From Treponema sp. (lineage in GTDB: Bacteria; Spirochaetota; Spirochaetia; Treponematales; Breznakiellaceae), in NCBI GenBank assembly GCA_009787835.1, contig WQSN01000020.1:1-42777 (forward strand): a stretch of DNA of 42,777 nucleotides, in the 5' to 3' direction. Within the stretch, counting starts at the first letter, position 1, and each line of letters opens with the position of its first letter. Positions 1-42,777 of the stretch are shown here, in pieces. A program made the position numbers and the translations under genes. The notes under the pieces were generated by a model. That model was not told the DNA's origin and searched no databases. It saw nothing but the letters and a program-made list of their open reading frames with translations.

Positions 1-2497
1 TTTGAAACCATTGGAAGAGATTGCCCGTAATCTCTGGTTATCCTGGAATTATGACGCGATTCAGCTTTTTATCAGGCTGGATTATGATGCATGGCTCCAA
101 TCCCAGCAAAGTCCGCTTCGGACACTGGGCATGGTGAGTCAGGAACGGCTTGCGCAAATCGCCAAAGACGATTCCTACCTGGCTGCTCTTAAAGAAGTTT
201 ATGGGCGGTTCCAGCGTTATAAAAAGGGAGAGACCTGGTACCGCGGCAGCCATAAGGATGTAGTTGCGTATTTCTCGATGGAATACGGAATGGACGCATC
301 CTTGCCTATCTATTCCGGCGGTCTTGGGATTCTGTCAGGGGATCACATGAAGACCTCTTCGGACATGGGCTTACCTTTGGTCGGTATCGGACTTTTATAC
401 CGGCAGGGATATTTTAAACAAATGCTGAATGCGGACGGATACCAGCAGGAAAGTTATCCGGAAAATGACTGGTACAATATGCCGGTAGAACGTAAATATG
501 GTAAGGACGGGCAGCCTATAAAAATTTCTGTAGATTTAGCGGGACGTCAGGCTATCGCTCAAATTTGGGAAGTAAAAGTCGGTCGCTCTTCACTTTTTCT
601 TTTGGATACAAATATCGAAGAAAACGCTCAGGATATTCGCAACATTACCGCAGCTCTTTACGGCGGGGATAAAGAAATAAGAATGCAGCAGGAAATTCTG
701 CTTGGTATCGGCGGTATCCGCGCTTTACGTGCGCTTGGTATTAACCCCGCCGCTACTCATATGAATGAAGGTCATGCGGCATTCCTCGGTCTTGAGCGTG
801 TACGTGAAATAATGACCGATAAAGGTTTTACTTTTGAGGAAGCCCGTGAAGCTGTATGGCCGACTAATATTTTTACAACACATACTCCGGTCCCGGCAGG
901 CAATGAACGTTTCGATCTGCAGATGATGGATAAATATTTCCGGGGCTGGCCGCAGGTTCTCGGTATTTCCTGGAAAGATTTCCTTGGCTTAGGCAGAGTC
1001 TATCCTAACGATGAACGTGAAACTTTCTGCATGACAGTACTGGCGCTCAAGATGGCGGCTTATGCCAATGGCGTTGCCATGCTTCATGGCGTAGTATCCC
1101 GTGATATGTGGAAGGGTTTATGGCCGGGTTTACCGCTCAGTGAAGTTCCAATCGGACATGTAACAAACGGCGTTCATGCCCGGACATGGATATCAAGCGG
1201 AATGATAGATCTTTTAGACCGGTATTTCGGTCCCAATTTTGAGAACAAACCTACAGATTTAAAAATTTGGGAACGCATGGATCGTATTTCCGATGAAGAA
1301 TTATGGCGCACTCATGAACGCCGCCGTGAAAAGCTTGTTGTTTTTGTTCGGGAGCGTATCCGTGAACAGTACGTGCGTACAGGCGTGGCTGAACAGCGAA
1401 TGCGGCAGGCTGATGACGCTCTTTCGCCCTATGCGCTGACACTTTGTTTTGCACGCCGTTTCGCGACATATAAGCGCGGCAATCTGCTTCTTCGTGATCC
1501 TGAACGCCTTATCAAGCTGGTAAAAGATAATGAATATCCCATTCAGTTAATATTCGCCGGCAAGGCCCATCCGCATGATATGCCCGGTAAGGAATTAATC
1601 CGCGAAATTATTCACTTTGCCGATAAGTACGATGTTTCAAGCCGCATTGTATTTGTGGAAAATTACGATATAAATGTCGCTAAATATTTAACATCAGGTG
1701 GCGATGTCTGGCTTAACACACCCAGGCGTCCAATGGAAGCATCCGGAACCAGCGGCATGAAAGCGGCCATGAACGGCGTGTTAAACTGTTCAATCATGGA
1801 CGGATGGTGGGACGAAGCCTACGAGCCTGAAGTAGGCTGGTCAATCGGTCATGGCGAAGAGTACAAAGATGAGAGACTTCAGGACGATATTGAAAGCAAG
1901 GCCCTTTATGATCTTTTGGAAAGGGATATTATTCCTTTGTTCTATCAAAGAGGACGGGACGGTCTGCCCCGCGAATGGATAAAACGGATGAAGGAATGTA
2001 TGAAACGAATTGGGCAGTCAATGGCATCCCACCGCATGTTGATGGATTATTCGAATCAATTTTACTTTCCCGCGCTCAAAAATTACCGGCGTTTCAGTAA
2101 AGACGATTATGCCGAAGCCAAGTCGCTTGCGGCGTATTTCGGCAAACTGCAGAATTCCTGGCCGGGTCTAAAAATTGTTAAAATTGAGTCCAACTCCAGA
2201 CCGGTAATGCAGCGCGGCGATACTTTAACCGTAACCGCATACCTTAACCTTGGCAGCATCTCACCCCATGAGCTGTTGGTTGAGCTGTACCACGGCAGGG
2301 TGTTAAGCCAAACCTACGAAATTTCCAATGCCCGTAAATCAGAGATGAAGTGGATTAAAAGCGAAGGCGAGCTTAATCTGTATCAGGTCCGCGTAGAATG
2401 TGTCGATACCGGAATGCAGGGCCACACAGTGCGCATTCTGCCAAAACACGAAGCGCTCATACATCCATATCGCACCGGCTTCATTAAATGGGCGTAA
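1..2497 (+). CDS. glgP: Alpha-glucan (glycogen/maltodextrin) phosphorylase, 5' truncated by window edge
   Basis: This enzyme cleaves alpha-1,4-glucans with phosphate to release glucose-1-phosphate, so it mobilises cytoplasmic glycogen. About 831 residues are visible. The reading frame is open to the first base and its first codon is TTG with no ribosome binding site in view. The protein begins directly with the conserved KPLEEIARNLWLSWN block, which family members normally carry some residues in. I therefore treat it as missing a short N-terminus rather than starting at base 2. The PLP-binding signature SGTSGMKAAMNG is present; its lysine codon is at 1760-1762, about residue 587 of the visible part. 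The GGLGILSGDH and HMNEGHAAFLGLER blocks are also present. The protein resembles the roughly 850-residue bacterial alpha-glucan phosphorylase branch rather than the muscle-type branch. Downstream lies a hairpin, then an unrelated queuosine-salvage gene. Confidence 0.95.
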   Translation, partial: LKPLEEIARNLWLSWNYDAIQLFIRLDYDAWLQSQQSPLRTLGMVSQERLAQIAKDDSYLAALKEVYGRFQRYKKGETWYRGSHKDVVAYFSMEYGMDASLPIYSGGLGILSGDHMKTSSDMGLPLVGIGLLYRQGYFKQMLNADGYQQESYPENDWYNMPVERKYGKDGQPIKISVDLAGRQAIAQIWEVKVGRSSLFLLDTNIEENAQDIRNITAALYGGDKEIRMQQEILLGIGGIRALRALGINPAATHMNEGHAAFLGLERVREIMTDKGFTFEEAREAVWPTNIFTTHTPVPAGNERFDLQMMDKYFRGWPQVLGISWKDFLGLGRVYPNDERETFCMTVLALKMAAYANGVAMLHGVVSRDMWKGLWPGLPLSEVPIGHVTNGVHARTWISSGMIDLLDRYFGPNFENKPTDLKIWERMDRISDEELWRTHERRREKLVVFVRERIREQYVRTGVAEQRMRQADDALSPYALTLCFARRFATYKRGNLLLRDPERLIKLVKDNEYPIQLIFAGKAHPHDMPGKELIREIIHFADKYDVSSRIVFVENYDINVAKYLTSGGDVWLNTPRRPMEASGTSGMKAAMNGVLNCSIMDGWWDEAYEPEVGWSIGHGEEYKDERLQDDIESKALYDLLERDIIPLFYQRGRDGLPREWIKRMKECMKRIGQSMASHRMLMDYSNQFYFPALKNYRRFSKDDYAEAKSLAAYFGKLQNSWPGLKIVKIESNSRPVMQRGDTLTVTAYLNLGSISPHELLVELYHGRVLSQTYEISNARKSEMKWIKSEGELNLYQVRVECVDTGMQGHTVRILPKHEALIHPYRTGFIKWA

Positions 2498-2508
2498 TTT
2501 ATATAACG

Positions 2509-2559
2509 AACTGAGAGTTGGGAATTATAGCGCGAGTTTATATTTTCCAATTCTCAGTT
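2509..2559 (+). repeat. Long inverted repeat (hairpin), possible terminator of glgP
   Basis: The arms 2509-2524 (AACTGAGAGTTGGGAA) and 2545-2559 (TTCCAATTCTCAGTT) pair over about 15 positions if G-U pairs are allowed, around a 20-base loop. A short T-rich run follows. It lies 12 bases after the glgP stop codon and only 6 bases before the riboswitch aptamer. It could terminate glgP, but the stem is not GC-rich and the T-run is short. It could equally be a dispersed repeat. The yhhQ promoter is unresolved; a weak TATATT at 2539-2544 lies inside the loop and second arm. Confidence 0.5.
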
Positions 2560-2565
2560 TTAATG

Positions 2566-2604
2566 AGGCAGTATCCTTGATAACCTGCCTGGAACAAAAC
2601 AAGG
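2566..2604 (+). promoter_or_regulatory. preQ1-I-type riboswitch (H-type pseudoknot) controlling yhhQ
   Basis: Stem P1 is AGGCAG (2566-2571) with CTGCCT (2585-2590), 6 perfect pairs. The loop holds TAT, then CCTTG (2575-2579), then ATAA, then a cytosine at 2584 immediately before the 3' arm of P1. That is where the ligand-pairing C sits in class I preQ1 aptamers. After P1 comes an A-rich strand (2591-2599), then CAAGG (2600-2604), which pairs perfectly with CCTTG to make pseudoknot stem P2. CAAGG overlaps the Shine-Dalgarno AAGGAG (2601-2606) of the next gene, so ligand binding should block translation. The AACAAAACAAGG tail closely resembles the tail I recall from the well-studied Thermoanaerobacter preQ1-I element. 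The downstream gene is a queuosine-precursor transporter, which fits the ligand. Confidence 0.85.
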
Positions 2605-2614
2605 AGATAATAAA

Positions 2615-3298
2615 GTGAAACCTTCCTCTTTCAAATACCTCGACATAATTGCATCGTTTTTTGTTGGTATCCTCATTATCAGTAATGTCGCGTCTTCCGC
2701 GAAAATTGTTGACATCGGTTTTTCGCTGTTTACCATTCCGCTGGTTTTTGACGGCGGCACATTGCTCTTTCCTCTTGTTTATGTGCTTGGAGATGTGCTG
2801 ACCGAGGTTTACGGGTTTAAAGTCACCCGGCGCGTTATCTGGACAGGGTTCGCGGCATTGGCGCTTACTGCGGCTGTTTTCTTTATTCTGGGGATATTGC
2901 CCCCTGAAGCTTACTGGGAAGCCGAAGCCGGCAGCGTTGCGTATAACACTATCCTCGGAGGGATGAGTTACGGCGGCATTGTGCTTGCAAGTCTTTCAGC
3001 TTATCTTGCCGGAGAATTTTCCAACGCTATAATTCTTTCAAAACTTAAAGTGAAGATGAAAGGCCGTTTGTTATGGGTGCGAACCATAAGTTCCACTCTT
3101 GCCGGAGAATTGCTTGATACTGTAATTTTTGTGCTGATAGCAACAATCACCGGAGTTTTTGGATGGGAAATTTTTTGGAGCCTTGTAATTACAAATTATA
3201 TTATTAAATGCGGCATTGAAGTTTTAATAACGCCTTTCACTTATTGGGTATCGCGGATCTTAAAGCTGAAGGAAGAAATTGATGTGTATGATGTTTAG
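2615..3298 (+). CDS. yhhQ: Queuosine precursor transporter, YhhQ/VUT family (DUF165)
   Basis: This is an inner-membrane transporter for queuosine precursors (preQ0/preQ1 in characterised members), feeding tRNA wobble-position queuosine synthesis. The 227-residue protein has about six hydrophobic segments. It carries the family features: an N-terminal ISNVASSAKIV segment, the GGTLLFPLVYVLGDVLTEVYGF block near residues 48-69, and the late VITNYIIKCGIEVLITPFTY segment. Length is normal for the family. Translation starts at GTG 2615; the AAGGAG at 2601-2606 is a strong ribosome binding site and is embedded in the riboswitch pseudoknot. No other queuosine gene is nearby, so this looks like a salvage-only locus, controlled by its own ligand. 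Confidence 0.9.
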   Translation: MKPSSFKYLDIIASFFVGILIISNVASSAKIVDIGFSLFTIPLVFDGGTLLFPLVYVLGDVLTEVYGFKVTRRVIWTGFAALALTAAVFFILGILPPEAYWEAEAGSVAYNTILGGMSYGGIVLASLSAYLAGEFSNAIILSKLKVKMKGRLLWVRTISSTLAGELLDTVIFVLIATITGVFGWEIFWSLVITNYIIKCGIEVLITPFTYWVSRILKLKEEIDVYDV

Positions 3299-3357
3299 CG
3301 GTGTAGTAACCAGCTATGTTCACCCGGATCAATTAGAAATGGGAGAGGAGAATTGAA

Positions 3358-4166
3358 ATGACAGAACAACAAATGAAAGAAAAATTCAAGGAAGGAAGAG
3401 AGTTTTTTGATAAAAAACAATACGAAAAAGCAGCGCCGGTTTTTTTGGAACTCTCCGATCAAGGATACGCTGATGCCCAGTTTATGATGGGGATTTGCAG
3501 CGCCGGAGGTTTTAGCGTAGAAAAAAGCGATGTTAACGCGGCTCAATGGTTTAGTAAAGCCGCGGATCAAGGCAACGCAAACGCTCAGAATGAACTTGGC
3601 GTTTTTTATCAGCTTGGCGCGGGTGTAGAAATTTTGAAAAGGCGGCTGAACTATACGGCATGGCGGCGGTACAGGGAAATCTTGAAGCTATCAGCCATCT
3701 TGCATTCTGTAATCAGCATGGAATCGGCACTGAGAAAAATTTGGAACATGCGGCGATATTGTACCGTAAAGCCGCGGAAGCGGAACACACGCCAAGCCAG
3801 TATCAGCTTGGTCTATGTTATCATAAAGGTGAAGGCTTAGAACAGGATTTAGTCGCAGCAGCCGGATGGTACTACAAAGCTGCAAAAAAAGGAGATCGCT
3901 GGGCGCAGTTTCATTTGGGCGTTTGTTATTATTACGGTGATGGCGTAGAACAGGATTTTTCACAGGCAGTTGAACTATTCAAAGTATCCGCGTCTCAGGG
4001 ACTTGATGAAGCGCAATATCATCTTGGCGTTTGCCTGCTGAACGGTCAGGGCGCGGAACGCAATTTAGAAATTGCCGCCGGACTGTTTCAAATGGCATCA
4101 GATCAGGGACATGCCGAAGCCCGGAATATTCTTAATGAACCTGGAAAGAGGGGAATTATCCCGTAA
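3358..4166 (+). pseudogene. Sel1-like repeat protein gene, interrupted by a frameshift near 3628-3635
   Basis: Two overlapping frames together encode about 270 residues of tandem Sel1-like repeats, each about 36 residues with the pattern A-x-x-x-LG-x-x-Y-x-x-G-x-GVE-x-D. These alpha-alpha solenoids usually act as protein-protein scaffolds. The first frame starts at ATG 3358 behind GAGAGGAG and is clean to GAGVE (stop of GVE codons at about 3630). Homology then resumes in the -1 frame with NFEKAAELYGMAAVQGN and runs to 4166. Left unshifted, the first frame ends at 3840 after about 70 unrelated residues. In the intact repeats two residues separate GVE from the hydrophobic position. Here one-base repair gives only one residue, so loss of four bases from an A-run fits the repeat register better. 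There is no signal peptide. A base-calling error cannot be excluded. Confidence 0.8.
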
Positions 4167-4238
4167 ACAAATGTAACGAACAGGTATTGATATTGCAGAT
4201 GCATCGTGTCGCCTCTTGTTATGAGAAAAAATATTACC

Positions 4239-4268
4239 TTGAACAGCTCTGCTTCCAGCTGTTATACT
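4239..4268 (+). promoter_or_regulatory. Promoter of tRNA-Thr
   Basis: The -35 box is TTGAAC (4239-4244), the spacer is 18 bases, and the -10 box is TATACT (4263-4268). Predicted transcription starts near 4275, about 11 bases before the mature tRNA, which suits a short 5' leader for RNase P. Confidence 0.7.
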
Positions 4269-4285
4269 GGAGTACACTATTTTGT

Positions 4286-4358
4286 GCCAAGATGGCTCAG
4301 TCGGTAGAGCGGCGCTCTCGTAAAGCGCAGGTCCCGGGTCCGATTCCCGGTCTTGGCT
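4286..4358 (+). tRNA. tRNA-Thr, anticodon CGU
   Basis: A full cloverleaf is readable. The acceptor stem is GCCAAGA/TCTTGGC (4286-4292 and 4351-4357) and the D-arm stem GCTC/GAGC. The anticodon stem is GCGCT/AGCGC around loop CTCGTAA, with anticodon CGT at 4319-4321. The variable loop is five bases and the T-arm stem is CCGGG/CCCGG. The discriminator base is T4358 and CCA is not encoded. It decodes ACG threonine codons. The T-loop reads TCCGATT, so the usual T at position 55 is C. This is one of the few constitutively placed RNA genes in the window and stands alone with its own promoter. Confidence 0.95.
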
Positions 4359-4381
4359 GTAAGATATTTTTCAATACTGAT

Positions 4382-5629
4382 TCATGTTCCGCATAATTTC
4401 ACTTTAATAACATCCGCTTTCCCGTCAAGATTAAAAACTGCGGTATTACCATTGCACATAACTTCATAACTTCCTTTAAATCCTTCAATCTCACAATTAC
4501 CGTCAGTGCCGGTGCGGGTTTCAATTTTTGTGCTCCATTCATTTTTTATTTTTTCACGAAGGGCTTTAAAGGAAGGTTTTTCACTATTATCGGTGCGAAG
4601 GAAGCCGGCAGGAGCGTGAAGCCATGAATTGTCTGAACCGGACCAGGTTGTAATAGCTTCTACCTGCGGATGCGCAAAAAGTATATCGTACATTTCCAGG
4701 ATTTCTTTTTTCTGGCGTTCCTCACCTTCCGGTGTTGTCGGCCATTTATCAACCTGCCAGTCGTTTAAATCAACAATATGGGGCGGCATTAATTCGCCTG
4801 AAATTAGCGTATTTTCCGTAAAATGTAAAGGAAGACCGAAGCGGGAAAAACGCTCAAGAACATTGTTTAATTTTTCTGCTCCCCAGTACCCCTGATGCTG
4901 GTGCGATTGAATGCCAATAACATCTATCGGGATGTCTGCCTGTAAACATTTATCAATTAAAATTTCATAATCTTTTGAAATATCAAAATCATTGAGTATC
5001 AATACTGCGTCCGGGTTTGCGTGCCGCGCCGCCTGAAATACTTCCCTGACAATTTGAATCTGGCCGTACTCTTTGCAAATCCTTGTGATCGCATTGTCAT
5101 ATTTATCAAAAATTGGCATAATCACAACTTCATTGATAACATCCCAAATATCAATTATTCCCGCAAAAGCGGATACATCGCGTTCAATTCGCTCTATTAC
5201 TTTCTTTAATATTTCAGTATTTGAATAATTCATAAGCCATGGAGCGCAGACTGTATGCCAGCACAGAGGATGTCCCTTTGCAGTTATATTTTTCTCCCTG
5301 AACCAATAGGCTCCGGCTTTTACGCGTTTTTCATCCGGCTTACCTTCTTCAGGCTCATAACGGCCAAGATAAAAAGGTAATGTCGCGTAGTTATTTACAC
5401 TAAAGATTTTTTCCAGTTTCTCCTTCAGATAGACGGCTCGTTCTTCATCAACAGTCTCTCCTGCCGGTTTTCCGCCCGCAAGTTCTACTGCTTCAAAACC
5501 GCCGCAGCCAAAAAGAAATTGACTGTTTTTTTGCTTGATTGTTATTTCCTGATTTAACACAGGATATCCGTTTTCGTATGAAATTTGCAATTTGGCAGCC
5601 GTTTTTCGATGTTTAAGGTTTTTTTCCAT
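4382..5629 (-). CDS. Endo-1,4-beta-xylanase, glycoside hydrolase family 10, cytoplasmic
   Basis: This retaining xylanase hydrolyses internal beta-1,4 bonds in xylan or xylo-oligosaccharides. The 415-residue protein carries the GH10 hallmarks: TLPFYLGRYEPEEG near 83-96, KGHPLCWHT near 118-126, and the acid/base glutamate E167 in WDVINE. The nucleophile is E272 in FTEN, followed by the substrate-binding ITTWSGSDNSW stretch. There is no signal peptide or membrane anchor, so it should act inside the cell on imported oligosaccharides. It lies divergent to an LplA/LplB/YtcP-type importer 210 bases away. That matches the logic of known aldouronate-use clusters, in which an internal xylanase finishes imported glucuronoxylan fragments. 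No alternative Met lies near the N-terminus. The start has no Shine-Dalgarno; a -10 box lies nine bases upstream. Confidence 0.93.
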   Translation of the reverse strand: MEKNLKHRKTAAKLQISYENGYPVLNQEITIKQKNSQFLFGCGGFEAVELAGGKPAGETVDEERAVYLKEKLEKIFSVNNYATLPFYLGRYEPEEGKPDEKRVKAGAYWFREKNITAKGHPLCWHTVCAPWLMNYSNTEILKKVIERIERDVSAFAGIIDIWDVINEVVIMPIFDKYDNAITRICKEYGQIQIVREVFQAARHANPDAVLILNDFDISKDYEILIDKCLQADIPIDVIGIQSHQHQGYWGAEKLNNVLERFSRFGLPLHFTENTLISGELMPPHIVDLNDWQVDKWPTTPEGEERQKKEILEMYDILFAHPQVEAITTWSGSDNSWLHAPAGFLRTDNSEKPSFKALREKIKNEWSTKIETRTGTDGNCEIEGFKGSYEVMCNGNTAVFNLDGKADVIKVKLCGT

Positions 5630-5638
5630 AATATTGAT

Positions 5639-5667
5639 AGTATATATAACTTTTTATTTTAAGTAAA
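5639..5667 (-). promoter_or_regulatory. Promoter of the GH10 xylanase gene, nearly leaderless
   Basis: Read on the minus strand: TTTACT (5662-5667), a 17-base spacer, TATACT (5639-5644), then nine bases to the ATG at 5629. Transcription should start within about three bases of the start codon, which agrees with the absence of any Shine-Dalgarno sequence. The shared divergent region 5630-5839 is very AT-rich and is where a common sugar-responsive regulator would be expected, but I cannot define an operator in it. Confidence 0.5.
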
Positions 5668-5730
5668 TAATGTGTCTTTGTTAATATTGAGGATAAAACC
5701 GTAAACCTGTATAAAATATTATTATTTTTG

Positions 5731-5760
5731 TTGCCAGTTCAAATAATGTAATGTTATAAT
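5731..5760 (+). promoter_or_regulatory. Promoter of the sugar ABC importer operon
   Basis: TTGCCA (5731-5736), an 18-base spacer and a perfect TATAAT (5755-5760). Predicted start near 5767 gives a leader of about 73 bases before the ATG at 5840. The leader contains a weak inverted repeat between AAATCGG (about 5772) and CCGGTTT (about 5804) that could be structural or an operator. Confidence 0.65.
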
Positions 5761-5839
5761 TATTAAATATTAAAATCGGCTTTTCCATAAATCAGGCAAA
5801 ACCGGTTTAAAAATTTTATGAGTTCATAGGAGGAACTTT

Positions 5840-7525
5840 ATGAAGAGAGAACTATTTGTGATTGCGGGTATTTTATTGATATCCTCAATGGTTTTCGCAA
5901 CGGGCCGGCAGCAGGCGCAGACGACAGGCACAGCAGCAAATACCAGATCCCCGATAACCATTTCCGTCTTTCATGAGACAGGCGGACATCCGCAGCCCAA
6001 CAGAAACAACCCCATTTATGAGTACATTCAAAGAGAACTCGGTGTAACATTCACCTGGGACATTCTTGTTGGTGATATTGCCCAGAGACGGGCTACAATG
6101 ATTGCGGGCGGCAGATATCCTGATATCATTGAAATTAGGGGAAATGAATGGATTGATGAAGGCGCTTTAATTAATCTGGAGCCGCTTATTAACCAATACG
6201 GTCCCAGGATTAAGGAACATTATAAAGATGTATGGGAAAGAATGAGATCTGCTGATGGCGGTGTTTATTATCTTATCAATTTCCATGTTTACACCGGTCT
6301 TGACCAAAATCCTACTTATGACGGACCCGCTTTCTGGATTCAAAAGGACATTTTGGCAAAAGCAGGTTATCCTCAGGTTAGAACCCTGGATCAATATTTC
6401 GGTCTAATCAGGGACTACTACAGAGCAAACCCGACAATTAACGGACAACCGGCAATTCCTTTTACAATTCTTATGGATGACTGGCGCGCGTTTGAGCTTT
6501 GGAATCCACCGAACTTCCTCGGAGGTAACCCCAATGATGGAAACGGTGCAGTAAGTATGCCAGGTTATGTATACAAGGCTTTCTTTACCGAAGATGTTTC
6601 CAAACGCTGGTTCCAGTATCTTAATGGCCTTTATAACGAAGGTTTGATTGACAGAGAATTCGCAACACAAACCTATGACCAGTATACTGCAAAAATTTCA
6701 TCAGGCCGTGTACTTGGTCAGAGCGTTCAAGGCTGGCAGTTCATGTATTCAGCGGATATGGCTAACCGTGACCGCGGTGAAAACAACCGCACCCAGGCTC
6801 CTTTTCCGGTCGTATTTGATAACACCATCAAACCCTGGTACAGATCATGGCCGACTCCCAATTATCTCAGAGGAATGGGAATCAGCAAAAGCGTAACACA
6901 GGACAGGGCAATCAGAATAATTCAGTTTATTAACGATTTCCTTTCTGAAGATGTACAGCGCACAGTTAACTGGGGTATTGAAGGACTTCATTGGCAGTAT
7001 AATGAAAGAGGCATACCGTATCGTGATGAACAGCAGAGAGCTAACTGGAACAATGATAACTGGCAGACGCTAAACCGCGGACGCCTTTTGAGCGATATAT
7101 TCCCCAAAATTCAGGGTTCATTCTCTGATGGTTATCCCAGTGATTTAAGCCATTTAATGTCCGAAAGAATTGCAACAATGTATCCTGAAGATATTGCGCT
7201 TCTAAATGCGTACAAAGTAGAAAGCACAAACGCATTAATGGACGTGAATCCTCCTCCAAATAATATCTGGTTCCCCACATGGAGTATGGAATTCGCTACT
7301 CCCCCGTCAGGATCACCTGCTCAGCTTGCGTTAGCCAGACTGGAAGAAACCATGAAGACAAGATTACCTGCTTTAATTATGGCGCCTGCCGCACAATTTG
7401 AGACACTTTGGACACAGTATGTCCAGGCGATGAATACCGCCGGTCTTGCTACATATAATCAGCATATGCAGCAGGAACTTGACAGAACCCTTCGCCTTTT
7501 AGGTGTTACAGTACCTCGCAGATAA
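5840..7525 (+). CDS. ABC transporter extracellular solute-binding protein, LplA/YtcQ type
   Basis: This is the periplasmic binding protein for an oligosaccharide importer (family 1 extracellular solute-binding proteins). It is 561 residues long, typical of the large LplA-like subgroup. The N-terminal signal peptide (residues about 1-21) has a hydrophobic core and ends VFA-TG, suggesting signal peptidase I cleavage. No lipobox cysteine is present. The start is fixed by AGGAGG at 5829-5834. The next two genes encode its permeases. With the xylanase on the other side, the likely ligand is a xylan-derived oligosaccharide such as an aldouronate; that is inference from context, not from binding residues. 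A strong hairpin follows the stop codon, so this gene is probably expressed above the permease genes, as is usual for binding proteins. Confidence 0.88.
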   Translation: MKRELFVIAGILLISSMVFATGRQQAQTTGTAANTRSPITISVFHETGGHPQPNRNNPIYEYIQRELGVTFTWDILVGDIAQRRATMIAGGRYPDIIEIRGNEWIDEGALINLEPLINQYGPRIKEHYKDVWERMRSADGGVYYLINFHVYTGLDQNPTYDGPAFWIQKDILAKAGYPQVRTLDQYFGLIRDYYRANPTINGQPAIPFTILMDDWRAFELWNPPNFLGGNPNDGNGAVSMPGYVYKAFFTEDVSKRWFQYLNGLYNEGLIDREFATQTYDQYTAKISSGRVLGQSVQGWQFMYSADMANRDRGENNRTQAPFPVVFDNTIKPWYRSWPTPNYLRGMGISKSVTQDRAIRIIQFINDFLSEDVQRTVNWGIEGLHWQYNERGIPYRDEQQRANWNNDNWQTLNRGRLLSDIFPKIQGSFSDGYPSDLSHLMSERIATMYPEDIALLNAYKVESTNALMDVNPPPNNIWFPTWSMEFATPPSGSPAQLALARLEETMKTRLPALIMAPAAQFETLWTQYVQAMNTAGLATYNQHMQQELDRTLRLLGVTVPRR

Positions 7526-7540
7526 TTTAGTTCGTTATTA

Positions 7541-7571
7541 AACGGAGGCAGACAACAGCCTCCGTTTTTTT
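7541..7571 (+). terminator. Rho-independent terminator-like hairpin between binding-protein and permease genes
   Basis: The stem is AACGGAGGC (7541-7549) with GCCTCCGTT (7558-7566), nine perfect pairs with an eight-base loop, followed by a run of seven T. This has full intrinsic-terminator form but sits inside the operon, 15 bases after the binding-protein stop codon. Partial read-through would set the binding protein to permease ratio. Confidence 0.85.
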
Positions 7572-7601
7572 ATTGTACTTTTTAAAACAGGCAGGTAAAC
7601 A

Positions 7602-8594
7602 ATGACTATAAATATAATACTAATAATTTTTTCATTGATGACACTGGTAATTTTGGTAATAACTTATTTCTCCTACAACAGGAAGAAAAATTTTGTTATT
7701 TTGCTCAACAGGCAGAAGCAGCTTATTTTTATGAGTCTGCCAATAGTGCTTTATATAATTCTTTTTACTTATGTCCCGCTATGGGGCTGGACAATGGCTT
7801 TTCAGCAATACAAGCCATCGAGATCATTCAGCGAACAGCAATGGGTTGGCTTACACTGGTTTAAATTCCTGTTTGAAGACGAGATGTTCTTAAGAACGAT
7901 TAGAAATACTGTTGTAATGAGTTTAATCAACACAAGCCTTGGATTTGTCACTGCGATTGGGCTTGCGCTTCTTTTAAATGAAGTAAGGAAAATTCTTTTT
8001 AAACGCTTTATCCAGACTATTTCATATTTGCCGCACTTTCTTTCATTTGTCATTGTAACAGGGCTTGTACAGGCCATGCTTACGCCGGATAGCGGCGCAT
8101 TGAATAACGCGTTTATTGCTTTGGGGTTTATTAAAGAACCTGTTCACTGGTTTGCGGAGCCGAATTATTTCTGGGGTATTATCGGCATAACATATATCTG
8201 GAAGGAAGTCGGCTGGAATACGATTATCTATCTCGCCGCGATGGCGGGCGTCGATCCCAATCTGTACGAAGCCGCTGATATTGACGGCTGCAACAGGTAT
8301 CAGAAGATGTGGCATATAACGCTTCCGTGCATCAAACCGACAATAATAATTTTGCTGATAATGAGCATAGGTCGCATTATGGACGCTGGTTTTGAAATGC
8401 AGTACTTAATGAGAAATCCGCTTGTATCGCATGTGTCAGATACGATTGACGTATATGTATATGTATTCGGCCTCAGAACAGCCAATTTCGGCCTTGCTAC
8501 AGCAGCCGGAATGTTTAAAAATGTAATAAACATTATTTTAATATTCCTGGCGAATGATTTAGCCAGAAGGGCAGGCGAGGAGCGTTTAGTATGA
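7602..8594 (+). CDS. Sugar ABC transporter permease, LplB type
   Basis: This is an inner-membrane permease subunit of the importer (binding-protein-dependent transport family). It is 330 residues. The cytoplasmic EAA loop that contacts the ATPase reads EAADIDGCNRYQKMWHITLP, with its start near residue 225. An additional hydrophobic segment at residues 3-22 precedes the usual first helix (about 45-62), so this copy is predicted to have one more membrane pass than a typical LplB. The start at ATG 7602 has only a weak AGGCAGGT upstream. Its stop overlaps the start of the next permease (ATGA at 8591-8594), so the two are translationally coupled. No ATPase gene lies in the cluster; such systems commonly share an MsmK-type ATPase encoded elsewhere. 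Confidence 0.9.
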   Translation: MTINIILIIFSLMTLVILVITYFSYNRKKNFVILLNRQKQLIFMSLPIVLYIILFTYVPLWGWTMAFQQYKPSRSFSEQQWVGLHWFKFLFEDEMFLRTIRNTVVMSLINTSLGFVTAIGLALLLNEVRKILFKRFIQTISYLPHFLSFVIVTGLVQAMLTPDSGALNNAFIALGFIKEPVHWFAEPNYFWGIIGITYIWKEVGWNTIIYLAAMAGVDPNLYEAADIDGCNRYQKMWHITLPCIKPTIIILLIMSIGRIMDAGFEMQYLMRNPLVSHVSDTIDVYVYVFGLRTANFGLATAAGMFKNVINIILIFLANDLARRAGEERLV

Positions 8595-9526
8595 TTAAAA
8601 ATTTCCGTAAACAATATGTTCTGTCAAGAATGGAAAATATTATCTTTCATACAATAAATACGCTTTTTTTGCTTCTTCTCGCTTTTATTACTTTGTATCC
8701 ATTTTGGAATACAATAGCGGTATCATTTAATGACGCGATGGATTCAATGCGGGGCGGCATTAGTTTTTGGCCCAGACAGTTTACCTTGTTTAATTACCAT
8801 GTTATTTTCCAAACCGGAGCTATTCCGCGCGCATTCCTTGTATCTGTAGCAAGAACATTAATTAATATGATAACGAGCATATTTTTTACTGCAATGCTCG
8901 CATTCGCCCTGTCCCGGCAGGAATTTGTCATGCGTAAACCTTTTACATTCATTATTATACTTTCTATGTATGTAAACGCGGGACTCATACCTACATACTT
9001 TCTGAATATCAGATTGGGAATGTTTCAATCATTCCTGGTTTATATTATTCCCGGAATTGTTAACGCCTTTAATTTTGTTGTTATGCGAACATATATGAAG
9101 TCAATTCCCGAAAGCATTATTGAATCCGCCCGTATAGACGGCTACGGTGATTTTTATATATTTATGCGGATTATACTGCCATTGTGCCTTCCGGTTCTGG
9201 CAACAATCGGTCTTTTCGTGGCGGTAGGTTCATGGAATATGTGGTTTGATACAATGATTTATAATTCAGGAGATGTAAGGCTGCATACGCTTCAGTACAA
9301 ATTGATGGAATACCTGCAATCAAGTCAGTCTCAGGGTAAGGCCGCCATGGATGCCGGAGTGGCAGCAGCAGCGGCGGCGGCGGCTCAGGGCGGATCATCA
9401 ATGGTTACGCCTATGAGTATGCGCGCCGCTATTACTGTTGTAGCCTCGCTTCCTATCCTGCTTGTGTATCCTTTTATGCAGCGTTATTTTGTTGTCGGTC
9501 TTAATGTAGGCGGCGTAAAAGAATAG
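8591..9526 (+). CDS. Sugar ABC transporter permease, YtcP/LplC type
   Basis: This is the second permease subunit, partner of the LplB-type protein. It is 311 residues with about six membrane segments. Its EAA loop reads ESARIDGYGDFYIFMRIILP near residues 177-196, and the family ending is LPILLVYPFMQRYFVVGLNVG. A run of eight alanines followed by QGGSS (around residues 258-270, DNA 9362-9397) sits in the loop before the last helix and is encoded by repeated GCA/GCG triplets. The start codon overlaps the preceding stop codon. It ends the importer operon; the next gene is convergent. Confidence 0.9.
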   Translation: MIKNFRKQYVLSRMENIIFHTINTLFLLLLAFITLYPFWNTIAVSFNDAMDSMRGGISFWPRQFTLFNYHVIFQTGAIPRAFLVSVARTLINMITSIFFTAMLAFALSRQEFVMRKPFTFIIILSMYVNAGLIPTYFLNIRLGMFQSFLVYIIPGIVNAFNFVVMRTYMKSIPESIIESARIDGYGDFYIFMRIILPLCLPVLATIGLFVAVGSWNMWFDTMIYNSGDVRLHTLQYKLMEYLQSSQSQGKAAMDAGVAAAAAAAAQGGSSMVTPMSMRAAITVVASLPILLVYPFMQRYFVVGLNVGGVKE

Positions 9527-9540
9527 GGAGTTAGTTTATT

Positions 9541-9571
9541 TTGCGGTATTGAATATTGTTTTCTACCGCAA
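9541..9571. terminator. Possible bidirectional hairpin between convergent genes
   Basis: TTGCGGTA (9541-9548) and TACCGCAA (9564-9571) form eight perfect pairs around a 15-base loop, between the convergent YtcP-type and DUF2271 genes, overlapping the latter's stop codon. Neither side has a T-run, so termination is uncertain. Confidence 0.35.
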
Positions 9572-10111
9572 TACCCGAACTCTGACATTTTCAATCATTG
9601 TTCGTTCGGCAGCGGCGCTGTCTCCTGTGTACTCGACACTTGCCTGCGGCGCCGCGGCTCCCTGACCAAGCCGTATTGGAGTACGGTAATATACCTGATT
9701 CTCCCAGCGTAATGTTCCTTCAATAATTAACGTGTAATTTCCTGCGGGAACTGCTGTACCGCGGCTGTCTGTTCCGTCCCATGTGTATGTAAGATTTCCG
9801 GTTCTGGGAGTGGCTGCGCTTATGGCATCTATTTGATTACGGGACATTTGGGAAAGGTTTGACTGTTTAACCCACAACGGAATGGATGTAGGTCTGCGGT
9901 TATATCCGCCGTTGGCTGTCCATCGTGTAGCATAAAGCGTTTTAATGTGTCTTCCGCCAGAATCTTCGATCCACACCGCAAACTGATTTGTTGCGGAACC
10001 GCTCTGACGCGTAAATGAAAAAGATACCTCTGCCGCAGGTAAAGATGTCTGCTGGGCTGCTGCGCCTGTTAAAATTAAAGTTGTTAATAATAATAAATAT
10101 AAATGTTTCAT
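9563..10111 (-). CDS. Secreted DUF2271-family protein
   Basis: The function is unknown. The 182-residue protein has a clear signal peptide (residues 1 to about 19, ending TGAAAQQ), so it is periplasmic. The mature part has the DUF2271 pattern: FAVWIEDSGGRHIKTLYATRW, a middle region with a DAISAATPRTG block, then TWDGTDSRGTAVPAGNYTLIIEG. The last block resembles the FlgD-type Ig fold, in which a DGxDxxGxxxPxGxY loop connects strands. The start is supported by an AGGGGG element just upstream. It follows the PrsW-like gene on the same strand after 71 bases and may be co-transcribed. Relatives are often found beside PepSY or iron-related redox genes, but none is visible here. Confidence 0.75.
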   Translation of the reverse strand: MKHLYLLLLTTLILTGAAAQQTSLPAAEVSFSFTRQSGSATNQFAVWIEDSGGRHIKTLYATRWTANGGYNRRPTSIPLWVKQSNLSQMSRNQIDAISAATPRTGNLTYTWDGTDSRGTAVPAGNYTLIIEGTLRWENQVYYRTPIRLGQGAAAPQASVEYTGDSAAAERTMIENVRVRVLR

Positions 10112-10182
10112 TTTACCCCCTGTTTATTTCAGGATAACATATTTTTTTTTATTAAACATCGTTTTTTGAACAGTTAATGGTA

Positions 10183-10884
10183 TTAGACACTCTGTCCCTG
10201 CAATTCTGCTTCGCCGCCGGTATTGATTGATATAATCGCCGTTAAAAGAGCGGATATGGCGATTAATACCGCCGCTACCGAAGGAACACCCGGTATTGTA
10301 ACCATAAAATTGTAAACTCCGTGAATTGCCGTTGCGGTAACAACCCGGAGAAGAGCCTGTATGGGATTGGTTCGGAACAATACCGCCGCTGCGCCTATAC
10401 GTGAACCGCAAGCGCCGTGCAGAGGGGCGGCGGTAAAAACACGTAACATCAATATTCCTGAATTTGAAGCTCCGTACACAGCGCTTTCCAGGAGCGCGAA
10501 ACCGAGACCGGCTATTAGACCTGTAGCTGCTCCGTTTCTTATTGTGTTGTAAGAAAGGGGCATTATTATGCTCTCCTGTGGATTTATGCGGCTGCTTATC
10601 AGGAAGAACAGGAACAACATTAAAAGGCGGCTTATTTCTTCAGTAAACGCCACGCGGACAAATACCTGTAAGAGCAGAGCTAATCTGCCGGTAGTCGCAT
10701 ATGAAAAGGTTAAAAAATTCTGTAAAAGAAGCGCCGGGAAGAACGCCGCCGCTCCGGCCAATAACGCGAATAAAAAGCGGACAGGGGTAAATTGGTATTT
10801 TGCAATCCGGAACCAAATATACACGGCAAAAACAGGGATTGAAGAAATTAAAATTATTACCAGTAAAATCCATATAGCCGACAT
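10183..10884 (-). CDS. PrsW-family (glutamic-type) intramembrane protease
   Basis: This is a polytopic membrane protein of 233 residues with about seven hydrophobic segments, mostly Ala/Leu/Ile-rich. Conserved PrsW/CAAX-protease-like positions are visible: the EE pair at 82-83 in TEEISR, E133 in GFALLESAVYG, H156 in APLHGACGS, and H188 with a following N in AIHGVYNF. Characterised PrsW proteins cut anti-sigma factors or other membrane proteins; the substrate here is unknown. No anti-sigma factor is nearby. There is no Shine-Dalgarno before the ATG at 10884. A TAAAAT six bases upstream and a TATAAT further upstream leave it open whether the mRNA is leaderless. It may form an operon with the downstream DUF2271 gene. 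Confidence 0.75.
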   Translation of the reverse strand: MSAIWILLVIILISSIPVFAVYIWFRIAKYQFTPVRFLFALLAGAAAFFPALLLQNFLTFSYATTGRLALLLQVFVRVAFTEEISRLLMLFLFFLISSRINPQESIIMPLSYNTIRNGAATGLIAGLGFALLESAVYGASNSGILMLRVFTAAPLHGACGSRIGAAAVLFRTNPIQALLRVVTATAIHGVYNFMVTIPGVPSVAAVLIAISALLTAIISINTGGEAELQGQSV

Positions 10885-11001
10885 AACAGTATTTTATCAA
10901 ATTATCAAACAGTATTATACCCATAAATACCGCGATTCCGTTAAATCCTTAACATTCAGGTTAAGTATGGGCAGGAACAACTCGTGTTTTATCTGAGGCT
11001 G

Positions 11002-12207
11002 TTATATTATTTCCTGCTTATTTCCTGAAAAGAGAGCGTATTGTAAAAGTTCATTTGGAGTGTTTCCTGCAAGAATTTTATTATACATATTAAGAATAAG
11101 AAAGGCAGCGTCTGAATTTTTTTCAAGTTTTGATATTATTTCCAGAATCGAAGCTGCATTTTCTTCTGTCTGTGCAAGAGCGTTCATCTTAATATGATAG
11201 TGGAGAGCCGCAGCTGCTCCAATTGAGATAAATGCAGGCGTTATGCCCTGTTCAATGCAGCAGTTGATTGCTCCCATAAATCTGTCCTGATGTCCCAGTT
11301 TCCTTTCTGTGTCAGCGCCCACGCGCTCACATGTGTCCTTGAGATTTCTGTTATTAAAGCGGAAAATCAAATCCTTAATATGATCCATTATTCCCTGCAG
11401 ATCGGCATTAAATTTTTTATTAAGGGCTTGCGCGCTTTCAATCATTGCGTTCTGAGTTATAAAAAGAATATCCGCTCTTGATGCGGCATCTGCTATATAT
11501 GTTTCTCCCAGAAGAAGACCCAGGTATGCGCATAACGCATGGCCCATGTTATGAATAAAAAATTTTCTCTGAATAAAAAAATTAAAGTTATTAAAAGGAA
11601 CAATTCCTTTTATTTCCGGAAAACTGCCTTTAAAAGCGTCTTTGTTAACGGGGAGAAACGCGTATCTTTCCGTACATATCCGTAATATATTTCCTTCCTG
11701 CATGTCCTGAGTTTGTAAGGGTACCATCCGCCCGATAGAAGTTTCCACAAAACCAACCTGTTCTTTCATTTGTGTTATTTCATTTTCAACAAGATAATTT
11801 TTTATTAGTTCCGCAAGATATTTATCCGCATTAATCAGATTTTCACATATAATGATATTTAGCGGAACAGTATTATTCCGAAACCGCTTTCTTAAGCCGC
11901 CGGCAATAACAGGCGCGATGGAAGGAAGAGACCTTACCCCTACAGCGGTCGCTATTATATCCGATTTCGCGATGCAATCCATAGCTTCATTTTCATTAAC
12001 GCAATTAATAGCAGTTATTCCGGTAATCATTATTTCTTCAGATTCGCTGTTGGATACAAATTTTACAGGATAAGCTTTTATTTTATTTATGGCATTAACG
12101 ATGTTTTCTGCGGCATCAATAAATGTTATTTTATAATCTGCTCCTGAAAAAAGCGTTCCAATGAATCCGCGCCCTATATTGCCAGCGCCATATATTACAG
12201 CATTCAT
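11002..12207 (-). CDS. mtlD: Mannitol-1-phosphate 5-dehydrogenase
   Basis: This enzyme interconverts mannitol-1-phosphate and fructose-6-phosphate with NAD(H), linking imported mannitol to glycolysis. The Rossmann signature GAGNIGRGFIG is at the N-terminus. The polyol-dehydrogenase catalytic region reads KFFIHNMGHALCAYLG, with the lysine, asparagine and histidine pattern K-x4-N-x2-H. The family blocks CENLINA and VETSIGRMVP are also present. I start at the second Met (12207), giving MNAVIYGAGNIG and 401 residues; the frame is open up to an ATG at 12222. Neither start has a Shine-Dalgarno. The length is slightly above the usual 380-385. There is no mannitol PTS gene nearby, so substrate delivery is not explained by this window. 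Confidence 0.9.
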   Translation of the reverse strand: MNAVIYGAGNIGRGFIGTLFSGADYKITFIDAAENIVNAINKIKAYPVKFVSNSESEEIMITGITAINCVNENEAMDCIAKSDIIATAVGVRSLPSIAPVIAGGLRKRFRNNTVPLNIIICENLINADKYLAELIKNYLVENEITQMKEQVGFVETSIGRMVPLQTQDMQEGNILRICTERYAFLPVNKDAFKGSFPEIKGIVPFNNFNFFIQRKFFIHNMGHALCAYLGLLLGETYIADAASRADILFITQNAMIESAQALNKKFNADLQGIMDHIKDLIFRFNNRNLKDTCERVGADTERKLGHQDRFMGAINCCIEQGITPAFISIGAAAALHYHIKMNALAQTEENAASILEIISKLEKNSDAAFLILNMYNKILAGNTPNELLQYALFSGNKQEII

Positions 12208-12323
12208 AATGAAGAATATCATTGGAATTATGGTTTGTATAGAATCTTTTCATTTCCTTCTCCATTACACAAAAACTTGCGGTAATGAACAATATATGCG
12301 ATAATTTTATTAAGGAAGGTCAC

Positions 12324-12893
12324 ATGAGCGCATTGCCAAAAGTTGAACAGTGGTTTACCTATGCTGATTACAAGGAATGGGAACTTGCTGAAGGGGAACG
12401 TTTTGAAATAATCTACGGCGAGGCATACGCAATGTCAGCGCCAGGCGCCAGGCATCAGGCAATACAATTAGCATTATCCAGCCAGTTCTATCTGTTTTTA
12501 AAAGGTAAACCTTGCAAGGCCTATCCTGCTCCCTTTGATGTCCGGCTTTTTTATGAAGAAGATGAAAGTGATGATACAGTTGTTCAGCCGGATCTTGTTG
12601 TCATTTGTGACAAGAGAAAACGCGGACCGGAAGGATGCCGGGGCGCTCCGGATTTTATCGCCGAAATTCTATCTCCATCAAATACCGCCAGCGAAATGGA
12701 AAAAAAATTCAAATTATACAGGCAGGCAGGAGTCCGCGAATACTGGGTAATCGATCCTGAAAATAACGGCCTTACGGTATATCTTTTCCAGAAAAACAGG
12801 ATTTTAACCGATACATACGGAAATGATGATATTGTTCCGGTAACAACCATTCCGGGTTTAAAAATTTCCCTGGAACAGGTATTTGCAGAATAA
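12324..12893 (+). CDS. Uma2-family PD-(D/E)XK nuclease-fold protein (DUF820)
   Basis: The protein is 189 residues when started at ATG 12324, which has a good AAGGAAGG at 12312-12319. The open frame extends 13 codons further upstream without support. The Uma2 pattern is clear: VEQWFTYADYKEWELAEGERFEIIYGE at the N-terminus, then QPDLVVICD, DFIAEILSPSN and KLYRQAGVREYWVIDPE. These contain the acidic and E-x-x positions of a restriction-endonuclease-like active site. Family members are abundant in cyanobacteria and some other bacteria and are mostly of unknown function. It lies three bases upstream of the FliK-like gene and is probably co-transcribed with it. I do not see evidence that it forms a restriction system with the methyltransferase. 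Confidence 0.85.
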   Translation: MSALPKVEQWFTYADYKEWELAEGERFEIIYGEAYAMSAPGARHQAIQLALSSQFYLFLKGKPCKAYPAPFDVRLFYEEDESDDTVVQPDLVVICDKRKRGPEGCRGAPDFIAEILSPSNTASEMEKKFKLYRQAGVREYWVIDPENNGLTVYLFQKNRILTDTYGNDDIVPVTTIPGLKISLEQVFAE

Positions 12894-12896
12894 TTC

Positions 12897-13961
12897 ATGC
12901 ATCTGCTAAAGACAGCCGCCGGAAACCTTCACTCTGCGGCAACTGCCGGAAAGTCAAAGGCGGAACAATCCGCGAAAAATGTTTTATTAAAAACGCCATC
13001 TGCGCAGTTAACAAAATCTGCCGCTCCTTTATCTGCTTCTGTTACTCGTTCTGTCTCTTCGCTTATTAGCGCAGCAGGGCTTCCCGCGGATAAACTTTCC
13101 GCCTCGATTGTATCTTTTGCACGTTTTTTTTCATTGCCGTTAAAGCCTAACCTGTTAGCTGACATTCGCCGCATTGCTTTTACATCTGCGGCGGATATTC
13201 AACCGGAACCGGCAAAACAAGCAACTGTAAGCGCATCAGGCGCAGATGCCGAAATTAAAAACAGGGTAACGCTTTCTCTGGCTGCATCTGCCGCTGAAAG
13301 CAAGGGAGTTGAACTTCAGCCGAAAGGATTTGAAGCGTATGCGGAAGCGGTTGATCCTGACTGGCAAAGGCGGCAGGATAACGATAGACATCAGCGCGGC
13401 AGGCGCAATAAAAATCATGGCGAACATGAAAAAGAAAGTACACTGTTAAAAACGGGTTCTGTTTCTGCTTCCGGACTAAAAGAGTTGTTCTTTGAAACAG
13501 AGGATAAAAATCCCCTGCTTTACATATTAAACAGATTACCCGGAAAAAACGGGCAGCGTTGGATTGTGCTGCCGTTCAGTTTTTCTGATAACGAGATAGA
13601 ATATAAAGTTTCAATGAGGGTTTTACTTGACGATGAATATACATCAGGTTGCGCCGCCTGTCTGGCGCTTGATATTGCAGCTAACGCCGGTAAACAAGAA
13701 TCAAACGGGGATTATAAACATAGATGGCTGTTTGCCCTTGAATCCGCCAATGATAAGCCAATGAAGCTGACAGCTTATCTTCCGCCTGAAATTTTACCGG
13801 AAACTCATTGCATGTTTGCAGGCGAATTTTCCAGACTTTTAGAATTACCGCCGGAGCGTATTTCTGTTAAAACCATGACAGAATCTTTTCCTTTTGAATC
13901 CGGTATGGATGCCGCAGACCTCAGCGATGAACTGTTACGCGCAATAGACGAGGAGGCGTAA
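12897..13961 (+). CDS. Hypothetical protein, possible FliK-like partner of the FlhB-C-like protein
   Basis: No family is certain. The 354-residue protein has three parts. An Ala/Ser/Lys-rich, low-complexity N-terminus (1 to about 150) is followed by a very hydrophilic basic patch (about 153-182, many R, H, N and K). The C-terminal region (about 187-354) looks folded: NPLLYILNRLPGKNGQRWIV, then VLPFSFSDNEIEYKVSMRVLLDD. A long disordered N-terminus plus a small C-terminal beta-rich domain is the architecture of flagellar hook-length proteins (FliK). The next gene, one base away, encodes an FlhB C-terminal-like protein, the known kind of FliK partner. That makes a FliK-like role plausible but unproven. 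There is no signal peptide. Translation may be coupled to the upstream Uma2 gene. Confidence 0.5.
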   Translation: MHLLKTAAGNLHSAATAGKSKAEQSAKNVLLKTPSAQLTKSAAPLSASVTRSVSSLISAAGLPADKLSASIVSFARFFSLPLKPNLLADIRRIAFTSAADIQPEPAKQATVSASGADAEIKNRVTLSLAASAAESKGVELQPKGFEAYAEAVDPDWQRRQDNDRHQRGRRNKNHGEHEKESTLLKTGSVSASGLKELFFETEDKNPLLYILNRLPGKNGQRWIVLPFSFSDNEIEYKVSMRVLLDDEYTSGCAACLALDIAANAGKQESNGDYKHRWLFALESANDKPMKLTAYLPPEILPETHCMFAGEFSRLLELPPERISVKTMTESFPFESGMDAADLSDELLRAIDEEA

Positions 13962-13962
13962 T

Positions 13963-14232
13963 GTGAAAAAAAGGAAACTTGCTTCCGCTATTGGTTATAC
14001 GCCGGGTCATCCCGCGCCTGTTATGCTTGCTTCGGGCAGAGGCAGGGAAGCGGAACAAATTATGGCTGTAGCGCAGCAGGCGGGAGTTACAATTGTAGAA
14101 GACGCGGCTTTTGCAGCATTGCTGGATGTAAGCGCCAAACCCGGAGATTTTATTCCGTCCTGGTGCTGGGAAACAGCCACGAAAATTTTGTCATTTGTGA
14201 TGAAGAGTCAGGAAAAAAAAATAGTAAAATAA
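13963..14232 (+). CDS. Free-standing FlhB C-terminal domain-like protein (YlqH type)
   Basis: The 89-residue protein aligns by eye with the cytoplasmic domain of FlhB/YscU just after the autocleavage site: IGYTPGHPAPVMLASGRG, then AEQIMAVAQQAGVTIVEDAAFAALL and the final FIPSWCWETATKILSFVM helix. The self-cleaving NPTH motif is absent and no membrane part exists. It therefore resembles the small soluble FlhB-like proteins (YlqH in Bacillus) that can partly replace the FlhB C-terminal domain in export switching. The start is GTG 13963, with GAGGAGG just upstream inside the previous gene. The tight spacing to the preceding possible FliK-like gene suggests that they act together. Confidence 0.85.
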   Translation: MKKRKLASAIGYTPGHPAPVMLASGRGREAEQIMAVAQQAGVTIVEDAAFAALLDVSAKPGDFIPSWCWETATKILSFVMKSQEKKIVK

Positions 14233-14247
14233 AATAATGAGGTTATT

Positions 14248-14955
14248 ATGGATAGTTGTTTTTTATATAACGCGGATGCGTATGTAAAAATTAAGGAAAT
14301 ACCTGGTTCAAGCATAGATTTAATTCTGACAGATCCTCCTTATAATCTTGGTGTTTACTCAACCGGTAACATGAAATTTTCCTGGAGGAAAGAAATTAAC
14401 AATGATTTGGCGCAATGGGATAAGACGCAATTTAACCCCGCGAGTTTAAAAGAGGATTTTTTACGCATATTAAAACCGGCAGGTAATATTTTTATTTTCT
14501 GCAGTTATAATTTAATTGGTAAATGGCATGAAACTTTTGATCCTGTTTTTGATACTTTTCAGTTTTTTGTCTGGCATAAATCAAACCCTGTTCCAAAATT
14601 CAGGAAAGCGGGTTTTCTTAACAGTTGTGAACTAATTGTGTGTATGTGGAATAAAGGGCATACATGGAATTTCGGAAAACAAAGTGAAATGCATAATTTC
14701 TTTGAATCCCCTGTATGCAGATACCCGGAAAGATTAAAAGAGCCAAATCATCCAGCTCAAAAACCAGTTAAATTATTGACACATCTGTTAAAAATCGCGT
14801 CAAATGAAGGTGACACGGTTTTAGATCCATTTATGGGCGTTGGCTCAACGGGCGTAGCAGCAATGCTGAATAACAGAAAATTTATTGGAATTGAACTTGA
14901 AGATGATTATTTTAATGCCGCTGATAAAAGAATTGATAAATTAAATAATCTGTAA
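14248..14955 (+). CDS. Site-specific DNA methyltransferase, N4/N6 beta class, orphan
   Basis: This protein transfers a methyl group from S-adenosylmethionine to an exocyclic amino group of adenine or cytosine in DNA. The catalytic motif IV DPPY is at residues 29-32 and the AdoMet-binding motif I (DPFMGVGSTG) at about 193-202, near the C-terminus. The order IV, recognition region, X, I marks the beta class. The HPAQKPVKLLTHLL motif X is directly ahead of motif I. At 235 residues it is compact. No cognate restriction gene lies next to it, and the adjacent gene is a repressor, so it looks like a solitary or phage-derived regulatory methylase. The target sequence cannot be read from the protein. 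The start at ATG 14248 has GAGG seven bases upstream. Confidence 0.9.
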   Translation: MDSCFLYNADAYVKIKEIPGSSIDLILTDPPYNLGVYSTGNMKFSWRKEINNDLAQWDKTQFNPASLKEDFLRILKPAGNIFIFCSYNLIGKWHETFDPVFDTFQFFVWHKSNPVPKFRKAGFLNSCELIVCMWNKGHTWNFGKQSEMHNFFESPVCRYPERLKEPNHPAQKPVKLLTHLLKIASNEGDTVLDPFMGVGSTGVAAMLNNRKFIGIELEDDYFNAADKRIDKLNNL

Positions 14956-14969
14956 AAATTATTTTTTCC

Positions 14970-14998
14970 TTTACAAATCAATCTGTATAGTTTATGAT
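14970..14998 (+). promoter_or_regulatory. Promoter of the S24 repressor gene
   Basis: TTTACA (14970-14975), a 17-base spacer and TATGAT (14993-14998), with predicted start near 15005. The spacer contains a GTATAG half-site (14985-14990) spaced 21 bases from the same hexamer in the full operator downstream. Confidence 0.7.
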
Positions 14999-15005
14999 TT
15001 ATTTA

Positions 15006-15022
15006 GTATAGATTGCCTATAC
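15006..15022 (+). promoter_or_regulatory. Palindromic operator, probable autoregulatory site
   Basis: GTATAG-N5-CTATAC is a perfect inverted repeat placed on the predicted transcription start of the S24 repressor gene, 19 bases before its ATG. A second GTATAG lies two helical turns upstream inside the promoter spacer. A repressor dimer bound here would block its own transcription. Confidence 0.65.
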
Positions 15023-15041
15023 CAATTAAAGGAGGCAAAGT

Positions 15042-15668
15042 ATGGAAACTGAAGCAGCTCGTTACATATTTATTCAACAGGGCAGCGGATTATCAAAGAA
15101 AAATTTTGCGGAAAGTCTTGGGATTTCCAAGGCAATGGGTTATCAAATATCTACCGGTTTATTAAAGCCTTCACGCGAGGTAATGGAAGCCATGCGCAGA
15201 ACTTATAATATAAATTTACACTGGTTTTTAACAGGTATTGGCAACTCCGGTTTTGATCCTGATACTGTGGAAATTGAACTGCTGGATCAACTGGCCGCCG
15301 CAGGTACAGGGCGCGAGGTCGATGCTTACATAGAAAAACGTGTTTTTCAGGTACCGCGTTCGCTCATTGCGCCCTACAGGGCCGATAAATTGCAGGCAGT
15401 CTTTGTCGCCGGAGACAGCATGATCAATGAAAAGATCAATGACGGCGATATTGCTGTGTTCCATCCGGGATTGAAGGAAGGAAACGGCATTTATGTTATT
15501 TCCGCAGGGAATACCCTTATGGTTAAAAGGATTGATTTTGATACAAAGAAGCAGACTATTACGCTTATCAGTGCCAATCCTGATTATATACCGCGTCATT
15601 TTTCCGGCCATGAGCTGGAGGACGTCAGAATTGCAGGGAGAGTATTAATCTGTATTCACAAGGTTTAA
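15042..15668 (+). CDS. S24-family transcriptional repressor (LexA/CI-like, self-cleaving type)
   Basis: The 208-residue protein has an N-terminal helix-turn-helix (about residues 18-55: LSKKNFAESLGISKAMGYQI) and a C-terminal S24 peptidase domain. The nucleophile is S126 in AGDSM and the general base K162 in MVKRIDF. A plausible Ala-Gly cleavage bond is A87-G88 in AAAGTG. Family members are inactivated by RecA-stimulated self-cleavage, which couples them to DNA damage. The start has AAAGGAGG at 15028-15035. No canonical lexA or prophage genes accompany it, so it may be a prophage remnant or a host SOS-like regulator. The operator at 15006-15022 indicates autoregulation. The upstream methyltransferase ends 87 bases before it and could belong to the same small module. 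Confidence 0.88.
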   Translation: METEAARYIFIQQGSGLSKKNFAESLGISKAMGYQISTGLLKPSREVMEAMRRTYNINLHWFLTGIGNSGFDPDTVEIELLDQLAAAGTGREVDAYIEKRVFQVPRSLIAPYRADKLQAVFVAGDSMINEKINDGDIAVFHPGLKEGNGIYVISAGNTLMVKRIDFDTKKQTITLISANPDYIPRHFSGHELEDVRIAGRVLICIHKV

Positions 15669-15680
15669 TCCGTGTTGCGT

Positions 15681-17276
15681 TTAACAAAACGACTGTATAT
15701 GTTTGCAGCATTCGTTAATAGCAACAGGAATATTTTTGATAATGTCAGAAGCGGTTACGCTGTAATGCGACATATTCATGGCTGCGGCTTCGCCTGATTT
15801 GCCATGGAAGTACGCTCCAAGAACGCTCGCTGTAAAAATATCAGATCCTTGAGCGATAAAACCTGCAATCATGCCTGTCAGTACATCTCCTGTTCCGGCT
15901 TTTGATAGAGCGTTATTGCCTGTAGTATTAAAATAATAAACGCCGTCCGGATTTGCTATTATGGTATGCGCGTCTTTTAACAGCGTTACTACATTAAAGT
16001 CCGTAGAAAATTTTATAGCGGTTCCTGTTATATCATCTAAAATATCTGCGACAGAAAATCCTGTCTGCCCGTTAGCGTTTAAGCTGTTTGCGAGTAAACG
16101 GCTCATTTCTCCCGGGTGCGGCGTTATTACACACGGAGCTTTTCTCATGTTTAGAATGTTCATGTTTTGTGAAACCGCGAAAAGAGCGTCTGCATCCAAC
16201 ACAATAGGAACTTCCGCAATGCTGATAAGTTCATGAACAAATTCCGTTACATCGGGACTGCGTCCTATGCCGGGACCGATGACGAGTACGCTTGCGTTTT
16301 TTATCTCTTCTGTCAGCGCGTTAATGCTTTTTTTACAGTACATCCCGTTTATTTCCGGTACGTTACGCGTAATTACTTCCCTTTGCCAATGATGTATTAC
16401 TCCGGCTACATCAGGCAGAACACATGCGCATACAAGTCCGCAGCCTGTCATGTATGACGCGGAACATGTCAGCGCCGCAGCGCCGGGCATGTCATTGGAA
16501 CCTGCAAAGACCAGTATTTTACCGTAATTTCCCTTGTTTGAGCGCTGCCTGCGTTCTGGTAATAAATTTCCCGCTTCATCTGCAGTTAAAGTATTTGCCT
16601 CTGTTTTTACCTTATCAATTAATGCGTCTGGAATTCCAATATCTTCTACATGAACTTTGCCGGCATATTCCGCTCCGGGATAGGTTAAAATTCCTGTTTT
16701 TGGATAACCCAAAGTTACAGTTTCCGAGGCCTTTACAGCGTTTCCCATAACGCGGCCTGTATCTGAGTGAACGCCCGAAGGCATGTCAACTGATAATATA
16801 TATTTCGCGTAACGGTTAATCATTTCTGTCAGGATTTTGTAATTTCCCCCGATATTGCGATCTAGTCCCGTACCAAGCATTGCGTCCACTACCAAATCGG
16901 AAGTTTCGATAACAGCCTGAATGTTTTGATGGTTATCAGCGTATTGTATGGATTCAATTGGTATCCCCATTTTTTTTATTATTTGCAAATTTATTTCAGA
17001 GTCATTCATTACTGCGTTCATATCACCAGCAAATAAAACTTTTACTTCTGTTCCTTTTACATGCAAGTGACGCGCTATCGCCATTCCGTCGCCGCCGTTA
17101 CTGCCTGATCCGCAGACAATTAAAACTTTCGCGTTTTGCTTGCCGTCAATTATTCTTAAACAATGTTTGGTAATATTAATTGCGGCGTTTTCCATAAGCA
17201 GGATGGACGGTATGCCCATTTCTTCTATTGCAATCCGCTCTATCATGCGCATTTGTCCGCTTGTTACAACTTTCAT
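15681..17276 (-). CDS. nnr: Bifunctional NAD(P)H-hydrate epimerase / ADP-dependent NAD(P)H-hydrate dehydratase
   Basis: This enzyme repairs hydrated NADH and NADPH. The N-terminal epimerase half (YjeF_N, residues 1 to about 220) shows SGQMRMIE, LLMENAA, GSGSNGGDGMAIARHL at 56-71 and D131 in VVDAMLGTG. The C-terminal ribokinase-like dehydratase half (about 235-525) shows VFAGSNDMPGAAAL, the PHPGEMSRLL block from 387 and the GTGD catalytic motif at 461-464. The 531-residue length is normal for the fused form. It lies 21 bases after the TRAP permease gene on the same strand, so it is probably the last gene of that operon. A weak AAGG precedes the ATG. Confidence 0.95.
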   Translation of the reverse strand: MKVVTSGQMRMIERIAIEEMGIPSILLMENAAINITKHCLRIIDGKQNAKVLIVCGSGSNGGDGMAIARHLHVKGTEVKVLFAGDMNAVMNDSEINLQIIKKMGIPIESIQYADNHQNIQAVIETSDLVVDAMLGTGLDRNIGGNYKILTEMINRYAKYILSVDMPSGVHSDTGRVMGNAVKASETVTLGYPKTGILTYPGAEYAGKVHVEDIGIPDALIDKVKTEANTLTADEAGNLLPERRQRSNKGNYGKILVFAGSNDMPGAAALTCSASYMTGCGLVCACVLPDVAGVIHHWQREVITRNVPEINGMYCKKSINALTEEIKNASVLVIGPGIGRSPDVTEFVHELISIAEVPIVLDADALFAVSQNMNILNMRKAPCVITPHPGEMSRLLANSLNANGQTGFSVADILDDITGTAIKFSTDFNVVTLLKDAHTIIANPDGVYYFNTTGNNALSKAGTGDVLTGMIAGFIAQGSDIFTASVLGAYFHGKSGEAAAMNMSHYSVTASDIIKNIPVAINECCKHIQSFC

Positions 17277-17297
17277 ATCAGTAACCTTAAAAAAATT

Positions 17298-19277
17298 CTA
17301 AGAAGCCTCAGCAAGTTTTCGTTTGTCTTTTCTGTACATAATCACATGTATAAATATTACAAACGCGCTTATGGCAATACCGATTAGATCCAGTATAACG
17401 CCTGGATCTATCAGCATTAGGCCTGCCGCGATTGCGACAAGGCGTAAAGGGACTCCCAGCTTTCTGAGCATAAAGCCTTCAACTCCTATGGCAATATTGA
17501 ACATTCCGATTATGGAGGTAATTATTATCTGTACGAATGACAGGGGAGTAGTGCCTATTAAAAGCATTTCCGGACTGAATACAAAAATGAATGGAACAAT
17601 AAATGCCGCGATTGCAAGTCTTGTTGCGTTAACCGCAGTCATAATCGGATTTGATTTTGCGATTGCCGCTCCCGCGTATGCGGCTAAAGCGACAGGGGGA
17701 GTTATGTCAGCTAATATTCCGAAATAGAAAACAAACATGTGAGCCGCCAATAACGGAACTTCAACGCCGATTGCTTTTCCGGCGTTTAGTACCATGGGAG
17801 CTGTAATTGTAGCCATAATCACATAATTTGCCGTTGTAGGTATTCCCATTCCGATAATTAAACAGGTAAGCATTGTTATTATTAGAGCTACAAGAAGACT
17901 GGTTCCAGTCGAAGCCAGGAACGGGTTATTGACTATTGATGTAAGCTGTCCTATGAGTAATTGTCCGATACCTGTAAGGGAAACAATTCCTATGATTGTA
18001 CCTGCTACCGCGCATGCGATAGCGACGCCTATTGTGTTACGTGAACCATTTGTAACGGCTTCCACAAATCCCGCGCGGGAGAAACGGGTATCCTTCCTGA
18101 AAAAACTTACTATAAATGCGGACAGTACTCCAAAACACGCGGCATAAGCCGGAGTAAAGCCAACTCCCATTAAAACCACCAAAATTATTACAGGCAGGAA
18201 AAGATATCCCTTTGTAAGAATCAGCGGCAGGAAACGCGGAATTGATTCTTTTGGCAATCCCTCAAGTCCCAGCTTTTTCGCTTCAAAGTGAACTACAAAA
18301 AATATACCTGTAAAATACAGCAACGCGGGCAGTATAGCCGATCCCGCGATTACAAGATATGGAATGCCTGTGAACTCAGCCATGAGAAACGCTGCTGCTC
18401 CCAGAATTGGAGGCACAATCTGCCCTCCTGTGGAGGCGGCGGCTTCTACCGCCGCCGCGAATTCTGGTTTATAGCCTGTTTTCTTCATCATTGGGATTGT
18501 TACACTGCCTGAACCTACGGTGTTGGCTACAGAACTGCCCGAGATCATGCCTTCAAGCGCGCTTGCGATGACCGCTACTTTGGCCGGTCCGCCCACAGAG
18601 AAACCTGCCACCGAGTTGGCAAGATCAATAAAAAATTTCGCTATTCCTGATTTTTCCAGAAATGAAGCCAGAAATATAAACAATACAATAAATGTTGAAC
18701 ATACTCCGATGGGAGTTCCGATTACTCCATCGGTTGTATAAAAAAGCTGGTGAATTACGCGGCGCAGGGAAAAACCGTCAATAAACGCGAAAGTGATGAA
18801 ACCTGTTGCAACTACCAGAATGGGCAGCCCTACAACACGCCTGCAAAGCTCCGCCAGGATCAATATTCCAATTATTCCTACGGTAATATCCATAGGTTGT
18901 ATTAAAACCGCTCTGCTGATAATGGTTCGAAAATTTATTACATAGTAGAAGAAAGAACCAGAGCCCAGAACGCCAAGGATAAAATCATACCACGGGATGT
19001 AATTTATCCGTTTTGTCATTCCTTTTCGTGCTGGATAAAGCAGATAGCCTATAAAAACCAAAATCCCTAAAAACGCGCTGCGCCTAACCTGTTCAGGCAG
19101 CGTTGCGATCAATGTAACCCAAAAAACATAAACAGCGAATAAAATTAAAAGGCATTTAATAATAATATCGGGAATGCCTGTAAAATGGCGAACATTGGAT
19201 TCGCGGTCAAATTTTACTATAAGTTCTTCGGTTTCCTCTTCGGTTAATATATGATTGTCATCGTTCGTTTGATTCAT
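17298..19277 (-). CDS. TRAP transporter fused permease (4TM plus 12TM), TAXI type
   Basis: This is the membrane component of a sodium- or proton-driven importer that uses a periplasmic binding protein. The roughly 659-residue protein carries the small (DctQ-like) and large (DctM-like) subunits in one chain: about four helices in residues 35-150, then the large subunit. Conserved TRAP blocks are visible: EGMISGSSVANTVGSGSVTIP, the AAVEAAASTGGQIVPPILGAAAFLMAE stretch, and GMGIPTTANYVIMAT. I start at 19277, where GGAGAAATAAA precedes the ATG and overlaps the stop codon of the DUF1850 gene (ATGA). The frame itself is open 15 codons further upstream. The ligand is unknown; TAXI systems often take up glutamate or other carboxylates. 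Confidence 0.92.
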   Translation of the reverse strand: MNQTNDDNHILTEEETEELIVKFDRESNVRHFTGIPDIIIKCLLILFAVYVFWVTLIATLPEQVRRSAFLGILVFIGYLLYPARKGMTKRINYIPWYDFILGVLGSGSFFYYVINFRTIISRAVLIQPMDITVGIIGILILAELCRRVVGLPILVVATGFITFAFIDGFSLRRVIHQLFYTTDGVIGTPIGVCSTFIVLFIFLASFLEKSGIAKFFIDLANSVAGFSVGGPAKVAVIASALEGMISGSSVANTVGSGSVTIPMMKKTGYKPEFAAAVEAAASTGGQIVPPILGAAAFLMAEFTGIPYLVIAGSAILPALLYFTGIFFVVHFEAKKLGLEGLPKESIPRFLPLILTKGYLFLPVIILVVLMGVGFTPAYAACFGVLSAFIVSFFRKDTRFSRAGFVEAVTNGSRNTIGVAIACAVAGTIIGIVSLTGIGQLLIGQLTSIVNNPFLASTGTSLLVALIITMLTCLIIGMGIPTTANYVIMATITAPMVLNAGKAIGVEVPLLAAHMFVFYFGILADITPPVALAAYAGAAIAKSNPIMTAVNATRLAIAAFIVPFIFVFSPEMLLIGTTPLSFVQIIITSIIGMFNIAIGVEGFMLRKLGVPLRLVAIAAGLMLIDPGVILDLIGIAISAFVIFIHVIMYRKDKRKLAEAS

Positions 19278-19777
19278 TTTATTTCTCCTGTTCGCAAGGT
19301 TATATGCGCGTTCTTTCCGCAAAGATTCTTCAGGCTGATTGTCTCTCCGTTGACTTGCAACAAATGATCCGAAATTGTGCCAACAATATAATTTAATTCT
19401 GTAAAGTTATTGTTAAAACCGGTAATAACAAACGCGTCGCCGTCACGATCCATCGTGAGTCCTTCTTCCAGCTCTGTCTGCATTCCCGCTCCGAATGAGT
19501 GGAAACGGACAGCGACAGTTTTTATTTTACTGCCGTCAATCCTGAAGGTTTCACGCACAGGACTTTGATTAACTGAATGGATGAATTCAATGGAAAACTC
19601 GTTCTCTTTATCAATGCGCCAATTACCATATATTTTGCCAGAATCAGTATTTATAATCTCTAATATTGAATAATCTACAGCTTTTGGATTTTTCCCCTTT
19701 AAAAAAACAATTACTGGTATCGCCGCTATCAATACAAAAATAGCAGCGATAAACCAAACCGCTTTTTGACGCGGCAT
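19274..19777 (-). CDS. DUF1850 membrane-anchored protein of the TAXI-TRAP system
   Basis: The 167-residue protein has one N-terminal hydrophobic segment (about 7-26) followed by an exported domain with the DUF1850 pattern: FSIEFIHSVNQSPVRETF, then VRFHSFGAGMQTELEEG. The biochemical role is unknown. The family is found almost exclusively between TAXI binding proteins and fused TRAP permeases, as it is here. The gene overlaps both neighbours: its ATG overlaps the TAXI stop codon by one base and its TGA overlaps the permease ATG. It is therefore translated as part of one coupled unit. Confidence 0.85.
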   Translation of the reverse strand: MPRQKAVWFIAAIFVLIAAIPVIVFLKGKNPKAVDYSILEIINTDSGKIYGNWRIDKENEFSIEFIHSVNQSPVRETFRIDGSKIKTVAVRFHSFGAGMQTELEEGLTMDRDGDAFVITGFNNNFTELNYIVGTISDHLLQVNGETISLKNLCGKNAHITLRTGEIK

Positions 19778-20724
19778 TACCTGATGGCGCCAATTTCCCT
19801 AAAATATTTTAAGGCTCCAGGATGGAAAGGCACAGAAATTCCTTCAACCGCGTATGCAGGAGATAGTTCGCTTCCCTTAATATGCGCGGCTTCTATTTGA
19901 GCCTTGCTTTCAAAAAGATTCTTTGTAAGCTGATATACGGTATCATCGCTTAATTTTGTGCTTACAATAAAGGTGGCTTTTACAGCGACAGTCTGGACAG
20001 CGGCAGTCTGACCTCTGTAACTTCCTGCCGGTATCGGGTATTTTGTGTAAAACGGATAAAGACTGATTAGCCTTGCCGCATTCGCGTCATCAATTTCCAG
20101 AATTAAAATATCCCTGCTTGTCGCAAGGTCGATTATTGCTGGAGTGGGAGATCCGGCGACGCAGAAGAATGCGTCAATTTTGTTGTCGCGCAGAGCGTCG
20201 GCTGACGCTGCAAAACTTAAATTTTGTTTGCCGATCTGTTCAAATGTGATACCGTAGACATCCAGTATTTGCCTTGCGTTAAACTCAACACCGCTGCCTG
20301 CGTCTCCGACTGATACTTCTTTACCTCTTAGATCCGCGACTGATCTAATTCCGGAAGCCGCGCTGACTACAATCTGACATACTTCGGCATAAAGCCCTGC
20401 CATACTGTTAAAACTGGTAATTTGTTCACCGTTGAAAAGATCCACTCCCCGCCATGCGTAATCCATTACATCATTCTGAACAATTGCAAGCTCAACTTCT
20501 GAGGCGTTTATTAATTGAATATTCGCTCTTGACGCTCCTGTAGATTGTACAGTAACCGGGATTTTTGTTTTTTCCGCGAGGATTTGCCCAACTGCAGTCC
20601 CAAATGCATAATAGGTGCCAGTGCTTCCGCCTGTTGCCATACGAATCTGTTCGCTTCTGTTTTTACACGCGGCAATTCCAAAGGAAAGTAACGCTGCCAA
20701 CACAATTACGATAATTTTTTTCAT
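19777..20724 (-). CDS. TRAP transporter substrate-binding lipoprotein, TAXI family
   Basis: This is the periplasmic ligand-capture protein of the TRAP importer. The 315-residue protein has a lipoprotein signal peptide with lipobox FGIAAC (cysteine 20). The TAXI hallmarks follow: IRMATGGSTGTYYAFGTAVGQ, VTVQSTGASRANIQLI and ELAIVQNDVMDYAWRG in the first lobe, with SVGDAGSGVEFNARQIL in the hinge region. Length is normal. It is the first gene of the operon, with AGGAG ahead of the ATG and its own promoter about 20 bases further upstream. The ligand cannot be deduced. Confidence 0.93.
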   Translation of the reverse strand: MKKIIVIVLAALLSFGIAACKNRSEQIRMATGGSTGTYYAFGTAVGQILAEKTKIPVTVQSTGASRANIQLINASEVELAIVQNDVMDYAWRGVDLFNGEQITSFNSMAGLYAEVCQIVVSAASGIRSVADLRGKEVSVGDAGSGVEFNARQILDVYGITFEQIGKQNLSFAASADALRDNKIDAFFCVAGSPTPAIIDLATSRDILILEIDDANAARLISLYPFYTKYPIPAGSYRGQTAAVQTVAVKATFIVSTKLSDDTVYQLTKNLFESKAQIEAAHIKGSELSPAYAVEGISVPFHPGALKYFREIGAIR

Positions 20725-20743
20725 TTATTTCTCCTGTTGGGAG

Positions 20744-20773
20744 ATTATATCTTTTTTTTTAAGCTTTTTTCAA
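20744..20773 (-). promoter_or_regulatory. Promoter of the TAXI-TRAP operon
   Basis: On the minus strand: TTGAAA (20768-20773), an 18-base spacer and a perfect TATAAT (20744-20749), then a leader of about 13 bases that contains the AGGAG of the binding-protein gene. Confidence 0.65.
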
Positions 20774-20849
20774 GACTCCGCGGATATTTTACATATCCTG
20801 TAATAAATATTCATATTATTTACACCATTACAAATTCTGTGATACATAT

Positions 20850-21389
20850 TTAAATTATAAGTTTTTGAATTTCTCCTTTATTAATTCCCCAGAATTCTAC
20901 CTGAAGAGGCTTGCCTGCTGCACATTCAATAACCGCGAATGACGCTCCAATTTTACTTCGTGGGTTTCCAACGCTGCCGGGATTTATAAGAAAAATACCA
21001 TCAGCGTATTTTAATAATGGCACATGACTGTGGCCGAACAATGCCGCGTTAGCCCCATTATTTCTGGCTGACGCGATAAGAGTGTGATAACCGCCGTACA
21101 GACTGTGGCGGTGTCCATGACACATAAAAAACCGATTCTCTCCAAAGTCAAAGACGCCAGCTTCTGACTGATAACCATAATCGTTGTTTCCTCCGGTAAG
21201 CGCCCAATTGCAGGAAAAACCTGCCGCATCTGACGCGGGGCGCAGATCTGAAATGCCGTCGCCGAGAAAAGCTGCCGAACAGATTGTGTCATTTGGCGGT
21301 ACATGATCATTTGCCCAACGCAAAACGGTTTTAAGAGCTGTTATGTTGCCGTGCGTATCAGATAACAACAGAAGTTTTTTACTGTCCAT
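20850..21389 (-). CDS. Metallophosphoesterase, YfcE/MJ0936 family
   Basis: This is a two-metal phosphoesterase of 179 residues. All calcineurin-type motifs are present in order: SDTHGN at 10-15, FLGDG near 42-46, GGNNDYG near 66-72, CHGHRHS, and FGHSHVP followed by NPGSV. The family contains phosphodiesterases of unknown natural substrate in many bacteria. It lies eight bases after the second cyclic-nucleotide-binding gene on the same strand and is the last gene of that group. A role in hydrolysing a cyclic nucleotide sensed by the neighbours is possible but speculative. No Shine-Dalgarno is visible, so translation is probably coupled to the upstream stop codon. Confidence 0.9.
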   Translation of the reverse strand: MDSKKLLLLSDTHGNITALKTVLRWANDHVPPNDTICSAAFLGDGISDLRPASDAAGFSCNWALTGGNNDYGYQSEAGVFDFGENRFFMCHGHRHSLYGGYHTLIASARNNGANAALFGHSHVPLLKYADGIFLINPGSVGNPRSKIGASFAVIECAAGKPLQVEFWGINKGEIQKLII

Positions 21390-21397
21390 GATGAATG

Positions 21398-22051
21398 TTA
21401 ATTTTTATGTTTACTGCTGTTTCGACGGGAAGAGACATAACGGGAAAAATCGTTAATATTTTTTACAATAATGCGATCAGAGAATATTTCTACACGCCGC
21501 TGATTTACAAAATGACTTAATATATCTCTGGCTTCGCTCGCGCTTATTCCCGCCCAGTGAGCCACGCCCTCGATAGTAGTTTTAAATTCCCGCCTTTCGC
21601 TAGATCTGTCTGTATCAGGCTGGGTTTCATCCAGCATTAGAAACACATCCGCTATTTTTGTCTGCGGGTCAGGCAGCGTAAGGATCATGAAACGCCTCTT
21701 GGAATCGTAAATGCGCTTACAGAACATTTTTAGAAGTTTCAGGGCGATCTGCGGATTGCCAAGCAGGAGTATTTCAAAATTCTGCGTGTTAAATTCCAGT
21801 ACTTTTACTTCGTCTAACGCAATGGCGGTCGCGGAACGCGGTGAATTTTCCAGGATCGCCATTTCACCAAACATTTCGGAAGGTTGTAAGATATCCAGAG
21901 TTCGTTCCATTTCTCCTATGAGTTTTACAAGCTGCACCCTGCCGGACTGAATAAGGTAAAATGTGTCGCCTGGTTCAAACTCGGAGAAAATTATTTCTCC
22001 TTTTGGAAAAGTCCGGGAAAAACGGCTGAATGCCGCCAAATCCATAGCCAT
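21398..22051 (-). CDS. Crp/Fnr-family regulator with intact cyclic-nucleotide pocket
   Basis: The 217-residue protein has an N-terminal cyclic-nucleotide-binding domain (about 10-115) and a C-terminal winged helix (about 130-200). The phosphate-binding cassette FGEMAILENSPRSATA keeps both key residues, E63 and R72, so nucleotide binding is likely. The DNA-binding part shows EGVAHWAGISASEARDILSHFVNQRRVEI. The DNA targets are unknown. It is separated by one base from the upstream gene for a second, degenerate binding domain, suggesting joint function. It starts behind GGAG. Confidence 0.88.
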   Translation of the reverse strand: MAMDLAAFSRFSRTFPKGEIIFSEFEPGDTFYLIQSGRVQLVKLIGEMERTLDILQPSEMFGEMAILENSPRSATAIALDEVKVLEFNTQNFEILLLGNPQIALKLLKMFCKRIYDSKRRFMILTLPDPQTKIADVFLMLDETQPDTDRSSERREFKTTIEGVAHWAGISASEARDILSHFVNQRRVEIFSDRIIVKNINDFSRYVSSRRNSSKHKN

Positions 22052-22052
22052 T

Positions 22053-22655
22053 TTACGCTCCAGCCTGCGGTTTTGTATTGATGTTTTTTATAGCCATGCC
22101 GGGCCCCTTGCCTTCTCCGTAACGGGCCAGGGCGTTTTCCGTAATCTCAAGATTTTTTGTAGCCTGAACCGCGTACTTTCCGGAAGGATGGAATGTCAGA
22201 TAACTGTTGAATACATACCTGGCATGTGAAAAGCGCTTGTTTTTCAAATAAAAATTTCCGACATTGAACAGGCTGTCCGCAGGCGGCTCTTCTTCCTTTG
22301 ACATAAGTTTGGAAACCTGTTTATGAACCCGCCGCATCTGGTTGGAAAAAACTTTTAACATCTTCATGATGATTCTGGAATTTGCCATCGCTACTGCTTC
22401 AAATTCCGGAACTGTAAACGCCATGACAGTAGTATCTGACATGGCTATGGCGTTTTCCTCGCGCGGGTAGCGGCCCAATGCCGATTTAACTCCAAAAAAC
22501 TCGCCGGGCTGCACCGAGTCCTGTATATCGTTTCCGGATTCTATATCCTGATAAACCAGATTTACCTTTCCGTTTTGCAGAATGAAAATTCTCTCCGCAG
22601 GATCTCCGTGAAAGTATATCAAAGAGCCAGAACGGTATTGAAGCGGTTTTGGCAT
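22053..22655 (-). CDS. Cyclic-nucleotide-binding-like protein with degenerate pocket and TPR-like tail
   Basis: The 200-residue protein has a cNMP-binding-type beta barrel at residues 1-115 (GSLIYFHGDPAERIFILQNG, then VNLVYQDIE). In the phosphate-binding cassette the usual glutamate is replaced (FFGVKSALGRYPREENA, V56), although an arginine remains at R65. It may therefore not bind cyclic nucleotides. The C-terminal part has no winged helix. It carries a single tetratricopeptide-like pair of helices (SLFNVGNFYLKNKRFSHARY, then VFNSYLTFHPSGKY), suggesting protein-protein contact. Its ATG overlaps the amidohydrolase stop codon by one base. With the next gene it forms an unequal pair: one pocket intact, one degenerate. 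Confidence 0.8.
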   Translation of the reverse strand: MPKPLQYRSGSLIYFHGDPAERIFILQNGKVNLVYQDIESGNDIQDSVQPGEFFGVKSALGRYPREENAIAMSDTTVMAFTVPEFEAVAMANSRIIMKMLKVFSNQMRRVHKQVSKLMSKEEEPPADSLFNVGNFYLKNKRFSHARYVFNSYLTFHPSGKYAVQATKNLEITENALARYGEGKGPGMAIKNINTKPQAGA

Positions 22656-23902
22656 TATTTTTTTTCCTGTTCCGGTTCAAAGGGTAAATAATCCAGTTTT
22701 TTCTTAAAGCCGATTTTCTCTCTGACATGATTGTAAAGACCCGCAGGATCGCCTTTGACAAACATGGTTTTCCTTCCTATTTTTATCTGTGTATAATTTT
22801 CCGGAAGTTCACCTTTTAAAATGTCCAGAAAGCGCGTTTCACCGTAAATTGGCTTACCGGCTAAAGTAAGTAATTCAATATCCTGCATGTTCGCATTGAC
22901 AAGATTTTCATAGGGATCGCCGCATTTGGCTTTGAGGACAAGAATGTCACCTAACTTGCCTTCATCCAGACTTCCGATTCTGTCCTGCATAAGAAACGCT
23001 TTTGCCGCGTTAATCGTGCACATTTCAAATATTTTTTTTGCCGGAAGATCCTCTCCGTAAAGTTTACGGTAAAGATCCCGGTCATATTTAATTTCTTCCA
23101 GAATATTTGCGGAACCTGACGCAGATGAATCTGTTCCTATTGTAACATTTACTCCCGCCTTGATCATCTTTCTGATTTTACATGTAACATTAAACATGAA
23201 CATGTTAGAATGACCGCACCATGAAACGCTTGCGCCGGCTTTGGCTACCTTTTTAATGTCTTCATCGCTGAAAGCTATGCAATGAACCAATAGACAGTGA
23301 TTATCCAGAATATTTATTTTTTCCAGCGCGTCAATACCATGCATGGCTTCATTATCGAAGCCTTCGCTAAGATGTGTGATAAAAGGCCAATGATTTTTTA
23401 AAGCCAGTTCATGTTCAATTTCCGCGCCTTCGCCCCATTTTAACTCATACGATGAACATTCATGGGCAATAGCGTATTCCATAATCGCCCTCACTGGCAA
23501 ACCAGGTAATATTTTACTGTTTAACGCATGCGGAAAGTGATCGTTTACAGTGGAAACGCCTGAAAACAGGCACTTATATCCTGAGAGAGCGTATAAATCT
23601 TCTCTTGTAAGATTGGAGCGTTCTTTAAATGTGTCCGAAGATTTTAAATCTTTGTCCCACGGCAGCCATGTAAGATAAAAAGTGCCTTTTTTCGGCCCTA
23701 CAGGCGGACGATAATTCCCCTGCAGATGATCGTGGGTATTTATCAGAGAAGGGTATACGAAGGACTTTTCCTTTAAATCTATTTTTACAGTACCGTTGGT
23801 TCCCGGAGAAATAATTTTATCTCCTTTTACTCCCAAATTACCGGTATGTGCTTTTTTACCCGGGGAAACAATTATTCCGTTTGTTAAGGTATAATCAAAC
23901 AC
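22655..23902 (-). CDS. Amidohydrolase-superfamily deaminase (SAH/MTA deaminase or chlorohydrolase-like)
   Basis: This is a metal-dependent hydrolase of 415 residues. The metal site is readable: NTHDHL (H57, H59), ITHLSEG (H177), LVHCIAFSD (H207) and TIGTDSSASG (D258). The small composite beta-domain starts and closes the chain, including GSLDEGKLGDILVLKAK near the C-terminus. The pattern fits the ATZ/TRZ branch that contains S-adenosylhomocysteine, methylthioadenosine and guanine deaminases; the exact substrate is not resolved. The start is GTG 23902, supported by AAGGA eight bases upstream, giving MFDYTLTNG. It is first in a four-gene minus-strand group with two cNMP-binding proteins and a phosphoesterase, hinting at nucleotide metabolism or signalling. 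Confidence 0.85.
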   Translation of the reverse strand: MFDYTLTNGIIVSPGKKAHTGNLGVKGDKIISPGTNGTVKIDLKEKSFVYPSLINTHDHLQGNYRPPVGPKKGTFYLTWLPWDKDLKSSDTFKERSNLTREDLYALSGYKCLFSGVSTVNDHFPHALNSKILPGLPVRAIMEYAIAHECSSYELKWGEGAEIEHELALKNHWPFITHLSEGFDNEAMHGIDALEKINILDNHCLLVHCIAFSDEDIKKVAKAGASVSWCGHSNMFMFNVTCKIRKMIKAGVNVTIGTDSSASGSANILEEIKYDRDLYRKLYGEDLPAKKIFEMCTINAAKAFLMQDRIGSLDEGKLGDILVLKAKCGDPYENLVNANMQDIELLTLAGKPIYGETRFLDILKGELPENYTQIKIGRKTMFVKGDPAGLYNHVREKIGFKKKLDYLPFEPEQEKK

Positions 23903-23944
23903 TTATGTCCGTCCTTTTTAGCGAGGGAAATCCTCTATACTAAT

Positions 23945-23973
23945 ATTTTATTACGAATAACTTTATAGATCAA
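23945..23973 (-). promoter_or_regulatory. Promoter of the amidohydrolase operon
   Basis: On the minus strand: TTGATC (23968-23973), a 17-base spacer and TAAAAT (23945-23950), giving a leader of about 36 bases. Confidence 0.5.
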
Positions 23974-24010
23974 CATTCTAAATAAAAACTTAATTCTATT
24001 ATCGGTAGAA

Positions 24011-24973
24011 ATGATGAATTTACGGCAAATAATTGCTACAATACCTGTAATGGTCGATCTTCACACACATTCCAATGTTTCCGATGGACATTTAAGTCCT
24101 GATCTGCTTATAAAAGAAGCGGTTCGGCTTGGTATTCGGGCAATTGCCCTTACTGATCATGATACCATTAATGGTCTTGACAGCGCAAGAATTTCCGCAG
24201 AGGCATGTGCAGAGGATATTTATTTTATTCCTGGAATTGAGATTAATATAAACTGGAACAGTAAAAAAACGCCGCGAGGAGCTCCAGGACTTGGCCCAGG
24301 CGGAGAGTTCCATCTTTTGGGATTGGGGATTAATAAACCTAGCCCGGCATTTATAGATGCTATCGGGGAGTTGTCCCGCAGAAGAGAAGCGCGAAACAGG
24401 GAAATCCTGGATAGAATGTATGAACTGAGCCTAATTGATACAGTTTCATCAGGCGGTGATCAGATATCAGCCTGGGATGAATTAATGGCTATCTCTGGCG
24501 GCAACTCAATGGGACGGCCTCATTTTGCTACCTTTTTGGTTAAACGTAAAATTGTAAAAAATCAGAATCAGGCATTTAAACGGTATCTTGGAGTTGGAAA
24601 ACCTCTTTATGTTCCCAAAGAAGGTATGATATTTGAGGAAGCTGTTACCCTTATCCGCGAATCAGGAGGACTTCCCGTTCTTGCGCATCCTTCTTCGCTT
24701 TATGTTGCGTGGGGACGCTTTCCCGACCTTGCAAAAATATTAAAAAACCAGGGATTGATGGGTATTGAAGCATGGCACCCGACTGCCAAACCCGGCTCCT
24801 GCCGCCGGCTTGAAGCTCTGGCTCTGTCTTTGGGATTGTATATCACCGAAGGTAGCGATTTCCACGGTTCAACCCGCCCGGATCGCAGATTGGGTTATTC
24901 CGGCAGAGGCAGAAAAATCAGCGACACAGTTCTCGAAGCGATACCGGAACTGATGCAGAAAAACAGGCTTTGA
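24011..24973 (+). CDS. PHP-domain phosphoesterase (RNase AM / nucleoside 3',5'-bisphosphate phosphatase-like)
   Basis: The 320-residue protein has all polymerase-and-histidinol-phosphatase motifs: DLHTHSNVSDG (H18, H20, D25), TDHDTING (48-55), PGIEIN, GRPHFA, LAHP and GSDFHGS. Characterised relatives (TrpH/YciV) remove 3'-phosphates from nucleoside bisphosphates and trim RNA 5' ends. The length fits that branch. A TATTAT at 23997-24002 lies eight bases before the first ATG and there is no convincing Shine-Dalgarno, so the leader may be very short. The Met at residue 14 is an alternative start immediately before the first metal motif. The 3' end overlaps the convergent brnA gene by 56 bases. 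Confidence 0.88.
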   Translation: MMNLRQIIATIPVMVDLHTHSNVSDGHLSPDLLIKEAVRLGIRAIALTDHDTINGLDSARISAEACAEDIYFIPGIEININWNSKKTPRGAPGLGPGGEFHLLGLGINKPSPAFIDAIGELSRRREARNREILDRMYELSLIDTVSSGGDQISAWDELMAISGGNSMGRPHFATFLVKRKIVKNQNQAFKRYLGVGKPLYVPKEGMIFEEAVTLIRESGGLPVLAHPSSLYVAWGRFPDLAKILKNQGLMGIEAWHPTAKPGSCRRLEALALSLGLYITEGSDFHGSTRPDRRLGYSGRGRKISDTVLEAIPELMQKNRL

Positions 24974-25268
24974 TCCATTCAGGATGTAAAATAGCTTCAT
25001 CCAATAAACGGGCCATAATCGTTGTATATCCTTCTCCGACATTTTGTTTCCACCAGTTTATTGTTGAATCATGGATACGCAATGAAAACATTTTTCTTTT
25101 GCGCATTTCAATTGCCAGAAGCCTGCCTTTCCGCAATTCTTCGGGTGTCGATTCCGGAATATCGCTGTAGTCAATTGGCCTGTTTTTTAGATCGGCCATA
25201 AGCTTTTGATCTTCTTCCGATAATGGCGGCGGGTTATCTGTATTTAATACATATTTACAAATATCCAT
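24918..25268 (-). CDS. brnA: BrnA-family antitoxin
   Basis: This antitoxin neutralises BrnT and usually represses its own operon. The 116-residue protein has the BrnA layout: a disordered N-terminus, RPIDYSDIPESTPEELRKG near 30-48, then a ribbon-helix-helix-like DNA-binding part with MFSLRIHDSTINWWKQNVGEGYTTIMARLLDEAI. The C-terminal tail (about 100-116) is extra. Its coding sequence runs 56 bases into the 3' end of the convergent PHP gene. The ATG at 25268 has AAGGAG inside the brnT coding sequence, and brnT overlaps it by 14 bases. That is the usual toxin-first order of brnTA. Confidence 0.88.
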   Translation of the reverse strand: MDICKYVLNTDNPPPLSEEDQKLMADLKNRPIDYSDIPESTPEELRKGRLLAIEMRKRKMFSLRIHDSTINWWKQNVGEGYTTIMARLLDEAILHPEWIKACFSASVPVSLRELCR

Positions 25269-25539
25269 AATAATATTTCTCCTTTTCTTTTTTGCTTGCC
25301 TTTCTGGCTGAAATAATCCGAATGAAATTGTCCTGTTCTGTATAAATAACTATAAGAACATCACAACCGCTTAATCCTATAATTCTCCACCGGTCTTCTG
25401 ATATGGAACTATGTTCACTGTCATACCAGCATAAAAATTTTGGATCGGAAAATACCATTGCTGCCATGCTAAAAGAGACTCCATGCTTCATTATGTTTAT
25501 GGCATTTTTCCGGTCGTCCCATATAAACTTCACTTCCAT
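25255..25539 (-). CDS. brnT: BrnT-family toxin (RelE-like ribonuclease)
   Basis: BrnT is a type II toxin that cleaves RNA and inhibits translation. The 94-residue protein starts at ATG 25539, with AAAGGAG upstream; an in-frame extension of 47 codons to 25680 runs through the operator and into comM and is not believed. The family pattern is visible: FIWDDRKNAINIMKHGVSFSMAAMVFSDP, then DRWRIIGLSG and VLIVIYTEQDNFIRIISARKASKKEKEKYY. The last part holds the R-x-x-S-A-R-x-A and basic catalytic region. It forms an operon with brnA and sits downstream of comM on the same strand, behind a three-copy repeat operator. Confidence 0.92.
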   Translation of the reverse strand: MEVKFIWDDRKNAINIMKHGVSFSMAAMVFSDPKFLCWYDSEHSSISEDRWRIIGLSGCDVLIVIYTEQDNFIRIISARKASKKEKEKYYYGYL

Positions 25540-25556
25540 TATAATACTCCTTTTAA

Positions 25557-25598
25557 TTAATGTCAATATTAATGTCAATAAATATGTATTGACATTAA
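25557..25598 (-). promoter_or_regulatory. Three-iteron operator/promoter region of brnTA
   Basis: Two immediately adjacent copies of TTAATGTCAATA (25557-25568 and 25569-25580) are followed, after AATATG, by the reverse-complement copy TATTGACATTAA (25587-25598). The second and third copies make a 12-base perfect inverted repeat with a 6-base centre. On the minus strand each copy contains a TTGACA, the consensus -35 box of the brnT promoter direction. A DNA-binding BrnA or BrnT-BrnA complex bound here would mask the promoter. The site lies between the comM stop codon (25604) and brnT. Confidence 0.75.
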
Positions 25599-25603
25599 TA
25601 AAT

Positions 25604-27265
25604 TTAAAGGGATAAAATATCCCAGGGATCTTCTCCAAGGCGGCGGTAATGAACTGCTTCCAGAATATGCTCAGCTTCAATTAATTCTTTAGCTTCCAGG
25701 TCTGCGATGGTTCGGGATACCCGTAAAATTCCGTGATAAGCCCTGCCTGACAATCCCAGTTTTGCGGTTGCTTTATGAAACGCGTTTTCCGCTTTTTCGT
25801 TCATGGGACACAGAGATTCGATTTTTCCTGCCGGAAGCAAAGCATTTCGGCGTATTACTGTCCCTTTAAAACGTTGTTTCTGGATTTCTACTGCATTTAT
25901 CACCCGGCGGGCGATTTCGGAGCTATCAGAAGCAGTGTCTTCTTGGTTGAAGCTGCATTGTCTGCCTATTTCTTCGATTTTTGGCGGAAGGACAGCTACC
26001 CGTATTTCAACACGATCAAGAAGCGCGCCGCCGAACCTGCGCCAGTAGCGGTTAACTTCCTCCGGTGAACAGAAACAAATGCTGTCTGTTTCGCGCATAC
26101 CAAGGCGGCCGCAGGGACAGGAGTTAGCTGACATTATTAACTGAAATTCAGCGGGAAGGCGCAAAAGCCCTTCCGCTCTGACGATGCTTATTACCCTGTC
26201 TTCCAATGGTTCGCGTAATGCCTGAAGAACGTTTATTCTGAACTCCGGGGCTTCGTCAAGAAAAAGCACTCCAAAGTGGGCTAAACTTATTTCTCCGGGG
26301 CGCGGGATTCTCCCTCCGCCTAAAATTCCTTCGGCGCTGGCGGAATGGTGAGGAGAACGGAAAGGAGGCCGGGTAATCAGGCGGTCTATAAAGCCGCCGT
26401 TATTTGACAGAGGTCCGGCAAGGCTGTAAAGGCGCGTTACTTCTACCGCTTCAGTCGGAGAAAGTGGAGCCATTATTGAAGGCATCCGGCGCGCAAGCAT
26501 TGTTTTTCCCGCGCCAGGCGGTCCGAAAACTAGAACATTATGCCCGCCTGCCGCGGCAATTTCCAGTGCGCGTTTGTAAACAGCCTGTCCTTTCACATCA
26601 CAGAAATCGCCTGTGTTTTCGTCATTAAAACCGCCGCAGTTTTCGTCTAACGAACAGCCTGTAAACCTGTAACCTAGATTTTCATGTTTATAGTTACACG
26701 CAGGTTCAGTTCCATGAGACGCAGGAAGCGCGCCTTTTTCTTCCCTGATAAAAAGAGCGTGAACTGCTTCCTGTAAACTATTCGCCGCTGTAAACCGCGC
26801 GCTTTTATTAAACATGTTTCCTTCGGATGCCAGAATAGCGGCTTCTCCAGCGTTTTGAGCCGGTACGATAAACTCTGTAATCCCTTCTGCAAGCCCTGCC
26901 GCGATTGCAGCTAACACTCCCCTCACCGGCCTGATTTTTCCGGACAGTTCAAGCTCTCCCATCACAAGCAGATTCCCCGAAACCGGCGCGATACCCGCGG
27001 CTGCCATTACTGACAGAGCAATCGGCAGATCGAGGGCGGCTCCGTCTTTTTTCATTCCTGCCGGCGCAAGGTTTATTAAAATCCTGTCCAGCGGAAAACT
27101 GAAACCTGAATTTCTGAAAGCCGCCCGCACGCGCTCTCGCGCCTCGCGAACCGCTCCTTCGGCAAGCCCTGTTATATCAACTCCGGGAATCCCCCTGCGT
27201 ATATCCGATTCAACCCGGATAATGATTCCGCCTGCCCCATAAGGCATATAAGCCAACACACTCAT
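25604..27265 (-). CDS. comM: ComM / YifB-family Mg-chelatase-like AAA+ ATPase
   Basis: ComM is a hexameric helicase that promotes branch migration when foreign single-stranded DNA is integrated during natural transformation; it is also widespread in non-competent bacteria. The 553-residue protein has an N-terminal Lon-like (ChlI) domain (1 to about 165). The AAA+ core follows, with Walker A GPPGAGKT at 248-255, Walker B LFLDEAPEF and MSANSCPCG, then a C-terminal helical domain (HGILRVSRTIADLEAK). Between the first two domains (about 172-228) is an insert longer than usual, with four cysteines (C190, C204, C210, C222). That explains a length about 45 residues above the family norm. No other competence genes are in the window. 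Confidence 0.92.
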   Translation of the reverse strand: MSVLAYMPYGAGGIIIRVESDIRRGIPGVDITGLAEGAVREARERVRAAFRNSGFSFPLDRILINLAPAGMKKDGAALDLPIALSVMAAAGIAPVSGNLLVMGELELSGKIRPVRGVLAAIAAGLAEGITEFIVPAQNAGEAAILASEGNMFNKSARFTAANSLQEAVHALFIREEKGALPASHGTEPACNYKHENLGYRFTGCSLDENCGGFNDENTGDFCDVKGQAVYKRALEIAAAGGHNVLVFGPPGAGKTMLARRMPSIMAPLSPTEAVEVTRLYSLAGPLSNNGGFIDRLITRPPFRSPHHSASAEGILGGGRIPRPGEISLAHFGVLFLDEAPEFRINVLQALREPLEDRVISIVRAEGLLRLPAEFQLIMSANSCPCGRLGMRETDSICFCSPEEVNRYWRRFGGALLDRVEIRVAVLPPKIEEIGRQCSFNQEDTASDSSEIARRVINAVEIQKQRFKGTVIRRNALLPAGKIESLCPMNEKAENAFHKATAKLGLSGRAYHGILRVSRTIADLEAKELIEAEHILEAVHYRRLGEDPWDILSL

Positions 27266-27347
27266 ATATAACTCCTTGCCTTATATATGACGCGTAAATG
27301 TGTAGCGCTTTACTGAAGAGGGAAAAATAAATTTTATATTAATTGAG

Positions 27348-27415
27348 GCAGTTCCAAAACTTTCAAACCGAAAGTTTTGGAACTGCAACCTTAGATGTAA
27401 TTGAGTTTTGGAACT
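27348..27415. repeat. Palindromic intergenic repeat element
   Basis: A perfect 17-base inverted repeat (27348-27364 and 27370-27386) has a five-base loop, AAACC. The core is AGTTCCAAAACTTTC. A third copy of AGTTTTGGAACT (27404-27415) repeats the core of the second arm (27373-27384) 31 bases further on. It fills much of the 193-base gap between comM and uvrB, upstream of the uvrB -35 box. There is no T-run, so it is not a standard terminator. It looks like a small dispersed repeat of the REP or MITE kind, but only one occurrence is in this window. Confidence 0.75.
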
Positions 27416-27422
27416 ATCTGTC

Positions 27423-27452
27423 TTGACAACACTACTATACTGCGATTAAGTA
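27423..27452 (+). promoter_or_regulatory. Probable promoter of uvrB
   Basis: A perfect TTGACA lies at 27423-27428. The -10 box is weak: TTAAGT after 17 bases or TAAGTA after 18 (27447-27452). The latter leaves six bases to the ATG at 27459. No Shine-Dalgarno precedes uvrB. Confidence 0.45.
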
Positions 27453-27458
27453 TTATGT

Positions 27459-29438
27459 ATGCGTAAATTTGAAGTTGTATCGCCGTTTAAACCATCAGGC
27501 GATCAGGGCGAGGCAATCGCTGCGCTTGCAGACGGTATCAGGACGGGAGATAAGTACCAGACATTGCAGGGTGTCACAGGTTCAGGAAAAACTTTTACCA
27601 TGGCGAAACTTATCGAAGAAGTGCAGATGCCTACGCTTGTTGTCAGTCATAATAAAACTTTGGCCGCGCAGCTTTACCGTGAGTTTAAAAGTTTTTTTCC
27701 CAATAACGCGGTGGAGTATTTTGTTTCCTATTATGATTACTATCAGCCGGAAGCGTATGTAGCGAGCCGCGATCTGTATATTGAAAAAGACGCTTCGATA
27801 AATGATGAGATTGAACGCATGAGGCTTTCCGCGGCGCGCAGCATGATGGAACGCGAAGATGTAATTATAGTGGCGACTGTTTCGTGTATTTACGGCATGG
27901 TAACGCCGGATGTTTACCGTAAAATGACCGCTACTTTTTCTAAAGGCGAAACCGTTGATGTTAACTCGCTAATCCGCCGTTTTGTGGAACTGCAGTACGA
28001 ACGCAATGACGCAGTCTTTGAACGCGGACGTTTCCGCCGCCGCGGCGATACGCTGGAAATATTTCCCGCTTACATGGAGGAAGCGTATCGCGTCGATTTG
28101 GACTGGGATCGTGTTGAACGCATCCGCCGTTTTAATCCTGTGTCAGGTGAAATGCTTGAAGACCTTGATCGTGCTCTTATTTATCCTGCCAAACAGTTTG
28201 TTATGCCATCTGACATGGTGCAGAATTCGATGAGCGCAATCAGACAGGAACTGAAAGACCGCCTTGAATATTTCAAGAACAACGGCAAAATTATGGAAGC
28301 TGAAAGGCTGAAAACCCGCGTCGAGTACGATATTGAGATGTTAACTGAAATGGGCTACTGCCCCGGTATTGAAAATTATTCTGCTATTCTTGCGGGACGC
28401 AAACCGGGCGAGTCTCCTGACACATTGGTAGACTATCTTCCAAAGGAGCACCTGACGTTTATTGACGAAAGCCATGTTACCTTGCCGCAGTTAGGCGCAA
28501 TGTACGCGGGGGATCGCAGCCGCAAGCAGAGCCTTGTCGATTATGGCTTCCGTCTGCCCTGCGCGCTGGATAACCGGCCTCTTCGTTACGATGAGTTTGC
28601 AGAGCGGCTGGATAAAACTGTTTTTGTTTCAGCCACGCCCGGTAAAACTGAAATTGAACAATCGGCGCGTGTAGTGCAGCAGTTAATTCGCCCCACAGGA
28701 CTTCTTGATCCTGAAATTGAAGTGCGTCCCAGCGAAGGTCAGATGGAGGATATTTACGGCGAAGTGCAAAAGCGCATCAAGGCAGGAGAGAGATCGCTGA
28801 TACTGACCCTCACTAAAAAAATGGCCGAGGATCTGACCGATTACCTTGGCGGCCTGGGTTTGAAAGTCCGTTACATACACAGCGAAGTGGAAACCATTGA
28901 AAGGGTGGAAATACTTACCCAACTGCGCCACGGCGAGTTTGATATTCTTGTAGGAATCAATCTGTTACGTGAAGGAATCGATCTTCCCGAAGTTTCATTT
29001 ATCGCAATCCTTGACGCTGATAAAATAGGTTTCCTGCGTTCGCTTACGAGTCTTGTTCAGATAATAGGCCGCGCGGCGCGTAATGCCGCGGGCAAAGTGA
29101 TTATGTATGCCGACAGGATGAGCGAGGCGATGGAGAAGGCAATCGCTGAAACCAACCGCCGCCGTGAGGTACAAATTGCATATAACAAAAAGCACGGAAT
29201 AACGCCGGCTACAGTGAAGAAAGCAATTGCGGAAATACTGACGCGCCATGTCGAAGAAGCCGATAACGCTGCCGCAAATACTATCGATGTTCTGAAAAAA
29301 TCATACAATGTATTAATTCCCGCCCAGCGAAAACAGTTAATTAAAGCTCTTGAAAACGAAATGCTGGAACATGCCAAAAAGCTTGAATTTGAACAGGCGG
29401 CGGCAATCAGGGATGAAATCGCCCGGATTAAAAATTAA
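27459..29438 (+). CDS. uvrB: UvrABC excision nuclease subunit B
   Basis: UvrB is the damage-verifying helicase-like subunit of nucleotide excision repair. It is loaded by UvrA and recruits UvrC. The 659-residue protein has Walker A GVTGSGKT at 38-45 and the damage-probing beta-hairpin block YYDYYQPEAYV from residue 91. It also has the Walker B-type DESHVTLPQ, the helicase motif VQIIGRAARN and a C-terminal UVR domain (IKALENEMLEHAKKLEFEQA). Length and start match the family. No uvrA or uvrC is adjacent. The initiation region lacks a Shine-Dalgarno, and the ATG is close to the predicted transcription start. Confidence 0.98.
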   Translation: MRKFEVVSPFKPSGDQGEAIAALADGIRTGDKYQTLQGVTGSGKTFTMAKLIEEVQMPTLVVSHNKTLAAQLYREFKSFFPNNAVEYFVSYYDYYQPEAYVASRDLYIEKDASINDEIERMRLSAARSMMEREDVIIVATVSCIYGMVTPDVYRKMTATFSKGETVDVNSLIRRFVELQYERNDAVFERGRFRRRGDTLEIFPAYMEEAYRVDLDWDRVERIRRFNPVSGEMLEDLDRALIYPAKQFVMPSDMVQNSMSAIRQELKDRLEYFKNNGKIMEAERLKTRVEYDIEMLTEMGYCPGIENYSAILAGRKPGESPDTLVDYLPKEHLTFIDESHVTLPQLGAMYAGDRSRKQSLVDYGFRLPCALDNRPLRYDEFAERLDKTVFVSATPGKTEIEQSARVVQQLIRPTGLLDPEIEVRPSEGQMEDIYGEVQKRIKAGERSLILTLTKKMAEDLTDYLGGLGLKVRYIHSEVETIERVEILTQLRHGEFDILVGINLLREGIDLPEVSFIAILDADKIGFLRSLTSLVQIIGRAARNAAGKVIMYADRMSEAMEKAIAETNRRREVQIAYNKKHGITPATVKKAIAEILTRHVEEADNAAANTIDVLKKSYNVLIPAQRKQLIKALENEMLEHAKKLEFEQAAAIRDEIARIKN

Positions 29439-29471
29439 CTGAACAACGCTAATTATCCGGTAATCAATATC

Positions 29472-29501
29472 TTGAAAATATATTTTTATTATATATATTA
29501 T
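29472..29501 (+). promoter_or_regulatory. Promoter giving a leaderless HD-GYP mRNA
   Basis: TTGAAA (29472-29477), an 18-base spacer and TATTAT (29496-29501), followed by six bases and then the ATG at 29508. The predicted transcription start is the A of the start codon. Confidence 0.55.
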
Positions 29502-29507
29502 TAGTAT

Positions 29508-31010
29508 ATGGAAAACAAAGAAACGCTTACCCTTCTTTCCAATGTATTATTGCTGCCTGACGGTAATGGCGTTAACAAAGCATATATTGACATCATCCTG
29601 CAGGAGGAAATCCCCATATTCTGTGAAAATTCGGAAACAAAAAAAACGCGCTTAATGCCTTTTAAGGTTTTATATGATAATCATGAAAATTTTTGGCAGC
29701 GCGGAGGAAACTGGAAATATTATCTTACAAGCGATGCTTATGAACAATTAATTGATAAATCCACTAATAGAACCAATGTATGGAGTATTGACAGATTTGT
29801 AACTGAAAAAAAAATTGAGCCGGAAATAATCAAACCTGAAAAATCTGCCATTAAAAATGAAGCCGAAAGAACAGAAATAAAAAATTTTAATATTATTTCT
29901 AATGAACCTAAAATTGAAGATGGATACGGAGACGATTATAATACATTCGCCAAAATGTCTGCTGTCGAGAAAATTGAGCATTTAAACGAGAAAAAAAAAT
30001 GCTTAAACGAACTTATCGCGCCAAAAAACAGGGATAATAAAATTTTAACAGAAACCCTCGTTGACACAACAAGGGATGTGGCGATAATAAACCACGCGGT
30101 TATTGAGGAAGCAATGCGGCTTGGAGACAATGAAGCCAAAAGGCTTACGCATAATCTTGTAATTTCAACCCAGGAGATAGTAAAGTCGTCAACAAACCTG
30201 ATAATGGAATCGGTTTTTGACAATGAGCTGATGAGTACGCTGGTAGAAAAATCCAACGGAACAATTGTCCAGCACATGACAAGGGTATATTTAAACGGGC
30301 TCGCGTTTCTTGCATATTATAATAAACTTGTTTCAACATCAAACGCGATTTTGAAAATTCGTCTGTCTTTTGATCTCAAATACCGTAATTTCTACCATGA
30401 TATACTTTCGCATCTTGAGCCGCGCAATATTATCATGGAACGGGTTTTCTCGGGAGGCATGAGAGCTATTCCTCCCGAAATTTTGCATAATTGGGCTGTC
30501 GGCTTTCTTATTCATGATATCGGAAAAGCCGCCGCAGTTGAGTACCACGAAGGAGAGGCGTCCTATAACCGTGATCTTGTTATTGAACATGTAAAACTAG
30601 GTTATCAATCCATATTAAAGAAAACCAACTATCCGATAGAAGCAAGCCTTATAACAGGTTATCATCATGAGTATTACGGTGATCCTGCGGGCTACGGTTA
30701 TTACCGTTCGCTTCTGGAGCTGAATAGAAAAAAAAATCCTAATTTAAAGCAGGACTATTGCATCTCTTACGATCTCGCGCCAATGAAAAAATTCCAGGTT
30801 CTCGCGTATTTCCCCGCGAAAGTTCTGGAAATAATTGATGTGTATGACAGTGTTACAGATCCTCACCGGGTTTATCGCAAGGCATTGACTCCCGATGAAG
30901 CCATTTCCATGATACGTCAGGAGTTTATAAGAAAAGCCCGTAAGATAGATCCGATACTTTTTGATATTTTCGCGGATTATATACAGGAAAAAGAAAGCAG
31001 ACAAAGTTGA
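29508..31010 (+). CDS. HD-GYP-type domain protein (possible cyclic-di-GMP phosphodiesterase)
   Basis: The 500-residue protein has a C-terminal HD domain. The metal motifs are present: HDIGK (H336, D337), H361, and HHEYYGDPAGYG (H386, H387). The late DVYDSVTDPHRVYRKALTPDEA block is typical of HD-GYP proteins. The GYP signature itself is GYG here, and the usual HHExxDGxGYP is altered, so this is a divergent member whose c-di-GMP activity is likely but not certain. The N-terminal half (1 to about 250) has no recognised domain: a first part of about 110 residues, a charged KIEPEIIKPEKS-type linker, then a helical segment. No signal peptide or membrane segment is present. There is no Shine-Dalgarno; the promoter sits directly on the start codon. 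Confidence 0.85.
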   Translation: MENKETLTLLSNVLLLPDGNGVNKAYIDIILQEEIPIFCENSETKKTRLMPFKVLYDNHENFWQRGGNWKYYLTSDAYEQLIDKSTNRTNVWSIDRFVTEKKIEPEIIKPEKSAIKNEAERTEIKNFNIISNEPKIEDGYGDDYNTFAKMSAVEKIEHLNEKKKCLNELIAPKNRDNKILTETLVDTTRDVAIINHAVIEEAMRLGDNEAKRLTHNLVISTQEIVKSSTNLIMESVFDNELMSTLVEKSNGTIVQHMTRVYLNGLAFLAYYNKLVSTSNAILKIRLSFDLKYRNFYHDILSHLEPRNIIMERVFSGGMRAIPPEILHNWAVGFLIHDIGKAAAVEYHEGEASYNRDLVIEHVKLGYQSILKKTNYPIEASLITGYHHEYYGDPAGYGYYRSLLELNRKKNPNLKQDYCISYDLAPMKKFQVLAYFPAKVLEIIDVYDSVTDPHRVYRKALTPDEAISMIRQEFIRKARKIDPILFDIFADYIQEKESRQS

Positions 31011-31033
31011 ACTGGAAGCTCCGCTGCATGTAC

Positions 31034-31053
31034 AATACAGAAATGTATTTTTT
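31034..31053 (+). terminator. Short AU-rich terminator after the HD-GYP gene
   Basis: AATACA (31034-31039), GAAA tetraloop, TGTATT (31044-31049) and a T-run to 31053. It lies 24 bases after the stop codon, between convergent genes. The stem is weak but the shape is right. Confidence 0.4.
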
Positions 31054-31061
31054 CATTAACG

Positions 31062-32576
31062 TCATGAGTTGACAAAATGTTTTTTTAAAAACTCAAGATC
31101 AAGCAGCGGATACACAGGGAAGCGATCAATTAAATTCTTTACCCGGTTACGAATATCGTTCTTTACCTGCTCGCCGATATTGTATTTTGCCTTGCTGTTT
31201 TTTGACGGATCTTTTTGATCCTGTGCCTGGGTTGTTCCTTTTATTACATTTGATATTATTCCGCCGATTTCCGCCATTTCTTCTTTACCCATACCCAGAG
31301 TTGTAACAGCGGCGGTTCCAAGCCTGATTCCTGATGTATACCACGGGCCGTTTGGATCATTGGGAAGGCTGTTGCGGTTTATCGTTACGTGACATTCAAG
31401 CATTGAGCTTTCCGCCTGCCTGCCCGTAAGACCCGCCTTGTGAACATCGATCAGCAGCAGGTGATTATCAGTTCCGCCTGTCAGTACGTCAAGACCGTTA
31501 TTAATACAGGCGTCTGACAAAGCCTGGCAGTTTTCGACAATGCGTTTCGTGTATTGCCTGAATTCGGGAGCTGAGGCTTCGCGGAAAGCGACTGCCTTTG
31601 CCGCTATCACATGCGGAAGAGGCCCCCCCATTACAAGAGGGCAGCCTTTATCCAGAGCTTCGGCAAATTCGTTGGTGCTTAATACAAGCCCGGCTCGCGG
31701 GCCTCGTAAGGTTTTATGAGATGTGCTTGTAACAACATGCGCCCATGGCACAGGATCGAATTCATCAGTAAAAACTTTACCCGCGACAAGACCCGCAAAA
31801 TGAGCCATGTCAACCATAAATACCGCGCCGGCTTTGTCCGCAATTTTCCTCATTTTCTTAAAATTTATTTTTCGCGGATATGCAGAATAACCGGCAAGAA
31901 GGATAAGCGGACGGACATTTAACGCCTGTTTTTCAATTTCATCGTAATCAAGCAATCCGTTTTCCCTGGATACTGAGTAACTGTAAACGTCAAATAACCG
32001 GCCTGACAGGTTGTTACGGTAGCCGTGGGTAAGGTGTCCTCCGGAATAATAATCCAGTCCCAAAAGGCGCTGATTCCCCATAAGCACCCGCAGGCTGTCC
32101 CATTGGGATTTATCAAGCTTATATAGATTTGCTTCGCCCAATTTTTCCAGCGCCGGATTTTCAACGCGTGTGCTTATTATGGCCCAGTACGCAAGCAGAT
32201 TTGCGTCCGCTCCGCAGTGGGGCTGAACATTTGCGTACTGCGCGCCGAAGAGTTTACGCGCTTCTTCCGCCGCCAATTTTTCGACCGCGTCCACATTTTC
32301 ATTCCCCGCGTAAAAACGGTGATTTGGAACTCCTTCCGCGTATTTATCGGTTAAGAGGTTCCCCATCGCGAGCTGCACTGCCATGGAACAATAATTTTCA
32401 CTTGCGATTAATTTTATTCTTTTTCTTTGATTTTCCAGTTCTTTAACAATTGAAGAAGCGATTTCCGGAGTTGTTTTTGATATTTCCGTTAAACCGCAAA
32501 GATACGCCAAAAAGTTATTATCTGCTTGTCCGGGTGAAACTGCGGACAGATAAGATGCGACAGGATTTATATTCAT
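31062..32576 (-). CDS. glyA: Serine hydroxymethyltransferase
   Basis: GlyA makes glycine and methylene-tetrahydrofolate from serine and tetrahydrofolate, with PLP. Starting at ATG 32576 the protein is 504 residues. That is longer than the usual 415-430 because of insertions, such as between GADANLLAYWAI and the LGLDYYSGGHLTHG block, a feature I associate with a spirochaete or chlamydia-type branch. The PLP-lysine motif VTSTSHKTLRGPRAGL is intact. Other blocks include IKLIASENYCS and DKYAEGVPNHRFYAG. The frame is open 15 codons further upstream to 32621, but that part covers the promoter. A TTGAAA/TATCCT promoter places the transcription start on the ATG, and no Shine-Dalgarno exists. Confidence 0.96.
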   Translation of the reverse strand: MNINPVASYLSAVSPGQADNNFLAYLCGLTEISKTTPEIASSIVKELENQRKRIKLIASENYCSMAVQLAMGNLLTDKYAEGVPNHRFYAGNENVDAVEKLAAEEARKLFGAQYANVQPHCGADANLLAYWAIISTRVENPALEKLGEANLYKLDKSQWDSLRVLMGNQRLLGLDYYSGGHLTHGYRNNLSGRLFDVYSYSVSRENGLLDYDEIEKQALNVRPLILLAGYSAYPRKINFKKMRKIADKAGAVFMVDMAHFAGLVAGKVFTDEFDPVPWAHVVTSTSHKTLRGPRAGLVLSTNEFAEALDKGCPLVMGGPLPHVIAAKAVAFREASAPEFRQYTKRIVENCQALSDACINNGLDVLTGGTDNHLLLIDVHKAGLTGRQAESSMLECHVTINRNSLPNDPNGPWYTSGIRLGTAAVTTLGMGKEEMAEIGGIISNVIKGTTQAQDQKDPSKNSKAKYNIGEQVKNDIRNRVKNLIDRFPVYPLLDLEFLKKHFVNS

Positions 32577-32582
32577 GTTTTC

Positions 32583-32611
32583 AGGATACCTGAAGCATGA
32601 GGTTGTTTCAA
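32583..32611 (-). promoter_or_regulatory. Promoter giving a leaderless glyA mRNA
   Basis: On the minus strand: TTGAAA (32606-32611), exactly 17 bases, TATCCT (32583-32588), six bases, then the ATG at 32576. Standard spacing puts +1 on the A of ATG. Confidence 0.6.
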
Positions 32612-32653
32612 GATATACCACAAATTTTGACGTGAAGTTATGCAGATGTTATA

Positions 32654-33340
32654 TTAGAATAAATACCATACTGCGAACCAATGCAATACCGCTCCGATAA
32701 TAACAAAACTATGCCAAACAGCATGAGTATACTTAACATCCTTTTTTCTGTACCAGATGATCCCCATTGTATACGCGATACCGCCCGCGATAAGTAAAAA
32801 AATACTATGAAACGGCACAGAACGCATCAGCGGAATAAAGCCTGCGACAATCGCCCAGCCCATAAGCACATAAGCGGCTATTTCGATTTTTTTGAGCGCT
32901 TTAAAACCAAAAATGTTAAGAGTGATTCCCGTTATCGCCAGTATCCATTCAAACGCGAAGAGGCTCCAGCCCCAGGCTCCCTGTAAACCGGTAAGGCAAA
33001 AAGGCGTATATGTTCCTGCTATAAAAATAAAGATCATTGCATGATCCATTCTGCGCAATATACGCTTCGCGCCCTGATGCTGTATAGAGTGATAAAGCGT
33101 CGATATCAGAAACATTCCAATCATGGTTATCGTAAAGAGAAACGCCGCGATTATATCAATGCTCTCTTCCCTGTTTCCCGTGAAAATGCCTGTAGTTTTA
33201 AATCCCAGCAGAACAAGTCCCGCTGTTGCGCCTAACGTTCCGAGACCGTGTAAAATGGAATTTGTTATTTCTTCTCCGGCGGAGTACAAAGGAATGACAG
33301 CCGGTATGGATGCCGCGGACGTTCTTTTCATTATGTTCAT
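32654..33340 (-). CDS. trhA: Hemolysin III / TrhA (YqfA, PAQR-type) membrane protein
   Basis: The 228-residue protein has seven hydrophobic segments and all family motifs: EEITNSILHGLG near 23-34, ISTLYHS, the RMDHAMIFIFIAGTYTPF block, and HAVWHSFVIIGAVLHW at the C-terminus. The conserved histidines and aspartate form the zinc site of the PAQR/CREST superfamily. Despite the name, members are linked to membrane-fluidity homeostasis rather than haemolysis. No clear Shine-Dalgarno precedes the first ATG, and a second Met three codons later is a possible start. It lies upstream of glyA on the same strand, but glyA has its own promoter. Confidence 0.92.
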   Translation of the reverse strand: MNIMKRTSAASIPAVIPLYSAGEEITNSILHGLGTLGATAGLVLLGFKTTGIFTGNREESIDIIAAFLFTITMIGMFLISTLYHSIQHQGAKRILRRMDHAMIFIFIAGTYTPFCLTGLQGAWGWSLFAFEWILAITGITLNIFGFKALKKIEIAAYVLMGWAIVAGFIPLMRSVPFHSIFLLIAGGIAYTMGIIWYRKKDVKYTHAVWHSFVIIGAVLHWFAVWYLF

Positions 33341-33398
33341 GTAATTAAGACACGCATTAACATTTTTGGTTGCATTGCCGGTTTCAGACAGAATTATT

Positions 33399-35141
33399 CT
33401 AATTATGCTTATGTCTCAGGCTTGCCGCCAGGTTGCGGAGTTCAGCGGTCGGTTCAGCCATTTTTGATATTACAGGCGGATAATGAAGTACCGCGACCCA
33501 GCAGATTCGTTCGTAATCTTCGCGGTTCAGGGGGGGGGATTTGTTGTTTATGTTGTTTAAAAAATCAGTGCTCTTGTTATGCAGAGCGGCTTCAATGCAA
33601 ATATGCAGGTATTCCCGTTCAGTTAAAAGCGTGTCATTGATATATTTAAAAGCGCTGCCAATATCAGAACTTCTTGCGGCTTCCATACAGATGTAAAAAT
33701 AATGTGACCTGACAAGAGAGCCTGTGTCTATAAGTTCCAGGGTGAGGCAATTTTTTCTGACTGCGGCGGCGCATAGCTCCGAATAATACTTGCTGCCCCT
33801 GAATTTATCATTATCAGCGTATTTAAGCGCGTAAGGATTTTCATTCACCGCGTTTAAACAGTGTTTATAATAAGCTGCAGTATCCATGCTGCTGGCATTG
33901 ATAGTGCGAAGCTTTTTAACCATTTGCCTGTGTCCCTGTCCATCGCTTACAAATTCTATCTTTTTTCCGCTGGCTTTTGACTTGGAAGCGATTGAATTTT
34001 TTATCGCAGCGATAATATTGGGTTTAAAATTATTTTCTTCTATGTTGAGCACTGCCAGATGCGGAAGGCTCAAAATTGATTTTGGAAGCGTTTCCAGCAT
34101 ATTGTCATAGACATGTATTTTTTCCAGGGTTTTCAGATTTCCGATTTTTTCGCTTATTGATGAAATTCCCGTGCTTCCTATTTCCAGATTGGTCAGGTTT
34201 ATTAAGTTAAATATAGTCGGCGGAAGATCGCGCACCATATTGCCCGCGAATGAGAAAACGCGCAGTTCAGGAAAATTGTTAAATATATCGGGCAGTTCGG
34301 TTATTTTAAAGTCACTGCCCCAAATATACAGTTTCTCCAGTTTATGCAAAGACGGTAACGCGTCAAAAGGGCTTCCGTCAGAGATCAAGTGCCTTAGATC
34401 CAGTTCTTTCAGTTCTTTAATATAAGAAATGCTCTGATGCCCTTTACCAATATCAAGTTCTGAAAGCAGTAAGGATTCAAAGGAGGGACATGTAGAAAGT
34501 ATTTTCGCCGCGCTGTCCAGATCGAAAGATTTATGGCTTTTTCGCACGTGATTGTTAGTGATAAATTTTTTCAGTGAAGGATGATTTTTAAAAGAGGCCG
34601 GTAAGGACGGGATGTTTACCTCTCCGTTATACAGGGACATGGCAAACAATTCCAGTTTTTTCAGGTTTCCCAGTTCTTCAGGCAAAGTTATTTCTGAATC
34701 AATTTCGATTGTCAGAATTTTTAATTCTTTCAGGGTAGTTACTTCATTTGGGAAAGACCAGCCCTTGTTTACCCGCATATGAAGCTTTTCAAGTTTTTTC
34801 GCCTTTATTATTTCCAGGGGAAACTTTGTAAGATTCCAGCAGCAAATCGAAAGGGAGTTTAAATTCGGTATGGAAAATAAAAAGGCCGGAATTTCTGTAA
34901 TTCTTGTAAAGGAGACATGGAGTTTTTCAAGGTGGCGGCATTCATTTATAATAAGAGGAATTTCTGTTAACGAATGCTGATTGGTCAGAACGATTTTTTT
35001 TACGGTATCTTTTACATCGTCAATCCGCCGGATTATTTCATCCATGTCCTTGCAAAATACGCCTTCCGACGCGAGACCTAAATCCGGATCCCCGTCCTTC
35101 CAGTGGAGATTAAGTACGCTTCTGTCTTGTGATAATGACAT
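33399..35141 (-). CDS. Leucine-rich-repeat protein with C-terminal DUF4116-like repeats
   Basis: The frame is open to 35375, but that region covers the FIST promoter and start on the other strand. I start at ATG 35141 (MSLSQDRSVLNLHW), giving 580 residues. Residues about 55-400 hold many 22-24-residue leucine-rich repeats of the LxxLPxxIxxLxxLxxLxI kind, for example ITELPDIFNNFPELRVFSF and LETLPKSILSLPHLAVLNI. Residues about 425-555 form helical repeats (YYKHCLNAVNENPYALKYAD, and similar YxxICxEAA units) that resemble DUF4116 repeats. There is no signal peptide, so it is probably cytoplasmic and binds proteins. A TATAAT ten bases before the ATG and no Shine-Dalgarno suggest a very short leader. 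Confidence 0.8.
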   Translation of the reverse strand: MSLSQDRSVLNLHWKDGDPDLGLASEGVFCKDMDEIIRRIDDVKDTVKKIVLTNQHSLTEIPLIINECRHLEKLHVSFTRITEIPAFLFSIPNLNSLSICCWNLTKFPLEIIKAKKLEKLHMRVNKGWSFPNEVTTLKELKILTIEIDSEITLPEELGNLKKLELFAMSLYNGEVNIPSLPASFKNHPSLKKFITNNHVRKSHKSFDLDSAAKILSTCPSFESLLLSELDIGKGHQSISYIKELKELDLRHLISDGSPFDALPSLHKLEKLYIWGSDFKITELPDIFNNFPELRVFSFAGNMVRDLPPTIFNLINLTNLEIGSTGISSISEKIGNLKTLEKIHVYDNMLETLPKSILSLPHLAVLNIEENNFKPNIIAAIKNSIASKSKASGKKIEFVSDGQGHRQMVKKLRTINASSMDTAAYYKHCLNAVNENPYALKYADNDKFRGSKYYSELCAAAVRKNCLTLELIDTGSLVRSHYFYICMEAARSSDIGSAFKYINDTLLTEREYLHICIEAALHNKSTDFLNNINNKSPPLNREDYERICWVAVLHYPPVISKMAEPTAELRNLAASLRHKHN

Positions 35142-35151
35142 GGATTTAATT

Positions 35152-35157
35152 ATTATA
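35152..35157 (-). promoter_or_regulatory. -10 box of the LRR gene
   Basis: Perfect TATAAT on the minus strand, ten bases before the ATG at 35141, with a weak CTTACA 18 bases further upstream. The predicted leader is about four bases. Confidence 0.45.
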
Positions 35158-35258
35158 CATTTTTGACACGAAATTTGTAAGATAGCATGACAGGTTCGGC
35201 TGCTTTTCAATGAATGTATTTCAAGGTATACAAATACCATAAAAAATAAAAGTCTCAA

Positions 35259-35287
35259 TTTACACCGGTAAAAACCCGTGTTATCCT
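35259..35287 (+). promoter_or_regulatory. Promoter of the FIST-aldehyde dehydrogenase operon
   Basis: TTTACA (35259-35264), a 17-base spacer and TATCCT (35282-35287). The predicted leader is about 41 bases and includes the GGAGG of the first gene. Confidence 0.6.
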
Positions 35288-35334
35288 GATTATCTGGGCA
35301 AATAATCCGCCCAATATTTTTTTTGGAGGTATTT

Positions 35335-36498
35335 ATGAAAGGTAATACCGGTTCCAGTGTTTCCGCGGATCCCAAAGCGGCGGGAAAAGAAGCGGCAGGG
35401 AAAGCTAAAAACGGGCTTTCAAATATTAAAGTGGCTTTCGCCTATGCCAGTGTCGCCTATAATCTTGGCGATATGTTAAAGGGTGTGGCTGAAGAAATAC
35501 CGGGCGTTCCGGTTCTGGGGAATACTTCCTTTACCGGCGTTATTACTCCTGAAGGGTTTATCACCGGGGATAAAGGTTTTGTTGGAATTATGACCCTTGG
35601 CGGAGATGATCTTACCGTAGGTGTGTCCGGCAAACCCAAAAGCGGGGATGCAAGGACAACCGGCAGGGAAGCCGCGAAGGAAGCGATTAAGAACGCCGGT
35701 AAGAGCGGAGCGCCGGCTTATTTCTATATGGCGGCATCTCCCGGGGAAGAGGAATTTTATCTTAAAGGTATCAGCGATGTAATCGGCAGAGTTCCCTATT
35801 TCGGCGGGAGCGCTGCAGACAACTCAATTGCCGGGGAATGGAAGCTTTTTACCAATCAGCAGATTTTTGCCGACGGGGTAACGCTTGCATTCTTTTATGC
35901 TGATAAGCCTGTTACCAATCTTTTTACAGGCGCGTACAGGGAGACAGGCGATGTTGGCATTATCACCAAGGTGAAGAACAACCGCACTCTTGTAGAGATC
36001 GACGGAGTTCCCGCTGTTAAAAAATACGCGCAGTGGGCAAATGTCGATCCGGATAAACTAAAGGGTATGGATCTCCTTGTTTATACAATTCTTTCACCAT
36101 TGGGAGTAAAAGACCGGCTTGGCGATTTGGTTGCAATTCGGCATCCCATGAACGGCAACGATGATTACTCCATGGCAGTCGGCGCGAATCTAACCGAAAA
36201 AACCGCCGTAATCCGCATGGAAGGAACTGTGGACGAACTTATCGCGTCGGGCGGAAAAACCCTGGATGGCCTGAAAACTAAAATGAAAGCCGCTCCAGCA
36301 GCATTCCATCTGGTTCACTGCGGGGGACGCAGGGCCGGTATAGGAGAGAGGATCGATGAGCTGGTTCAGACAGTGAAGAAAGCGGCCGGCGATGTTCCCT
36401 TTATTATGGAATTCACCTTCGGCGAATATGGTTATGAAGATGACGGCAACAATACAACAGGCGGCCTCATGTTATCCTACACAGGTTTCGCCCAATAA
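35335..36498 (+). CDS. FIST N/C-domain sensory protein
   Basis: The protein is 387 residues when started at ATG 35335, which follows GGAGG at 35325-35329; an ATG four codons earlier lies before that site and is not used. The whole chain is a FIST sensory module. The FIST-N part (about 30-200) has VPVLGNTSFTGVITPEGFI and VPYFGGSAADNSI. The FIST-C part (about 210-387) has MDLLVYTILSPLGVKDR, FHLVHCGGRRAGIGERI and the ending GGLMLSYTGFAQ. FIST domains are thought to bind small ligands such as amino acids and are usually attached to signalling outputs; here the domain stands alone. It is 11 bases from an aldehyde dehydrogenase gene on the same strand, so the two are likely co-transcribed. Confidence 0.9.
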   Translation: MKGNTGSSVSADPKAAGKEAAGKAKNGLSNIKVAFAYASVAYNLGDMLKGVAEEIPGVPVLGNTSFTGVITPEGFITGDKGFVGIMTLGGDDLTVGVSGKPKSGDARTTGREAAKEAIKNAGKSGAPAYFYMAASPGEEEFYLKGISDVIGRVPYFGGSAADNSIAGEWKLFTNQQIFADGVTLAFFYADKPVTNLFTGAYRETGDVGIITKVKNNRTLVEIDGVPAVKKYAQWANVDPDKLKGMDLLVYTILSPLGVKDRLGDLVAIRHPMNGNDDYSMAVGANLTEKTAVIRMEGTVDELIASGGKTLDGLKTKMKAAPAAFHLVHCGGRRAGIGERIDELVQTVKKAAGDVPFIMEFTFGEYGYEDDGNNTTGGLMLSYTGFAQ

Positions 36499-36509
36499 AG
36501 GAATTTACT

Positions 36510-37943
36510 ATGAAAATGATTATTGACGGAAAGGCAGTTGACGCTTCTAACGAAGCGGTTATTGAAGTAATCAATCCTGCCAACGGTAAGGTTATCGATA
36601 CGGTTCCCGCGGCCACCGAAGCCGATGTTGCCAATGCGGTAGCAAAAGCGAAACTGGGACAAAAAATTTGGGCTAAGGTTCCTCTCCATGAAAAAGGCGA
36701 TATACTTTTAAAATTTGTCGCATTGGTGGATGAAAACAAGGAAAAGCTCGCAAGGACGCTTTCTGATGAAACCGGCAAGCCTATCAGCGAAGCCCGCGGA
36801 GAGATCGCGAATATTCCTATCGCTTTTAAAGGCTTTATTGAAAGGGCAAAACATCTCTACGGAGAGATTATCCCTAACGGCCAGGAGAAGAATCAGGAAC
36901 ACAATGTACTGCTGACGATCAGGGAACCTGTCGGCGTAGTGGCCTGCGTTATTCCATTCAACTTCCCATGCGATTTATTTGACCAAAAGGTAGCTCCTGC
37001 ATTGCTCGCGGGAAACGCCGCTATTGTGAAGCCGTCTACCGACAATCCTCTGACCCTTTGCATGTTAACCGAGCTTTTAGTAAAGGCCGGGGTTACAAAC
37101 GGCGCGATCCAGATACTGACAGGAAAAGGATCACAGGTTGGAAATTGGCTCTGCCAAAATCCTGATGTTCACGCTATTACATTTACAGGCTCCACCGAAG
37201 TTGGATTGGAAACTTACAAAAACGCCGCTAATCACCTTGCCCATGTCGCGTTGGAACTTGGCGGCAACGACGCTTTCATTGTCTGGAAGGACGGAGATGT
37301 AGATCTCGCGGTTGAGGAGACAATCTGGGGAAGGATGTACAACACAGGCCAGGTATGCTGCGCGTCAAAACGTTTTATAGTTCACAACAGCCTTAAAGAC
37401 GCTTTCGCGCAAAAGCTGGTAGAACGGATAAAGAAGATCAAACTTGGCGACCCCGCGGATGATTCAACGCAGCTTGGCTGCCTGATCAGCGAGAAAGCCG
37501 CAATTGAGGTTGAGCGTCAGGTTGAACTGACCGTATCCCAGGGGGGAAAGATCATTCACGGCGGTAAAAGGAACGGGGCTTTCTATGAACCGACAGTGAT
37601 CACCGGTGTTCCTAAAACAGCCGATGTCTCCATAGACATGGAGATCTTCGGCCCGGTGGTGCCCGTCATTGGCTTTGATACTTTGGAAGAAGCGGTTGAA
37701 ATCGCCAACTCCTCCAAGTTCGGTCTTTGCGGCTGTATCTTCACCGCAGACATAAAAACCGCCTGGCAGGTTGCGGCGCAGTTGGAATGCGGCGGCGTTG
37801 TCATCAACGGCGCAAGCTTCTTCCGCAGCTTTGAAATGCCCTTCGGCGGCTATAAATATTCAGGCATTGGAACAGAAGGCGTTATGTCAACATTTGATGA
37901 GGTGACGCTGACCAAGACAATTGTGCTGAAAAATATTTTGTAA
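36510..37943 (+). CDS. NAD(P)-dependent aldehyde dehydrogenase
   Basis: This enzyme oxidises an aldehyde to the acid. The 477-residue protein has the complete ALDH set: N151 in PFNFP, K174 in VKPS, FTGSTEVG in the cofactor region, general base E249 in ELGGND, catalytic C283 in NTGQVCCA, and the EIFGPVVPV and PFGGYKYSG blocks. The type resembles lactaldehyde, succinate-semialdehyde or glyceraldehyde-3-phosphate (non-phosphorylating) dehydrogenases; the substrate is not settled. AAAGGAA precedes the ATG. It lies 11 bases downstream of the FIST gene and ends at a strong hairpin. Confidence 0.92.
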   Translation: MKMIIDGKAVDASNEAVIEVINPANGKVIDTVPAATEADVANAVAKAKLGQKIWAKVPLHEKGDILLKFVALVDENKEKLARTLSDETGKPISEARGEIANIPIAFKGFIERAKHLYGEIIPNGQEKNQEHNVLLTIREPVGVVACVIPFNFPCDLFDQKVAPALLAGNAAIVKPSTDNPLTLCMLTELLVKAGVTNGAIQILTGKGSQVGNWLCQNPDVHAITFTGSTEVGLETYKNAANHLAHVALELGGNDAFIVWKDGDVDLAVEETIWGRMYNTGQVCCASKRFIVHNSLKDAFAQKLVERIKKIKLGDPADDSTQLGCLISEKAAIEVERQVELTVSQGGKIIHGGKRNGAFYEPTVITGVPKTADVSIDMEIFGPVVPVIGFDTLEEAVEIANSSKFGLCGCIFTADIKTAWQVAAQLECGGVVINGASFFRSFEMPFGGYKYSGIGTEGVMSTFDEVTLTKTIVLKNIL

Positions 37944-37954
37944 ACAATCTGTAG

Positions 37955-37996
37955 TACACCGGTTAAGAGAGAATTCCGTTCCTTTTAACCGGTGTA
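37955..37996. terminator. Bidirectional hairpin between convergent operons
   Basis: TACACCGGTTAA (37955-37966) and TTAACCGGTGTA (37985-37996) pair perfectly over 12 bases around an 18-base loop. The site is between the aldehyde dehydrogenase gene and the convergent permease gene. The T-run is poor on both sides, but placement and stem strength favour termination. Confidence 0.55.
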
Positions 37997-38011
37997 TATT
38001 TCCAAAATAAC

Positions 38012-38824
38012 CTATCCTTTCACAGCGCCTTCAGCTATGCCTTTTGTTATATTCTTTTGGAATATCGCAAAAAATACGATAACCGGAAGCGCGGCAAGCA
38101 TGAGCGCGCTCAGGATTGCTGACCAATCGCTGCTGTATTGGCCGAATAATGTATTGGTTGAAAGCAATAATGTATATTTTCTGCTGTTTGAAATAATGAT
38201 AAGGGGAAGCAGAAAATCATTCCATATCCAAAGGACATTTGTAATATAAATCGAAGCGGTTACAGGTTTTAGAAGCGGAAATATTATGTGAATAAATATT
38301 CGCATGGAATTACATCCGTCGATAGATGCTGATTCTTCCATTTCAACAGGCACGCTTTTTACAAACCCATGGTACAGGAAAATAGCCATGCTTACCCCTA
38401 ACCCTGTGTAGACAAATGACAAACCGGTAAGAGAATTTTTTATTCCCAAACCCAATACAACATTGTATAATGGGATCATAATGGAACTAAACGGGATCAG
38501 CATTGAAAAAATAAACAGTGAAAACAGGAAATTTGAAAACCTTGTTTTAATACGGCATAGTTTCCATCCTGCCATGGAAGAGAACACGACAATAAGCGTT
38601 ACTGACATTACGGCAATCGCCGCTGTGTTGCCAAGATTATGCGCGTAATTCATCCTGTTGAATGATCTGATGTAGTTTTCAAAGTTTAGCGATACAGGCA
38701 AAGACATAATGTTGCTTAATAATTCCCTGTTGGTTTTAAATGAGTTAACCAGAGCCAATGCTAACGGGAACACTGTATAAAGGCCGGCAAATATCAGAAA
38801 AATAAAAATTACTACTCTTTTCAT
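38012..38824 (-). CDS. Sugar ABC transporter permease, UgpE/MalG (MsmG) type
   Basis: This is an inner-membrane permease subunit of 270 residues with six membrane segments. The EAA loop reads ESASIDGCNSMRIFIHIIFP, near residues 166-185. The ending FAIFQKNITKGIAEGAVKG is typical of the MalG/UgpE branch. The start is supported by GGAGGGAGGAAAA and overlaps the stop codon of the upstream permease (ATGA), so the pair is translationally coupled. No binding-protein or ATPase gene follows; the next feature is a terminator hairpin. Confidence 0.92.
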   Translation of the reverse strand: MKRVVIFIFLIFAGLYTVFPLALALVNSFKTNRELLSNIMSLPVSLNFENYIRSFNRMNYAHNLGNTAAIAVMSVTLIVVFSSMAGWKLCRIKTRFSNFLFSLFIFSMLIPFSSIMIPLYNVVLGLGIKNSLTGLSFVYTGLGVSMAIFLYHGFVKSVPVEMEESASIDGCNSMRIFIHIIFPLLKPVTASIYITNVLWIWNDFLLPLIIISNSRKYTLLLSTNTLFGQYSSDWSAILSALMLAALPVIVFFAIFQKNITKGIAEGAVKG

Positions 38825-39705
38825 TTTTCCTCCCTCCAGACTTTCATTATTTTTAGCTGAACAACAGTTATAAGAAAAATTATTAAAAATAATACCGTAG
38901 ACTTCGCTGTCGCATAACCGTAACGAATGTTGCCTTTGAACGCTTCTTCATATATATTTAATGCTACAGTCTGTGTAGCCCGGCCTGGTCCGCCTCCTGT
39001 AAGCGAGAAGACAACATCAAATACCTGGAATGCTGAATTTAATGTCCAAAAGATACATATAGCTATTGCCGGACGTATCATGGGAATTGTAATGTTCCGG
39101 AAGATCTGCCACGAGTTTGCGCCGTCCATGGATGCGGATTCTTTCAACTCCGGCGGAATTCCCTGCAACGCCGCGATATAAATTATCATTAAATAACCTA
39201 CAGTTCCCCATGACGCGACAACAACGATAGAGGCGAATGCGTAACGGGGATCGCCTACCCAGGACTGATCAAGGAATTTCCATCCCCAATTATCGGCCAT
39301 ATAGTAAAGCGCTCTATGAAAAATAAAGCGCCACATATACCCTCCGATAATCATGCTTATCATATTCGGCATAAAGAAAATTGTCCGGAAAACCCCTTTT
39401 ACTTTTGGTGATGATAGTGATTCTATTACTACTGCTAATCCCAATGCGGCCGCATTAGCCGCAATTAGCATCACAGCGACATACTTGCAGGTAAACCAAA
39501 CAGACTGCCAGAAATATATATCAGAGACAAGTTCAATAAAATTGGATATACCAATAAAGTCATACGCCTTATTAATACCATTCCAGTTAGTCATTGCATA
39601 GAACATGCCGGAAACAGCCGGATACAGTTTTATTACAGAATATGTTAATAGGGCCGGAAGAACGAATAGAAACAGGTTGAAATTTTGCCTGCGTTTGCTA
39701 TACAC
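38821..39705 (-). CDS. Sugar ABC transporter permease, UgpA/MalF (MsmF) type
   Basis: This is the second membrane subunit of the same importer. The frame is open to 39792, but the best start is GTG 39705: AAAGGTG lies six bases upstream and the protein then begins YSKRRQNFNLFLFVLPALL, as relatives do. That gives 294 residues with about six membrane segments. The EAA loop reads ESASMDGANSWQIFRNITIP, and VFSLTGGGPGRATQTVALNIY is the typical late motif. The substrate-binding protein that usually accompanies such permeases is missing. The divergent YesM/YesN-like pair upstream is the likely regulator. Confidence 0.9.
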   Translation of the reverse strand: MYSKRRQNFNLFLFVLPALLTYSVIKLYPAVSGMFYAMTNWNGINKAYDFIGISNFIELVSDIYFWQSVWFTCKYVAVMLIAANAAALGLAVVIESLSSPKVKGVFRTIFFMPNMISMIIGGYMWRFIFHRALYYMADNWGWKFLDQSWVGDPRYAFASIVVVASWGTVGYLMIIYIAALQGIPPELKESASMDGANSWQIFRNITIPMIRPAIAICIFWTLNSAFQVFDVVFSLTGGGPGRATQTVALNIYEEAFKGNIRYGYATAKSTVLFLIIFLITVVQLKIMKVWREEK

Positions 39706-39835
39706 AATGAACACCTTTAGCTTTATATCACCCGGAATAATGAGCCGGATAGCTGACATGTTCAGAATAGATTTCATCAGGATAAAAAGCATTATTGTTT
39801 TTTAATCTGTTTTATTGTTAAATTTTAATCTCCAT

Positions 39836-39865
39836 TTTACATGGTGTCAGATAATATCATATAAT
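39836..39865 (+). promoter_or_regulatory. Promoter of the two-component operon
   Basis: TTTACA (39836-39841), an 18-base spacer and a perfect TATAAT (39860-39865), with a leader of about 31 bases ending in GAGGAG before the ATG at 39903. Confidence 0.65.
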
Positions 39866-39902
39866 ACTTTATGTAATTTAAAATTTTATTGAGGAGACCT
39901 GC

Positions 39903-41660
39903 ATGATAAAAAGAAAAATACGGTTTTCAATCCGCCGGAAAATTTTTATTACAATAATGATTGTCTCCATAGTTCCTGTTATTTTGTTCTCTATCGCGTC
40001 GATAAGTATTACATATTCAACAATGCGCACACAAATGATCAGCAGCCGCTCCTTAAGCATGGATTGGCTTTATGACCGGCTCAGCCTGGATGTTCGTTCG
40101 TATACAAATCAGTTTTACGAATATGAAGTTAACAGAGAATTAAAGAGCAGCATCATCAATTGGGCATACGGCAATCAAACAGACCATATAACCCAGTCCC
40201 GTATTCGAAATAATTTTGAAACCACTTTAAGCATAGATCCCAGTATCCGGTCTATTGAAATATACAGTCTTATCAGTAAAGACGGGCTTGTTTCCAACAG
40301 AGCAAGTTTCTATTCGGTTTTAAGAGATCATAATGACAATATCTGGAATACAAGAAATCCAAATGCTCAGACCAATGTTGTTTTTAACAGGGATGATGAA
40401 GATTTACTTATTATGCATCAGACAAACAATTTTACTACAGGTCAGGGAGCCGCTGTCATTATTTTCAGGATCCGTATGAATGTATTAGGTGATATACTGG
40501 AAAAGGTGAAGAGCGACCTGAGGGAGACAGTGATACTGCTAAATGATGACAACAATGTTCTTATAACAAACTCCGGTATCGAAGATGGGTTTGACATGGA
40601 TACCCTTCCTGAACTGCTTACGCGGTTTAATGATTCAGCGCAGGAAAGCATCCAGGCGGACAAAGCCCTGATTTTTCATAAATCCGTATCAAATGAAAAA
40701 CTGCGGATTGTTTATATCGTTCCGGATGTGATTATAATGCAAACCCTGCGGCAAACCACTTCAATTGCGGTCATTATCCTCATGTTTTCCATGTTAGCTG
40801 CAATCCTGCTGTCAATCATGTTTTCTAAAATCATCAGTAAACCAATCATACAATTAAGCAATAAGATGCAGACAAGCAGCATTTGGGATATTGCGGATAC
40901 TGACAGGACGAACCGGCATGACGAGATTGGTTTCTTGCAGGAGAGTTTCGGGACAATGATCCGCCGTAATCAGGACTTAATCGCCAATGAAATACAGAGC
41001 AGCCAGGAAAAATGCGATGCCCAGATAAGGGCATTGCAGGCGCAAATCAACCCGCATTTTATTTATAACACCCTGCAGGTTATCGGCGGTATGGCATTAA
41101 ATAATGATACAGACAATATTTATTCGATAGCTGTTACATTGAGCGATATAATGCGTTATTCCTTCAACTTCTCGCAGGAGATGGTACCGCTCAAAAAAGA
41201 AATTGAGTATCTCGAAGGTTATCTTGCAATACAAAACCACAGATTTAGCGACTGCTTCAACTTCAAGACTGATATCCCTGAAAGGCTTCTTGAAGCGTAT
41301 ATACCTAAGATGATTCTGCAGCCTATAGTGGAGAATTGTTTTGAACATGGCTTTTCAGAAAAAGCAGGAGAAAAGAGCATTGAATTAACCGCTCTGGAAG
41401 GAGAAATCGGAAGTATGACTATTTCCATTACCGATAACGGCGCGGGTATACTGAGTAAACGCATTGAAGAGATCAAAGAACAACTAAGGCTGGGCAGTTC
41501 GGGCGCTATAGGGTCTTCCTCTCATATCGGGCTTAATAATGTTAATTCCAGACTGCATCTGCGTTATGGCGGTAATTATGGCGTAAACATAGACAGTGAA
41601 GAGGGAAAAGGTACAACCGTTATTATACATACAAAACTTTCATGGGAGGCGGAAACATGA
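39903..41660 (+). CDS. Sensor histidine kinase, YesM/LytS-like (HPK7) type
   Basis: This membrane sensor kinase phosphorylates the response regulator encoded next to it. The 585-residue protein has membrane segments at about 13-37 and 285-308, enclosing an extracytoplasmic sensor domain of about 245 residues (dCACHE-like by position). A HAMP linker spans about 309-360. The kinase core follows, with phospho-acceptor H385 in QINPHFIYNTLQ, the N-box PKMILQPIVENCFEHG (N478), and the G-boxes ITDNGAG and HIGLNNVNSRL. Its stop codon overlaps the regulator start codon. Such pairs typically respond to extracellular oligosaccharides and activate nearby ABC importers, here most likely the divergent permeases. 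Confidence 0.93.
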   Translation: MIKRKIRFSIRRKIFITIMIVSIVPVILFSIASISITYSTMRTQMISSRSLSMDWLYDRLSLDVRSYTNQFYEYEVNRELKSSIINWAYGNQTDHITQSRIRNNFETTLSIDPSIRSIEIYSLISKDGLVSNRASFYSVLRDHNDNIWNTRNPNAQTNVVFNRDDEDLLIMHQTNNFTTGQGAAVIIFRIRMNVLGDILEKVKSDLRETVILLNDDNNVLITNSGIEDGFDMDTLPELLTRFNDSAQESIQADKALIFHKSVSNEKLRIVYIVPDVIIMQTLRQTTSIAVIILMFSMLAAILLSIMFSKIISKPIIQLSNKMQTSSIWDIADTDRTNRHDEIGFLQESFGTMIRRNQDLIANEIQSSQEKCDAQIRALQAQINPHFIYNTLQVIGGMALNNDTDNIYSIAVTLSDIMRYSFNFSQEMVPLKKEIEYLEGYLAIQNHRFSDCFNFKTDIPERLLEAYIPKMILQPIVENCFEHGFSEKAGEKSIELTALEGEIGSMTISITDNGAGILSKRIEEIKEQLRLGSSGAIGSSSHIGLNNVNSRLHLRYGGNYGVNIDSEEGKGTTVIIHTKLSWEAET

Positions 41661-42751
41661 GTATATCAGCAATATTGATTGATGATGAGGCATGGACCAG
41701 GGATGTTTTAAGAAAGCTTGGAAGCTGGGATAAATTAGGGATAGAAATAGTTGCTGAAGCTTCGGACGGCGAATATGGGATGGCGCTGATAAACCGGTTG
41801 AATCCTGACATCATCATAACCGATGTTAAAATGCCGCACATGAACGGAATTGAATTACTAAAGGCGCTGAGGAACAACGGGAACCGGGCAAAGGTTATTT
41901 TTGCAAGCGGTTTCGATGATTATAAATTTGTCCATGAGGCAATGAAACTTCAGGCAAGCGATTATCTTTTAAAGCCGATAAAGCCAAAAGAACTTAATGA
42001 GCGGCTTGCAGGATGCGTCGAAGAGATTCGTGGAAGCAAGGACGGCCCTGACGCCGGCAATCTTGATTTACAGGGATTTATGGATGTCGCTTGGGTGCAG
42101 GATTACAGATCGCTTCAAAAATCCGTTTATGAATCTTTAAGGTCAAACGATGCATTTATTTTACACAAAGATTTCGACAGGCTGACAGGCTTTATATGCG
42201 AAAGGAAAAATGAAACCATTTCGAAAAGCCTCGTTATATGCATTTATTTTGATCTCCACCACTGGCTCCAGAAATATATATTGGAAAACGGATATTCCAT
42301 CAGTGAGATTCTACCCGGTAAAACCAGATCATTTGTATTCAGTAATGATTTTTCATTAACGGAGATGATGGATCATATCAGAACATTATACTGTGACGCT
42401 CAAAAGATGATTCTTCGCATAACAAAATCAAAAAAAAGGATTGATATAAAAAAAATTATCCAATACATTCAGGAAAATTACTGTGATGATATTTCACTTG
42501 AGGAGATCGCTGCGCGTTTTTATGTGAGCAAAGAGTACTTAAGCAAGATATTCAAACAGGAAAACGGCATAAACTTTTCTGAATATGTTACGGCGCTGAG
42601 AATGAAAAAAGCAAAGGAACTGTTATTGGTAAATAAAATACCCATTAAAGAGATTCCTTGTTTAACAGGCTACGCGTATCCGGCTCATTTTTATAAAGTA
42701 TTTAAAAAATTTTACAGGAAAACACCCGGCAGTCTACAAAAAGAAGATTAA
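41657..42751 (+). CDS. Response regulator with AraC-type DNA-binding domain, YesN-like
   Basis: I start at ATG 41657, which follows GGAGG and overlaps the kinase TGA (ATGA); the frame is open five codons upstream. The 364-residue protein has a receiver domain (about 1-120) with acidic pocket DDE at 9-11, phospho-acceptor D56 in IITDVKMP and the lysine in YLLKPIK. A middle region (about 130-255) is not recognised. The AraC helix-turn-helix pair at the C-terminus reads DISLEEIAARFYVSKEYLSKIF, then IKEIPCLTGYAYPAHFYKVFKKFY. It probably binds direct repeats upstream of sugar transport genes. Confidence 0.95.
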   Translation: MSISAILIDDEAWTRDVLRKLGSWDKLGIEIVAEASDGEYGMALINRLNPDIIITDVKMPHMNGIELLKALRNNGNRAKVIFASGFDDYKFVHEAMKLQASDYLLKPIKPKELNERLAGCVEEIRGSKDGPDAGNLDLQGFMDVAWVQDYRSLQKSVYESLRSNDAFILHKDFDRLTGFICERKNETISKSLVICIYFDLHHWLQKYILENGYSISEILPGKTRSFVFSNDFSLTEMMDHIRTLYCDAQKMILRITKSKKRIDIKKIIQYIQENYCDDISLEEIAARFYVSKEYLSKIFKQENGINFSEYVTALRMKKAKELLLVNKIPIKEIPCLTGYAYPAHFYKVFKKFYRKTPGSLQKED

Positions 42752-42754
42752 TAT

Positions 42755-42760
42755 TTGACA
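42755..42760 (+). promoter_or_regulatory. Possible -35 box of a gene beyond the window
   Basis: TTGACA lies four bases after the response-regulator stop codon, with exactly 17 bases left before the window ends, so the matching -10 would fall just outside. It suggests a separately promoted plus-strand gene next. Confidence 0.3.
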
Positions 42761-42777
42761 ATAAAACTGGCTATTAA

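Follow-up and report, generated by a model that had tools for sequence, protein, structure and literature searches.

A probable translational class I preQ1 riboswitch in front of a queuosine-precursor transporter gene in Treponema and related spirochaetes

Background

Riboswitches of the preQ1-I class are divided into types by the bases that precede the 3' arm of helix P1. UC at this place marks type I and AC marks type II, while type III has AC together with UU after the P1 5' arm (PMC11625349). The described systems closest to the locus presented here are the type II aptamers of Thermoanaerobacter tengcongensis (Tte) and Bacillus subtilis (Bsu) and the type III riboswitch of Escherichia coli yhhQ. 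In Bsu the second helix, P2, is formed by canonical Watson-Crick pairs; in Tte two of its four steps are canonical (PMC11625349). The E. coli element is characterized by a short pyrimidine-rich loop and by a strong burial of the AAGG sequence (PMC10622847, PMC11625349).

The review cited above names phyla for type I and gives type II a 'similar phylogenetic distribution'; spirochaetes are not on that list (PMC11625349). A search of titles and abstract openings in open-licence PubMed Central also returned no description of a preQ1 riboswitch in spirochaetes. Here we examine an element from a Treponema genome that would place preQ1 riboswitches in this missing phylum. Judged from its sequence and from the leaders of related bacteria, it is very probably a preQ1 riboswitch of class I, type II, that acts on translation and controls a transporter gene. 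It is thus a well-supported case of a known kind of riboswitch, new mainly in its phylum and in scoring below the cut-off of the standard model.

Architecture of the element and its place among the preQ1-I types

The window, by which we mean the whole analysed stretch of 42,777 nt (assembly GCA_009787835.1, contig WQSN01000020.1), had been predicted to carry a preQ1-I pseudoknot whose last strand coincides with the ribosome binding site of a yhhQ gene. A complete class I preQ1 pseudoknot is indeed present at 2566-2606 of the plus strand. It reads, in order, AGGCAG UAU CCUUG AUAA C CUGCCU GGAACAAAA CAAGG AG, and the 3' strand of P2 overlaps the Shine-Dalgarno sequence as proposed (Table 1). The original prediction also held for the gene behind the element, and its identity could be refined: the product matches TIGR00697 with 106.6 bits (cut-off 50.95) as well as Pfam PF02592 (Vut_1). 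The outer A-T pair of the six-pair P1 lies outside the five pairs that were modelled from relatives.

Table 1. Elements of the riboswitch and neighbouring features in the window
Feature	Position	Strand	Evidence
P1 5' arm, AGGCAG	2566..2571	+	Sequence; six pairs with 2585-2590
L1, UAU	2572..2574	+	U directly 3' of P1 in 42/42 aligned sequences
P2 5' strand, CCUUG (anti-Shine-Dalgarno)	2575..2579	+	Five Watson-Crick pairs with 2600-2604
L2, AUAA	2580..2583	+	Sequence; last A kept in 42/42 aligned sequences
Putative specificity cytosine, adjoining P1 3' arm	2584	+	C in 42/42; function by homology (PMC11625349)
P1 3' arm, CUGCCU	2585..2590	+	Sequence; pairs with 2566-2571
L3, A-rich strand, GGAACAAAA	2591..2599	+	AAAA in 42/42 aligned sequences (AAAAC was a selection criterion)
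P2 3' strand, CAAGG, overlaps Shine-Dalgarno	2600..2604	+	Complementary to 2575-2579
Shine-Dalgarno, AAGGAG, 8 nt 5' of the GTG start	2601..2606	+	AAGGAG in 27/42 aligned sequences
Queuosine-precursor transporter gene (yhhQ-like, 227 aa), GTG start at 2615	2615..3298	+	TIGR00697, Vut_1
Upstream neighbour, carbohydrate phosphorylase (glgP-like)	2..2497	+	PF00343, PF11897
Strong hairpin between phosphorylase gene and riboswitch, then short U run	2508..2560	+	-26.1 kcal/mol, z -6.4

The features expected of class I type II, namely a P1 of 5-6 bp, AC before its 3' arm, an A-rich L3, a P2 and an association with a queuosine gene, were all found. At the two diagnostic places, 5' of the second P1 arm and 3' of the first, the window has AC and UA; type I would show UC and UU there, and type III would have UU at the latter place. 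By these sequence signatures the window element is type II, with an unusually complete P2.

The likeness to Tte is most evident in the tail, where both have the same 12 bases, AACAAAACAAGG (Tte letters taken from PMC10639078). They also share the P1 hairpin, the AC step with the specificity cytosine and the overlap with the Shine-Dalgarno sequence, but the P1 sequences differ, and so do the P1 loops (UAUCCUUGAUAAC in the window, UCGCAGUAAC in Tte). The Tte loop UCGCAGUAAC recurs unchanged in one spirochaetal locus, L229. The P2 of the window has five canonical pairs, in contrast to that of Tte, and in this respect it resembles Bsu, with which it shares the fold and the AC step too (PMC11625349). 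However, Bsu controls transcription termination, whereas the window has the Shine-Dalgarno sequence in P2. With the E. coli type III riboswitch it has in common the kind of gene, the AC step and, as predicted here, the burial of AAGG (PMC10622847, PMC11625349), but it lacks the conserved UU of type III and has a 13-base loop in place of the short one.

When folded with pseudoknots disallowed, the window RNA had a minimum free energy structure no better than shuffled sequences (z -0.82; 40/200). A competing loop hairpin, UAUC/GAUA, appeared in this fold and was set aside, as it cannot form in the loops of several relatives. We also applied a strict string rule, consisting of a 5-bp P1, C before its 3' arm, an AAAAC tail and a fully Watson-Crick P2. 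It fires once in the window, at this site; when the whole window was shuffled 300 times with dinucleotides preserved, 6 of the shuffles also matched, so the match is uncommon, though not decisive.

Detection by covariance models

The Rfam PreQ1 model, RF00522, had no match in the window at its gathering score and none around the site at E up to 10. Its best scores in the same genome were 13 to 16 bits, all at other places. The class II and class III preQ1 models likewise had no match at gathering score in the window and none at E up to 10 in 2490-2680. Other Rfam matches near the site, among them microRNA models on the upstream hairpin, appear to be chance matches. As the lack of a covariance-model hit had been named in advance as counting against the prediction, an independent model was built.

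This model, R1, derives from 41 related leaders with the window held out and P1 as the only structure. A script had picked leaders with AAAAC and a five-pair P1, some of them coming from a scan of genome contigs for the tail pattern, and 48 distinct sequences were aligned. Seven were removed, namely the window itself, L146, L148 and L151 (shifted by MAFFT) and L150, L152 and L153 (divergent loops), and the remaining 41 were realigned. R1 finds the window at 2566-2607 with 49.1 bits, in support of the pseudoknot as predicted. The E-values of this match (2.4e-13 in the window, 1.7e-11 in the genome) are too optimistic, because a second match in the window, presumably noise, still receives an E of 0.00065 at 18.1 bits; the 31-bit gap between the two is the safer measure. 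This second match (38574-38537, minus strand) is at noise level in the genome (E 0.047), and the frame there looks by eye like an ABC-type permease and not like a queuosine gene. A further 12 weak R1 matches in other contigs and genomes were dropped upon manual inspection, none having a queuosine gene behind it.

The Rfam result thus stands as a formal point against the original prediction, while the held-out model recovers the site. We do not think that the former refutes the riboswitch, because RF00522 exceeds its 39-bit gathering cut-off in none of the 117 related genomes; it did so in one of 14 control genomes. On true sister elements it yields weak matches (G057:C74, 24.3 bits; G011:C79, 21.4 bits; G020:C75, 20.9 bits) that are mixed with equally strong ones elsewhere. 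Across 20 loci of relatives, its only match was one of 20.1 bits on the L150 element, and no match was listed on seven further loci, which included Tte-like and queT leaders. RF00522 at its cut-off hence overlooks a large conserved group, and counts that rest on this cut-off alone would be too low.

Conservation and covariation

Three bases are invariant in all 42 sequences (41 relatives plus the window): the U that follows the P1 5' arm, and the A and C of the step that precedes its 3' arm. The second L1 base varies, being A in 30, C in 11 and U in one of them. Within P1, both sides of pair 1 have changed in 8 and both sides of pair 4 in 20 of the 41 aligned relatives, while three of the five modelled pairs never vary. 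The covariation score of P1 was reached by none of 500 shuffles, in a set whose selection rule required P1 pairing; the complete P1 pairing (100%) and the invariant AAAA in the alignment are accordingly due in part to the way the leaders were chosen.

The P1 test was therefore repeated with the tail as sole anchor. The pattern [ACT]AAAACn(n)GG was applied to 84 transporter loci, three of which are cut by contig ends, and was present in 49 of the 81 readable leaders. In 40 of these 49 there is a P1 of five Watson-Crick pairs whose 3' arm is preceded by C, compared with 303 of 9800 shuffled 60-mers (3.1%). Most of the nine leaders that fail can be explained by the rule: L029 has a G-U pair, the inserts of L030, L112, L118, L129 and L134 exceed the permitted lengths, and the tail region of L138 contains an insert. 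The truly damaged ones are L136, with a degraded P1, and L152, with U at the specificity base.

P2 pairs in 75.5% of cells among the 41 relatives with weak covariation, and the pair adjoining the closing G-C is mismatched in 30 of them; half of the Tte P2, too, is non-canonical (PMC11625349). Among the 42 sequences, P2 is Watson-Crick throughout in five, namely the window and four relatives. The compensatory changes looked for in related leaders were hence seen in P1, at pairs 1 and 4, but hardly in P2.

Distribution and gene association

A protein search for the transporter in 117 genomes gave 79 positive genomes and 87 places, of which 84 loci were taken. Of the three remaining places, L205 and L207 also have the element, and the last is a 3' fragment. 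With R1, 51 of the 84 loci gave a match (E 7.4e-5 or better); the training set contained 36 of these or sequences identical to them, and 15, including the window, lie outside it. No R1 match at E below 0.001 was found in the other 33, three of which are cut by contig ends.

Loss of P1, P2 or the conserved cytosine from leaders that keep the gene had been named as a second way in which the prediction could fail. Some relatives do keep the gene without the element, but where R1 has no match the leader usually shows no trace of it at all; exceptions with one damaged part exist in L136 and L152. In four loci (L013, L025, L035, L125) the element is absent and an in-frame start lies inside the last codons of an upstream phosphorylase-type gene. 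We do not think that the element-free relatives refute the riboswitch, since their leaders are mostly devoid of it and these four have the gene start within the preceding gene. Start overlap without a riboswitch occurs in at least two separate branches, and at these loci translational coupling may have taken the place of the switch. Another form of the transporter, riboswitch-free and with a different start region, was observed at G023:C63, G028:C113 and G029:C70 (L028, L026 and L027, respectively); G023 and G028 additionally hold a riboswitch-bearing copy. On a tree of 83 transporter proteins the presence of the element needs 14 changes, compared with 26.0 in shuffles. The value of 14 may be a few too many, as L016, L132 and L162, whose leaders run into contig ends, were labelled as lacking the element and L138 was omitted because it was too short; the placement of some long branches is also uncertain. 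Within one genus some members lack the element, and such pairs, provided by nature, could be used to measure the benefit of the switch.

Across the phylum, 26 of 392 genomes drawn from it have an R1 match at E 0.001 or better. The transporter lies directly behind the element in 13 of 15 inspected loci (eight checked for Vut_1, five by eye); L229 among them is the same site as L160, and L221 was inspected additionally. The matches at L230 and L231 look like noise. The element also precedes divergent Vut_1 transporters in other spirochaete families.

A scan of genome contigs with a plain DNA pattern taken from the window's tail returned 73 stretches. Eleven score at least 40 bits with R1, on eight spirochaete contigs (one with two elements) and three of Acholeplasmatales; the others look like chance matches to the tail. 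Outside the phylum, the three Acholeplasmatales leaders score 40.0 bits. A QueT-like frame follows the element directly in two of them, one confirmed by Pfam QueT, and in the third the downstream frame runs off the analysed stretch. QueT is the other known preQ1 transporter.

Queuosine pathway and the likely ligand

In the genome that holds the window we found tgt, queA and queH, while queC, queF and queG were not above cut-off. With 143 contigs, a completeness of 96% and a contamination of 8%, this assembly does not make single presences or absences a proof. queC was above cut-off in none of the 117 related genomes. The gene set corresponds to a pathway variant that is listed as one salvaging queuine or preQ1 (PMC6593275). 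Given this gene content, the host should import preQ1, and the switch would then control the step at which the queuosine precursor enters these bacteria, which apparently depend on salvage alone.

It is improbable that the fold senses preQ0 or queuine instead of preQ1 in this lineage, although the apparent reliance on salvage and the import of preQ0 by YhhQ proteins (PMC10622847) speak for it. With queA and queH present and no queF match, imported preQ0 would lead nowhere, and a supply of queuine would leave queA without a task. Moreover, neither the specificity cytosine nor the AC step varies in the window's group, and the Tte aptamer has a 17-fold preference for preQ1 (PMC10622847). We therefore retain preQ1 as the likely ligand. 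A different arrangement exists in relatives that do bear queF: in six of seven, this gene lies directly behind the riboswitch-bearing transporter, so the switch there probably covers a unit for preQ0 import and reduction.

Mode of regulation

Without preQ1, P1 would form and the 3' tail AACAAAACAAGGAG would remain single-stranded, leaving AAGGAG free for the ribosome, and the transporter would be made. As imported preQ1 accumulates, it would pair with C2584 on top of P1. In the bound state CCUUG would pair with CAAGG, the A-rich strand would dock along P1, four of the six Shine-Dalgarno bases would be buried and synthesis of the transporter would stop. That the ligand is preQ1, that it binds at 1:1, that the bases become buried and that regulation runs in this direction is inferred from the well-studied Tte and Bsu homologues; translational repression by preQ1 follows known class I behaviour (PMC11625349).

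The arrangement in relatives is in line with this model. In six of them (L008, L011, L012, L014, L018, L023), out of 32 of the 84 loci in which an upstream stop motif was found, 10-26 nt separate the upstream stop codon from the beginning of the element, which would place it between two genes that are transcribed together. A promoter would hardly fit into such a gap, in agreement with control at the level of translation.

A preQ1-I aptamer acting on transcription through a terminator and antiterminator, as the type II aptamer of Bsu does (PMC11625349), is very improbable. There is a strong hairpin nearby (2508-2560, with an outer stem of 17 bp), but it lies upstream of the aptamer; it is possibly the terminator of the phosphorylase gene. 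No terminator was called in 2350-2700 by a scan that is insensitive to long loops and missed this very hairpin, and P2 itself holds the Shine-Dalgarno sequence, 8 nt from the start codon. A second copy of the hairpin, as expected of a dispersed repeat, was sought in the genome and not found.

Even more remote is a reading in which a repressor binds the dyad GGCAG-N13-CTGCC as its operator in the DNA and what remains is a ribosome binding site of the usual kind: P1 is a palindrome adjoining a transporter gene and operators likewise keep dyad symmetry, but here the conserved bases are one-sided (AC before the 3' arm, AAAAC behind it), the arm spacing varies and even accommodates inserted hairpins in L118 and L129, the position is fixed relative to the Shine-Dalgarno sequence, and the tail equals that of the Tte aptamer.

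Structural variants

Besides L118 and L129, in which hairpins are inserted in the P1 loop, additional hairpins were seen in L030, L112 and L134. These belong to one four-row clade and have unlike hairpins at the same place, between the P1 3' arm and AAAAC. A second kind of variation concerns the transporter-queF clusters, where the AC step is replaced by UC, CC or AU in five of six members (L146, L148, L151, L152, L153); in L152, U would occupy the specificity base. These replacements may change the stoichiometry or the choice of ligand.

There is some chance, although we consider it rather unlikely, that the spirochaetal elements form a structural branch of preQ1-I of their own. This reading is based on the window and four relatives, in which the pocket is that of type II while P2 has five pairs, all Watson-Crick, and would bury AAGG as in type III, on the accessory hairpins and on the AC replacements in the queF clusters. 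If true, it would mean that the borders between types I, II and III do not delimit natural classes.

We could also observe rearranged copies. In G021, two preQ1-I elements lie in tandem before one transporter (L194:864-906 and L194:1024-1066, minus strand), apparently after a local duplication. In G006, an intact riboswitch (L193:1089-1190) is followed by the first codons of what appears to be a broken-off transporter gene, and a small lipoprotein-like gene separates this broken copy from the next full riboswitch and transporter.
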